From Gammaproteobacteria bacterium (lineage in GTDB: Bacteria > Pseudomonadota > Gammaproteobacteria > Ga0077536), in NCBI GenBank assembly GCA_016191285.1, contig JACPPA010000048.1, positions 1-47,454 of the forward strand: DNA of 47,454 nt, written 5' to 3'. Position 1 is the first letter of the stretch. Every line of letters starts with the position of its first letter. Of this stretch, positions 1 through 47,454 are shown piece after piece. The translations under genes and the position numbers were made by a program. Below the pieces are notes generated by a model. That model was given only the letters and a program-made list of their open reading frames with translations. It did not search any database and was not told the origin of the DNA.

Positions 1-62
1 CGGCTCAATACATCCCGAAACTTCTGCATCCTGCGGTCCTGTAGCCACGTCGTCCGGTTCAT
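1..62 (-). CDS. ISNCY-type transposase, N-terminal fragment running off the left edge
   Basis: Read on the minus strand, an ATG at position 62 opens a frame beginning MNRTTWLQDRRMQKFRDVLS, which I recognise as the start of ISNCY-family transposases. An AGGAG Shine-Dalgarno lies a few bases upstream of the ATG (about 71-75). Only about 20 residues are in the window. The frame is open to the edge, so integrity cannot be judged. The element inserted into, or recombined with, the DUF3987 gene to its right. The family call rests on memory of the N-terminal sequence. Confidence 0.6.
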   Translation of the reverse strand, partial: MNRTTWLQDRRMQKFRDVLS

Positions 63-91
63 CGTCCCTGCTCCTGCGCAGGGCACAAAAC

Positions 92-134
92 CGGACAACT
101 CGTGTGCTACCTAACCCGGACAACTCGTGTGCTT
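92..134. repeat. Two direct copies of an 18-bp terminal motif at the ISNCY element end
   Basis: The 18-mer CCGGACAACTCGTGTGCT occurs at 92-109 and again at 117-134, a spacing of 25 bp. It lies between the transposase start and the first recognisable codons of the DUF3987 gene. Tandem motifs of this kind at IS ends usually bind transposase. The outer IS boundary is therefore probably near 135. The repeats are seen directly; their assignment to the IS end is inference. Confidence 0.6.
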
Positions 135-1468
135 ACGACATCGCCCGCGGGTTCGTCGAGGCGCTGCGAGTTCCACTCGACTATATTTGGGGTGCGCTGA
201 TCGCTGCGTTTATCGCTGCGATTGGAAACCGCGCGAGGCTCGAGTGGTATCCGGGAGCGCGTGAGCCGGCCACCCTGTTCGTCGCGCTCGTCGGTGCGTC
301 CGGGACGGCAAAGAGCCCCGCGTTCAGAGTGGCCGAACGGGCTCTCATGGACATAGAGGACGAAATGCGGGTGGCCCACGAGGCCGCCTGTGGAGGCAGG
401 CGCCATGTTGGTGACATCGACGAGAAAATCCGTATCACCGTGGCCAATCGTCTGCGCCTAGAGGGGGTAATCCCCATTCAGCGTGACGAAGAGGGAGTCC
501 CGATGCCGCCATCGTTGCGGCTGACATCGTGGACGGGACCGGGGCTTCTTAACGAACTCAAGTTCGGCATCGACGGCAGGGCGCTCATTGCAGACGAACT
601 AATCGGGCCGATGGCTCGCGCGGCCTCTGATCACAACCTGGATAGTCGCGCGTTGCTGCTCGAGGGCTACAATGGCCGACCTCGGACCGACGTGACGAAA
701 ACCCACGGTCGAATAGAGATCCCATGCCTCTGGGTTTCTATCTTCGGGACAATTCAGCCCGACAGGATCCGTGAAATGCTCGGCCGCGCTCGTGACGGCT
801 TGTCTGCGCGGTTCGTGTGGGCCTACCCCGACGCGAAGCCCACAGCCGAGCTTCCGCTTTCGAGTGGGCCGACGGATGCACTCAAACAAGTGCTTCGTCG
901 CTTAGTTTCGATCCAGCCGCAAGGCGACCGCCGTGACTATTCGACGACGATTGCGCTCGCCGATGACGCACGTGCACCTCTTGAGGCAGCGCGTACCGAG
1001 TGGTTCCGCCTCGCTGAACAAACGGACGGAGATTTCCAGGACTGCGTGAACCGTGCGACCGATTATACGCTTCGTCTCGCGTTCGTGCTCGCTTTAGCTG
1101 AGCATGCGACCAGCGGCAAGGACGGGACGCCGACTTGTGTGTCGCGCGATGAGATCGAGCGCACAATCGCTTTGGTCAACGGCTATGTATTGCGAATGGC
1201 CGAGCGTACTTTCGCCGCTAGTGGCGCTCCGAAACTGAGCGATGCGGCGTTGCTGGCGCGCTTCCTACGCCGACTTGGCAAGCCGTCATTCAACGTTCGA
1301 ACCGATCTTGTCCGCGGCGCTGGCTCTCCGGTGCGCACCACGGAAAGGATCGCGTTGTCGCTTGAAGAGTTGAAGCAGCGCGGCCTGATCCTCCCGGCGA
1401 CCCGCAGCACAACGCCCGGGCGTCCGGCACAGGATTGGAAACTCAATCCGACCCTGCTCAACTGCTAG
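104..1468 (+). CDS. DUF3987 (primase/helicase-like) protein, 5' end replaced by IS sequence
   Basis: The 454-residue frame matches DUF3987 proteins, which are plasmid- and phage-borne ATPases thought to act in element replication. A Walker-A-like segment GASGTAKS lies at residues 64-71 and a Walker-B-like IADEL at about 162-166. The C-terminal third resembles a winged-helix tail (LARFLRRLGKPSFNVRTDL). Residues 1-9 come from the IS terminal repeat, and the frame starts with a GTG inside that repeat. The real N-terminus, often a primase or VirE-type domain, is therefore missing upstream. The protein may still be expressed from an IS-borne promoter, but is probably inactive as a primase. A perfect palindrome follows the stop codon. 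Confidence 0.6.
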   Translation: MLPNPDNSCAYDIARGFVEALRVPLDYIWGALIAAFIAAIGNRARLEWYPGAREPATLFVALVGASGTAKSPAFRVAERALMDIEDEMRVAHEAACGGRRHVGDIDEKIRITVANRLRLEGVIPIQRDEEGVPMPPSLRLTSWTGPGLLNELKFGIDGRALIADELIGPMARAASDHNLDSRALLLEGYNGRPRTDVTKTHGRIEIPCLWVSIFGTIQPDRIREMLGRARDGLSARFVWAYPDAKPTAELPLSSGPTDALKQVLRRLVSIQPQGDRRDYSTTIALADDARAPLEAARTEWFRLAEQTDGDFQDCVNRATDYTLRLAFVLALAEHATSGKDGTPTCVSRDEIERTIALVNGYVLRMAERTFAASGAPKLSDAALLARFLRRLGKPSFNVRTDLVRGAGSPVRTTERIALSLEELKQRGLILPATRSTTPGRPAQDWKLNPTLLNC

Positions 1469-1478
1469 CTAGTTCTAT

Positions 1479-1512
1479 AACGGCAGGCGCTGTAATTACA
1501 GCGCCTGCCGTT
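1479..1512. terminator. Perfect 34-bp palindrome after the DUF3987 gene (terminator or binding site)
   Basis: Arms AACGGCAGGCGCTGTAA (1479-1495) and its exact reverse complement (1496-1512) meet with no spacer. It sits 10 bp after the DUF3987 stop and 32 bp before the next start codon. As RNA it would form a very stable hairpin, but no T-run follows, so a classical intrinsic terminator is not assured. A cruciform or a dimeric regulator site is the alternative. Confidence 0.5.
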
Positions 1513-1544
1513 CGCTCGCCAAGATAACCATTAGACAAACGTCG

Positions 1545-1955
1545 ATGAACCCAAAAGAACTGCTGCGTCATTGGCCAATTCAGATCCCTTTTGAGCGCGC
1601 TGTACGTCGTAATTTGACGGCGGTCAAAAAGCTGAACGATGCTGGTTGGACGTGGCGCCAAATAGCCGCTGTGTTGACTGGCCTCGGAGCGCGGCACGCG
1701 AACGGGCAGCCTATCAACGGCAAGCAGTTGAACACTGTCGTCCTGCGGGTCGCATGCGAAGCTCGGAAAAACACCGCATCGCCGATCGATATGCAACAAC
1801 CGACTTCGACTCACAACATCATGCCCGGTAAACGGGTGAAAAATGCAAACCCAGTGATGCAGGTACCGCGCAATCCGACTGAGCCAAGCACGCTCAGCGA
1901 GCGGCTTGCGGAAGCCATACGCATGCGACAGACACCGAAGACGTTTGACGAGTAA
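1545..1955 (+). CDS. Small putative DNA-binding protein of unknown function
   Basis: This 136-residue protein is not recognised. Its first half is basic and helical and holds a helix-turn-helix-like stretch (WTWRQIAAVLTGLGARHANG, residues 36-55). Resolvase- and mobilisation-type small proteins have similar stretches. The second half is polar and probably disordered. No strong Shine-Dalgarno precedes the ATG. Its place between a replication-type gene and the transfer module suggests an accessory or regulatory protein of the element. That function is inference from context only. Confidence 0.55.
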   Translation: MNPKELLRHWPIQIPFERAVRRNLTAVKKLNDAGWTWRQIAAVLTGLGARHANGQPINGKQLNTVVLRVACEARKNTASPIDMQQPTSTHNIMPGKRVKNANPVMQVPRNPTEPSTLSERLAEAIRMRQTPKTFDE

Positions 1956-1972
1956 TACGACGCCTACAGGGC

Positions 1973-1998
1973 TATACTATATACCTATAGTTATAACT
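1973..1998 (+). promoter_or_regulatory. AT-rich promoter candidate upstream of the 557-aa orphan gene
   Basis: TATACT at 1973-1978 is a good -10 hexamer, and a perfect 10-bp palindrome AGTTATAACT lies at 1989-1998. The only obvious -35-like hexamer (TTGACG, 1945-1950) is 22 bp away, which is too far for a standard sigma-70 promoter. The stretch is conspicuously AT-rich against its surroundings and immediately precedes the next gene. The palindrome could be an operator over the start site. Confidence 0.35.
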
Positions 1999-2003
1999 CA
2001 TGG

Positions 2004-3677
2004 TTGATTCGATCGAGGTCGATTGTGCACGTCGCCCAAATGGAACGATTAATTCGCGCCTCCCGTAATGCCAGCAATGCGATCGATTCTTTTGGCGAAA
2101 AATTAGAAGATGCCGCTGCTGCAATCAAATACCTCGAAGGCGATTCCAAACAACTGAATGAGCGCAGCCGACAGTATTGGCGCGCTATCGCGGAGGGGCT
2201 TATCGTTCGGTACATTTGGAATGCAGACAAATGGCAGCCACGCGAGCCCCGGCTTAAGCTGATTAAGGACCTTGAAGGTCTATCTCGCGCCGCCACTGCG
2301 GAGCGGCTACGCGCATACAAATCGGTCACGATTGACGCATTTAAGGCCCTGTTATTAGACCTACCGGTTGGGCCAGCGCTTATTGCTGCCCTCCGTGATC
2401 TCAAACGCGATTCTGACTTAGGCCTTGAAGGGAAGCGCCAACGTCCTAGCACCAATGGCTTGGTCTTCGGTTTCGATAATCCAGTTAGCCTACTAGACGG
2501 GTATGAGACCAATTTGCATATGATGAAACGGTCGTTCGCGCACGCACGTTCGTCGACTGGATCAGCTCTGCTGAAGAGACAGCCGGTTAGGTGGCGCTTG
2601 AATGAGCCTGTGATTCAAGCATTTCTTCGTGCACGGCGTGTTGGCAACGATCGGGATTTCTCATTGCACGACATACGCGGCAGGTTGACGAAACGAAATC
2701 GAGACAACCTAGCACGCTGCGCAAAGCAAGCTGCACGCCTTGTCGAAATTAATTTCCATCTTACTGACCGACAGCGAAATCCTCAATTAAATGAAAGCTT
2801 AGAAAGTTGGCGACATGCATATCCCCTGTCCCGATTTGTGGTGAGCGTGTTCGAGGAGGTAGCTAAGTCGATGCATATCGATCTCATCGATGTAGAAGCT
2901 TCGACGCAGCGGAGACGTGATCGACTGACAAGAACCGTCATCGATGTTGCGCACGAAGGGATTAAGGCCGCCGTCCAAGTTGTCCGCAGCATTCCTGAGT
3001 TTGCGAACATAGACTTAGACGCCGGTGTGGCGTTGATGGCTATTAGTGACGAGGTACGCAAGGAGGAAAAACAGATCGCCAGAGAGTTGGGCCAAGCCCT
3101 CCACAATGTGAATGATACCTCTAAAGCGGTCAGAGAAACATGGGCGCGGACGGCAATAGTCGATCGTCTTTGGCAGCTGAGGCAGAGCATCATCACGTTG
3201 AAGGCGTATTGTGGATTCATGAACTGGTATATCGAACACGCTGAACGATCCGTAGCCAATGATCTTATTCCGAGTTTACGCTTGGTGCGTCGACATATTT
3301 GGTCCGGGTTGCTGGATTGGAGTAACGAACTGCAAGCAAGGTATTGGGATGGAATTCTGTTTACTCGCGATATGAAGGTACGAGCCAGCGGCTCACCGCT
3401 CAACATCCCGCGCATGCCAGCAGCGGTCGAAAAGGCGGCCATGACGGTGAGACCCTATCGACTTAACGCGGGTGTAGATGATCCGGGTCAGCAAGGAGAT
3501 GCGACGATAAAAAAGTATCCGAAAGCTCAAGCGCTACATCAAGGCGCAGTAGTACAGGAGGAAGTGCTCGACGCCATCGTATCAGCGTTGTGCCAAGATC
3601 AACCAGAGACACTGCGTGCTTGGAGGGAACTGACGCGGGCTATTCCTCCTCATCAATCTCGTCGAGATGCGTTCTGA
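2004..3677 (+). CDS. Large orphan protein of unknown function (557 aa)
   Basis: I do not recognise this gene. The predicted protein is soluble, strongly helical and rich in Arg, Glu and Ala, with no signal peptide, membrane segment or nucleotide-binding motif. A helical stretch near residues 330-420 (for example SDEVRKEEKQIARELGQALH) could be a coiled coil. The frame opens with TTG at 2004. An in-frame ATG at 2040 (MERLIRASRN) is the alternative, and neither has a clear Shine-Dalgarno. Base composition is visibly more AT-rich than the flanking transfer genes, which suggests separate acquisition. It ends just before the conserved leader of the ParA operon. Defence or maintenance cargo is possible but unsupported. 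Confidence 0.6.
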   Translation: MIRSRSIVHVAQMERLIRASRNASNAIDSFGEKLEDAAAAIKYLEGDSKQLNERSRQYWRAIAEGLIVRYIWNADKWQPREPRLKLIKDLEGLSRAATAERLRAYKSVTIDAFKALLLDLPVGPALIAALRDLKRDSDLGLEGKRQRPSTNGLVFGFDNPVSLLDGYETNLHMMKRSFAHARSSTGSALLKRQPVRWRLNEPVIQAFLRARRVGNDRDFSLHDIRGRLTKRNRDNLARCAKQAARLVEINFHLTDRQRNPQLNESLESWRHAYPLSRFVVSVFEEVAKSMHIDLIDVEASTQRRRDRLTRTVIDVAHEGIKAAVQVVRSIPEFANIDLDAGVALMAISDEVRKEEKQIARELGQALHNVNDTSKAVRETWARTAIVDRLWQLRQSIITLKAYCGFMNWYIEHAERSVANDLIPSLRLVRRHIWSGLLDWSNELQARYWDGILFTRDMKVRASGSPLNIPRMPAAVEKAAMTVRPYRLNAGVDDPGQQGDATIKKYPKAQALHQGAVVQEEVLDAIVSALCQDQPETLRAWRELTRAIPPHQSRRDAF

Positions 3678-3681
3678 ATAT

Positions 3682-3750
3682 TTTTTTGGTCATAATGTCT
3701 CAAGCCAGGCTTAACTGAGGGGGGTGCCCAGGGAGGCCTTTTGGATTTGG
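3682..3750 (+). promoter_or_regulatory. Conserved leader, copy A (upstream of the ParA-coupling protein operon)
   Basis: A T-run at 3681-3687 is followed about 20 nt later by GGCTTAACT, then a G6 tract, TGCCC, AGGG, a TTTTGGA block and TGG. The same order and spacing recur upstream of the relaxase gene (7270-7340), with roughly three quarters identity over the core. Two genes of the transfer module therefore share a cis element. It could be a promoter, a repressor site or a structured 5' UTR. It leads directly into a hairpin that covers the ribosome-binding site. Confidence 0.5.
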
Positions 3751-3788
3751 TCTTAACTCCGCTGCAACTACGCAGAGGAGTTAAGACC
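3749..3788 (+). promoter_or_regulatory. Perfect 12-bp stem over the Shine-Dalgarno of the ParA-like gene
   Basis: GGTCTTAACTCC (3749-3760) pairs perfectly with GGAGTTAAGACC (3777-3788) across a 16-nt loop. The right arm contains the GGAG Shine-Dalgarno (3777-3780), ten nucleotides before the ATG at 3791. In RNA the stem would hide the ribosome-binding site. In DNA it is a good dimeric operator overlapping the 5' UTR. The geometry is seen in the sequence; the regulatory effect is inferred. Confidence 0.6.
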
Positions 3789-3790
3789 TA

Positions 3791-4675
3791 ATGCCGGCCC
3801 AAACGAACACCGCGAAAAAATCCACCCAAAAGATCGACCAGCAACCCCGTTCCGAAGTACCGCCTCATTCGACCGCGGTGCATGTGCTTGGCCCAAAGGG
3901 CGGAATCGGAAAGTCGACCCTCTCTCGCCTCACCATCGACCTCTTCGATGCAAGCAGTCGGGCGGTCAAAATAGTTCAAGTAGACCGTGCACCGGCATTG
4001 CCGGCTATTTACCCAAATCGCACGGAAACCATCGACGTCCCGACGTCGCAGGCCATGCGCGAGGATCCGCTCGCCGCTATGCGCGCTTTCGAACCATGGG
4101 AAGCAATCGTTGAGACGATCGCGAACAAACCGGCAGGGCTCATCACCGACGTAGGCGGCGGCCCGAACGCTCGCGCTTTCATGGATTTCATCGCGCGAGC
4201 TCGGGTCGACGGCTTTCTCCAAGCGCGAGGTATCAGGGTCATCGCTTTCGTGCTGCTAACCCCTGACCCTGCCGTCATGGAACAGAGTGCCGATCTTGCC
4301 GCTGAGCTCACAAATATTCACCCGCATGCCGAAATCGTGGTTGTCTTTAATCAGCGCGACGGCGGATTCAAGTTCTACCCTGGCTCTCCGGCCGACAAAG
4401 TGTATCGGGCGCGAGTCGAGCCTCTGATCAAATCCCGGCGGCACCTCGTCATGCCGGCCATTGCCGCCGGCGCTTGGCCTGTGTTCGAGGCTGCTGGAAT
4501 GACCTTCCTTCAGGTAGCGATGGCGGATGAGAACGATCTCGTCGAAAAGCTCGGCCTTTCTCGCGCCATGGCCGCATCCTTGCAGGGGGATGTCTCGGCT
4601 TTCCTGGCCGTAATGTGGCCGCGGCTCGGTTCGCTCATCGGCTTTTCGATGGAGGCGCTAAATGGCAAAGCCTGA
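3791..4675 (+). CDS. ParA/MinD-like P-loop ATPase of the conjugation module
   Basis: The 294-residue protein has a deviant Walker A, KGGIGKST, at residues 36-43 and an ITDVGGG segment at 118-124 in place of a typical ParA switch. It thus belongs to the ParA/StbB-like ATPases that position or license plasmid DNA. A polar N-terminal tail of about 27 residues precedes the ATPase fold. It is the first gene of a three-gene operon, and the next start codon (4662) overlaps its stop by 14 nt. A ParA-like protein next to a coupling protein and MobF relaxase recalls stb-trw of R388, where StbB is ParA-like. That parallel comes from gene order only. No ParB partner or parS array is visible. Confidence 0.75.
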   Translation: MPAQTNTAKKSTQKIDQQPRSEVPPHSTAVHVLGPKGGIGKSTLSRLTIDLFDASSRAVKIVQVDRAPALPAIYPNRTETIDVPTSQAMREDPLAAMRAFEPWEAIVETIANKPAGLITDVGGGPNARAFMDFIARARVDGFLQARGIRVIAFVLLTPDPAVMEQSADLAAELTNIHPHAEIVVVFNQRDGGFKFYPGSPADKVYRARVEPLIKSRRHLVMPAIAAGAWPVFEAAGMTFLQVAMADENDLVEKLGLSRAMAASLQGDVSAFLAVMWPRLGSLIGFSMEALNGKA

Positions 4676-5252
4676 CAAACCACCAACAATTATGGTTCGG
4701 CTCAATCAAAATATTGCGCGTGGAAACTCCGCGCGCAAATTCTTAGCAGCGCGACTTGCAGAGCTGCCCGCAAAAGAAATCGCGAGAATACCTAGCGTCT
4801 TCTGGGCTCGCCTGGGTCCACGCGGTCTTGCGGCGATAGCGGAACACCTTGCTACGACAAAGGCGATCACGCCTGAAAGCACCCCTGCGCAGAAAGTGGA
4901 GGTTGTACCGCAGCCGCAAAATCCGTGGCCGTTGTGGGTGATTTCAGCCTGGCGAGCGGCTGTGGTGATTGTGGGCGCTTTACTTATCGGCGCCGCAGAG
5001 CGACCGATGTGGTGGGTTTTGAGTCAGAGCGCTGTGATCAACCGGGATGACCGCATGACATGCGGCCGTCTCGATGTTTGGGCCGATCACTGCACCTACT
5101 TGGCCCAAGAAAATAACCTGACTTTAGAACTAGCCTCGGAGCGCCTTGGCATAGATCCGAGCGCGTTGGCGGCAATCAATCCCGACCTACCGGTGAATGG
5201 AGCGCTCCCGCCCGGAGTCTCAATCCGAGTCATTAGAAACTCATGGAGGTAA
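4662..5252 (+). CDS. Single-pass membrane protein with a C-terminal LysM-like domain
   Basis: The 196-residue protein has a basic cytoplasmic-looking N-terminal half, one membrane span at about residues 92-113 (WVISAWRAAVVIVGALLIGA), and a periplasmic tail. The tail (about 134-191) reads like a LysM module, with YLAQENNLTLELASERLGI, an INPDLP turn and LPPGVSIRV. Cys134 and Cys144 could form a disulfide. LysM domains bind peptidoglycan, so it may anchor the transfer machinery at the cell wall or act as an accessory of the coupling protein. Its start overlaps the ParA-like gene and its stop overlaps the coupling-protein ribosome-binding site, implying tight translational coupling. The specific role is inferred. 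Confidence 0.65.
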   Translation: MAKPDKPPTIMVRLNQNIARGNSARKFLAARLAELPAKEIARIPSVFWARLGPRGLAAIAEHLATTKAITPESTPAQKVEVVPQPQNPWPLWVISAWRAAVVIVGALLIGAAERPMWWVLSQSAVINRDDRMTCGRLDVWADHCTYLAQENNLTLELASERLGIDPSALAAINPDLPVNGALPPGVSIRVIRNSWR

Positions 5253-5254
5253 TT

Positions 5255-7030
5255 GTGGCAAAAGCACTTCATCCGCTCGCCCTGCGAGTATCCCGAAAGC
5301 CGGCGATTCAGGCGAGTATGCCCGTCGCGATCTTGGCTAGCGTGGTGGCTTACGTCATTCTCTTTTGGCTGAATACCGCGACGCAATGGGACCCGTTTCA
5401 TAGTCAACCGGAACCCATGACGATCGTGAATTTGATCGCAATGCTTGGCTCGGCGTGGAGCGCGGCTTCGCCCGGATGGCTGATTGAGCATATCGCCGCC
5501 CGCGCCGATCATAATGTCTTCTTCGCAATGTGGAAATATTTCGGATTGCTATATGCGGCTCCGAAAACATTTACCACCGTATTGTGGATGCGTGTCGCAG
5601 ATGCAGATGTGCAATTTCAACTCTTGGTGCGTTTTATTAGTGTTGTGGGCACTGCCCTTGCGGCCGCCATGCCAGTCTACCGACACGTCTTGTCAAAGAC
5701 GCCAAAAACACGAAAAGCTAACTTGGTCGAAGGGCCGCGTACCTTGTGGTACAAGAAAGCAACCATTGCGGCCCGAAATTATTTGGCCGGTCTCACTGCC
5801 AATTTTGGCGAAGGTGTTGAACTCGCGCCTGGTTTGAGGTTGCCCCGTTCGGCCGAATACGAATCTTTCCTTGTGGTCGGCCTCCCAGGCTCCGGTAAGA
5901 CCGTGATCGCCGAGGGCGGACTTCGTCAAGCGATCGAGCGCGGTGAACGCGCAGCCTGCCTTGATGTAAAAGGAGGCCTCCTCAGCCGCATCTTACGATT
6001 TATGGGTGGAACGGGAGCGATGGCGATCGGAGTTGGTCGCAACGCCGCAGTATGGGCAATTGGAAAGGACGTAAGGTTGCGGTCACACGCGAGCGCGCTC
6101 GCTGCAATTCTGATTCCGGATTCGAAAGACCCTGTTTGGTCGGCCGCCGCCAGGCTGGTACTTGCTGCCGTAATGATGCGGCTCAACGAAAAATACGGTC
6201 AAAGGTGGGGATGGCGAGATCTCAAATCGTTTATTTCACGTCCCGTTGAGGAGATTTCCAAGGACATTCAATCGGTAAGGCCTGAAATTGCGCAAATGCT
6301 CCGGGGCAAGGGTGACGATCCGACAACGGCTATTCTGTCCGTAATGTTCAGCATGCTGACGCATATCAGCGAGATCGTCGATACGTTTTCTGCCATGGAA
6401 ACCGAAAACCGTCCAAGCCTCTCATTGACCCAGTGGGTCCAACAGAAGACAAAGTGTCGGGTGCTGGTCTTCCAACATGATTTGTCAAACCGCGATAACT
6501 CGCGTTCGGTACTTACCGCAATGATCCGCGTGACAGCGCGGGAGCTTCTCGGGCCAGGCATTGCCGAGAATTTCGATCACGGTATTTGGCTGTACCTCGA
6601 TGAATTTCCGAAGCTAGGCAAAAGGATAGAGGAATTGGCCGATTTGGCTGCGCTTGGTCGGGACCGAGGAATTCGAGTATTGGCGACTGCCCAGAGCCTT
6701 GCCCAGCTCAAGCAGGAGTACGGAGAGACCGGCGCAGAAGCACTCACCGAGAATTTTGGCATGGTCATTGTGTGCAAGGCTCGCCCAGGCCGCAATGCGA
6801 AGGATCTATCTGAAACAGTCCTCGATATTGCGACCTACGAAACTGATAAAGCCGGAACGAAGGGGGAGAAAGACCTCCACAAACTTCCTGCGCTCACGCC
6901 GCATCAAATTTCGACGGAACTTGGGCTCAAATTCGATTGGCGTAGCCGAAAACTAATTCGTGCGGCAGTTACCGGGCTGGACAACGTATATGTACTGGAG
7001 TGGCAGCTCGACCGCTGGAAGCGATTCTAA
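5255..7030 (+). CDS. Type IV coupling protein (VirD4/TraD/TrwB family)
   Basis: This hexameric ATPase family delivers relaxase-DNA complexes to the type IV secretion channel. From a GTG start the protein is 591 residues. Walker A GLPGSGKT is at 209-216 and Walker B IWLYLDEF ends with Asp449-Glu450. Two or three hydrophobic segments in the first 140 residues match the usual membrane domain. The sequence AALGRDRGIRVLATAQS is typical of the family. The GTG is preferred over the ATG at 5243 because GGAGGT (5245-5250) lies just upstream of it. That Shine-Dalgarno overlaps the preceding stop codon. No VirB/Trb channel genes are in the window. Confidence 0.88.
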   Translation: MAKALHPLALRVSRKPAIQASMPVAILASVVAYVILFWLNTATQWDPFHSQPEPMTIVNLIAMLGSAWSAASPGWLIEHIAARADHNVFFAMWKYFGLLYAAPKTFTTVLWMRVADADVQFQLLVRFISVVGTALAAAMPVYRHVLSKTPKTRKANLVEGPRTLWYKKATIAARNYLAGLTANFGEGVELAPGLRLPRSAEYESFLVVGLPGSGKTVIAEGGLRQAIERGERAACLDVKGGLLSRILRFMGGTGAMAIGVGRNAAVWAIGKDVRLRSHASALAAILIPDSKDPVWSAAARLVLAAVMMRLNEKYGQRWGWRDLKSFISRPVEEISKDIQSVRPEIAQMLRGKGDDPTTAILSVMFSMLTHISEIVDTFSAMETENRPSLSLTQWVQQKTKCRVLVFQHDLSNRDNSRSVLTAMIRVTARELLGPGIAENFDHGIWLYLDEFPKLGKRIEELADLAALGRDRGIRVLATAQSLAQLKQEYGETGAEALTENFGMVIVCKARPGRNAKDLSETVLDIATYETDKAGTKGEKDLHKLPALTPHQISTELGLKFDWRSRKLIRAAVTGLDNVYVLEWQLDRWKRF

Positions 7031-7166
7031 GTTTCCCGAATATTCAGATGTGCCCAGGATAATGGCGATCACTACCGCACGGGCTTCATGTCATCGCGCG
7101 GTCCCCACGCGTAGCGCACGATGACGCGCCAGCCCGCTGAGAAGGCCTTCCGCGCTGCAAGGTTCT

Positions 7167-7214
7167 GCACACGGCAATCGCGCGAGCGCTTGCGGTCGCG
7201 CGATTGCCGCGTGC
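7167..7214. other. Candidate oriT inverted repeat
   Basis: The 19-nt arms (7167-7185 and 7196-7214) are complementary except for one A:C mismatch, and enclose a 10-nt loop. The inner 14 bp (CGGCAATCGCGCGA and its complement) are perfect. Long inverted repeats beside a nic site are a hallmark of MobF origins of transfer, which normally lie next to the relaxase gene, as here. The nic site is not identified. A transcription terminator for the coupling-protein gene is the alternative, but no T-run follows and the distance to its stop codon is about 137 bp. Confidence 0.45.
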
Positions 7215-7269
7215 GATTCCCGGGGTGAGCAGACAGGTAGGGGCTGTGGTTAAAGTCGCAACCCAAAAC

Positions 7270-7340
7270 TATTTTTTCGTAAAGCAGATTTAGGCCGGCT
7301 TATCTCGGGGGGATACCCGGGGGTAAGTTTTTGGAGCTGG
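7270..7340 (+). promoter_or_regulatory. Conserved leader, copy B (upstream of the relaxase gene)
   Basis: A T-run (7272-7277) is followed about 19 nt later by GGCTTATCT, a G6 tract, ATACCC, GGGGG, a T5GGA block and TGG. It aligns nearly without gaps to 3682-3750. As with copy A, it is directly followed by a hairpin that masks a Shine-Dalgarno. The recurrence of leader plus hairpin before two separate transfer transcripts suggests common control. Confidence 0.5.
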
Positions 7341-7346
7341 CAGAGT

Positions 7347-7368
7347 CACCTGCACATGCAAGCAGGTG
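7347..7368 (+). promoter_or_regulatory. Hairpin over the relaxase ribosome-binding site
   Basis: CACCTGC (7347-7353) pairs perfectly with GCAGGTG (7362-7368) across an 8-nt loop. The right arm is the Shine-Dalgarno for an ATG at 7375, six nucleotides downstream. It also contains the alternative GTG start at 7366. Sequestration of the ribosome-binding site is predicted. A dimeric repressor site is the other reading. Confidence 0.5.
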
Positions 7369-7374
7369 GCTTAT

Positions 7375-9993
7375 ATGGTTGCGACAATCGCAGCTGGCAC
7401 AACGGCGCAGTACTACACGAAGCAGAGCGAGTACTATCTCGACGGACGTGAACCTGCGGGCCGTTGGATCTCGGCAACAAATAATTTCGGCGTCGCAAAC
7501 GGCACCATAATTGAGAGCGCGCTGTTCGAGCGCCTGCATGCCGGTGTTGATGCACATGGTGATACGCTTCTATCCAACACTGGCGATGTCGCCAAACGCG
7601 TGGCGGGCATCGATCTCACCCTTTCCGCTCCGAAATCAGTCTCAATTGCTTATGCGCTCGCCGACGACGAAACACGTCAAGCAATCGAATTAGCACAACG
7701 GCGTGCGGCTGAGGCCACGATTGCGTTTCTTGATAGACACGCGAGCTATTGTAGGCGCGGCAAGAACGGTCTCCGGCTGGAGCGCGTGTCCCTTACGATT
7801 GCTTCATTCCAACATGCCGAGGCCCGTCCCGTCGCCCACGCCGACGGTAAAGTATTTTCAGATCCAAATTTGCACACCCACAATGTGATTTTGAATTGTG
7901 CGGTTCGTGCCGACGGCACCATCGGCGCGCTCGACGCCCGCCATTTGTTTGCGAACAAAATGGCCGCTGGCGCCACGTATCATCTTGCGCTCGCATCCGG
8001 GCTGCAGCGGCTCGGATTCGAAATCGGAGAAATCGACAAAAACGGCATCTTTGAAATCGTTGGCGTGCCGCGCGAGCTGCGGGAGTATTTCTCGGCGCGG
8101 CGGCGCGAAGTCGAAGAGACAATTGCCCAGGAAGGCCTGACGACCGCCGCGGCGCCCAAACTGGCGGCGGCTATCGCGCTTGGCACACGCACATCCAAGC
8201 AAGAGGATGGGCCAGAAAACCGCTTTGCCTTGTGGGCCGAAGAGGCGACGCGGTTTATCGAAGTCGAGCGCTTTGTTGCTGGCCTTCAGACCTACCGTGA
8301 ACCTGACGCGATCGACCGGGAAAACGCCATCGCTGAACGTATCGCGGCGGTCCCGGCGCAACTAACTGAACATGAAAGCGTGTTCGAGAAACGGCACCTT
8401 TATGCGGCTGTGGCGACGGCGCTCGTCGGCACCGGCGCTGGCGCCGAGCGGGTCGATGTCGAGGCGGAACGTCTGATTGAGACTAGCGCCGTCATCGAGC
8501 TTGGTCGGAATGCTCTTGAGCAGCCGGTGTATTCGACCGCGGCGCAAATCGCCATCGAGCGTGATCTCGCTGCCATCACCAAACGGCTAAGTCATCAACG
8601 ACGTTCGGCACCGAATGCCGAACGCGTCCTGCAGCTGTGCCGTGCCCACGGCCTCACGCACGAACAGACGCAAGCTGCCCAAGCGGCGACCACCTCTGCT
8701 GCGATAGTGATCGTTCAAGGGGCGGCAGGTGCCGGCAAGACAACCATGTTGGCGCCGGTGGTTGCAGCCTATCGCGATACCGGCATGCGGGTGCGCGGCA
8801 CCGCGACGGCGTGGAAAATAGCTACCCAGCTCAGCGAGCTCGGCATCGAAGCCAAGGCAACAGACGCTTGGCTCGCCCAGGCTCGTCATGGCGGAGATTT
8901 CCTCGATCGCAATACAGTTTTGGTGGTCGACGAGGCAGGCCTGCTCTCGTCGCGCCAGATGCATGCTCTGCTCTCGGAAGCAGAGCGTTGCGGCGCAAAG
9001 GTGATTTTGACCGGTGATTCACGCCAATTGCAGGCGGTCGGGTCCGGCCCCGGTTTTACCATCGTTGCCAGCATCGCCGATCCCACCCGTGTCGATACCA
9101 TCGTGCGCCAACGCGACGTTTGGGCGCGCGAAGCCATTACCGATTTTGCTAACGGCCGCTCCGCCGACGGTCTTAAGGCCTTTGCCGATCATGGGCTCCT
9201 GACGCTCCAAACCGGCGAAAAAGCCACCATCAAGCGTCTGGTCGATGGCTGGGCGGAAACGCAAAAGACCCCTTCCAAGACATCAGCCCTTCTCATCGCC
9301 AAGACCAATGCCCAGGTCCGGGCGCTGAATGATGAAGTCCGCATACGGCTGAAGCAGGCCGGTCAGATTCGCGGCCCCGAAATCGCCGTCGCCGCCGTCA
9401 CGCCGTCGGGGCATGGACAAACACTGCAGTTCGCGAGGGGTGACCAGATCCGGTTTCTGGTTCGCCAGGATCGCCTTGGCGTCATCAACGGGACCACCGG
9501 CACCGTCACGCAGATCAATCGTCGCAATGCTGACAATCCGATCATCAGCGCCGCTATCGGTGAGCGGCACGTCACCTTCAGGGTGTCCGACCTTGCCGAC
9601 GAGCATGGCCGCGCGCGGCTCGGCCATGCCTACGCCACCACAATCTATGGCTGCCAAGGCCTGACGACGGATCAAGCCTTCGTCCTGCTCGATTCTTCGA
9701 TGAATCGACACGACATTTATGTCTCGTCGAGTCGCGCCAGGGACAGGGCCGAGCTGTGTGCCGACAGCCGTGCTCTCGATGCGCGTATCCGTTTGGATTT
9801 GCCGCTGTCGCAACGGCGGACTGCGGCCATTGATGTGGACACGCGCTTGGCCTGGCTCGCCGCCCGGCTGAGCCGCGCGCACGTCAAAAGCTGCACGCTG
9901 GACCCGACCCTCACTGCTCTCGAACAGTCCCGCCCGCTGACGCGGCGACAGTCACGTTCGCAGCGCGATTCAAGGGAGATATCCCTTGAATAG
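7375..9993 (+). CDS. MobF-family conjugative relaxase-helicase (TrwC/TraI-like)
   Basis: It nicks oriT, stays covalently bound to the 5' end and unwinds the transferred strand. From the ATG at 7375 it is 872 residues. The N-terminal relaxase domain carries the paired tyrosines Y13/Y14 and Y20/Y21 and the metal-binding His motif LHTHN at 166-170. The RecD-like helicase has Walker A GAAGAGKT (449-456), Walker B VVDEAGL with Asp519-Glu520, a TGDSRQLQAVG motif III and the C-terminal YATTIYGCQGLT (about 753-764). A GTG at 7366 is possible, but the Shine-Dalgarno GCAGGTG fits the ATG better. TrwC is 966 residues, so this is slightly short but has all key motifs and looks functional. The next gene overlaps its stop codon. 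Confidence 0.93.
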   Translation: MVATIAAGTTAQYYTKQSEYYLDGREPAGRWISATNNFGVANGTIIESALFERLHAGVDAHGDTLLSNTGDVAKRVAGIDLTLSAPKSVSIAYALADDETRQAIELAQRRAAEATIAFLDRHASYCRRGKNGLRLERVSLTIASFQHAEARPVAHADGKVFSDPNLHTHNVILNCAVRADGTIGALDARHLFANKMAAGATYHLALASGLQRLGFEIGEIDKNGIFEIVGVPRELREYFSARRREVEETIAQEGLTTAAAPKLAAAIALGTRTSKQEDGPENRFALWAEEATRFIEVERFVAGLQTYREPDAIDRENAIAERIAAVPAQLTEHESVFEKRHLYAAVATALVGTGAGAERVDVEAERLIETSAVIELGRNALEQPVYSTAAQIAIERDLAAITKRLSHQRRSAPNAERVLQLCRAHGLTHEQTQAAQAATTSAAIVIVQGAAGAGKTTMLAPVVAAYRDTGMRVRGTATAWKIATQLSELGIEAKATDAWLAQARHGGDFLDRNTVLVVDEAGLLSSRQMHALLSEAERCGAKVILTGDSRQLQAVGSGPGFTIVASIADPTRVDTIVRQRDVWAREAITDFANGRSADGLKAFADHGLLTLQTGEKATIKRLVDGWAETQKTPSKTSALLIAKTNAQVRALNDEVRIRLKQAGQIRGPEIAVAAVTPSGHGQTLQFARGDQIRFLVRQDRLGVINGTTGTVTQINRRNADNPIISAAIGERHVTFRVSDLADEHGRARLGHAYATTIYGCQGLTTDQAFVLLDSSMNRHDIYVSSSRARDRAELCADSRALDARIRLDLPLSQRRTAAIDVDTRLAWLAARLSRAHVKSCTLDPTLTALEQSRPLTRRQSRSQRDSREISLE

Positions 9994-10210
9994 ACCGTAT
10001 CGCCACAACGGATTTCGTCAGCGCAATGGCACCTCCAGCAATTTCGATTCCGCGAATGCATCTGTCCGGCACATCGACGGCGAGACATGGCGCGTAATCG
10101 ACGACTGGCCCGAAATGGCGCCAGTGTCACAAGTAGAGGTCGAAGTTATCGACACATTCCTCCTCGAACTTGTCGACGAGCTTTTAGAGGCTCCGCATGC
10201 ACCTAAATAA
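9986..10210 (+). CDS. Small acidic protein of unknown function
   Basis: This 74-residue protein starts at a TTG overlapping the relaxase stop by 8 nt, with AAGGGAG (9971-9977) as Shine-Dalgarno. The C-terminal half is acidic and helical (VEVEVIDTFLLELVDELLEA). I recognise no family. Overlap with the relaxase suggests translational coupling and a role in the same element, perhaps as a relaxase partner or an antitoxin-like peptide. This is context only. Confidence 0.5.
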   Translation: MNRPYRHNGFRQRNGTSSNFDSANASVRHIDGETWRVIDDWPEMAPVSQVEVEVIDTFLLELVDELLEAPHAPK

Positions 10211-10285
10211 GACCGCCCTCGTCCGCCGCCAGCAAAAGTGATGTCGGATGCCTTTAGTCGTCCCAACCAGCAAGGAGAGCGTAAC

Positions 10286-10654
10286 ATGTCAGTTATCCGC
10301 CCCATCGATCTCATGACTGATCTTGCCGCTGACACCGAGTTTCTAACGCCAGTTTTTGTTGGCAGCGTCCTGAAACGCGTGATGCCGCTTTCGAAAGTGT
10401 GCGCAAATAAAACCTTGTTGTTTGAGATTTCTGTCTTCCGCGCAGACGAGCCTGGATCGCGCGAGGCGGATGTCGCAATATTCCTAGCGAGTAACGACGC
10501 CTTAGAGCGGCTGTATAAGAACTTCAACAACGAGCTGGTGCGTTTCGAGGGCAGGTCGTCCGCACCCGAAATTTATGGCTTCGTCGGATCCTATGCAGCC
10601 ATTTGCATTCAGCCTCACTTGCGGCTGCAGTGTGTGTATGTCCAGTTGAGCTAA
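10286..10654 (+). CDS. Hypothetical protein of the mobile element
   Basis: The protein is 122 residues from the ATG at 10286, chosen because AAGGAG (10272-10277) lies nine bases upstream. An in-frame GTG at 10238 has no such support. It looks like a small soluble alpha/beta protein (FEISVFRADEPGSREADVAI, then a C-terminal region ending LRLQCVYVQLS). No motif identifies it. It is the last gene of the rightward transfer operon before a strong bidirectional terminator. Confidence 0.55.
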   Translation: MSVIRPIDLMTDLAADTEFLTPVFVGSVLKRVMPLSKVCANKTLLFEISVFRADEPGSREADVAIFLASNDALERLYKNFNNELVRFEGRSSAPEIYGFVGSYAAICIQPHLRLQCVYVQLS

Positions 10655-10735
10655 GTGGCTGCAAAGGGACATTCGCAGTGCGAAATATACGTGCAGGAAA
10701 GGCCGCGTGATCCGCCCGGCGGTGCCTGCGCTTTG

Positions 10736-10764
10736 AAGGGCGGTGCTTATCGAGCACCGCCCTT
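10736..10764. terminator. Bidirectional hairpin terminator between convergent genes
   Basis: Perfect 11-bp arms AAGGGCGGTGC (10736-10746) and GCACCGCCCTT (10754-10764) flank a 7-nt loop. It sits between the end of the rightward hypothetical gene (10654) and the end of the leftward small gene (10777). Position and stability fit a shared terminator, with a short CTT tail on the plus side. Confidence 0.7.
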
Positions 10765-10776
10765 CTTGGCCGGGGC

Positions 10777-11031
10777 CTAGGCGACGGCCTGTGCGGCAGG
10801 CTTCGGCTCAATTGCGCGGATGACCAACTCAGCGTCGGGCGAACGCGGGATGAAGTTAAGCTTCACGCCGTAGCCCTTGCCGTCGCGGTGGCGCCACGCG
10901 GCACCGATTTCGAGCCAGCTGCCTTTTTCGTTGCCTTCTTTCTTGATGACCGCGAAAACGCGATGCGTCGGGCGGTTGCTGTTGGTTTCAGTTGTCATAT
11001 TCTGTCCTTTCGGTACTTGAGCCCGCCTCAA
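10777..11031 (-). CDS. Conserved plasmid/ICE-type small protein
   Basis: This 84-residue protein begins MTTETNSNRPTHRVFAVIKK and contains GSWLEIGAAWRHRDGKGYGVKLNFIP. The pattern 'THRvfaV...IGAAW.HkDGkGf..kL...P' is one I know from small proteins common on alphaproteobacterial plasmids and integrative elements. No biochemical role is known to me. The start has a good Shine-Dalgarno (AAAGGACAG on the minus strand). Its presence supports the plasmid-like origin of this region. Confidence 0.65.
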   Translation of the reverse strand: MRRAQVPKGQNMTTETNSNRPTHRVFAVIKKEGNEKGSWLEIGAAWRHRDGKGYGVKLNFIPRSPDAELVIRAIEPKPAAQAVA

Positions 11032-11416
11032 TGGCGGCCTCGATGCCCGTTCTTAAGCCGAGGCGGAAAAGCGGGGCTGTCACAAGCTGGCCGTCAGGCC
11101 ACCTGAAAGAGCGTGGAGCTGCACAAGCCGCAGGCGCGGAAGCGAACGGCTTTGATCAGCAACGCGCGCGTCGGCAGGACAGGAGCATTCTACGAGGACG
11201 CCCCCTTGGCGGGATGTCTTGGGCCGAAAGGACAATGACGAGCTGAAACGCGATCACCCCCCGCTGTCTGCGTGCCGGTCAAGTCAAGAGCAACGGAAAA
11301 ACTCAAAGGCTGGCAGTCGCAAGCAACGGCATTCAGGGCTCAAGCAAAGCGAAATTCTCGACTACTCAACGACCAAAACGGGTCATTAGCCGGCCTGACG
11401 TGACATGCCACTATCG
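11032..11416. other. Intergenic region without recognisable gene
   Basis: The 385 bp lie between the start of the leftward small gene and the end of the abiEii toxin gene. I see the promoter side of the small gene at the left, but no strong hairpin, repeat array or coding similarity on either strand. Short open frames here lack ribosome-binding sites and family resemblance. Confidence 0.5.
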
Positions 11417-12211
11417 CTATCTGGGCAATAGGGCGATGAGGCGCAATGAAACCGCCCGGGCAGCATCGGCGATGTCCCAGCCATATCCGGGCGCGAGTAA
11501 GGGACCGATGTCGGCGGTAAATTGTGGATCGTGAAGCTTTGAGGTGAGATTCTGCTCAAATAGCTCACGTGTAACGACATGACCGCCATGTTCCATATAT
11601 TCGGAGAACGCAGCGATGATGCGGCCTGAGTCAACCGCAGGATTTTTCAGCGCGATCGCAAGGTCAAACAGGTCTCTACCCTTCTTGCGCTGATACAGGG
11701 CGCGCATTTTCGTGCTTAAAAGTTCGTCAAGCTCATAGCTCGTAATCTGACAGGAGCCTTCGAACCAGCGTGACGAAACCGCGAAAGGAACACTGGTGAA
11801 TCCATGGACTGAAAAATGCTCGCGTGAATTGATTTCGACTTTAAGGCGCAGCCTTGTCGGCGGCGTGTCTTCGGAGTCAAAGCGATAGACGAATGTAACG
11901 CGGCCCTCGGTCTGTTTCCAACGCGGCACGCCCAGCCAGGGATCGAGAATGGCACGCAGGGCTTGCATCATCGGGCCTGCCGGCCCGGGCTTGACCTGTA
12001 CAAGGTCGATATCTTCGGAATAACGGGCAGCAGTTTTGAGATGAAGCTTGTACAAGGCTGTGCCGCCGCGGAACGCGAGCGCGTCTTTCAGAATCGGCTC
12101 AGAGAAGATATCGACCAGTGCCCGGCAGATGACGAGGTCCTGTTCGACCTGAATATCCTGCACCCACGGCGCGTGCCGGCGCCATTCCGTGATGTAATCG
12201 CGTGGAATCAT
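11417..12211 (-). CDS. abiEii: AbiEii-type nucleotidyltransferase toxin (type IV TA)
   Basis: AbiEii toxins are DNA polymerase-beta-fold nucleotidyltransferases that block growth, for abortive phage infection or element maintenance. From the ATG at 12211 the protein is 264 residues. It shows motif I GGTAL (49-53) with RYSEDID (63-69), motif II KVEIN (124-128), and motifs III/IV in KMRALYQRKKGRDLFDL (168-184). All known catalytic motifs are intact. The start codon overlaps the abiEi stop as ATGA, so production of the toxin is coupled to its antitoxin. An upstream in-frame start at 12250 has no support. Confidence 0.9.
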   Translation of the reverse strand: MIPRDYITEWRRHAPWVQDIQVEQDLVICRALVDIFSEPILKDALAFRGGTALYKLHLKTAARYSEDIDLVQVKPGPAGPMMQALRAILDPWLGVPRWKQTEGRVTFVYRFDSEDTPPTRLRLKVEINSREHFSVHGFTSVPFAVSSRWFEGSCQITSYELDELLSTKMRALYQRKKGRDLFDLAIALKNPAVDSGRIIAAFSEYMEHGGHVVTRELFEQNLTSKLHDPQFTADIGPLLAPGYGWDIADAARAVSLRLIALLPR

Positions 12212-13011
12212 ATTTCCGCCTCCACATCCACATTGACGTGGAGATTCCAACCATCGTCACGCCGAGAATCTACGCGCGGTGCGCTCGGCAAAAGGACGGT
12301 CGCTAGTCTTGCGTGTTCGCGCACATAAACTTTGAGCGCTGAAGCTTTTTGGCCGGCGTCGATATGTTCAAGTAAATAGCCAAGCCGCTGTGCCCACGGA
12401 ATAGGTGCGGTCGCTGCGGCTGCCGCGAGTTTTTCTGGATCGATTTTCTCGACAAGCTCCGAAAGGATCGTCGCCACCTGATCGAGGCCACCGGCGTGAT
12501 GCTGGTAGCCGACAAGATCGATTGCCGTTGCTTCGGGCGTTGAGACTAAGATCGTGCCGCGCGGCGTATTGAAGCTCTGGACCGGAACGTCGGCGATGCG
12601 CTTGCGGGCCATGAACGCAACACGCACCGCGCCGCACTGGATGGGCCTGCGGTTCTTGGCAAGGAAGACCTGAAATTCCTGCGGGCGGTGATGCGCCGCA
12701 CCGTGATATTGGGCCGCCGAAAGAAGACCTGCGTAATAGGTCAGACCAAGGCTCTTCATCAGGGCCGGGATGAACTGGTCGGCGGGAAGGCAGCCGAGGC
12801 TGTGGTATTCCGGCGGGACAATGACGTAGAATCCCCGTGCCGGGCTCGCGATACCGCCCTGCTTCGTCATGCGATTCAGGGCAAGCTTGGCGGCGGCAGG
12901 CGACACGCCTAACGCGGACCGAGCGTCCCGCGAAGCAAAGAAATAGCGCCCCCCGGCGGCTAGGCCAGAGACGAAGTTCCTGATATTTGGCTGCGGTTTC
13001 GTATTTTTCAC
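12208..13011 (-). CDS. abiEi: AbiEi-type antitoxin / transcriptional repressor (type IV TA)
   Basis: AbiEi antitoxins neutralise AbiEii without forming a complex and repress their own promoter through an N-terminal winged helix. This 267-residue protein has the expected basic N-terminal helix-turn-helix (ALGVSPAAAKLALNRMTKQG, about 34-53). It also has the central family region with GRLADQF-like and AAQYHGAAHHRPQEFQVF segments and TPEATAIDLVGY. The frame opens with GTG at 13011. No Shine-Dalgarno is visible, because an inverted repeat ends 2 nt upstream of the start. It is the first gene of the bicistronic operon with abiEii. Confidence 0.87.
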   Translation of the reverse strand: MKNTKPQPNIRNFVSGLAAGGRYFFASRDARSALGVSPAAAKLALNRMTKQGGIASPARGFYVIVPPEYHSLGCLPADQFIPALMKSLGLTYYAGLLSAAQYHGAAHHRPQEFQVFLAKNRRPIQCGAVRVAFMARKRIADVPVQSFNTPRGTILVSTPEATAIDLVGYQHHAGGLDQVATILSELVEKIDPEKLAAAAATAPIPWAQRLGYLLEHIDAGQKASALKVYVREHARLATVLLPSAPRVDSRRDDGWNLHVNVDVEAEI

Positions 13012-13012
13012 A

Positions 13013-13045
13013 TGCAGAAAGTATCATTATTAGATACTTTATGCA
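13013..13045 (-). promoter_or_regulatory. AbiEi operator overlapping the abiE promoter
   Basis: 13-nt arms at 13013-13025 and 13033-13045 are complementary except for one mismatch and flank a 7-bp spacer. The inner 8 bp (AAAGTATC and GATACTTT) are perfect. On the minus strand, TTGCAT (13046-13041) and TACTTT 17 bp downstream can serve as -35 and -10, so the repeat spans the promoter. AbiEi proteins are known to bind inverted repeats in their promoters. Transcription would start almost at the GTG codon, giving a nearly leaderless mRNA. Confidence 0.65.
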
Positions 13046-13171
13046 AGTGATTTATGCCCAGTGCAGCGATCACTCAAATTTGCCCCAACGATCCTAGCGC
13101 GGGGCACCATCGGACCCTTGGTCACCTCAGGTCACGCGTGTGGGCCATTCCATCATGGAAAATGAAGACCG

Positions 13172-13600
13172 ATGCAAACGGGCCAAGGTGCAAGTCAAGG
13201 ATGGCGCACTTTCCTGCGCAATCATGCCCCAGATATCGCCGCCATGGACTTGTTCGTTGTCCCGACCACTGGTTTCGATCTGCTCTATGCCTTCGTAATC
13301 GTCCGACTGGACCGCAGAGATATCGTCTGGATCAATGTCACAAGACATCCGACGGCGGAATGGATTGCACGCCAGCTAACAGAGGCATTCCCTTGGGATA
13401 AGGCTCCGCGCTACCTCATTCGCGATCGAGATCACATCTACGGCGACATCGTCACGCGGCGGCTGTGCGCCATTCGTGACAAGCCTACGGCGCCGGCCTC
13501 GCCTTGGCAGAATAGCTTTGCTGAACGGCTGATCGGATCGATCCGGCGCGAATACGCAGATCATATCGTAGTCTTGAGCAAGGCACACCTGCACCGGATC
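13172..13600 (+). pseudogene. Integrase-core (rve) transposase fragment, both ends missing
   Basis: The frame carries the DDE integrase core. The first Asp is in AAMDLFVVP, the second in LIRDRDHIYGD, and the Glu region follows APASPWQNSFAERLIGSIRRE. An in-frame stop just upstream shows that the N-terminal helix-turn-helix part is gone. Similarity stops at SKAHLHRI, where an IS5 transposase tail begins. The usual C-terminal YYN-RTHLSL segment is absent. It is a dead fragment. Confidence 0.7.
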
Positions 13601-13780
13601 GGCCACATGAAAGCCGAAGGCCATCTCGGCCGCTGCTGTCTCAAGGGGACCGCTGGCGACGCTGCCAACGCCATCCTCACCGCCGTCGGCCACAATCTCC
13701 GACTCGTCCTCGCCTGGATAAGGATTCTTTTGCGCTTGATCTTGGCCGCGCTACAGAGCACGATAACGTTGCCCCTGTAG
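13598..13780 (+). pseudogene. C-terminal fragment of an IS5-family transposase fused to the integrase fragment
   Basis: In the same frame as the integrase relic, the sequence switches to IGHMKAEGHLGRCCLKGTAG and then DAANAILTAVGHNLRLVLAW, the recognisable C-terminus of IS5-group transposases. This is exactly the part missing from the transposase at 14266-15234. The junction lies near 13600, at a point where both proteins can be encoded by CGGATCGGC-like sequence, suggesting microhomology-mediated deletion. Confidence 0.65.
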
Positions 13781-13790
13781 CGGGCGATAA

Positions 13791-14042
13791 GGCCCCCGTA
13801 GAGAGGCAAGAGCGGCTCGAACCGACCAATCTGCCATCCCGGCGTCGGAGGCCCTGCTTGGCACGCTACCGGAATCCAGCCGTGCCGCCCTGCAACAGCT
13901 CGCCAGCGGTCGGACACTGAGGCTGGCAAAGCTCGGCGCCGATCACGACCGCTACGGTCGGCTGGTCGCCTTCCGGCGTTCTGCGCACCAAGGGTGCCTT
14001 GGTCTGATATGCCTCTTCAGCTACAGACAGCCCCACTTCTGA
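13791..14042 (+). pseudogene. Thermonuclease (SNase-like) gene remnant
   Basis: The plus-strand frame codes for LPESSRAALQQLASGRTLRL followed by AKLGADHDRYGRLVAF. The DRYGR motif and the preceding strand match the middle of staphylococcal-nuclease-like thermonucleases. Similarity is lost after AFRRSAHQG and the frame closes at 14042. No start codon or catalytic N-terminal region is present. It is a fragment trapped between IS relics; the family call is from memory of the motif. Confidence 0.45.
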
Positions 14043-14265
14043 CCTATGCTTGCCCCACTGTACTTCGTCTTTCTGTGGCCATTTTTCCAACTACATGGTC
14101 GGCCGTGAACAACGGCTAAGCGACTGAGCGCGAGTCTGTTTTTGCTGCTTTGGCCGATTTGAGATTGCAGGATTTCGGAGCCCGAGGGACCGGAACCTTG
14201 CAATTTCGTTTTTGGGATTCCCTTGAGCCGCGAAGCATGATTCCTTGGCTGCATCGGAGGGCACG

Positions 14266-15234
14266 ATGCGGCCGAAGCAACACGAAACGACAGGATCAGG
14301 CGATCTGTTCCGGGCCAGGCTCGATCAGATCATCAACCTGAAGCACGAGCTGGTGCAGCTCGCAGGCAGGATCGACTGGGAGTGGATCGACGGCGAGATC
14401 GCGCCGCTCTATAGCGACCAGGGCCGGCCCGGGATTGCGACCCGCTTTGTGATCGGACTTCTGCTGCCCAAGCACATTTACGGTTTGTCCGACGAAGGCG
14501 TGTGCGAGCGCTGGGTTCACGACCCGTATTTCCAGTATTTCACCGGGGAAGAGTTCTTCCAGCATGAGTTTCCGCACGAGCGCTCGGACCTCAGCCATTG
14601 GCGCAAGCGGCTGGGCGACAAGCTGGAACTGCTATTGGCCGAGAGCCTTCGGGTGGCGCATGCGAGCGGCGCGCTGCGGACGCGCGATCTGGCGCGAGTC
14701 ACGGTCGACACCACGGTGCAGCCCAAGAACATCACTTTCCCGACCGACGCCAAGCTCCTGCATGCGGCAATCAAGGGGCTCAACCGCTTGGCCGTGACGC
14801 ATGGCGTGCGGCTGCGGCAGTCCTATCTGCGCATCGCCAAGCATGCGGCGATGATGGCGGGGCGCTATGCCCATGCCAAGCAGTTCAATCGCCACCGCCG
14901 CCAGTTGCGGCTCCTGCGCACGCGGCTCGGCCGCATCATCCGCGACATCCGCCGCAAGATTGCCGGCCAAGCAGAACTCGAACAGGCGTTCACTTGGCCG
15001 CTCGCGCGCGCCAGCCAGATCCGCTCGCAGCAGCAGCGCCAGCGCGGCTGGAAGCTGTATTCCTTCCATGCTCCAGAGGTCGAATGCATCGGCAAGGGCA
15101 AAGCCAGCGCGCCCTACGAATTCGGGGTGAAGGTCTCCGTCGTCACCACCAATGCCCGCGCGCCCGGCGGCCAGTTCGTGCTGCACGCCAAGGCGCTGCA
15201 GAATCCCGCGCAGTATCTACGAGGAGGCTCGTGA
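14266..15234 (+). pseudogene. IS5-family transposase, C-terminus lost by fusion
   Basis: From the ATG at 14266 (GGAGGG Shine-Dalgarno at 14256-14261) the protein is a typical IS5-group transposase. It has the DUF772-like N-terminus (WVHDPYFQYFTGEEFFQHEF), the first catalytic Asp in ARVTVDTTVQPKNITFP, and SFHAPEVECIGKGKASAPYE leading to GVKVSVVTTNARAPGGQFVL. After HAKAL (about 15195) the expected GNPYDGHTL and second Asp/Glu domain are replaced by foreign sequence, and the frame soon stops. It cannot be catalytic. The missing C-terminus lies upstream at 13598-13780. Confidence 0.8.
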
Positions 15235-15469
15235 CGTGGCCCGGGCCCTGGCCAAGACCGAAGCCTTCGAGCAATCACGCCGTGATCGCAAACGCATCGA
15301 GATGCTATTCGCCCATCTCAAGCGCATCCTGAAGCTTGGTCGCCTTCGGCTTCGTGGCCCGCGCGGTGCACAGGATGAGTTCACGCTTGCGGCCATCGCA
15401 CAGAACCTACGCCGGCTCGCCAAATTGGTCGTTCGGCCTCCACCGATGGCCGCCGCCTGTGTTGCGTAA
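15203..15469 (+). pseudogene. C-terminal fragment of an IS1182-type transposase
   Basis: In a different frame from the preceding IS5 fragment, the sequence reads IPRSIYEEARDVARALAKTE, then RKRIEMLFAHLKRILKLGRL and RGAQDEFTLAAIAQNLRRLA. This is the characteristic C-terminus (with its Glu-Met-x-F-A-H-L-K motif) of IS1182/IS5-related DDE_Tnp_1 transposases. Everything N-terminal is missing. The junction with the IS5 gene is near 15196-15203. Confidence 0.7.
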
Positions 15470-15956
15470 GCGTTTCGGTTGTCAGTGCCGCTGCCTCAAA
15501 GGCCCCGCCGCCAAATAGAGCGGGCGCAGCAGACGGATTCAAGACATCGAGGCAATTGCCTCGCTATCCCCATCAGCGACTTTTGCAACAAAATCGGCAC
15601 AAAACTGACATGCCGCAGGCTACGACAAATATTTGCTATTGGCAGACGAGCGAACGTGTTTAAAAACTGCGCATTTCTATCGAGTTGAAATAACTGACAG
15701 CCGTTCACGCAGAACCAACATGGCAGGGTTGCTCAACCAAGTTGACGGTGCCTTTCGGCTTTCGAGTACCCCAGCAGAATGCTAACGTTCACGCTGGATC
15801 CTTGATCCACCCCGATCCTTTGCAGGCGCAACATCGGCCTCTCGCAACCACAGCTGGCGACCGTCGCCTAACCGGAATGACACGACTCGTTCAGGGCCAA
15901 ATTGACAAAGCCTCTTCGACTTCTTCCAAACCATCACCTAACACCGGGGTCTGAAA
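15470..15956. other. Non-coding border between IS remnants and the catabolic cluster
   Basis: The first part holds the 3' flank of the IS1182 fragment. GACTTTTGCAACAAAATCGG at about 15579-15598 resembles the inverted-repeat end of IS5/IS1182 elements and is a candidate IS right end. The rest should contain the promoter of the crotonase operon. TTGACA at 15903-15908 is a possible -35, without a good -10. A perfect small inverted repeat (TGGATC, 3-nt spacer, GATCCA, 15795-15809) is present. I see no gene. Confidence 0.45.
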
Positions 15957-16757
15957 ATGAAGATCGACTACGACAGCTACAAGGCTCTCAAGCTCAATCG
16001 CCCTGCCCCGCACATTCTGGAAGTCGTTATAAGCAATCCCGGCAAGCTCAATTCACTCGACCGCGACGGGCATCGCGAGCTCGCCGAGATCTGGCGGGAC
16101 GTTGATGCCGATCCCGACGTATCGTGCGTCCTGCTACGCGGCGATGGTGGCAATTATTCCGCTGGCGGCGACTTGGGGCTGGTCGAGGAGATGGTTGCTG
16201 ACTGGGATGTCCGCATCCAGGCCTGGCGGGAATCCCGCGATCTTATTTACAATATCATCAATTGCTCCAAGCCAATCGTTGCAGCCATCGAAGGCCCAGC
16301 AGTCGGCGCCGGTTTGTCAGCCGCGATGGTTTCCGATGTGATCGTCGTCGGCCGCACCGCCCGCATCATCGATGGTCATACACGACTGGGTGTCGCTGCG
16401 GGGGACCATTCAGCCATAGTCTGGCCGCTTCTCTGCGGGATGGCCAAGGCCAAGTATTATCTGCTGCTGTGCGAGACCGTCACCGGCGAGGAAGCCGAGC
16501 GCATCGGTCTCGCCAGCATATGCGTCGACGACAACAAGGTGATTGAGACCGCGATGGGAATATGCGAGCGGTTGGTAAAGCAATCGCCAACCGCCGTGCG
16601 TTGGACCAAGTACGCCCTCAATAACTGGCTGCGCGCCGCCGGCCCGATCTTTGATGCTTCGCTGGGGCTCGAGTTCATGGGCTTTTCCGGGCCGGATATT
16701 AAAGAGGGCGTGGCCGCGCTCAGAGAGAAACGCAAACCTCGCTTCGGTCCAAAATAA
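15957..16757 (+). CDS. Enoyl-CoA hydratase/isomerase (crotonase) family protein
   Basis: The 266-residue soluble protein has the crotonase fold and two oxyanion-hole segments, RGDGGNYSAGGDL (residues 61-73) and GPAVGAGLS (about 107-115). It would hydrate or otherwise rearrange an acyl-CoA. The region that normally reads PE-x-x-x-G-x-x-P-x-x-G is here DGHTRLGVAAGDHSAIVWPL, so the usual catalytic glutamate pair is not obvious. Hydrolase or decarboxylase activity is possible. It starts the cluster and is followed 17 bp later by an SDR in the same direction. Confidence 0.8.
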   Translation: MKIDYDSYKALKLNRPAPHILEVVISNPGKLNSLDRDGHRELAEIWRDVDADPDVSCVLLRGDGGNYSAGGDLGLVEEMVADWDVRIQAWRESRDLIYNIINCSKPIVAAIEGPAVGAGLSAAMVSDVIVVGRTARIIDGHTRLGVAAGDHSAIVWPLLCGMAKAKYYLLLCETVTGEEAERIGLASICVDDNKVIETAMGICERLVKQSPTAVRWTKYALNNWLRAAGPIFDASLGLEFMGFSGPDIKEGVAALREKRKPRFGPK

Positions 16758-16774
16758 CCATTCTGAGATGTTCG

Positions 16775-17578
16775 ATGCGCCGGCGATTCGAAGGCAAAGT
16801 TGTACTCGCAGTCGGAGCCGGCGCCGACGGCGAGGGTTGGAGCATCGGTCGGGCCACAGCTGTCAGTTTCGCGCGCGAGGGCGCGGCCGTCATGGTTGTC
16901 GACGTCCGGGCCGAAGCAGCGGAAGAAGCACGACGCCTGATCGCTGCGGAAGACGGCGTCTGCATAGCCCACGCGGCCGATGCGTCGGATCCGGACGCCG
17001 TCTCACGGTTCGTTGAGCGATGCCAGGGCGAACTTGGCCCGATCAATGTTCTTTACAACAATGTCGGCATCATGGCCTTCGGTCCCAGCGCCGAACTTGC
17101 GGGCGAGGACTGGGACCATGTTATGGCGGTCAACGCCCGCAGCCCGTTTCTGGCTTGTAAGGCAGTGTTACCCGCCATGATGGCCGCAGGAAGTGGCGCG
17201 ATCGTCAACGTGTCATCGATCGCCGCGACTCGCTGGACCGGCGCGCGCTACTTGCCCTACAGCGCCAGCAAAGCGGCAATCATCGGCTTCACACGCGCTT
17301 TGGCTCTCGAATATGCCGCACACGGCATTCGGGTGAACTGCGTCGTGCCGGGCTACGTGGATTCGCCGATGATGCGGAGCGGCCTAGAGCGGCGACTCGG
17401 ACGCGACGCCGTCGAGCAGGAGGTCGCGCGGCGCCATGCCGCATGTCCGTTAGGTCGTCTAGCCAGCGGCTGGGACATTGCCAACGCTGTGTTATTTCTG
17501 GCCTCCGATGAGGCCTCATACATTACCGGCGTGGCACTACCGGTCGACGGCGGCGCTTCATTCGCTGCCGCGCTGTAA
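16775..17578 (+). CDS. Short-chain dehydrogenase/reductase (SDR), classical
   Basis: This 267-residue NAD(P)-dependent oxidoreductase has a glycine-rich cofactor loop (GAGADGEGWSIG, about 14-25), NNVG, catalytic Ser in NVSSIA and a YSASK motif. The loop insertion GADGEGWSIG is a variant of TGxxxGxG seen in several SDR groups. It probably oxidises a hydroxyacyl-CoA or alicyclic alcohol produced by the neighbouring crotonase, with which it forms a two-gene operon. Substrate is unknown. Confidence 0.85.
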   Translation: MRRRFEGKVVLAVGAGADGEGWSIGRATAVSFAREGAAVMVVDVRAEAAEEARRLIAAEDGVCIAHAADASDPDAVSRFVERCQGELGPINVLYNNVGIMAFGPSAELAGEDWDHVMAVNARSPFLACKAVLPAMMAAGSGAIVNVSSIAATRWTGARYLPYSASKAAIIGFTRALALEYAAHGIRVNCVVPGYVDSPMMRSGLERRLGRDAVEQEVARRHAACPLGRLASGWDIANAVLFLASDEASYITGVALPVDGGASFAAAL

Positions 17579-17663
17579 TTGAATTTAATTATCGGGACGC
17601 AGGCTATCGCCCCTCCATGTCTACTGGCGGCGTGGCAAGAATAACTGCACAGGGCGCGGCTCC

Positions 17664-17693
17664 TAATTCCGCATTGCGGAATTACGTTTTGCA
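17664..17693 (+). promoter_or_regulatory. Composite operator 1 (predicted IclR site) upstream of the SDR-LIV1 operon
   Basis: A perfect 10-bp-arm palindrome, TAATTCCGCA then T then TGCGGAATTA (17664-17684), is centred on 17674. A second element TTTTGCA lies at 17687-17693, 13-19 bp from the centre. The same palindrome core and the same accessory element at the same offset recur near 24883 and 29258. The site is 63 bp upstream of the SDR start codon at 17756. Binding by the cluster's IclR protein is inferred. Confidence 0.7.
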
Positions 17694-17755
17694 GTCGTTG
17701 ACCCCTCCCAACGCCCATGCGATAGTTTGTTTAATGCGCGGAGAGGGGGAGACGC

Positions 17756-18523
17756 ATGGGCGAATTTTCGGGTCGCGCCGCCTTCGTAACCGGAGGAAGC
17801 CGCGGCGTTGGTCGGGCTATTGCTCTGGAATTCGCCATCCGCGGCGCTTCGGTTGCCATCGTATACAAATCGAGCCGGCACAAAGCCGAAGAGGTCGTTG
17901 CCGCGATTGAATCCGGCGGCGGCAAGGGGCTCGCATTGGAAGCCGATGTCGGCGATCCTGACGCGGTAGCTGCAGCCTTTGCAAAGGCCACCGATACCTT
18001 CGGAAATATCGATTTTCTCGTTCATTCCGCAGGCGCTGCGGTCGAATGGGCCAACGTTCGCGACCTGGATCCGAAAATGTGGGCCGCCTTCATTCGTACC
18101 GATCTCATCGGTTCATTCAACGTGATCCATGAGGCTGTTCGCCACATGCACACGCGCGGTCGAGGCGTCATTGTGGCCATCTCGTCGATCGCCGCACAAA
18201 TGTGCCAGTCACGCAATTCACAAGGCGCCGCTGCAAAGGCGGGGCTGGAGGCGCTCATTCGCGTGGTGGCGCGGGAAGAAGGCCGCTACGGCGTCCGAGC
18301 CAATGCGATCTCAATAGGACTGACCGATACCGAGCAGGCAAGCGAAGCGTTCGAGAGTTGGGGCGAGGAAGCAGCCCAGAAAATCATCGCCCGCATCCCG
18401 TTGCAGCGCATCGGACGGCCGGAGGAGATTGCCCGTATGGCTGCCTATCTTGCCAGCGAAGACGGCTCATACATCACCGGAAAAGTCATTCAAGTCGATG
18501 GAGGGCAGTTGATCGCCGGCTGA
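17756..18523 (+). CDS. SDR-family protein lacking the catalytic tyrosine
   Basis: The 255-residue protein has an intact NAD(P) loop TGGSRGVGRAI (12-22), an HSAG structural motif (90-93), catalytic-type serines at 143/144 (AISSIA) and the C-terminal ITGKVIQVDGG. In the active-site helix Lys161 is kept, but the residue four positions before it, normally Tyr, is Gly157 (GAAAK). It may therefore use another proton donor, catalyse a different reaction, or bind without turnover. A strong Shine-Dalgarno (GGAGAGGGGG) precedes the ATG. It is the first gene behind composite operator 1 and is followed by the LIV1 transporter genes. Confidence 0.8.
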   Translation: MGEFSGRAAFVTGGSRGVGRAIALEFAIRGASVAIVYKSSRHKAEEVVAAIESGGGKGLALEADVGDPDAVAAAFAKATDTFGNIDFLVHSAGAAVEWANVRDLDPKMWAAFIRTDLIGSFNVIHEAVRHMHTRGRGVIVAISSIAAQMCQSRNSQGAAAKAGLEALIRVVAREEGRYGVRANAISIGLTDTEQASEAFESWGEEAAQKIIARIPLQRIGRPEEIARMAAYLASEDGSYITGKVIQVDGGQLIAG

Positions 18524-18590
18524 GCCGGCGCAAGACTGCAAAGCTGCGCGAAAGTAAATATGATAATGCTAGCAAAATAGGGAGGAAGCG

Positions 18591-19820
18591 ATGACTGACT
18601 CAATCAAGAGCGGGTCGACCCGCAGAACCATTCTCAAGACCGGTGTTGCCTCCGCGGCAATGCTAGCGTCTCCGGCGATCCTACGCGTTGCCACTGCGGC
18701 AACGCTAATTAAGATCGGCATTCCCACCGTCATCACCGGCGGCTACGCCGTTCTTGGCTCGCAGGTCATGCGCACATGCAAGCTCGTCCAGAAGATGACG
18801 GGAAGCAAAGGCGTCCTCGGCCAGCCGATCGAGTTTTTGTATAAGGACACGCAGGGCAATCCAGCCGACTGCGTGCGCAAGACGCAGGAATTGGTGGAAC
18901 GCGATAATTGCCATCTCATTACCGGCGTCGTCGTGTCTTCGGAAGCGCGAGCGATCATGCCGAAGCTCGCGGAATGGAAGGCGTTCTTCATCTCGCATGG
19001 TTGCGGCGACGGCGCGCTAACGACAAAAGAGTTCTTCGTACCGAACTTCTTCCGCGCCAACACGTCGGCGCCGATGGGCGCGCGGGCGCTCGCGCTCTAC
19101 CTCAAAGATTCGCCGGAGAAGAATTTTATTGCACTTGGCTCCGACTACGCCTGGGGCCGATCGAGCGTCGCGGCCTTCGAGGACCAGATCAAAGCTATCG
19201 GGAAAAACCTTACCGACAAGATCTACACCCCAGTCGGCAATAAAGATTTCTCGACTTACATCACCAAAATCATGCAGTCCGGCGTCAAGGACTGTTACAT
19301 CGCGCTTCAGGGTGACGAGGCCCGCGGGTTCTTTTCGCAGGCCGTCCAATACGAATTGCCCAAGCGCGTTCAGCTCCTTACCGAGATCGTCGCGCAAGAC
19401 AACATTCGATCTCTTGGCAAGGATGCGATTGGCTTGGCCGGGTCCGCTCGCTACGTGTTTACCTACGACATTCCGCAGAACAAGGTGTTCACCGAGGCTT
19501 TCCTCGCTGAATACAAGGAAATTCCGGATTGGACCGACGGCGAAATGTACCAGGCTCTCATGATCCTGTTCGCTGCGATGGAGAAAGCGGGCTCGCCCGA
19601 GACCGACAAGGTGGTGAAGGCGATGGAAGACCTCGAGGTCACCAGCGTTAAGGGCCCGGTGCTGATGCGCAAATGCGACCACCAGGGCGAGAACCAGGGC
19701 TTCGTCGTCAAGGTCGCGGCTTCCAGTAAATACCCCGAGCCGGTCGCCGAAATCGTCAAGATCTATTCGCGCGAACAGATCACGCCGGACTGCCTGTCGA
19801 CGGGCTACAAAGGGCGGTAA
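18591..19820 (+). CDS. livK: LIV-type ABC transporter solute-binding protein (importer 1), Tat signal
   Basis: The 409-residue periplasmic binding protein carries a twin-arginine signal (STRRTILKTG, then a hydrophobic stretch ending in ATA, about residue 36), so it is probably exported folded. The mature part begins IKIGIPTVITGGYAVLGSQV, typical of family 5 (LivK/AmiC-like) receptors. In catabolic clusters such receptors often bind aromatic or alicyclic carboxylates rather than leucine. The Shine-Dalgarno is AGGGAGGA. A hairpin separates it from the permease genes, which would raise the ratio of receptor to membrane parts. Confidence 0.88.
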   Translation: MTDSIKSGSTRRTILKTGVASAAMLASPAILRVATAATLIKIGIPTVITGGYAVLGSQVMRTCKLVQKMTGSKGVLGQPIEFLYKDTQGNPADCVRKTQELVERDNCHLITGVVVSSEARAIMPKLAEWKAFFISHGCGDGALTTKEFFVPNFFRANTSAPMGARALALYLKDSPEKNFIALGSDYAWGRSSVAAFEDQIKAIGKNLTDKIYTPVGNKDFSTYITKIMQSGVKDCYIALQGDEARGFFSQAVQYELPKRVQLLTEIVAQDNIRSLGKDAIGLAGSARYVFTYDIPQNKVFTEAFLAEYKEIPDWTDGEMYQALMILFAAMEKAGSPETDKVVKAMEDLEVTSVKGPVLMRKCDHQGENQGFVVKVAASSKYPEPVAEIVKIYSREQITPDCLSTGYKGR

Positions 19821-19829
19821 GGCCACGAG

Positions 19830-19862
19830 ATCGGGCGGCGCGCCGCAAGAGCGCCGCCCGAT
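19830..19862 (+). terminator. Attenuator hairpin between livK1 and livH1
   Basis: Perfect 12-bp arms ATCGGGCGGCGC (19830-19841) and its complement (19851-19862) flank a 9-nt loop, followed by TCATTT. It lies 10 bp after the receptor stop and 41 bp before livH. This is the usual place for a partial terminator or 3'-stabilising stem that leaves more receptor mRNA than permease mRNA. Confidence 0.65.
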
Positions 19863-19902
19863 TCATTTAGGTGTCTCTCTTGTTTAGTTTTGATAGGGCC
19901 AA

Positions 19903-20775
19903 ATGAACTTTGCCGGCTTTATCGTCGCGCAAACCCTCAATGCATTCTCGCAGGCGGCGATCCTATTCTTCATCGCCTGCGGGCTCACGCTCATTTTTGG
20001 CATCATGCGCATCATCAATTTCGCGCACGGCGGGCTATTTATGGTCGGTGCCTATGTCGGCTACAGCACCGTCGCCTACACGGGATCGTTTTGGCTGTCC
20101 TTGCTCATAGCCCCAATCACCGTCGCTGCGATTGGCGGCATCTTTGAAAAAGTCTTTCTGTCGAAACTTTACGTGCGCCAGGACGCCGGCGCCTATTTGA
20201 TGTTGACGTTTGGCCTCGCCATTATTCTCGCTCAAGCCGTACATCTGATCTGGGGTCCGCAGCCACGGTCGGTCGCAATCCCCGATCTGCTGCGCGGCGT
20301 CGTTGTCATCCTCAACCAGCCATTTCCGATTTATCGGCTGTTCCTGATAGCGATAGGTGCTGCTGCCGCTATTGCTCTCTGGCAGTTTCTCGAGCGCACC
20401 CGCGCAGGTCTCCTGATTCGTGCGGTCTCGCAGAATGCCGAGATGGTGCACGCGCTTGGCACCGACGTGGCGCTGGTGCGCACCGGAATTTTCATGCTGG
20501 GCTGCGCCATTGCCGCATTGGGCGGTGTGCTCTCCGCCCCGCTGGTCACGGCTTTTCTCGGTATGGGGTCGACGGTGATCATCGACGCCTTCGTCATCGT
20601 GATTATCGGGGGGATGGGAAGTTTCCTCGGTTCCATCGTCGGCAGCTTGCTCGTCGCCTTCGTCCAGGTGTTCGGCGCCTATTATTTCCAGGATATGGCG
20701 CTAGCGATCATCTATCTGCTGATGCTGTTAGTCCTCATCGTTCGTCCGGGCGGCCTGCTCGGAAAGGAGCAATAA
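19903..20775 (+). CDS. livH: LIV-type ABC transporter permease LivH (importer 1)
   Basis: This 290-residue inner-membrane permease has about eight hydrophobic segments and the family signatures GLTLIFGIMRIINFAHGGLF (residues 28-47) and VIIGGMGSFLGSIVGS near the C-terminus, the latter contacting the ATPases. It forms the heteromeric pore with LivM. The livM start codon follows its stop after one base. Confidence 0.92.
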   Translation: MNFAGFIVAQTLNAFSQAAILFFIACGLTLIFGIMRIINFAHGGLFMVGAYVGYSTVAYTGSFWLSLLIAPITVAAIGGIFEKVFLSKLYVRQDAGAYLMLTFGLAIILAQAVHLIWGPQPRSVAIPDLLRGVVVILNQPFPIYRLFLIAIGAAAAIALWQFLERTRAGLLIRAVSQNAEMVHALGTDVALVRTGIFMLGCAIAALGGVLSAPLVTAFLGMGSTVIIDAFVIVIIGGMGSFLGSIVGSLLVAFVQVFGAYYFQDMALAIIYLLMLLVLIVRPGGLLGKEQ

Positions 20776-20776
20776 G

Positions 20777-21757
20777 ATGCGTGAGCGTCTTGTCATTGCT
20801 CTGAGCGCAGTGCTGCTTTGCCTCGTTCCGCTGGTCGTTCCCAACTACACACTGACGCTAATCGTCGAAGCGCTGATTTTCGGCCTGTTCGCCATGAGTC
20901 TCGACCTGATGGTCGGGTATACGCGCCTCCATTCGTTCGGCCACGCCGCCGCTTATGGCATGGGCGCCTATTCGACGGCGCTGATCCTATTGCACTTCAA
21001 CCTGCCGCTTCCGATCGGGATCATACTCGGCGTCGCAATCTCCGTTGTCATTGCCATTCCGATCGCCTGGATCTGCACTAAGTCGACGGGAGTATCATTC
21101 GCCATGCTGACGCTCGCGTTCGCGCAGCTCGGCTATGCGATGATCTTCCGTTTCAAGGACATATCCGGCGGGTCGGACGGTATCGGCGGTATTCCGCGCC
21201 CGGCAGGTCCTTTCGGGATCGATTTCTTCCAGAGCAAATCGGGCTATTTCTATCTGGTCGTGTTCTGTCTGGTCGGCTCGTACCTGCTATGCCGGGCAAT
21301 CGTGACTTCGCCTTTCGGCGCGGTGCTGACAGGAATACGCGAGAACGAAGCCAAGACCCGCGCGCTCGGCTACAACACGCGCGCCTACAAGATGGCCGTG
21401 GTCGTTATGGCATACGGCTTTGGCTCACTCGCCGGCGCCCTTTACACGCCATTCGCCGGCTTCGTTGCACCCGAGTTGTTCTTCTGGCTGGTATCGGGCC
21501 GGGTGCTCATCATGGTTATCGTCGGCGGCGCAGGCACGCTGATCGGCCCGATCCTTGGCGGCATCTGCTTCATGCTGTTGGAACAGCAACTCTCTGAAGT
21601 GACCGAGCTGTGGCCGCTGATTTTCGGCTCGATCTTCATTGCATTCGTCATGCTCGCACCTGACGGAATATGGGGATTGCTGACCAAGCGTTTTCGATCC
21701 AAACAAGTAGTACCCGGCGACGGCGAGGATGGGGAGACTAGCCGTGCCACTCCTTGA
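20777..21757 (+). CDS. livM: LIV-type ABC transporter permease LivM (importer 1)
   Basis: The 326-residue protein has multiple membrane spans, the N-terminal FAMSLDLMVGYTRLHSFGHA signature, and the ATPase-coupling loop VIVGGAGTLIGPILGG. It pairs with LivH to make the channel. Its 3' end overlaps the start region of livG, so the genes are translationally coupled. Confidence 0.92.
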   Translation: MRERLVIALSAVLLCLVPLVVPNYTLTLIVEALIFGLFAMSLDLMVGYTRLHSFGHAAAYGMGAYSTALILLHFNLPLPIGIILGVAISVVIAIPIAWICTKSTGVSFAMLTLAFAQLGYAMIFRFKDISGGSDGIGGIPRPAGPFGIDFFQSKSGYFYLVVFCLVGSYLLCRAIVTSPFGAVLTGIRENEAKTRALGYNTRAYKMAVVVMAYGFGSLAGALYTPFAGFVAPELFFWLVSGRVLIMVIVGGAGTLIGPILGGICFMLLEQQLSEVTELWPLIFGSIFIAFVMLAPDGIWGLLTKRFRSKQVVPGDGEDGETSRATP

Positions 21758-22493
21758 ATGCCGAGGCCTGACCCGAAGCTTTGGCGGCCTCGTCGCCGTC
21801 GACAACGTGAATATGGCGATCGAAGCGGGCGAGATTCGCGCCGTGATCGGTCCTAACGGCGCCGGCAAGTCGACGCTGTTCAACATCATCACGGGAGTGC
21901 TGCCCGTTTCGGATGGCCAAACCGTTTTTGCCGGCGAGATGATAACGGGCCTGCCCGTCTATCGGGTGGTCCAGAAGGGTATCGCGCGTACTTTTCAGCT
22001 TACCCACCTCTTCCCCGATTTGACGGCGCATGAAAACGTCAGGATCGCTGCGCAGGCCCAGCATGCCGACCGTTGGCGTCCGTTGGCTGGCGGCCACGTA
22101 TTGGCTGCGTCACGCAAGGTCGCCGACGAGGCGCTCGAACAAATGCGTCTTTCCAGGTTTTCCGGCGTCAAGGCCGGTATGCTATCGCATGGTGATCAGC
22201 GGCTCCTGGAGATCGGGATGGCGATTGCGCAGAAGCCGCGGCTCTTGATGCTGGACGAACCTACGCAGGGCTTGTCGATCGAGGAAACGGACCGGGCCGT
22301 TCAGATTCTGCGCGACATGCTGGCGAAAGGCGACCTGACGGTGATCCTGGTCGAGCACGACATGGAGGTGGTGTTCAAATTAGCCGATAAGATCACGGTC
22401 CTGCATCGCGGCCGCGTCATCGCCGACGGACTACCTGATGAGGTGAAAGCCAACGATGAGGTGCAGAGCGCCTATCTCGGGGGGCTGGAGTAG
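21744..22493 (+). CDS. livG: LIV-type ABC transporter ATPase LivG (importer 1)
   Basis: From a GTG at 21744 the protein is 249 residues beginning MPLLECRGLTRSFGGL. That start is supported by GGGGAG at 21731-21736 and by the typical LivG N-terminus. An ATG at 21729 is the alternative. Walker A GPNGAGKST, signature LSHGDQRLLE and Walker B LLMLDEP are intact. It energises transport together with LivF. The frame overlaps livM by 14 nt. Confidence 0.92.
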   Translation: MPLLECRGLTRSFGGLVAVDNVNMAIEAGEIRAVIGPNGAGKSTLFNIITGVLPVSDGQTVFAGEMITGLPVYRVVQKGIARTFQLTHLFPDLTAHENVRIAAQAQHADRWRPLAGGHVLAASRKVADEALEQMRLSRFSGVKAGMLSHGDQRLLEIGMAIAQKPRLLMLDEPTQGLSIEETDRAVQILRDMLAKGDLTVILVEHDMEVVFKLADKITVLHRGRVIADGLPDEVKANDEVQSAYLGGLE

Positions 22494-23188
22494 TGCTTAG
22501 AATCGAGGGATTGCACACCTATTATGGGCCGGGCCACATCCTTCACGGTGTGGATCTCCACATTCCCGAGGCCAAGATCGCCGCGGTTCTCGGTCGCAAC
22601 GGCGTCGGCAAGACGACCACGGTGCGCTCAATCATGGGGCTCGCGCCGCCGCGTGCGGGCCATGTCTGGCTGGCAAACCAGGATATCGCCGGCTGGCCGC
22701 CACATCTGATCGCCCGCGCCGGGGTCGCCTATGTGCCCGAGGGACGGCTAATATTTCCAGACCTGACAGTCGTCGAGAACATCCGTGTTGCCGAGCGCAC
22801 CGCCGCCAGGCAATGGACGCTGGAGCGGCTGTTCCAATTGTTTCCGGCACTCGGCGAACGGGCCAGAAACAGGGGATCAGAACTTTCCGGCGGCGAACAA
22901 CAGATGTTGGCTGTCGCTCGAGCTCTGGCCACCGATCCGAAGGTCATGCTGCTTGACGAACCGAGCCAAGGCCTGGCGCCGCTCGTCGTTCGCGAGCTCG
23001 CCAATGTCATCGGACGGCTCCGCGACGAAGGAGTGACGATTCTTCTGGTCGAGCAAAATCTAAAGTTAGCGGAGGCGGTAGCTGACCATGTCTTCGTGAT
23101 GGTCAAGGGCCGCACCGTCTACAAGGCGCCGCTGAAGACCTTTCAGGCCGAGCAGAATGAAGTTAAGGCGCGTTACCTGACACTCTGA
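22493..23188 (+). CDS. livF: LIV-type ABC transporter ATPase LivF (importer 1)
   Basis: This 231-residue ATPase has Walker A GRNGVGKTT, the signature LSGGEQQMLA, Walker B VMLLDEP and the H-loop-equivalent LLVEQN typical of LivF. The GTG start overlaps the livG stop by one base. It is the last gene of the operon behind composite operator 1. Only 12 bp separate it from the convergent ligase gene. Confidence 0.92.
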   Translation: MLRIEGLHTYYGPGHILHGVDLHIPEAKIAAVLGRNGVGKTTTVRSIMGLAPPRAGHVWLANQDIAGWPPHLIARAGVAYVPEGRLIFPDLTVVENIRVAERTAARQWTLERLFQLFPALGERARNRGSELSGGEQQMLAVARALATDPKVMLLDEPSQGLAPLVVRELANVIGRLRDEGVTILLVEQNLKLAEAVADHVFVMVKGRTVYKAPLKTFQAEQNEVKARYLTL

Positions 23189-23200
23189 TGCGTCATCGGA

Positions 23201-24847
23201 CTAGCCACTCCCTCCGGCCTGCGCCTTATCTCGGACTTCGATTTTCCTCTGCAGCACAAACCGCTGGATCTTCCCACTCGGCGTGAACGGAAGCTCGTCG
23301 AAAATTTCGAGTCGCTCAGGCAACTTGTAAGTTGCGACCCGACCGCGGAGGAACTCGCTAAATTCTTCGAGCTCTATCTTAGCGCCGCCCTTCGGGACCA
23401 CACAGAGGCAATTGCGTTCCCCGAGACGTGGGTCAGAAACGCCGACCATGGCAGCGTGCAGGACCTTGGGGTGGGTGTAAAGGATCTCCTCGACTTCACG
23501 CGGGAAGAACTTCTTGCCGCCGCGATTGATAATCTCCTTCAACCGTCCAACAATGCGCACGTTGCCGGCATCATCCGCGACGATGCCGAGATCGCCTGTT
23601 CGGAACCAGCCGTCCGCCGTAAACGCCTCGGCATTTGCCCGCGGATTGTTGTAGTAGCCGAGGTGGAGACCCGGACCTTCGCATGCGATTTCTCCTTCCT
23701 GGCCGCGTGGGACATCATTCCCGGCCAGGTCGATCAAGCGCAAGCCCATTCCTTCGACGCAGTGACCGATCGTGCCGTTGACTTTTTCCGGATCGTCACT
23801 GAAGCGGGTATAGGTGTGATAGCCCGTTTCCAGCATGCCGTAGAGTTCGATCAGATGCCCGGACATGCGCCGCTGGAAATCGCGCAGCGTCTCCACCGGA
23901 CAAGAGGCGCCACCAGTGAGAACGACGCGAAGCGAAGAGACATCGTATTTTTCGAGATTTGGCTCGTTGAGCATGGCGATGATCGACGCCGGGGCGCTTG
24001 CAATGAAGGTGACCTTTTCCCGCTCGATCAGCTCCAATGCCGCACGTCCCGAGAAACGATCAAGCAGAACGACGCGGGCGCCAAGCAGGAGAGCCTGGAC
24101 CAGGATGAGAAATCCCCAATTCAAGCCGATCGGCAGATAGATCAAAAAAACCTCGGCTTCCGTCGTTTTCATATCGCGATCGAGGAGCCGGCAGGCGGCC
24201 ACTGTCGTATTGAACGAGTGCAAGACGCATTTCGGGTTGCCCGTGGTACCCGAAGTAAAGGCCATGCGGTAAATTTCGTTGGCATCCATGTGAACCCGAT
24301 CGCTCGCCGGCAGCGGCGCCGACGCTTTCAAGCCGGCCACGAGCGATACGGTATTCGCTGCGGTAATCGCCTCATCGTCGACGACGCAAATGAACTTCAG
24401 ATCCGGCAGCTCTGGCATTAGCTCGTGCACCATGCCGGGGTAGTCGAAGCCCTTGAAGCCTTTTGAGCAGACATAGGCGCGGCTTTTGGAAAACCGCAAA
24501 ATGTAATTGACCTCGCTGCTTCGGAAATCCGGGCTGATCTTGTTGGCAACGGCGCCAAGAATTTCGAGCGCAAAGAAGACGAAACAGAACTCGATCCAAT
24601 TCGGCAATTGGATCGTCACCACGTCGCCACGCCCGATGCCCTGCGCCTTCAGGAAGGCGGCCGTACGATCGACCCCGTCCTTCAGTTCCCGGTAGCCAAT
24701 CCGCCGCTTGCTATCGACGATGGCTTCACGGTCCGGGTGCGCGGCAACGCGAGCGGACAGCAGATCGTAGAAAGTGTCCTTTCCCCAGTAGCCACCTTTT
24801 GTATAGCGGGCGATCATGTCGGGCGTGAGCCGGTTTTCAAATATCAT
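23201..24847 (-). CDS. Acyl-CoA ligase (AMP-forming), possibly alicyclic/aromatic acid-CoA ligase
   Basis: The 548-residue enzyme activates a carboxylic acid to its CoA thioester via an acyl-AMP. It has the P-loop TSGTTGNPKCVLHS, YGMLETGYHTY (A5), GWFRTGDLG (A7), the hinge INRGGKKFFPREVEEIL (A8) and the catalytic Lys in PSGKIQRF (A10). The N-terminal LPNWIEFCFVFFALEILGAV stretch reminds me of cyclohexanecarboxylate-CoA ligase (AliA) and its relatives, but substrate cannot be assigned. It is transcribed away from the CoA-transferase at 25033, and composite operator 2 lies 28 bp upstream of its start. Confidence 0.88.
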   Translation of the reverse strand: MIFENRLTPDMIARYTKGGYWGKDTFYDLLSARVAAHPDREAIVDSKRRIGYRELKDGVDRTAAFLKAQGIGRGDVVTIQLPNWIEFCFVFFALEILGAVANKISPDFRSSEVNYILRFSKSRAYVCSKGFKGFDYPGMVHELMPELPDLKFICVVDDEAITAANTVSLVAGLKASAPLPASDRVHMDANEIYRMAFTSGTTGNPKCVLHSFNTTVAACRLLDRDMKTTEAEVFLIYLPIGLNWGFLILVQALLLGARVVLLDRFSGRAALELIEREKVTFIASAPASIIAMLNEPNLEKYDVSSLRVVLTGGASCPVETLRDFQRRMSGHLIELYGMLETGYHTYTRFSDDPEKVNGTIGHCVEGMGLRLIDLAGNDVPRGQEGEIACEGPGLHLGYYNNPRANAEAFTADGWFRTGDLGIVADDAGNVRIVGRLKEIINRGGKKFFPREVEEILYTHPKVLHAAMVGVSDPRLGERNCLCVVPKGGAKIELEEFSEFLRGRVATYKLPERLEIFDELPFTPSGKIQRFVLQRKIEVRDKAQAGGSG

Positions 24848-24874
24848 TGGCCGTTTCTCCCGTGCGGGATCTTT

Positions 24875-24902
24875 ATTTCGCAGTGCGGAATTTAATTTTG
24901 CA
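24875..24902 (+). promoter_or_regulatory. Composite operator 2 (predicted IclR site) between ligase and CoA-transferase
   Basis: ATTTCGCA then G then TGCGGAAT is centred on 24883, the left arm with one mismatch to the consensus and the right arm perfect. The accessory TTTTGCA lies at 24896-24902, again 13-19 bp from the centre. The site sits in the divergent promoter region, 28 bp from the ligase start codon, and can control both directions. Confidence 0.65.
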
Positions 24903-25032
24903 TTCGGTTCGTCAATAACGTAATCTGCATCCTTGTTCCGCGCAACTGCTCCCTTGGCGCGGGGGCTACGCGCAATACGTTGCTTTGCCTTCCTTTCCCG
25001 GAATTGCCGATCCGAATGGAGCAGAACGGATC

Positions 25033-26298
25033 ATGACAGCACCCGACCCCATGCAAGCCGAAAACGGCAGCAATCCCGCGCGCGACCTTCCGCGCAAGGC
25101 GCCCGGTGGCGGCATCAACTTGCTTGCGGGCCTGCGTATCCTCGATCTGACTACTTCGATCGCCGGGCCGTATGCAACACAGATCCTCTCGGACTTTGGC
25201 GCGGAGATTATCAAGATCGAGCGGCCGGGCCATGGTGACGATTCACGAAGCTGGGGCCCGCCTTTCCTCGATGGCTATTCGCTTTGGTACGCTAGCGTCA
25301 ATCGCAACAAGAAAAGTGTTGAGCTGGACCTGCGCAAGGATGAAGGCTATGGCGTCTTTCTCGACCTGCTCCGGGTTTGCGATGCATTTGTAACAAACCA
25401 GTTGCCGAAGCTGCGCCAGCGCTTGCGTATCGACTACGAAACGCTCACTGAACAAAAATCGAATTTAGTCTATGTCTCGCTTACCGGCCACGGTTCCGAT
25501 GGACCGCGCGCGGAATGGCCATGTTACGACATCATTGCCGAGGGTTATTCGAGCGTGATGGACGTGACTGGAGAGGCTGCCAACGATCCACAAAAAGTTG
25601 GCACGCCGGCCGCCGATCTCCTCGCCGGAAGCGATGCCGCCACGGCCTGTATCGCGGCGCTGTTCGACGCGAGCCGCAACGGACGCGGGCATTTCGTCGA
25701 CATCTCAATGATTGACAGCATGACCCGCCTAATGTCGCCGCGCATCATGACCTATCTCGGATCAGGCATTGTGCCGCGCCGCACCGGGGCGAAGGACAGC
25801 GTGATCGCCGTTTATCAAACCTTCGAGACGGCGGACGAAATGATCACCTTGGCGCTGCCCAACGATAATATCTGGCACCGCTTCTGGCAGGCGGTAGGCC
25901 AACCCGAACTCGGTAGCGACCCGCGGTTTGCGACAGGCGCAGACCGTCACGCCCATCGCGCGGAAATTGTTCTGGCGATTGCCAAGATCCTGCGCATGCG
26001 GTCGCGCAAGGACTGGCTCGATCTGTTCAATGAATTGCAAATTCCCGCCGGTCCGATCAATCGCATCGATCAAGTAACCCAGGATGCCGAGCTCAAGCGC
26101 AAAGGCTTGTTTTTTTCAATCGAGACGGACAATGAGCCAATGCCACAATGCGGGCTAGGGATACGGATTGACGGACAGGATTCCGGCTTCCGTTCAGCCC
26201 CGCCCAAGCTTGGCCAGCACACCGACGAAGTGTTGCGTGACTTGCTTGGCTACGATTCAACCCGGATCAGTCGCCTTAAGCACGCAGGGGTAATCTAA
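25033..26298 (+). CDS. CaiB/BaiF (family III) CoA-transferase
   Basis: Family III CoA-transferases move CoA between acids through a covalent Asp-acyl intermediate. From the ATG at 25033 the protein is 421 residues. It has the hallmark N-terminus LAGLRILDLTTSIAGPYATQ and DFGAEIIKIERPG, followed by NRNKKSVELDL and the catalytic-Asp region PAADLLAGSDAATA. The upstream TTG at 24985 lacks a ribosome-binding site. It faces away from the ligase across composite operator 2. It could supply CoA to a substrate acid at no ATP cost, as an alternative to the ligase. Confidence 0.88.
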   Translation: MTAPDPMQAENGSNPARDLPRKAPGGGINLLAGLRILDLTTSIAGPYATQILSDFGAEIIKIERPGHGDDSRSWGPPFLDGYSLWYASVNRNKKSVELDLRKDEGYGVFLDLLRVCDAFVTNQLPKLRQRLRIDYETLTEQKSNLVYVSLTGHGSDGPRAEWPCYDIIAEGYSSVMDVTGEAANDPQKVGTPAADLLAGSDAATACIAALFDASRNGRGHFVDISMIDSMTRLMSPRIMTYLGSGIVPRRTGAKDSVIAVYQTFETADEMITLALPNDNIWHRFWQAVGQPELGSDPRFATGADRHAHRAEIVLAIAKILRMRSRKDWLDLFNELQIPAGPINRIDQVTQDAELKRKGLFFSIETDNEPMPQCGLGIRIDGQDSGFRSAPPKLGQHTDEVLRDLLGYDSTRISRLKHAGVI

Positions 26299-26326
26299 GT
26301 AGTTGCTGCGGCCAAGACGCCACGGC

Positions 26327-27073
26327 CTATCTCCCACCGCCGACGTCGACCAGCGCTCCGACGACATAGGACGCGGTGTCGGACAACAACCACATGACGG
26401 CTTCCGCGATTTCCTTGGGCTCGCCCTCGCGTCCAATCGGGACCGTCGAGCCGAAGCGTTGCGCGCGTTGCGAATCGCCGCCGATGGCATGGAGTTCGGT
26501 ATTGATCAAACCCGGGCGAACTGCGTTCACCCTGATCCCTTCGCTGGCCACCTCGATGCCAAGACCGAACGTGAAAGTGTCGATCGCGCCCTTGGTGGCA
26601 GCGTAGGAGACAAATAGGCCGGGCGCACCGAGCCGCGAGTGGACCGAAGAAATGTTGACGATCGCGCCGCCGCTGCCCCCATGCTTTGTCGACATTCGCC
26701 GGATGGCTTCGCGCGCGCAAAGAAATTGGCTGATCACATTTACCTTGAACAGCAATTCCAGCGCGCCGGCTTCGCAGCCCTCGACCCGTGATTGGGGCAG
26801 GATGGTCCCGGCATTATTGACGAGCGCGGTGACCGTACCGAGCTCGCGGTCCACAGTTTCAAACAAGTTTTTTACCCCGGCCTCGGTCGTCACGTCAGCC
26901 TTGACCGCGATCGCCTGACCGCCAGCCTTTACGATATCGTCGGCGATCGTCTGAGCACGGCCAGCACTCGTGTTGTAGTTGACGCAGACTTTGTACCCAC
27001 GACCACCCCCGGCGCGCGCGCAGGCCGCGCCGATTCCGCGGCCTGCGCCGGTGACAATCAGAACTCCCGTCAT
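26327..27073 (-). CDS. Short-chain dehydrogenase/reductase, classical
   Basis: This 248-residue SDR has TGAGRGIGAA (cofactor loop, 8-17), NNAG, catalytic Ser in NISSVHS and a complete YAATK motif. GGGR at the end matches the usual VDGG terminus. It lies downstream of the acyl-CoA dehydrogenase and iclR in a leftward operon. Substrate is unknown; oxidation of a beta-hydroxyacyl-CoA or reduction of a ketone would fit. Confidence 0.87.
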   Translation of the reverse strand: MTGVLIVTGAGRGIGAACARAGGGRGYKVCVNYNTSAGRAQTIADDIVKAGGQAIAVKADVTTEAGVKNLFETVDRELGTVTALVNNAGTILPQSRVEGCEAGALELLFKVNVISQFLCAREAIRRMSTKHGGSGGAIVNISSVHSRLGAPGLFVSYAATKGAIDTFTFGLGIEVASEGIRVNAVRPGLINTELHAIGGDSQRAQRFGSTVPIGREGEPKEIAEAVMWLLSDTASYVVGALVDVGGGR

Positions 27074-27116
27074 TATCGTCTCCTTTTCCGCTATTGCGCC
27101 CGCAGGCGCATGCTTT

Positions 27117-28304
27117 TTAGTTGTGCTCCGCGCGTCGACGCATTTCCCGCGCGATCACGAGTTGTTGAATCTGGGTCGTTCCCTCGTAAAGTCGGAATAC
27201 GCGCACATCCCGGTAAAAGCGCTCGATGCCGTACTCGCTCATGTAGCCGGCACCGCCATGGATCTGCACTGCGCGGTCCGCGACGCGGCCGACCATTTCT
27301 GAGCAGAACATTTTGCAGCACGAAGCTTCAAGGGTGATGTTTTCGCCCCGGGCATGGTGCTGGGCGGCGTCAAGCACCATCGTCTCGGCTGCGTAACATT
27401 CGGCTTGGCTGTCGGCGAGCATCGCCTGCAGCAGCTGGAATTCGCCGATCTGACGCCCGAACTGCTTCCGTTCCCTAGAATAGGAGAGCGACTGTGCAAT
27501 CAGCCGGCGGGCGGTGCCGACGCACAGCGCGGCTATGTGAATTCGGCCACGGTCAAGAACCTTCATCGCGGTCTTAAAACCTTGGCCTTCAAATTCCGGA
27601 CCGCCAATAATTGCGGTCGCGGGAACGCAGACGTCATCGAAAATCACGTCGGCGGTCAGCGCTCCGCGCTGGCCCATTTTCCTATCGACCGAGCCGATCG
27701 AGATGCCACGCAGATTGGCGTCGACCAGAAATGCGGTAATGCCGTCGGCGCCTTTGCTCTCGGGTCTGGTGCGCGCCATCACCGTGAAGATTCCGGCGTT
27801 CGGTGCATTGGTGATATAGCGTTTGGTGCCGTTGATGACGTAACCGGCACCGTCGCGACGTGCGGTCGTGCGCAGCGATCCTGCATCGGACCCCGCTTCC
27901 GGTTCGGTCAAGCAAAACGAGCTGATCAGCTTGCCCGAGGCCAGCGCCGGCAAATAGGTGCGGCGCTGCTCCTCGGTCCCGTCGATGACAATGCCTTGCG
28001 CACCGATCCCGATATTGGTGCCAAAGACCGATCGGAAGGCAGGCGAAGTCCAGCCGAGCTCCATCACGATTTGGGCTTCCTCGAACGAGCTCAATCCGAG
28101 CCCGCCATACTCGGTCGGAATAGTCAGACCGGCGATACCCAGATCGCGCATTTCGGTGACGACCGACGCGGGAACTGCGTTCTCCTCGTCGACCTGCCGT
28201 TCCAGCGGGACTAGGCGCTCACGCACGAAGCGTCGAACCGCCATCCGAAGCTGCTCGAAAAGATCGCTTTCGATACCGGCCTTTTCGCGTGTAAGAACTG
28301 TCAT
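27117..28304 (-). CDS. Acyl-CoA dehydrogenase
   Basis: The 395-residue flavoprotein introduces an alpha-beta double bond into an acyl-CoA, passing electrons to ETF. CLTEPEAGSDAGSLRT is the FAD/substrate signature. IHGGAGYMSEYGIERFYRDV and RLYEGTTQIQ are typical, with the catalytic Glu in YEGT present. The ATG at 28304 gives the natural start MTVLTREKAG; a GTG at 28322 overlaps the iclR stop. It is the second gene of the iclR-led operon, so the regulator and this enzyme are co-expressed. Confidence 0.9.
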   Translation of the reverse strand: MTVLTREKAGIESDLFEQLRMAVRRFVRERLVPLERQVDEENAVPASVVTEMRDLGIAGLTIPTEYGGLGLSSFEEAQIVMELGWTSPAFRSVFGTNIGIGAQGIVIDGTEEQRRTYLPALASGKLISSFCLTEPEAGSDAGSLRTTARRDGAGYVINGTKRYITNAPNAGIFTVMARTRPESKGADGITAFLVDANLRGISIGSVDRKMGQRGALTADVIFDDVCVPATAIIGGPEFEGQGFKTAMKVLDRGRIHIAALCVGTARRLIAQSLSYSRERKQFGRQIGEFQLLQAMLADSQAECYAAETMVLDAAQHHARGENITLEASCCKMFCSEMVGRVADRAVQIHGGAGYMSEYGIERFYRDVRVFRLYEGTTQIQQLVIAREMRRRAEHN

Positions 28305-28318
28305 CGCACATACTCTTC

Positions 28319-29104
28319 TCACGGTCGCATCATCATCGATTCGACTTCTCGCGCGAGGTGGACAAGGCGCGGCCCGAGATCTTCCTCGAGCTGTTCAATA
28401 GAGATCTTTACACTCGGCCCGGCACAATTGATGGCCATGACCCCGGAATTATCCGGAAAGATCAATGGCACCCCAACCGCTCGGACATGCGGCCGCCATT
28501 CTCCATCGACCAGGCAGAAACCACGCTTTTCAACCTGTCGGATGCAGCCTTCGATGCGACGTTTGAGCTTGTTCCAATCATCCTTGGAGCGAGCCTTAAT
28601 GCCGTCCATGAGGTAGTCGCGCTCGGCATCCGGCAGTACCGCCAACATTGCGCGACCAAGTGACGTCATGGCTATCGGAACGCGCGATCCGATCTCTATC
28701 CGGAGCGCAAGCGTCGAGTAGCCGACGCAATTGTGCACGTAGAGCATCGACAGCCGATCGCGTACGGCGAGCGCAACAGATGCGTCGGCGTGATTCGCCA
28801 ATTCCTGCATGCGGCTGTGCGCAAGTTGACGCACCTGCATATTCGATAGCACCGCATAGCCGAGCGCGAGCACCGGGGTCCCGAGCTCATACTTTCCGAG
28901 CCTGCCAATATGATTGAGGTATCCGATCTGCATCAACGTGTAGGTTAGCCGGGAGACGGTCGGCTTCGGCAGACCCGTGAACTCCGCGATCTCATGATTG
29001 CCGAGCGGTCCTGAGCCGGGCTGGAAGGCGCGCAGCACGTCGAGACCACGGGCGAGCGCGGAGACGAATTTCCGCTTTTCCTTAGTAGCCGATTTCTTGG
29101 TCAT
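28319..29104 (-). CDS. IclR-family transcriptional regulator
   Basis: From the ATG at 29104 the protein is 261 residues. An N-terminal winged helix-turn-helix (ALARGLDVLRAF, then HEIAEFTGLPKPTVSRLTYT) is followed by the IclR effector domain (TSLGRAMLA, KRGFCLVDGEWRPHVRAVGV, EDLGPRLVHLA). IclR proteins of catabolic clusters sense pathway acids or CoA esters. Upstream in-frame starts at 29128 and 29218 would add atypical residues. Composite operator 3 lies about 135 bp upstream, between this gene and the divergent thiolase-like gene. Autoregulation and control of the two other composite sites are therefore likely. Confidence 0.9.
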   Translation of the reverse strand: MTKKSATKEKRKFVSALARGLDVLRAFQPGSGPLGNHEIAEFTGLPKPTVSRLTYTLMQIGYLNHIGRLGKYELGTPVLALGYAVLSNMQVRQLAHSRMQELANHADASVALAVRDRLSMLYVHNCVGYSTLALRIEIGSRVPIAMTSLGRAMLAVLPDAERDYLMDGIKARSKDDWNKLKRRIEGCIRQVEKRGFCLVDGEWRPHVRAVGVPLIFPDNSGVMAINCAGPSVKISIEQLEEDLGPRLVHLAREVESMMMRP

Positions 29105-29238
29105 AATTGACGATCGACCTCCAGCCATCCCATGCAAAAAAACGCCCTGGCGAAACACGAATATTGGGCTGTATGGGCCTTCTCCGCAGCGGCAACGTTG
29201 TCTTTCCCTCAATGGCATTGTAACGTGAATTCTTCAAT

Positions 29239-29267
29239 TGCAAAACTCTTTTCCGCATTGCGAAACG
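29239..29267 (-). promoter_or_regulatory. Composite operator 3 (predicted IclR site) between iclR and the thiolase-like operon
   Basis: TTCCGCA then T then TGCGAAA is centred on 29258, with one mismatch. TGCAAAA, the reverse complement of TTTTGCA, lies at 29239-29245, exactly 13-19 bp from the centre but on the other side. The composite site is therefore inverted relative to operators 1 and 2. Its palindrome is about 27 bp upstream of the TTG start at 29293, where a bound regulator would block or assist that promoter. Confidence 0.68.
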
Positions 29268-29292
29268 AGCTGAAGTGATAGAGGAGGCTCGA

Positions 29293-30756
29293 TTGGAGGG
29301 AAGTGGAATTGTTGCGTTCGGAGCCTACGTGCCCCAATTGCGACTTTCCCGTCAGGCGGTTGTGCAGGCGAATGCCTGGTTCAACGACAGCATCCGCAGC
29401 CTCGCTAAAGGCGAGCGCTCCATGTGCAATTGGGACGAGGATGCGCTCACGATGGCGGTCGAAGCGGCCCGCGACTGCCTTCAGGGCGTCGACCGCGGAT
29501 CGGTACGCGACGTCGTCCTCGCCTCGACGACACTGCCCTTCGCCGACCGCCAGAACGCCGGCATTCTAGCGACGGCGCTCAACCTGCCGGAAGAAATCTC
29601 GACCTCCGACAGCGGCGGCTCGCAACGCGCGGCGACCACGGACTTGCTTCGTGCGCTGAAGTCAGCGCCTGCGGATCCGAAGGCGCTGACGCTTGTCGTC
29701 GCGAGCGAGAAACGCCGCGCTAAGGCCGCCAGTGCTCAGGAATTGTTGTTCGGCGATGGTGCCGCAGCCGTGCTGCTCGGAACCACGAATCCCATCGCCC
29801 GGCTCGTCGCCAGTCATCAGATTTCGATCGACTTCGCCGATCATTATCGTGGCGAGGGTGAAGCCTTCGACTATAGCTGGGAGGAACGTTGGGTTCGCGA
29901 CGAAGGCTATCGTTGCATCGTGCCGCGTGCCCTTTCGGGTCTGCTTGAAAAGGCCGGTATAGAACCTGGCGCGGTGGATCGCTTCATCTTGCCCGGTGCG
30001 GTCGCACACGATCTAGCGAAGCGTGCCGGCATCCGCGCCGACGCGGTCGCCGACACTCTATCGGGCGTCATGGGAGATGCCGGATCGGCTCAGCCACTCG
30101 TCATGCTGGTTCACGCGCTGGAGCGCGCCAAACCAGGCGAGACCATTGTCGTGATCGGGTTTGGGCAAGGCAGCGATGCGATCTTGTTCAAGGTGACCGA
30201 CGCGATCACGAAACTGGCACCGCGACGCGCCGTTGCCGGTTCGCTCGCGCGCCGACGCTCGGAAACGAACTATCAACGCTATCTCGCTTTCAATGGTCTA
30301 GTGAATATGGACCGCGGGCCTCGCTCAGAACTAGACAAACAGACTGCTCTTTCGGCGCTCTACCGCAACCGCCAGACGATCCTTGGTTTTATCGGCGGAA
30401 AGTGCCGCCAATGCGGCACCGTGCAGTTCCCCAAGTCCAACGTCTGCGTCAATCCCAACTGCGGCACGACGCGCAGCCAGAACGACCATCCGCTTGCCGA
30501 CGCACACGCCCAAATACAGAGCTGGACTGCCGACAATCTGACCTACTCACCTGATCCGCCGCAGCACTTCGGGATGATCGTGTTCGAGGACGGTGGCCGC
30601 CTGATGGCGGATATCACCGATGTCGGCAAAGGAGAGATCGATGTCGGCATGCCGGTGCGCATGATGTTTCGGGTCAAGGACTACGACGAGCGACGAGGCT
30701 TCCGCCGCTACTTCTGGAAAGCGGTTCCGGCTGATCTGCCGCAGACAGCCAGCTAG
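29293..30756 (+). CDS. HMG-CoA synthase/KAS III-like protein fused to a DUF35 Zn-ribbon/OB-fold domain
   Basis: The 487-residue protein has an N-terminal thiolase-superfamily domain (GIVAFGAYVPQLRLSR, LLFGDGAAAVLLG, GFGQGSDAILF). Its C-terminal DUF35 domain carries a rubredoxin-like zinc site, Cys371-x2-Cys374 and Cys385-x4-Cys390, and then an OB-fold. Where KAS III/HMG-CoA synthases have the nucleophilic Cys, the sequence is GGSQRAATT (Gln111). The His and Asn motifs are also not obvious, so condensation by the classical mechanism is unlikely. TTG at 29293 is chosen because AGAGGAGG precedes it; GTG at 29275 has no Shine-Dalgarno. It is followed 17 bp later by a thiolase, recalling thiolase-DUF35 aldolase/synthase complexes. 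Confidence 0.82.
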   Translation: MEGSGIVAFGAYVPQLRLSRQAVVQANAWFNDSIRSLAKGERSMCNWDEDALTMAVEAARDCLQGVDRGSVRDVVLASTTLPFADRQNAGILATALNLPEEISTSDSGGSQRAATTDLLRALKSAPADPKALTLVVASEKRRAKAASAQELLFGDGAAAVLLGTTNPIARLVASHQISIDFADHYRGEGEAFDYSWEERWVRDEGYRCIVPRALSGLLEKAGIEPGAVDRFILPGAVAHDLAKRAGIRADAVADTLSGVMGDAGSAQPLVMLVHALERAKPGETIVVIGFGQGSDAILFKVTDAITKLAPRRAVAGSLARRRSETNYQRYLAFNGLVNMDRGPRSELDKQTALSALYRNRQTILGFIGGKCRQCGTVQFPKSNVCVNPNCGTTRSQNDHPLADAHAQIQSWTADNLTYSPDPPQHFGMIVFEDGGRLMADITDVGKGEIDVGMPVRMMFRVKDYDERRGFRRYFWKAVPADLPQTAS

Positions 30757-30773
30757 ATTCGGAGGAGAAGGAT

Positions 30774-31982
30774 ATGCCGACGGGAATCCGCGACAAAGTC
30801 GTCGTTCTCGGAATGGGGTGCTCGAAGTTCGGCGAGCATTGGGACAAGAACGCCGAAGATCTGGTGCTCGACGCCTACGAGGAATGTCTGGCCGACGCCG
30901 GCATTGAGACGTCACAGATCGACGCCGCCTGGTTTGCCACCGCGATCGAGGAGCAGCATGTGGGCAAGTCGGGCATTCCGCTTGCCGTTGCGCTGCGGCT
31001 GCCGTTGATACCGATCACTCGTGTCGAGAATTACTGCGCCAGCGGCACCGAGGCTTTCCGGGGCGCCGTCTACGCGGTCGCCGCCGGCGCCGCCGACATC
31101 GCTTTGGCCGTGGGTGTAGAGAAGCTCAAGGACACGGGCTATGGCGGCCTGCCGCAGCGGACCCGCGGCGTGGTGAATGACATGATGATTGCCAATGCGT
31201 CAGCGCCCGGCGCGTTCGCCCAACTTGCCAGCGCCTACCGCACGAAGCACGGTATCAGCGCCACCGATCTCAAGCGCGCCATGGCACAGGTTTCGGTTAA
31301 GAGCCATGCCAACGCCGTTAAAAACCCGCGCGCCCATCTACGCCGCGAGATCGACATCGATACCGTCATCAAGGCTCCTATCGTTGCCGAACCGCTCGGT
31401 CTGTACGATTGCTGCGGCGTGTCCGACGGGGCGGCATGCGCCATCGTCACGACACCGGAGATCGCGCGCGGCCTTGGCAAACAAGGTCTGATCGCCGTCA
31501 AGGCGCTCCAGTTGTCCGTCTCGAATGGGGTGGAGGCGAGCCACAACTCCTGGGATGGCAGTTATTTCATGACCACGCGCCGGGCAGCGACCAATGCCTA
31601 TGAAGAAGCGGGAATTAGGAATCCGCGCGAAGAGATCAGTATGGCTGAAGTCCATGACTGCTTCTCAATCACCGAACTTGTCACCATGGAAGATCTCTTC
31701 ATATCGAAGGAGGGCAACGCCTGGAGAGATTTCCTCGATGGATTCTATAATTCCGACGGCGGCCTGCCCTGTCAGATCGATGGTGGTTTGAAATGTTTCG
31801 GCCATCCGATCGGTGCGTCAGGCCTGCGGATGCTGTATGAAGGCTATCTTCAGCTTTGCGGGCGTGCTGAGAAGCGTCAGCTGGACGCGCTGAAGCTCGT
31901 ACTCACGCACAATCTCGGCGGGTTCCCCCACCAGAACGTCGCGAGTGTTTCAATTATCGGACGCTACGAGAAGAACGTGTGA
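30774..31982 (+). CDS. Thiolase (SCP-x/acetyl-CoA acetyltransferase-like)
   Basis: The 402-residue protein has the nucleophilic Cys88 in VENYCASG, the conserved AEVHDCFSITEL, and His344 in GHPIGASG. The C-terminal catalytic Cys motif of biosynthetic thiolases is replaced by NLGGFPHQN, as in SCP-2/Ltp-type thiolases, which often need a DUF35 partner. The preceding gene provides such a domain. It probably cleaves the final beta-keto (or beta-hydroxy, if an aldolase) acyl-CoA of the pathway. A clear Shine-Dalgarno (GGAGGAGAAGG) precedes the ATG. Confidence 0.88.
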   Translation: MPTGIRDKVVVLGMGCSKFGEHWDKNAEDLVLDAYEECLADAGIETSQIDAAWFATAIEEQHVGKSGIPLAVALRLPLIPITRVENYCASGTEAFRGAVYAVAAGAADIALAVGVEKLKDTGYGGLPQRTRGVVNDMMIANASAPGAFAQLASAYRTKHGISATDLKRAMAQVSVKSHANAVKNPRAHLRREIDIDTVIKAPIVAEPLGLYDCCGVSDGAACAIVTTPEIARGLGKQGLIAVKALQLSVSNGVEASHNSWDGSYFMTTRRAATNAYEEAGIRNPREEISMAEVHDCFSITELVTMEDLFISKEGNAWRDFLDGFYNSDGGLPCQIDGGLKCFGHPIGASGLRMLYEGYLQLCGRAEKRQLDALKLVLTHNLGGFPHQNVASVSIIGRYEKNV

Positions 31983-31997
31983 GACCATATCCTCCCA

Positions 31998-32041
31998 GGC
32001 CGCGTGGATCGGCGGCCCGGGCTGTGTCTGCCCGCACAGCC
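31998..32041. terminator. Tandem hairpins between convergent thiolase and acyl-CoA dehydrogenase genes
   Basis: GGCCGC (31998-32003) pairs with GCGGCC (32012-32017). Immediately after, GGCTGTG (32020-32026) pairs with CACAGCC (32035-32041) across an 8-nt loop. They occupy the gap between two convergent genes, where a shared terminator is expected. No long T-run is present. Confidence 0.5.
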
Positions 32042-32054
32042 AGAGGCTATTGCA

Positions 32055-33221
32055 TCAGTAGGATTTCGGTAAACCAAGCACCTTTTCGGCGATGAAGTTC
32101 AGGATCATGTGGGGGCTGACCGGCGCGATCCTGGGGATCAGGCTTTCGCGCAGATAGCGCTCGACGTGGTATTCTGCGGAGTAGCCCATGCCGCCGTGGG
32201 TCATGACGGCGGTCTCGCAGGCGGCGAAGGCAGCTTCAGCGCCGAGGAACTTGGCGGTGTTGGCCTCTGCTCCGCATTCGCGCCCCGCGTCGTAGAGCGC
32301 GGCGGCCTTGAAGATCATGAGGTTCGCGGCCTCGAGGTTCATCCAGCAGCGAGCGAGAGGGTGCTGGATGCCCTGATTCTGACCGATGGGACGGTCGAAC
32401 ACCACCCGCTCCTTGGCGTACTGGGTCGCGCGACGCAGGGCGGCATAGCCAAGCCCAACGGCTTCGGCCGCGATCAGGATGCGTTCGGGATTGAGGCCAT
32501 GCAGAATCTGACGGAAACCTTGGCCCTGCAAGCCGATGAGGTTTTCGGCTGGCACCTCCATGTCATCGAAAAAGATCATGTTGCTGTCGACCGCATGCCG
32601 ACCGAGTTTTTGGATCGGGCGGATTTCGGCCCTCGAGCGGTCGAGCTCGGTGTAGAAGAGGCTGAGGCCATCGGTCTTGTGCTTGATCTCATCGAGAGGG
32701 GTCGTCCGCGCGAGGATAAGGACCTTGTGGGCCACCTGGGCCGTCGAAATCCAGATCTTCTGGCCACTGACAATATAGCGGTCACCTTTCCGCTCCGCCT
32801 TGGTCTTGATTTGCGTTGTGTTGAGGCCAACGTCTGGCTCCGTGACTGCGAAACAGGCCTTCTCCTCGCCCCTGACGAGCGGCGGCAACATGCGCGTCTT
32901 CTGCTGCGGCGTACCGAAGACGACGACCGGCTGCAGTCCGAAAATGTTCATATGGACCGCCGAGGTACCAGCCATGCCTGCTCCGCTTTCCGCAATCGCC
33001 CGCATCATCACTGCAGCTTCCGTGATGCCGAGACCGGACCCTCCATACTCGTGCGGCATGGCGATCCCGAGCAAGCCGGCATCGGCGATGGCTCGGTAGA
33101 AGTCCTCCGGGAACGCGCCCTCAAAGTCTTTCTTCAGCCAATAATTGTCGTCGAAGCTCGCGCAGAGTTTCTCGACGAGACCACGAATCTGCTGCTGATC
33201 ATCCGAAAAAGAGAAGTCCAT
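32055..33221 (-). CDS. Acyl-CoA dehydrogenase family protein, atypical C-terminus
   Basis: From the ATG at 33221 (TGAGGAC Shine-Dalgarno) the protein is 388 residues beginning MDFSFSDDQQQIRGLVEKLC. FAVTEPDVGLNTTQIKT is the flavin-binding signature and THGGMGYSAEYHVERYLRES is conserved. Where many family members have Y/E-E-G-T with the catalytic Glu, this one reads RIAPVSPHMILNF. Its base must therefore lie elsewhere, as in the isovaleryl/long-chain types, or the chemistry differs. It is divergent from the hexapeptide-repeat gene. Confidence 0.87.
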   Translation of the reverse strand: MDFSFSDDQQQIRGLVEKLCASFDDNYWLKKDFEGAFPEDFYRAIADAGLLGIAMPHEYGGSGLGITEAAVMMRAIAESGAGMAGTSAVHMNIFGLQPVVVFGTPQQKTRMLPPLVRGEEKACFAVTEPDVGLNTTQIKTKAERKGDRYIVSGQKIWISTAQVAHKVLILARTTPLDEIKHKTDGLSLFYTELDRSRAEIRPIQKLGRHAVDSNMIFFDDMEVPAENLIGLQGQGFRQILHGLNPERILIAAEAVGLGYAALRRATQYAKERVVFDRPIGQNQGIQHPLARCWMNLEAANLMIFKAAALYDAGRECGAEANTAKFLGAEAAFAACETAVMTHGGMGYSAEYHVERYLRESLIPRIAPVSPHMILNFIAEKVLGLPKSY

Positions 33222-33347
33222 CGTTGTCCTCACTGACGATTGTGGAACACAAAGAGGCAAGTTAGGCGAGACTTTCGCTGGCCTCGGCATCATCACCCAT
33301 TATGAGCATTCCAGTAGCGTGCCAATTTACATGATATTACTCAGCTG

Positions 33348-33397
33348 ATTGGCTCGCGCCAATTTCGACACCCCGGTTCGATCTGCGCGTTGCAGAT
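33348..33397. promoter_or_regulatory. Two inverted repeats in the divergent promoter region
   Basis: ATTGGC (33348-33353) and GCCAAT (33358-33363) form a perfect 6-bp repeat with a 4-nt spacer. ATCTGC (33381-33386) and GCAGAT (33392-33397) form a second with a 5-nt spacer. Both lie between the leftward acyl-CoA dehydrogenase and the rightward hexapeptide gene. Neither matches the composite IclR site, so a different regulator is implied if they are operators. Confidence 0.35.
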
Positions 33398-33429
33398 ATT
33401 AATTGGATTTCCGGCACAAGGAGGAAACG

Positions 33430-34053
33430 ATGGCCGACGTCTATGCATTCGAAGGGATTGTGCCGGTCATCGATCCGGATAGTTATGTACATCCGACGGC
33501 GACGCTAATCGGCGACGTCATCGTCGGTGCGCGTTGTTTCGTGGGGCCCGGGGCTGTGATGCGCGGCGATCTTGGACGGATCATCATGGAAGCCGGAAGC
33601 AGTCTCCAAGACAATTGTGTCATTCACACGTCGCCGGGCGTAGACGCGATTTTGGCCGAAGGCTGTATAGTCGGGCATGGCGCCATCCTGCACGGCTGCC
33701 TTATCGGGCGCCGCGCCCTTATCGGTATGAATGCCGTGGTGATGGACGACGCGGAGATCGGCGCAGAGGCCATTATCGGCGCTCTTGCCTTCGTTCCGGC
33801 GCGATTCAAGGTTCCTTCGCGCACCATGGCATTCGGCGCGCCTGTGAAATTACGGCGAGCGTTGACGGAGCGGGAGATTTCGTCGCTCGTCAGCGGTGAG
33901 CGCATCTATCAAGAGCTCACAGTGAGCTACAACAAAGCTTTGGTTGCCTGTGCTCCAATCACCAAAGTGGAACCGACGCGGCTGCGTATCCAGGACGTCA
34001 GGGTGATTTATTCCAACATCGGCAAATATCCCAACCCGGAGACCTTTGAATAG
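33430..34053 (+). CDS. Left-handed beta-helix hexapeptide-repeat protein (gamma-carbonic anhydrase/PaaY-CaiE-like)
   Basis: The protein is 207 residues from the ATG at 33430, which follows AAGGAGGAAACG. Hexapeptide repeats run from DVIVGARCFVGPGAVMRGDL to AEIGAEAIIGALAFV. Three candidate metal-binding His occur, in CVIHTSP and VGHGAILHGC, as in gamma-carbonic anhydrases. Close relatives PaaY and CaiE sit in CoA-ester catabolic operons, where PaaY acts as a thioesterase that relieves CoA sequestration. That is a sensible role here, but is inferred. Confidence 0.82.
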   Translation: MADVYAFEGIVPVIDPDSYVHPTATLIGDVIVGARCFVGPGAVMRGDLGRIIMEAGSSLQDNCVIHTSPGVDAILAEGCIVGHGAILHGCLIGRRALIGMNAVVMDDAEIGAEAIIGALAFVPARFKVPSRTMAFGAPVKLRRALTEREISSLVSGERIYQELTVSYNKALVACAPITKVEPTRLRIQDVRVIYSNIGKYPNPETFE

Positions 34054-34123
34054 CCCGAGAGAGTCGTTGTCTCGTGAGTAGACTTTTGCAGAACATCGGC
34101 TGCCGCCGGTTTGCACCCGGCGC

Positions 34124-34519
34124 TCAGCTTTCGATATTCTCGGTGCCATAATCCGCCGGCGACGCGATCTGCATGACCTCAAAATCGTCGGAATATTCGA
34201 TGTGCTCCTGCGGGATTTCGCCCTGATAGGCGATGCAGTCGCCTTGGCGCACCACCACCTCGCCCAGTCCCTCGAACTCGGTGCGGAACCAGCCGCGCAT
34301 CACGAAGATCAGATGAAAGTCGGTGTTGTGAAAGTGCCGCTTCGCTCCGCCGCCCGGTTCAAATTTCTTGATGGCCCGGCCGATGGTCCCGCCGATGCGG
34401 CCTTCGGTGGCTTCCGCCAAGCCGAGATCTCGGTATTCCAGAAACGGCCGCAAGCCCTTCCGTGTCCAGTTGGTGCCGTCGAGCCGCGACAGGACGATTT
34501 TCGGATTCAACTTGGACAT
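34124..34519 (-). CDS. Cupin-domain protein
   Basis: This 131-residue single-domain cupin carries the metal-binding motif GGGAKRHFHNTDFHLIFVMRG and the second motif near QGDCIAYQGEIPQEHIEYS. Such small cupins act as dioxygenases, isomerases or ligand-binding proteins, and this one cannot be narrowed further. It is transcribed divergently from the Bug receptor gene. The short convergent gap to the hexapeptide gene (34054-34123) shows no strong terminator. Confidence 0.78.
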   Translation of the reverse strand: MSKLNPKIVLSRLDGTNWTRKGLRPFLEYRDLGLAEATEGRIGGTIGRAIKKFEPGGGAKRHFHNTDFHLIFVMRGWFRTEFEGLGEVVVRQGDCIAYQGEIPQEHIEYSDDFEVMQIASPADYGTENIES

Positions 34520-34833
34520 GGTTCCTCCTGTTGATCGATAGTTTAGAGCTTAGAGCGAAACGGAGCCGGGCGGAATCGCATCCTCTGCTGCGTCACCCGC
34601 GGGCTTAATCCGTGGGTCCAATCCTATTCGTAATGCTCAAAGGCATATTCGTAATATTCGTAACATGACATTCGACAGCGCAGTGGACTGTGACCGGGCG
34701 CCCACTATAATCGTTGCAAGCGCGACGACGCCGAGCAAGCATTTCGTGCAAGTCCTCGGCGACACAACCGACACCCGCCGCGCGTGACGACACCCGGCCA
34801 CATCCGCCGCGGCCGTCCGGGAGGAGGAGGAGG
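34520..34833. promoter_or_regulatory. Divergent regulatory region with three TATTCGTAA repeats
   Basis: This 314-bp intergenic stretch lies between the cupin gene and the Bug receptor gene. TATTCGTAA occurs at 34625-34633, 34646-34654 and 34655-34663, in the same orientation, at spacings of 21 and 9 bp. Direct repeats at two helical turns are typical of regulator half-sites. No gene is convincing here; a frame extending the Bug gene upstream codes for implausible Arg/Pro-rich sequence. Confidence 0.45.
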
Positions 34834-35856
34834 ATGGGAATTCACGACGCGATGCGCGGCTTATTGCTGCGCTACTTCTTGCGGCACAGCCTCGGCGCGC
34901 TCGCGCTGCTTGCCGCTTTGTCCGGCTCTTTGTGCACCTTGGCATCGGCGCAAGAGGCCTGGCCGAACCGGCCGATCAAGCTCGTCGTTCCGCTCACCGC
35001 TGGCGGCGGCGTGGACATGATGGCGCGTGTTACCGCCCAGCATCTCAGCGACCAACTCGGCCAGCGGGTGGTGGTAGAGAACCAAGGCGGCGCCGGCGGC
35101 ACCATCGCGGCAAAAATGGTCGCGCAATCGCGGCCCGACGGCTACACGCTGATCTTCCAGTCGGTGTCTTCGGCCGTTGTCAACGCCTACGTCTACAAGA
35201 ACCTCCAATATGACCCGATCAAGGACCTCATCCCGGTCACGCTCGCCGGCAGGTTTCCGCTGGTGCTCGTCGCCAATCCGGACGTGCCGGCGAAGAACAT
35301 CGGCGAGCTCATTCAGCTGCTCAAGGCCAATCCCGGCAAGTACAGCTATGGGTCCTCGGGGGTCGGTACGATGCCCCACCTCGCTGGCGAGCTGTTCAAG
35401 TCGATGGCGGGCGTCGACGTCGTGCACGTCCCCTACCGCGGCAATTCGGCGATCATGGCCGACCTGTTCGCGGGGCGCGTTGCGATGATGTACGACGGCC
35501 CGCCGACCCAGCTCGGCAACATCCAGAGCGGAAAGGTGCGCGCGTTCGCCATCACCACGGCCGACCGTTCGCCGGTGCTGCCGGACGTGGCGCCGATGGC
35601 CGATACGCTGCCGGGCTACGCGATCCAGTACTGGACTGCGATCTTTGCGCCTGCCGGCACGCCGAAAGAGATTGTCGAACGGATCGCGGCGGAAACCAAC
35701 AAGGCGATGAAGCATCCCGAGGTCGTGCGCCGCTTCGGCGAGATCGGCATCGTCGGCGTCGGATCGAGCCCGCAGGAACTCGACCGATATTGGCGCCAGC
35801 AGTTCGATTACCTGGGCAAGATCGTAAAGGACGCAAACATCAAGCCGGTGGAATAG
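34834..35856 (+). CDS. Bug-family (tripartite tricarboxylate transporter) solute-binding protein
   Basis: From the ATG at 34834 (GGGAGGAGGAGGAGG upstream) the protein is 340 residues. A Sec signal peptide ends at about ASA-QEA, and the fold begins WPNRPIKLVVPLTAGGGVDM. The motifs VENQGGAGGTIAA and GVGTMPHLAGELF are diagnostic of Bug receptors, which bind carboxylates or amides in the periplasm. No TctA/TctB membrane subunits are nearby, so it is an orphan receptor, as is common for this family. It heads a rightward group with the amidase, suggesting that the ligand may be an amide or its acid. Confidence 0.9.
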   Translation: MGIHDAMRGLLLRYFLRHSLGALALLAALSGSLCTLASAQEAWPNRPIKLVVPLTAGGGVDMMARVTAQHLSDQLGQRVVVENQGGAGGTIAAKMVAQSRPDGYTLIFQSVSSAVVNAYVYKNLQYDPIKDLIPVTLAGRFPLVLVANPDVPAKNIGELIQLLKANPGKYSYGSSGVGTMPHLAGELFKSMAGVDVVHVPYRGNSAIMADLFAGRVAMMYDGPPTQLGNIQSGKVRAFAITTADRSPVLPDVAPMADTLPGYAIQYWTAIFAPAGTPKEIVERIAAETNKAMKHPEVVRRFGEIGIVGVGSSPQELDRYWRQQFDYLGKIVKDANIKPVE

Positions 35857-35957
35857 TGCGTGATCAGGCCGAGGCGAAAACGACCCGATTTCATGGGCAT
35901 TTTTGCTCCCAAGCGCGAGCCAGCCTCGCTGTTTCTTGAGCTGGAACTCGTCCATTC

Positions 35958-37301
35958 ATGACAGATAGCACACGATTTTTGGACTGGGCAGCGCTCGATG
36001 AATGCACAAAGAGCGTTGTCGCCGCGACTGCGATTGACAGAGCACATCGGCTCGAGCCGCGGCTCAATGCCTTCGTGACAATAGAGGATGATCTTGCCCC
36101 GTCACCTCGACGAGGGCCGCTCGCCGATCTTCCTTACGCTACCAAGGACCTGTTCGTTACACCATCGCGCTTGCCCACTGGAGGACTCGCAAGCGGTACC
36201 GACTTTGCACTCAATGGCCACGCCGAGGCGCTGCACCGCCTTGACCTCGCCGGAGCCTGCCGCATCGGCTTTACCGCGATGACAGAGCTTGCCTATGAGC
36301 CGTCCGGCCACAACAGCGTCCGTGGCCGCACACGCAACCCCTGGAACCTCGATTTTGTTACGGGAGGGTCGTCGTCCGGGTCTGCAGTAGCGACCGCCAG
36401 TGGAACCGTGGTGGCCGCGCTCGGTTCCGACACCGGCGGTTCGCTGCGGATTCCTGCGCACTGCTGCGGCGTAACCGCATGGAAGCCCACCTTCGGCATC
36501 GTCTCAGTGTCGGGCGCATTGCCGCTTGCGCCGACCCTTGACGTGGTCGGCCTGCTCACACGAAGTGCAAACGATATGCTGCCCGCCTTTGATGTTCTTG
36601 CGGGCGATCGACTAGCGCCCGCGTGGACATCCATCAACAGGGCCGTTGTGCTCAATGATGTTCTCGAGACAGCGGAGCCTTCGGTCCGTCGTGCATGCAG
36701 CCAGGGCATCGATGCCGTAGAACTTTGCGGGGTGAAGCTCGATCGCGTCAAAGCACTCTTTGTCATCGAAGCGATCGATGTGCATTCGCTTATCGTGATG
36801 CAAGCGGAAGCCGCGCGGGTCCATTTCTCCCGCCTTGATGATTCTACGCTCGATGCGACTCTAAGAAGAAGACTGAGCAAGGGACTTGCCATCGATGACG
36901 CGACCCTCGCAGCGAGCCGAGAGGCACGGTCATCACTCGCTGCTGAGTTCGAAAACACGATACTCGCCAATGCCGATGCTGCCCTACTGCCGGTCTTGGC
37001 GATCCGCACACCGCCTGCTGTCGAAACCGATCCGGCCTCACCGGCGTTCCGCGCTCGCACACTTTATGATCTCAGTCGTTTTACGCGCTTCGTAAACATG
37101 TTGGGATTCCCCGCCGTCGCGATCCCGGTTGGCTTCGACGATCGCGGATTGCCCGTCGCAATGCAGATCGTCGGGCGCCCAGGCAGTGATCGCAGCTTGC
37201 TTGCACTTGCTGCAGCGGTTCAGGCGAAAACTGATTGGCATGCCCGGGTACCGATGGGCGTGGCCGACCTCGTCGCCGACATGGGAGGGCTCAACGCATG
37301 A
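35958..37301 (+). CDS. Amidase (amidase-signature family)
   Basis: The 447-residue hydrolase has the Ser-cisSer-Lys triad. The Lys lies in YATKDLF, the cis-Ser in GGSSSGSAVA and the nucleophile in GSDTGGSLRIPAH. It would release an acid and ammonia (or an amine) from an amide. Its stop codon overlaps the following CoA-transferase start (ATGA), suggesting that the acid produced is passed straight to CoA activation. Substrate is unknown. Confidence 0.9.
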   Translation: MTDSTRFLDWAALDECTKSVVAATAIDRAHRLEPRLNAFVTIEDDLAPSPRRGPLADLPYATKDLFVTPSRLPTGGLASGTDFALNGHAEALHRLDLAGACRIGFTAMTELAYEPSGHNSVRGRTRNPWNLDFVTGGSSSGSAVATASGTVVAALGSDTGGSLRIPAHCCGVTAWKPTFGIVSVSGALPLAPTLDVVGLLTRSANDMLPAFDVLAGDRLAPAWTSINRAVVLNDVLETAEPSVRRACSQGIDAVELCGVKLDRVKALFVIEAIDVHSLIVMQAEAARVHFSRLDDSTLDATLRRRLSKGLAIDDATLAASREARSSLAAEFENTILANADAALLPVLAIRTPPAVETDPASPAFRARTLYDLSRFTRFVNMLGFPAVAIPVGFDDRGLPVAMQIVGRPGSDRSLLALAAAVQAKTDWHARVPMGVADLVADMGGLNA

Positions 37302-38491
37302 CCCGGCCGGTTGCATCGCCGGCGCTCTCGCACCTGCGGATCCTGGATTTGACTCGGGCGCGCGCCGGCCCCACCTGCTGCCGCATCCTCGCCGATTTCG
37401 GTGCCGATGTTATCAAGGTCGAGGCGCCTCCGGGGGTTGACCCAAACGAAGCCATGAGCGGGCCGCGTCATGGCTACGACATGCTCAATCTTCACCGCAA
37501 CAAGCGCTCGCTCACGCTTAACCTCAAGCAACCCGAGGGTGTCGCGATCTTCATGCGCCTGGTCGAGACCGCGGATATCGTGGTCGAGAACTTCCGCCCT
37601 GACGTGAAGGAGCGCCTTGGAATCGGTTACGCCGCGCTCCGCGCGGTCAATGCGCGCGTCATTCTTGCTTCGATCTCGGGATTTGGTCAGACCGGGCCTT
37701 ATCGCATGCGGGCCGGATTCGACCAGATTGCGCAGGGTATGGGAGGCTTGATGTGGGTGACCGGATTACCCAATCAAGGGCCCGTGCGTGCCGGCATCGC
37801 CGTCGCGGATTCCGCCGCCGGAATTTATGCCGCGACCGGTATCCTCATTGCACTAACCGAACGCGAACGCACGGGGCTTGGACAGTGGGTCCAAACCTCC
37901 CTTCTCGAGGCACAAATCGCGATGATGGACTTCCAAGCGGCGCGCTATCTCATCGACGGCGAAGTCTCCGGGCAAGCCGGCAACGATCACCCCTACTCCA
38001 CTCCGATGGGAGTGATGGACACCGCCGACGGTTTTATCAACATCGGGGTCGGCGGCGACGGACAATGGCGCTCTCTGTGCAAGGCCATTCAGCAGCCGGA
38101 GCTTGCGAACGATCCCGACTACGCGACGCAGGACAATCGTTTTCGTAATCGGTCCAAACTTAGCCTGGTGCTCGATGATATCTTCAAAACCCGCACTTGC
38201 GTCGATTGGCTGCAGCGCCTCGAAGCCGCCGGTGTCCCTGCCGGCCCGATTTATAAGATGGATGAGGTTTTCGCCGACGAACAAGTAAAACACCTCGGCA
38301 TCGCGGTCCCGATGCACGACCCGGTTCGCGGCGACATCCATCTTGTCGGGCAGCCTATTGTGTTGTCACGAACACCGGCAAGCATCGCTACACCGCTGCC
38401 GGAGCCCGGCGAGCACACGACCCTGATCCTGCGCGGGATCGGCTATAATGACAACGACATCGCCCGGTTACGGAAAGCCAAGGTGGTGTGA
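37298..38491 (+). CDS. CaiB/BaiF (family III) CoA-transferase, second copy
   Basis: The protein is 397 residues from the ATG that overlaps the amidase stop by 4 nt. Family signatures include LRILDLTRARAGPTCCRILA, DFGADVIKVEAPPG, LHRNKRSLTLNLK and the catalytic-Asp region GIAVADSAAGIYA. It is clearly different in sequence from the copy at 25033, so the cluster contains two CoA-transferases with probably different acids. The amidase-CoA-transferase pairing suggests conversion of an amide to an acid and then an acyl-CoA. Confidence 0.88.
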   Translation: MTRPVASPALSHLRILDLTRARAGPTCCRILADFGADVIKVEAPPGVDPNEAMSGPRHGYDMLNLHRNKRSLTLNLKQPEGVAIFMRLVETADIVVENFRPDVKERLGIGYAALRAVNARVILASISGFGQTGPYRMRAGFDQIAQGMGGLMWVTGLPNQGPVRAGIAVADSAAGIYAATGILIALTERERTGLGQWVQTSLLEAQIAMMDFQAARYLIDGEVSGQAGNDHPYSTPMGVMDTADGFINIGVGGDGQWRSLCKAIQQPELANDPDYATQDNRFRNRSKLSLVLDDIFKTRTCVDWLQRLEAAGVPAGPIYKMDEVFADEQVKHLGIAVPMHDPVRGDIHLVGQPIVLSRTPASIATPLPEPGEHTTLILRGIGYNDNDIARLRKAKVV

Positions 38492-38551
38492 GCGCAGGGC
38501 GGCGGTTTCCTGGTCTCCACCATGCCCGCCCACAAACGATGAGGACGATGA

Positions 38552-39454
38552 ATGACACGCGCCGTGCTGGTGACGGGAGCGAGCGGATTTCTCGGTTGCG
38601 CCGTGGTCGAGCGCCTGCTGGCGCTTGGATATGACGTCGTCGGACTTGACCCCGCACCGCCGCAGGTCGCGACGATCCGTCATATCAATGACGATCTTTC
38701 CGGCGCTAACCGCCTACGGGAACTCCTTGCCGCCGAGCGCTTCACGCACATCATTCATACCGGCGGCGTGTCCGGCCCGATGGTCTTGGCCGATCGCCCC
38801 GAACAGCTAATCGCGATCAACGTGATGGGAAGCCTGAACCTGTTGCAGGCGGCCATCATCGCCGGCGTGAAGGCATTCGTATATTGTTCATCGGTATCGG
38901 CGGTTGGGGAGTATTACGAGGACACGCCGATTGGCGACGACTATCCGTTGCGGCCCACGAACACCTACGGAGCCTCCAAGGCGGCCGTTGACATGGTGTT
39001 ACGGGGGCTATGGCGCCGCGTGCCACTCGACTTATGTTCGCTGCGGTTCACCGGAATCTATGGTCCCGGCCGTCGGACCCAATTCGTGATCGACGACATT
39101 GTCGAGGCCGCCGTCAAAGGACATCCGGTTCGCGTTCCAGCGGCGACGGACTGGCCTTATATTTATATCGACGATGCCGCCGACGCAGCCGTTGCCGCAT
39201 GCTTCAGCAAGCACCGCAAGAAATTATGTTATTTCATCGCGTATCCGGAACAGGTTTCGCTCGCGGATCTCGCGACGGCGACATCGTTGGCCGGCCGTCC
39301 GGTCCGGCTTGAAATCGACAGTACGAACCCGCCATTGGCGCGCGGTCCATTGGACATTACCCCAGCCCAACGCGATTTTGGATTCTCCCCCAAGATCGAT
39401 CATCGCGAGGGTATTCGCCGGATGCTGGTCGCGCGCACCATGACGGTAGCCTGA
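38552..39454 (+). CDS. NAD(P)-dependent epimerase/dehydratase family protein (extended SDR)
   Basis: This 300-residue extended SDR has the cofactor loop GASGFLG (about 9-15), VYCSSVSAVG and the catalytic YGASK, followed by the family segments LRFTGIYGPGRR and YIYIDDAADA. Members act on nucleotide sugars, but also as 3-beta-hydroxysteroid- or hydroxyacyl-type dehydrogenases. In this catabolic context an alcohol dehydrogenase role is more likely than sugar epimerisation, but is not proven. Confidence 0.83.
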   Translation: MTRAVLVTGASGFLGCAVVERLLALGYDVVGLDPAPPQVATIRHINDDLSGANRLRELLAAERFTHIIHTGGVSGPMVLADRPEQLIAINVMGSLNLLQAAIIAGVKAFVYCSSVSAVGEYYEDTPIGDDYPLRPTNTYGASKAAVDMVLRGLWRRVPLDLCSLRFTGIYGPGRRTQFVIDDIVEAAVKGHPVRVPAATDWPYIYIDDAADAAVAACFSKHRKKLCYFIAYPEQVSLADLATATSLAGRPVRLEIDSTNPPLARGPLDITPAQRDFGFSPKIDHREGIRRMLVARTMTVA

Positions 39455-39578
39455 GCAGCAAACGCACTTGTGCCGTTTTGGGTGTCCCGTCATAGTTTGG
39501 AGGGGCTCCCACTTCACCGGGAACATCGATCCGCTTACCCACTGGGCCGTTCTGCCCACTTCGCTAAGAGTATTGTTT

Positions 39579-40361
39579 ATGGATTTGAAACTCGCAGGCA
39601 AGACGGCGTTGATCACCGGCGCCTCCAAAGGCATTGGCCGCGCGACGGCTGACATTCTCGCTAGCGAGGGTTGCAATCTGGTTTTGGTGGCACGCACATC
39701 CACCGATCTCGATGCGGTCAAAATAGCGATCACTCGCAAGGCGGATGTGGCAGTCGACACCGTCGCTACCGACCTTTCTGACAGCAAGAATATCACCCGG
39801 CTAGCCAATGACTTCCCCGGGATCGACATCTTGGTGAACAACGCAGGCGCGGTACCGGCCGGCGAACTTCTTAATGTGGACGAAGCGACGTGGCGTAATG
39901 CTTGGAACCTCAAGGTCTTCGGCTATATTAATATGTGTCGCGCTTTCTATGCGTTGATGAAGGCACGGGGCTCCGGGGTGATCATCAACGTCGTCGGCAA
40001 TGCGGCACAGGCGCATGATCCCGCATATATCTGCGGGGTTGCCGGCAACGCGGCACTAACCGCATTCAGCCAATCGCTTGGCAGCGTCAGCGCGCGCGAC
40101 GGCGTCCGCGTCGTCGCGGTAAGTCCCGGTCCGGTATCGACCGACCGCGTTGTTTCTCTGATGCGCAAAAAGTCGCAGGAGCAAACCGGCAGCGCTGAGA
40201 ATTGGCGCGATCTGATGAAGTCGCTGCCTTTCGGCCGAGCGTCCACACCGGATGAAATCGGAGCAGCTATTGCGTTCTTGGCATCCGGAAATTCCGGGTA
40301 TACGAGTGGTTCCGTCTTAATCATCGATGCCGGGTTGTCAGCCAGCGCCCGAGCCTTCTGA
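39579..40361 (+). CDS. SDR-like protein lacking the Ser-Tyr-Lys triad
   Basis: From the ATG at 39579 the protein is 260 residues. The NAD(P) loop TGASKGIGRA and NNAG are intact. The active-site strand reads INVVGNAAQA without the catalytic Ser. The helix reads YICGVAGNAALTAF, where the usual Tyr and Lys positions are Gly153 and Asn157. I know other SDRs with the same GNAALxAF pattern, so this is a subfamily feature rather than a mutation. Its chemistry is unclear; binding or an unusual proton relay is possible. The downstream hydrolase follows after 23 bp. Confidence 0.78.
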   Translation: MDLKLAGKTALITGASKGIGRATADILASEGCNLVLVARTSTDLDAVKIAITRKADVAVDTVATDLSDSKNITRLANDFPGIDILVNNAGAVPAGELLNVDEATWRNAWNLKVFGYINMCRAFYALMKARGSGVIINVVGNAAQAHDPAYICGVAGNAALTAFSQSLGSVSARDGVRVVAVSPGPVSTDRVVSLMRKKSQEQTGSAENWRDLMKSLPFGRASTPDEIGAAIAFLASGNSGYTSGSVLIIDAGLSASARAF

Positions 40362-40384
40362 ATTTCAATCCCAAGGAAAAAACC

Positions 40385-41263
40385 ATGCCGCATCTGACAA
40401 CCGACGACGGGGTCAAGCTCTATTACGAGGAAGTGGGGCGCGGAATCCCAATCGTCTTCGTCCACGAATTCGCCGGCGATTTCCGCTCCTATGAGTCGCA
40501 AGTCCGATACTTCGGACAGCGCTATCGCTGCATCAGCTTCAACGCGCGGGGTTACCCGCCGTCCGATGTGCCGAAGGATGGCGAACGATATTCGCAGGAG
40601 CGGGCACGCGACGACATTCGCGCCGTGCTCGATGCTCTGAAGATCGACAAGGCCCATATCGTCGGATTGTCGATGGGCGGGTTCGCAACGTTGCATTTCG
40701 GCTTCACTTATCCGAACCAGGCACGTTCTCTCACAATCGCCGGGTGCGGATACGGGGCGGCGCCAGATAAGCGAGCACAATTTGCCGAGGAGGCCGAAGC
40801 CGCCGCCAAAGGATTCGAGACGCAAGGCATGGCCAAGGCGGCGGAGGCCTATGCATTGGGTCCGACGCGCGTGCAGTTTCAGAACAAAGATCCGCGCGGC
40901 TGGAAAGAATTCGCCGATCAGCTGCGGGAGCACTCAACGGAAGGCGCAGCCTTCACCATGCGCGGCGTGCAAAAGCGCCGCCCCTCGCTGTTCGACCTCG
41001 TCGACAAGATGAAGACAATCACGGCGCCGACGCTGATCATGACCGGCGATGAGGATTGGCCTTGTCTCGATCCGGCATTTCTGATGAAGCGGACGATCCC
41101 CACCGCAGGGCTGGTCGTGATGCCCAATGCGGGGCATACGATCAATCTCGAGGAGCCGGCCGCCTTCAACCAGCATCTTGCCGATTTCTTCCATGCCGTC
41201 GACGTCGGCGCCTGGCCGAAGCGCGATCCGCGCGCCATGCGGACAGCGATTCTTGGGCGGTGA
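40385..41263 (+). CDS. Alpha/beta-hydrolase
   Basis: The 292-residue hydrolase has nucleophile elbow GLSMGGFA (Ser), the acid in GDEDWPCLDPA and the His in MPNAGHTINLEEP. The start MPHLTTDDGVKLYYEEVG and HEFAGDF oxyanion region are typical of esterase, C-C hydrolase or enol-lactonase types. The Shine-Dalgarno is AAGGA. It is the last gene of the rightward amidase group and ends 49 bp before the convergent SDR. Ring-fission or ester hydrolysis in the pathway is plausible. Confidence 0.85.
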   Translation: MPHLTTDDGVKLYYEEVGRGIPIVFVHEFAGDFRSYESQVRYFGQRYRCISFNARGYPPSDVPKDGERYSQERARDDIRAVLDALKIDKAHIVGLSMGGFATLHFGFTYPNQARSLTIAGCGYGAAPDKRAQFAEEAEAAAKGFETQGMAKAAEAYALGPTRVQFQNKDPRGWKEFADQLREHSTEGAAFTMRGVQKRRPSLFDLVDKMKTITAPTLIMTGDEDWPCLDPAFLMKRTIPTAGLVVMPNAGHTINLEEPAAFNQHLADFFHAVDVGAWPKRDPRAMRTAILGR

Positions 41264-41312
41264 TTCTTGCGCAGTCGCCACGGGCCGTAGCGGATCACCA
41301 AGACGTGTTGGA

Positions 41313-42077
41313 CTAAGTTGTCGTGTAGCCGCCGTCCACCAGCATATCGGCGCCCGTCATGAAACTTGCGGCATCGCTGGCGACGAAAAGCGCGGCTTGC
41401 GCGATCTCCTCCGGTTGGCCGAGGCGGCCGAGCAAGTGCTTCGGTCCCGCGATCCGCCTCGCCGCCGCCATGTCGCCATAGCGCAGGACAAGACGGCGCG
41501 TTTCGATCGCACCCGGCGACAGCGTGTTGACCCGGATATTCTGCGCGGCGTGGTCGACGGCCATAGCTTTCGCAAGCTGGATAAGGGCGCCTTTCGACGC
41601 GCAATAGGCTGGTCGGCCGGGCGCACCGACACGGCCGAGTTGCGACGCAATGTGGATAATGCTGCCGCCCCCGGCTGCGATCATGACAGGCAAGACCGCC
41701 CGGCTCATCAAGTATGCGCCGGTCACGTTGACGGCAAACACTCGTTCCCAGTCGGCCAAAGCGAGGTCCAGCACCGTGCCGTTCGGGTCGTCGGCCGCTG
41801 CCCCGTTTACCAGGATATGGATCGAACCCAAAGCAGACTGCGCCGCTTTGACTGCGACGCGGGTGTCGGTTTCACGGCTGACATCGCAAGCCAACGCCAG
41901 AGCTCGGCCGCCGGCGCCCGTGATTGCTTGCACGGTTGCGTCCGCGGATTTCCGATCGAGGTCAAGACAGGCGACTGCGCCACCAGCGCCCGCGAAGGTG
42001 ATGGCGATGGAGCGGCCGATCCCGCTGCCGGCGCCGGTTACGACCGCAGTCTTGCCCGCCAGTGATGCTGTAACCAT
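41313..42077 (-). CDS. Short-chain dehydrogenase/reductase, classical, in the LIV2 operon
   Basis: This 254-residue SDR has TGAGSGIGRS, the Asp in CLDLDRKSA that favours NAD, Ser in HIASQLG and an intact YCASK motif. It follows livF2 by 14 bp on the same strand, so it is the last gene of the leftward importer-2 operon. As with importer 1, an SDR is co-transcribed with the transporter, though here at the 3' end and with a complete active site. Confidence 0.87.
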   Translation of the reverse strand: MVTASLAGKTAVVTGAGSGIGRSIAITFAGAGGAVACLDLDRKSADATVQAITGAGGRALALACDVSRETDTRVAVKAAQSALGSIHILVNGAAADDPNGTVLDLALADWERVFAVNVTGAYLMSRAVLPVMIAAGGGSIIHIASQLGRVGAPGRPAYCASKGALIQLAKAMAVDHAAQNIRVNTLSPGAIETRRLVLRYGDMAAARRIAGPKHLLGRLGQPEEIAQAALFVASDAASFMTGADMLVDGGYTTT

Positions 42078-42091
42078 TGCGGTCCTCTGGG

Positions 42092-42832
42092 TTACGAGAC
42101 AAACAGCTTTTTAGCACCCCCGCCGAGATAAGCTTCCCGCACGCGTTCATCGTCTTTGAGCTTCGCACATGGTCCGCTGGCGATGATCGAACCGGTCTGC
42201 AAGACGTAGCCCCGGCTTGCGGTTTCAAGCGCATAGCGCGCGTTCTGTTCGACCAATAGCACGGTTGTTCCCGCGGCATTAATCGATCGGATCGTGCGGA
42301 AAATATCCTGGACGACCATCGGCGCAAGTCCCAGCGATGGTTCGTCGAGACACAACAGATATGGTTCCGACATCATTGCGCGGCCGAGCGCCAGCATTTG
42401 CTGCTCACCACCACTGAGCGTGCCGGCATTCTGCGAGGACCGCTCGCTCAGGCGCGGAAACATAGCGAAGATCTTGTCCAGCAACGTGCTGACCTTCGGT
42501 TTATCATTGCGATACTTGAAAGCACCGAGCTCAAGGTTTTCGCGCGCGGTCAAAAATGGAAAGACGCGACGGCCTTCCGGAACCAACGCGATGCCAAGCC
42601 GCGTGCGTTCGTACGATGGCAGGCGTGTAATGTCCTGCCCGCGAAAACGTATCATGCCCGCTCGCGGAATTAGCGCTCCGGCAATCGCCCGCAGCGTCGT
42701 TGACTTGCCGGCACCGTTCGCTCCGATCAAGGTGACGATTTCGCCTTGATCGACATGGAACGTGATGCCGCGGCAGGCCGGAATCTCGCCATAAGCCAGT
42801 TCGAGTCCTTCGGCGACAAGCAGCTCGGTCAT
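42092..42832 (-). CDS. livF: LIV-type ABC transporter ATPase LivF (importer 2)
   Basis: The 246-residue ATPase has Walker A GANGAGKSTT, signature LSGGEQQMLA, Walker B LLCLDEP and LLVEQN. Its start overlaps the livG2 stop by 4 nt (ATGA). It differs enough from the copy at 22493 that the two importers are paralogues rather than a recent duplication. Confidence 0.92.
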   Translation of the reverse strand: MTELLVAEGLELAYGEIPACRGITFHVDQGEIVTLIGANGAGKSTTLRAIAGALIPRAGMIRFRGQDITRLPSYERTRLGIALVPEGRRVFPFLTARENLELGAFKYRNDKPKVSTLLDKIFAMFPRLSERSSQNAGTLSGGEQQMLALGRAMMSEPYLLCLDEPSLGLAPMVVQDIFRTIRSINAAGTTVLLVEQNARYALETASRGYVLQTGSIIASGPCAKLKDDERVREAYLGGGAKKLFVS

Positions 42833-43647
42833 TGGAAATCCGCCCCGAGATAGGCCGCGATCACGGCGGGATTGGCCTGAACCTCCACCGGGCTGCCCTC
42901 GAAGAGATATTGACCATAGTCCATAACCAGAATGCGATCGGCCACCTTCATGACCAGATCCATATTGTGCTCGACCACGACTACGGTGATGCCGCGCTGC
43001 CGCAGCACGCCGATGCGGTCGAGCAGCGTATCCACCTCGGCGGCGTTTAGACCGGCGGCCGGCTCGTCGACCATCAATAGACGCGGCCCCGTCGCCAATG
43101 CTCGGGCGATCTCGAGCATCCGTTGCTCGCCATAGGAGAGCGAGCCGGCGAGCACCTGCGCGCGCTTTTCCAGCCCGACAAAGGCCAGTAGACCCATCGC
43201 TTCATCTCGGCAGCGGGCGTGGTCGCGCTGGAAAGCGGCGCCATGCAGAACATATTGCCAAGCAAAAATATTGTGGTGGGTGTGAAATCCGGCAACCACA
43301 TTGTCGAGAACGGAAAGTTGCTTGAACAAGCGGATCTTCTGAAACGTCCGCGCAAGCCCGTACCGCACACGCCGATGTGCTGGGACGCCGATCATGTCTA
43401 TTTCGTCAAGCCGCATCTTTCCGGCATCCGGCTGATAGACCCCGCTCATCAAATTGAGCAGCGTCGACTTTCCCGCTCCGTTCGGTCCGATAATCGCAAA
43501 CACCGAGCCCATCGGAATAGCGAGCGATATATCTCGGACCGCCCGCACGCCGCCGAAGCTTTTGTGCAGCCCCTGCGCGCGGAAAAGTACAGCTCCGTCG
43601 CGCGAAGATTGGGTTCCGCCGGACACCGTAGGAGCCGCTGCCGTCAT
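42829..43647 (-). CDS. livG: LIV-type ABC transporter ATPase LivG (importer 2)
   Basis: This 272-residue ATPase has Walker A GPNGAGKSTLLN, signature LSYGEQRMLE, Walker B LLMVDEP and VVVEHNMDLV. A Ser/Thr-rich N-terminal extension of about 20 residues precedes the usual start, so initiation could also be slightly downstream. It overlaps livM2 and livF2 by 4 nt each, indicating a tightly coupled operon. Confidence 0.92.
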   Translation of the reverse strand: MTAAAPTVSGGTQSSRDGAVLFRAQGLHKSFGGVRAVRDISLAIPMGSVFAIIGPNGAGKSTLLNLMSGVYQPDAGKMRLDEIDMIGVPAHRRVRYGLARTFQKIRLFKQLSVLDNVVAGFHTHHNIFAWQYVLHGAAFQRDHARCRDEAMGLLAFVGLEKRAQVLAGSLSYGEQRMLEIARALATGPRLLMVDEPAAGLNAAEVDTLLDRIGVLRQRGITVVVVEHNMDLVMKVADRILVMDYGQYLFEGSPVEVQANPAVIAAYLGADFQ

Positions 43648-44675
43648 GCCCCGGCTCCGCGACCGGGCAACAGGCTCCGAAAATACGCTGCGATGAAACG
43701 AGCGGCCTGCACCATCCCGCCCGGCATGAACAGCACGACCAGAGTCACCGCCACGCCATAGATGATGAGTCGTAGGTCACCGACGCCCCGCAGAAGTTCC
43801 GGTAGAACCGTGAGCAGAATAGCACCCCAAACCGGGCCAATGAGCGTGCCCATACCGCCGACAATGACCATTGCCAGAATGGTGAACGATTCGGTGATAA
43901 AGAACGCGTCGGGCACCAGCGTGCCGACGAAGCTCGCATAAAAGCACCCCGCAGCGCCGGCAACCGACGAGCCTACTGCAAAAGCGAACACCTTCCAGGC
44001 CTGGCAATTGATGCCGAGCGAAGCCGCGGACACTTCATCTTCCCGTATAGCGGTCAAAGTCTCTCCGATCGGAGAGCGAACGAGCTGATCAAGAAGCAGA
44101 TAAGCCAGGAAGGCGAAGCCTGCCGTAAGATAAAAAAGATTAGCCAAATTTTTGAAGTCGATGATTGGCAAGCCCGGCAATTGCAACGCGGGGGGCGGCG
44201 GAATCGCGTAGATGCCGAGCGGGCCCTGGGTGAGGCTAATCCAATTCACCAGGATCTGATATGTGATGACGGCAAATCCGAGTGACGCAATAGCGAGATA
44301 GTGGCCGCGCAAGCGCACCGCAAAAAGCGACAGCAGCATGCCGGCGATTCCCGAAAGCAGCACGCCGCAACCAAAGGCGATCCAAAACGGCACGCCAAGC
44401 TTCATAATCAGCAACGTCGAGACATAAGCGCCGATGCCGTAGAACGCCGACTGACCGAGGTTCAACTGACCGGCATAGCCAAGAATGAAATCAAGGCCGA
44501 TCGCCAACATCACGTTGATCGCACAGACGATGAGGTTCGTTCGCCAGTATGAATCCGTGAAGATTATTGGCATGAGGCCAATCGCAACGGCTGCTACTAT
44601 GAGCCAGAAGAGGCGTGAGTTCAGAACGGCCCTCATCACTGTCGTCTGCCGCTGCATGATTTCAGTACTAGACAT
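43644..44675 (-). CDS. livM: LIV-type ABC transporter permease LivM (importer 2)
   Basis: From the ATG at 44675 (MSSTEIMQRQ) the permease is 343 residues with about ten hydrophobic segments. AIGLDFILGYAGQLNLGQSA and VIVGGMGTLIGPVWGA are the LivM signatures. The start lies inside the end of livH2, an overlap of 8 nt. A longer frame to 44720 has no supporting ribosome-binding site. Confidence 0.91.
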   Translation of the reverse strand: MSSTEIMQRQTTVMRAVLNSRLFWLIVAAVAIGLMPIIFTDSYWRTNLIVCAINVMLAIGLDFILGYAGQLNLGQSAFYGIGAYVSTLLIMKLGVPFWIAFGCGVLLSGIAGMLLSLFAVRLRGHYLAIASLGFAVITYQILVNWISLTQGPLGIYAIPPPPALQLPGLPIIDFKNLANLFYLTAGFAFLAYLLLDQLVRSPIGETLTAIREDEVSAASLGINCQAWKVFAFAVGSSVAGAAGCFYASFVGTLVPDAFFITESFTILAMVIVGGMGTLIGPVWGAILLTVLPELLRGVGDLRLIIYGVAVTLVVLFMPGGMVQAARFIAAYFRSLLPGRGAGA

Positions 44676-45549
44676 TTTCTTCGCGTTTCTCAGCGATGAG
44701 CCCTGTCGGGCGTAGGGCAAGCGTCAACAGAAGCAGCGCAAAGACGACAATATCGATCAGGCCTGGGTCGAGAAACTGCGTCGTATAGCTCTCGATGAGA
44801 CCAACAAGTAATCCGGCGATGATCGTCCCTTCGACATTACCAAAGCCCCCGATGATAACGATGGCAAAGGCCTTGACGATCACCGACGTGCCGGCAAACG
44901 GCGTCAGCACCAGCACCGGCCCGAGCATCGCACCGCCCATGCCTGCAAGCGCCGAAGCGATCACGAAAGTCAGCATGATGAGCTGATTCGGATTAATGCC
45001 CATGAGCCCGGCGGTTTCGCGATCCTGCGAGACCGCGCGCAGCGCCTTTCCCAGGAACGTAAATTTCATGAAGGCATACAGGAGACCGATGGTGGCGGTC
45101 GAAACGACGATGATCAGCACGCTTTGGATCGTGAAGAACATGCCTGCGACGCGGATCACATCATTGCTGTAGGGCGTATCGAACGCAAAAGGGATGGGCC
45201 CGAACCAGGCAAGCATCGTATTCTGGAGCATGATAGACACGCCAATGGTCGCGATCAGCGGAAGCAGTTCGTTGCCGCGGTTACGCAACGGGGCAAAGAT
45301 CAAAGCGTTCATCAGCCAACCCAACGCTGCCCCCACCACCAGCGCGACGGCAATACTGGCGAGATAGTTGCCGCCCAAGACAAACGTAAAAAAATAGGCG
45401 GCGAATGCGCCCAACGTCACGATGTCGGCGTGTGCAAAGTTAATCTGGACCAACACGCCGTAAATGAGGGTGAGCCCCAACGCGACAAGCACGTAGAGGC
45501 TCCCCACAACGATACCGTTGATCCCCTGCTGGAGAAGGACGGAAAGCAT
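44668..45549 (-). CDS. livH: LIV-type ABC transporter permease LivH (importer 2)
   Basis: The 293-residue inner-membrane permease has GLTLIYGVLVQINFAHADIV and the ATPase-coupling segment VIIGGFGNVEGTIIAG. It follows the receptor gene after about 10 bp, without the attenuator hairpin seen in importer 1. Expression control of the two importers therefore probably differs. Confidence 0.92.
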   Translation of the reverse strand: MLSVLLQQGINGIVVGSLYVLVALGLTLIYGVLVQINFAHADIVTLGAFAAYFFTFVLGGNYLASIAVALVVGAALGWLMNALIFAPLRNRGNELLPLIATIGVSIMLQNTMLAWFGPIPFAFDTPYSNDVIRVAGMFFTIQSVLIIVVSTATIGLLYAFMKFTFLGKALRAVSQDRETAGLMGINPNQLIMLTFVIASALAGMGGAMLGPVLVLTPFAGTSVIVKAFAIVIIGGFGNVEGTIIAGLLVGLIESYTTQFLDPGLIDIVVFALLLLTLALRPTGLIAEKREENV

Positions 45550-45559
45550 GCCGGACGTA

Positions 45560-46723
45560 TCAGTTCCAGCCGTGGGCTTTCCACGACAAATCCGGCAGCG
45601 TCTCCATGTAATGGATCGTGTCCATCTTGATGTTCTGATTGGTCTTGTCGAATTCGACGCTACCCGTTACCCCCGAAAAGCCCTTGGTGGCTGCGAGGCC
45701 ATCCCGAATTGACTGGGCGTCCTTGGCACCGCGACGGACAACATCGGCGATGAGAATAATCTGGTCGTAAGCGTGGGCATGAAGATGCGTGGGATCCTGG
45801 TTGTACTTCGCTTTGAAGGCCTGGATAAAACCACGAACGATCTCGCGCTTGTCGGTAGGATCGAATTGGACGATGCGGACGTAACCAAGCGCGGCCTTGC
45901 CGGCTTTCTGCTCGAAGCCGAACGGCAGCCAAATCGTCCCGAGTTGGATGGATTGTCCACCGCCGCCTTTGGTTACGCCGGCTTGTGCAAGCGCTTGTGT
46001 GATCTTCAGTCCCTGGCCTTCAAGTGTGTAGGTGGGAATGACGTCGACCTTGCCGACGCCGGCAATGCGCGTTGCAATCGAGGTGAAGTCGTTGACGTCG
46101 CGCCCGAAGCCGATGTCGGCGAGAATTTTGCCGCCAAGCTTGGTGAATGTTTCGGAAAAGACCTTGGCGTTGCCGATACCCGCGTTCGTGTTCTCGTAAA
46201 GCAGCACCGCGGTACGGGCGTTTAGTTTCTTATAGGCATTGGTTGCAATGTCGACGCCCTGCATCACCTCGTTCGGCATGATACGGAATGTCCAGGGATT
46301 GCCAGGCTCGGTGATCTTGATCGACGAAGACCCGGCATTCACGAACGGGACTTTTGCCTGCTCCATGATTGGCATGATCGCAAGCGTCGCGTCGGAGCAT
46401 TCTTCGCCGATGGCCACGTCGGGCTTGTATTGTTCGAGCAGCCGCTTGGCGGCCTGGGTCGCCGGCAATGGGCTGCAGGCGGAATCTTCGTATTGCACTT
46501 CGAACTTGAACCCGTTCACGCCGCTCTTGTTGAGCTGCTCGAGCGCAAGCTCGATGCCCTGTTTGTCTTGCGCACCGAAATAGGAACCCGGACCCGACAT
46601 CGGCAACAGAGCGCCAATCTTTATCGTTTTATCAGCGGCAAAAACTGCGTTCACACTACCGGCAACAATCATTGCAGCGATGGCCGCACCGGTAAAATGC
46701 CGGATGGTTGGTTTGATTGTCAT
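45560..46723 (-). CDS. livK: LIV-type ABC transporter solute-binding protein (importer 2), Sec signal
   Basis: From the ATG at 46723 (GGGAGG upstream) the receptor is 387 residues. A Sec-type signal peptide ends at about AVFA-ADK, followed by TIKIGALLPMSGPGSYFGAQ, typical of family 5 receptors. Unlike receptor 1 it has no twin-arginine motif. It heads the leftward importer-2 operon. Binding of an aromatic or alicyclic acid would fit the cluster, but the ligand cannot be read from sequence. Confidence 0.9.
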   Translation of the reverse strand: MTIKPTIRHFTGAAIAAMIVAGSVNAVFAADKTIKIGALLPMSGPGSYFGAQDKQGIELALEQLNKSGVNGFKFEVQYEDSACSPLPATQAAKRLLEQYKPDVAIGEECSDATLAIMPIMEQAKVPFVNAGSSSIKITEPGNPWTFRIMPNEVMQGVDIATNAYKKLNARTAVLLYENTNAGIGNAKVFSETFTKLGGKILADIGFGRDVNDFTSIATRIAGVGKVDVIPTYTLEGQGLKITQALAQAGVTKGGGGQSIQLGTIWLPFGFEQKAGKAALGYVRIVQFDPTDKREIVRGFIQAFKAKYNQDPTHLHAHAYDQIILIADVVRRGAKDAQSIRDGLAATKGFSGVTGSVEFDKTNQNIKMDTIHYMETLPDLSWKAHGWN

Positions 46724-46947
46724 TTTACGCCTCCCCTGATTTAGTGATATGATTAGACAACAGTATTGGGGCGCATTGCAATTGGCCATCGCCCTCTGGC
46801 AGGCCCCCTGCGACAATTAAGATCGTTCACTGTCGTCTTTAGTTGCGGCCGGAAAAGTCGAGCGCGAGCGGGGGGACTGCCGAAAGGCCCGCCAGCTATG
46901 TGGGCCAGACGGATTATGGGGGCGTTTAGAAACCTGACTGCGGTGTT
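46724..46947. other. Intergenic region between RidA and importer-2 receptor genes
   Basis: The 224 bp on the leftward side of ridA should hold the importer-2 promoter. A short CGCATTGCA at 46772-46780 shares the core of the composite operators, but lacks the full palindrome and the TTTTGCA partner. No clear terminator or gene is seen. Confidence 0.4.
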
Positions 46948-47454
46948 TCACCCCTTGACGGCGACGAGATCGATCTCGACTTTGCAGCCCGGTACCAGCA
47001 GGCCGGTGACGCCAACTGTGGTGCGCGGCGGCGGCGACGGGAAAAACTCCTTCCACACCTGGTCGAAGTAGAAGAAGTCGCCGAGGTCGGTCAGAAATAC
47101 CTGCGCCTTGACGACGTTCTCAAGGTCGGCGCCCGCCGCCCGGAATGTCTTTCGCAGGTTCTCCAGAATGTATCGGGTCTGCCGCTGGATATCGGACCCA
47201 TAATAAGGAAAGGCGGACTCCACGCGAGCTTCCGGCGCAACGCCAGTACGGTAGTCCGAGGCGATCTGGCCCGCGGCATAAACGTGATCCCCCACCACTA
47301 CGCCCTGGCAATAATGCGCAAGCGGCGTCGGAGCGCCACCGTCAGAAATTACTGTGCGCTTGACGTCCGACTTAACGGCGATGAGATCGATCTCGATTTT
47401 GCAGCCCGGCACCAGCAAGCCGGTGACGCCAACTGTGGTGCGCGGAGGCGGCGA
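46948..47454 (-). CDS. RidA (YjgF/YER057c) family protein with in-frame tandem duplication, 5' end outside window
   Basis: RidA proteins deaminate reactive enamines/imines and often accompany amide or amine catabolism. A complete domain of about 139 residues (VKRTVISDGGAPTPLAHYCQ to KVEIDLVAVKG) is preceded, in the same open frame and without a stop, by the last residues of another copy (PPPRTTVGVTGLLVPGCKIE, then IDLIAVKS). The DNA repeats with an offset of 417 bp, exactly 139 codons. The usual RidA start codon is replaced by GAC GTC, so the second domain is not separately started there. The frame is open to the window edge, so the product has at least two RidA domains. Confidence 0.8.
   Translation of the reverse strand, partial: SPPPRTTVGVTGLLVPGCKIEIDLIAVKSDVKRTVISDGGAPTPLAHYCQGVVVGDHVYAAGQIASDYRTGVAPEARVESAFPYYGSDIQRQTRYILENLRKTFRAAGADLENVVKAQVFLTDLGDFFYFDQVWKEFFPSPPPRTTVGVTGLLVPGCKVEIDLVAVKG
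46958..47454 (-). repeat. 417-bp tandem repeat unit within the ridA gene (second copy only partly in window)
   Basis: The segment at about 46958-47037 is nearly identical to 47375-47454, with only a handful of mismatches over about 80 bp. The offset is 417 bp. Most mismatches are at third codon positions (for example GAC/GAT and GTC/ATC changes), so the copies are under protein-level constraint and not an assembly echo. Confidence 0.75.

Follow-up and report, generated by a model that had tools for sequence, protein, structure and literature searches.

Shared upstream core sites and Shine-Dalgarno-pairing hairpins at the relaxase and ParA operons of MobF elements suggest a small transfer regulon

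Introduction

In IncP plasmids, repeated sites lie near the partition and transfer genes and are served by one trans factor, KorB. In NAH7, ParB activates the transfer genes from parS repeats that lie near both transfer and partition genes (PMC12421886). In R388, StbA represses several promoters, as does KorA (PMC3937220), and the StbA-StbB pair has been compared with the TraK-TraL pair (PMC3098194). Control at the level of translation is described for the gonococcal genetic island, where a stem-loop over the Shine-Dalgarno (SD) sequence of parA cuts protein output and traH has another stem-loop (PMC8716806).

The locus analyzed here resembles R388, with its StbA/stbDR and KorA systems, in having a MobF relaxase and a ParA-like ATPase (StbB in R388) with a candidate for its DNA-binding partner, and in the idea that one plasmid-encoded repressor controls several promoters for maintenance and transfer (PMC3098194, PMC3937220). 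As those papers describe R388, its stbDRs are 9-bp direct repeats that recur upstream of stb, and TrwA is limited to its own promoter, whereas here each promoter has one lineage-specific core, sometimes two, the relaxase is included, and SD hairpins are present. The repeated sites beside partition and transfer genes, with one presumed trans factor, recall NAH7 ParB and parS (PMC12421886); unlike in NAH7 and the IncP plasmids, the locus yielded no homologue of ParB or KorB. The likeness to the gonococcal island is an SD-hiding stem-loop on the mRNA of a transfer-linked parA (PMC8716806). That case, as described there, concerns two stem-loops ahead of parA in one element, whereas here there is mostly a single hairpin at each of two operons; the hairpin recurs widely across a MobF clade and is linked to the upstream site that the operons share. 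A search of the open-licence full-text literature gave no paper on such leaders or elements among the matches listed. Compared with these systems, the one described below appears to combine known ideas, a plasmid regulon site and an SD-occluding hairpin.

Results and Discussion

The transfer region and its genes

The stretch of DNA analyzed (47,454 nt, hereafter the window) belongs to a genome of 5.1 Mb. The genes of the transfer region lie on the forward strand, the first being a DUF3987 protein gene (104-1468, assigned with Pfam), whose 5' end is shorter than in its relatives. Two 21-nt direct repeats (88-108 and 113-133) stand at the start of this ORF, within the first 133 nt of the window; the repeats suggest an insertion or rearrangement. 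There follow a gene for a 136-aa HTH-like protein (1545-1955) and a 557-aa ORF, orf557 (2004-3677), whose similarity to the pMaqPC3 protein at the equivalent place was not significant.

The next gene encodes a ParA/TraL-like ATPase (3791-4675), recognized from its homologues, to which it is 23-56% identical, and from the TraL model; it has the Walker motif GPKGGIGKST, and its match to NCBIfam TraL PRK13886 is weak (E 3.2e-4, 20.1 bits against a cut-off of 360). Behind it lie a gene for a 196-aa protein (4662-5252) with a membrane stretch as judged by eye, presumably co-transcribed given its position, and a TrwB-like coupling protein gene (5243-7030; Pfam TrwB_AAD_bind, E 3.9e-43). The 196-aa protein had nothing above the cut-off in Pfam. 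The MobF (TrwC) relaxase-helicase gene (7375-9993; Pfam TrwC, E 5e-65) starts at ATG 7375 (MVATIAAGT) and not at GTG 7366 of the ORF list, as judged from alignment to two Methylobacterium relaxases. The interval between the coupling protein and relaxase genes contains an inverted repeat (7167-7214; 23-nt arms, 91% complementary, a 2-nt gap and no T-run after it), which is a candidate oriT or terminator. An AbiEi antitoxin-like gene on the reverse strand (12208-13011; Pfam, E 5e-54) lies 3' of the transfer genes, adjoined by a 277-aa ORF (11417-12250).

A 26-nt core precedes both operons

The upstream regions of the ParA-coupling protein operon and of the relaxase share a 26-nt core, GGCTTANCTNNGGGGGNTNCCCNGGG, which matched without mismatch at 3708-3733 and at 7297-7322. 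With up to three mismatches allowed, no third copy turned up in the 47-kb window or across the 5.1-Mb genome, and 100 shuffles gave no match. Because the degenerate core pattern was derived from these same two copies, the local similarity of the two upstream regions (-140 to -28) was also set against that of 2000 windows drawn at random from this contig, which is the fairer test; it was higher than expected (p = 0.0045). The preliminary description had proposed a leader common to the two operons, and the core and this comparison bear it out. Its wording that the leaders align almost without gaps is right for the core; the whole leaders (131 and 121 nt) align with gaps, at 60 identical columns of 136. 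The T-runs and the TTTTGGA it had listed are indeed in the sequence, the T-runs at 3681-3687 ahead of core copy 1 and at 7272-7277 ahead of copy 2, and some but not all of the related copies have a T-run. An Rfam scan of the window gave no family at the gathering score, and a relaxed threshold added only far lower-scoring matches.

The core is conserved in related elements

Related loci, given here by number, were collected by scanning genome contigs with an alignment of three relaxases, which yielded 28 loci, and from plasmid records and whole genomes; distant coupling-protein matches (L005-L012) and the plasmid loci L020 and L021 were left aside. Other searches added little: two BLASTN searches of plasmids with the leaders gave two chance-level matches and none, respectively, single-protein searches at family, order and class level returned just the window itself or distant matches, a phylum-level sample gave one more, weak ParA match, and the viral contigs searched gave nothing.

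We call an element W-type if it carries the ParA/196-aa/coupling-protein set of the window. This set was found in L048 (Bradyrhizobium in8p8), L050 (Devosia), L066/L089 (Afipia birgiae), L072 and L073, and in L074 as far as its contig extends; the 196-aa protein itself is kept in L048, L050, L066, L072, L073 and L074. A third Bradyrhizobium record, L082, covers the ParA side only, and L052 matches L048 exactly across the compared relaxase leader. The relaxase of Bradyrhizobium in8p8 lies in two overlapping frames (9001-11695 in L048, 1142-3836 in L052).

The core stands ahead of both operons in the window, L048, L050 and L066, and in a diverged form at both operons in L072 and L073 and at ParA in L074. 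The Afipia cores upstream of relaxase and ParA are CTTATCTCGGGGAGGTGCCCGGTAAG and CTTATCCCGGGATGCTACCCGGTAAG, that of L072 is GTGGGGGGTCACGGGACCNATCGGT at both operons, and that of L074 upstream of ParA is GAGGGGTTGCCGGACC. The preliminary description had looked to related elements for conservation of the leader, and for the core it is found there at both operons. The W-type elements carry one site at several operons, in two to four core copies each: Afipia has four, of which the extra two precede the DUF3987 gene and a 188/203-aa ORF (L089), and L072 and L073 have three each, the third preceding DUF3987. In the window, the 103 nt ahead of the DUF3987 ORF contain no core, at the place where these relatives have a copy. 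When the W-type core was scanned with one mismatch allowed, a single match fell outside the W-type loci, in L035.

Other lineages have motifs of their own

Similarity between the relaxase and ParA upstream regions was then measured without selecting a motif, in 25 elements of the relaxase clade (the first 23, with L039, p = 0.007, and L069, p = 0.026, added); loci having one gene only, such as L068, L074 and L082, were outside this test. In 20 of the 25, the two regions were alike beyond random windows of their own locus at p<0.05, and in 15 at p<0.01. Significant sharing was absent in the other five (L033, L049, L067, L085 and L024). Similarity was higher within elements than between lineages (p = 2e-12, 23 elements), a value which, like the others, is overstated in that the elements are not independent, L072/L073 and the TTTGG lineage being related.

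The motifs differ among lineages. The motif TTTGGNNNCCAAA is found in L030 and L035, with one mismatch in L031 and less exactly in L051, and in L030 and L035 this palindrome occurs twice at the relaxase and once at ParA; TTGGNNNCCAA of L037 resembles it. The motif of L070 and L088 is CATTCATTTCC, that of L069 and L085 CAGAATCCA, that of L087 GAGCAATTTCACCTTC, and that of L040, whose compared relaxase stretch is identical in L043 and L086, GAAATAACCGCCTC. L039 has the palindrome TATTTCAGSCTGAAAT, and pMaqPC3 has three copies of AATCAGGTTTTCATTC. Where sharing was significant, the end of the motif lies 28-58 nt from the relaxase start codon and 49-74 nt from that of ParA, except for the L087 ParA, where the distance is 107 nt and the start uncertain.

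Two side observations concern these loci. Further TTTGGNNNCCAAA sites stand ahead of small ORFs (L035 2393-2439 and 3801-3847; L031 5547), which encode 76 aa in L035 and L031 and 109/129 aa in L035; the 76-aa ORFs resemble each other and could belong to the regulon. The circular record of pMaqPC3 (NZ_CP043630.1) contains a long gene block twice with the same protein accessions, possibly an assembly duplication.

The core as a probable DNA site

The core could act as RNA. If it lay in the 5' leader of both mRNAs, a protein or small RNA bound there could open or close the SD hairpin. The orientation of the core is constant and its distances to the starts are similar, as such a switch would have it, and the relaxase leader of the window (7285-7340) folds well (z -3.2). 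If a hairpin is drawn through the core, 79% of cells are paired, and a shift by one column lowers this to 50-57%; however, 122 of 500 shuffles do as well, and a DNA dyad would fit the pairing equally. The other leaders argue against a structured RNA: the window ParA leader (z -0.9) and the four core copies of L048 and L050 (z -0.9 to +0.6) fold no better than shuffles, and across eight W-type copies the core contained no base pair in which both partners had changed.

The surroundings of the core also speak against its acting as RNA. Four of the six W-type elements (L048, L066, L072 and L073) have an intrinsic terminator whose end lies 67-96 nt 5' of the relaxase start. By subtraction, terminator and core are only 14-19 nt apart there, which hardly leaves space for a promoter between them. 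No such upstream terminator was found in the window or in L050. Against a DNA site, and as an RNA switch would allow, no sigma-70-like promoter was found near either window copy or near the L048 and L066 relaxase copies, and 36 upstream regions showed no AT peak after the core, so that the promoter was not located. The W-type core, too, is palindromic only in part. Cores of some other lineages are palindromes, and those of the TTTGG lineage are palindromic and doubled, which is typical of operators. We consider the RNA switch unlikely, with perhaps one chance in a handful of being right.

Attenuation, in which the core hairpin is itself an intrinsic terminator under antitermination control, seems to us very improbable. 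The relaxase copy of the window does look terminator-like, with a stem at 7303-7322 followed by GTAAGTTTTT, but a single match of this kind is near chance (0.5 expected), and at least four consecutive T residues soon after the core occur in just 3 of 12 W-type copies.

We lean towards the reading, drawn from these sequence comparisons, that the core is an element-specific cis site acting as DNA, as a promoter or operator. The preliminary description had suggested a common switch for DNA transfer, worked by an RNA-binding protein, an antisense RNA or a DNA-binding repressor. The shared site at several transfer genes agrees with a common switch; a structured RNA leader fits poorly with the lack of covariation in the core, the upstream terminators and the palindromic cores, and of the three agents a DNA-binding regulator is favoured.

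SD hairpins in the window and across the relaxase clade

Each core in the window is followed by a hairpin over the SD sequence. Hairpin 1 (3749-3788) has a 12-bp stem (3749-3760 with 3777-3788) and four inner pairs, with the SD, AGGAG, at 3776-3780 and the ATG at 3791; its fold z is -7.1 and the mean probability that the SD pairs with upstream sequence is 0.80. Hairpin 2 (7343-7372; arms 7343-7353 and 7362-7372) has seven perfect pairs (7347-7353 with 7362-7368) within an 11-bp stem containing two G-U pairs, with the SD, AGGTG, at 7364-7368 (fold z -2.7, mean SD pairing probability 1.00). Stems of 12 and 7 bp with the SD in the right arm, different yet analogous at the two operons, were what the preliminary description had reported, and both were recovered, the second being part of the longer stem.

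A hairpin, counted when a stem over the SD region scored at least 15, was present at 35 of 38 relaxases (31 of 34, and all four of the added L024, L039, L069 and L085), compared with 17 of 68 control genes from the same loci, whose starts were chosen automatically. The three relaxases with no SD hairpin are those of L033, L072 and L073. The hairpins at ParA are less regular and by stem score exceed the controls only slightly (12 of 26 against the same 17 of 68, p = 0.04; the L085 ParA row, with its wrong start, carries no information), and all seven scored W-type ParA genes (window, L048, L050, L066, L072, L073 and L074) reach at least 16. Mean SD pairing exceeded 0.8 in 25 of 30 relaxases, 11 of 24 ParA genes and 7 of 62 controls, and the median was 0.80 for ParA and 0.59 for controls; relaxases having no recognizable SD (L033, L072, L073) give no value in this measure, and for the L050 relaxase the wrong SD was taken.

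The hairpins vary in sequence while keeping their pairing. Among 34 relaxase hairpin rows there are 30 distinct left arms. For 25 of these 34, the three pairs that border the GAG-core SD exceeded shuffles (p = 0.0035, 0.0010 and 0.0005), and pairs outside the SD core occur as up to five standard pair types; this set leaves out the three rows lacking a hairpin, the window, L048, L050 and L066, which have other SD types, and L046 and L049, which were removed by hand. Of the last two, the L046 hairpin breaks at +3, and that of L049 pairs at +3 to +5. Compensatory changes in the stems, for which the preliminary description had advised looking, are thus present outside the SD at the relaxase hairpins. 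The SD-pairing hairpin is conserved with covariation at the relaxases, and more weakly at ParA.

Hairpins and terminators could also serve merely to insulate. The core would then be a plain, unregulated promoter, and the SD hairpin and terminator would shield relaxase and ParA from read-through. Protection against read-through is known from IS10. The terminators of L048, L066, L072 and L073 do lie between the coupling-protein gene and the relaxase, and the hairpins lie immediately 5' of the start. However, an ordinary promoter would not match within elements and yet differ sharply among lineages, nor would it be palindromic or doubled, and we regard this explanation as improbable.

The core and hairpin appear to follow the backbone

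The relaxase of the window is 84-85% identical to that of L038, and in the relaxase tree, which excludes L048 on account of its two-frame relaxase, it groups with eight relaxases at 100/100 support. With three mismatches allowed, the core is missing from the 150 nt upstream of all eight; W-type cores precede relaxases of other clades. The SD hairpin of the window (AGGTG, 6 nt before the ATG) is of the L048/L066 kind and not of the L038 kind (GGAGGT). Since the clade of the window relaxase lacks the core and the hairpin is of the L048/L066 kind, we infer that core and hairpin remain attached to the ParA/coupling-protein backbone and that the relaxase gene has been exchanged near its start codon. 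This distribution also bears on whether the core is part of oriT and bound by the relaxase. The core does adjoin the relaxase gene, but the relaxases nearest to that of the window (62-85% identical) lack it while distant ones have it, and an element carries two to four copies, so that we hold out scarcely any chance for this assignment.

A bolder reading, which we find possible but on balance doubtful, is that an element-specific site, acting at the transcription or RNA level, and the SD hairpin form a portable cassette that remains part of the ParA/coupling-protein backbone and captures whichever relaxase gene lands behind it. If so, each lineage would have a specificity code of its own, like an incompatibility group for transfer control.

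A proposed two-layer control and its candidate reader

The explanation that we favour as a whole, with moderate confidence, is a small regulon built on the element-specific core and read by a protein of the element, with the SD hairpin as a second lock. An element-encoded DNA-binding protein would bind the core as a promoter or operator, and this would switch the relaxase together with the ParA-coupling protein operon and also, in relatives, with the DUF3987 gene. On each mRNA, the SD-occluding hairpin, whose conservation is observed, would lower translation in cis, and as a second lock it would curb expression of the DNA-nicking relaxase, both basal and from read-through. Judged from sequence, the core and the SD hairpin probably keep transfer of these elements of soil bacteria off until it is wanted.

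Two control layers would in this way be tied to a DNA-nicking relaxase. For a group of MobF elements whose hosts include rhizobia, Afipia, Devosia, Methylobacterium and relatives, the proposal predicts the core regulon genes; the lineage-specific sites would allow one to predict which elements cross-regulate in one cell.

The best candidate for the reader of the core, offered as a lead, is the 136-aa protein (1545-1955), because its gene lies upstream of the ParA/TraL-like gene, as in the StbA-StbB and TraK-TraL pairs. It had no family match above cut-off, HTH_23 falling under it (E 0.046), and its structure model had no match among solved structures at E<0.001. The N-terminal part of the model is helical and of good confidence, and homologues of the protein were found in 10 of the 17 other loci compared and in pMaqPC3.
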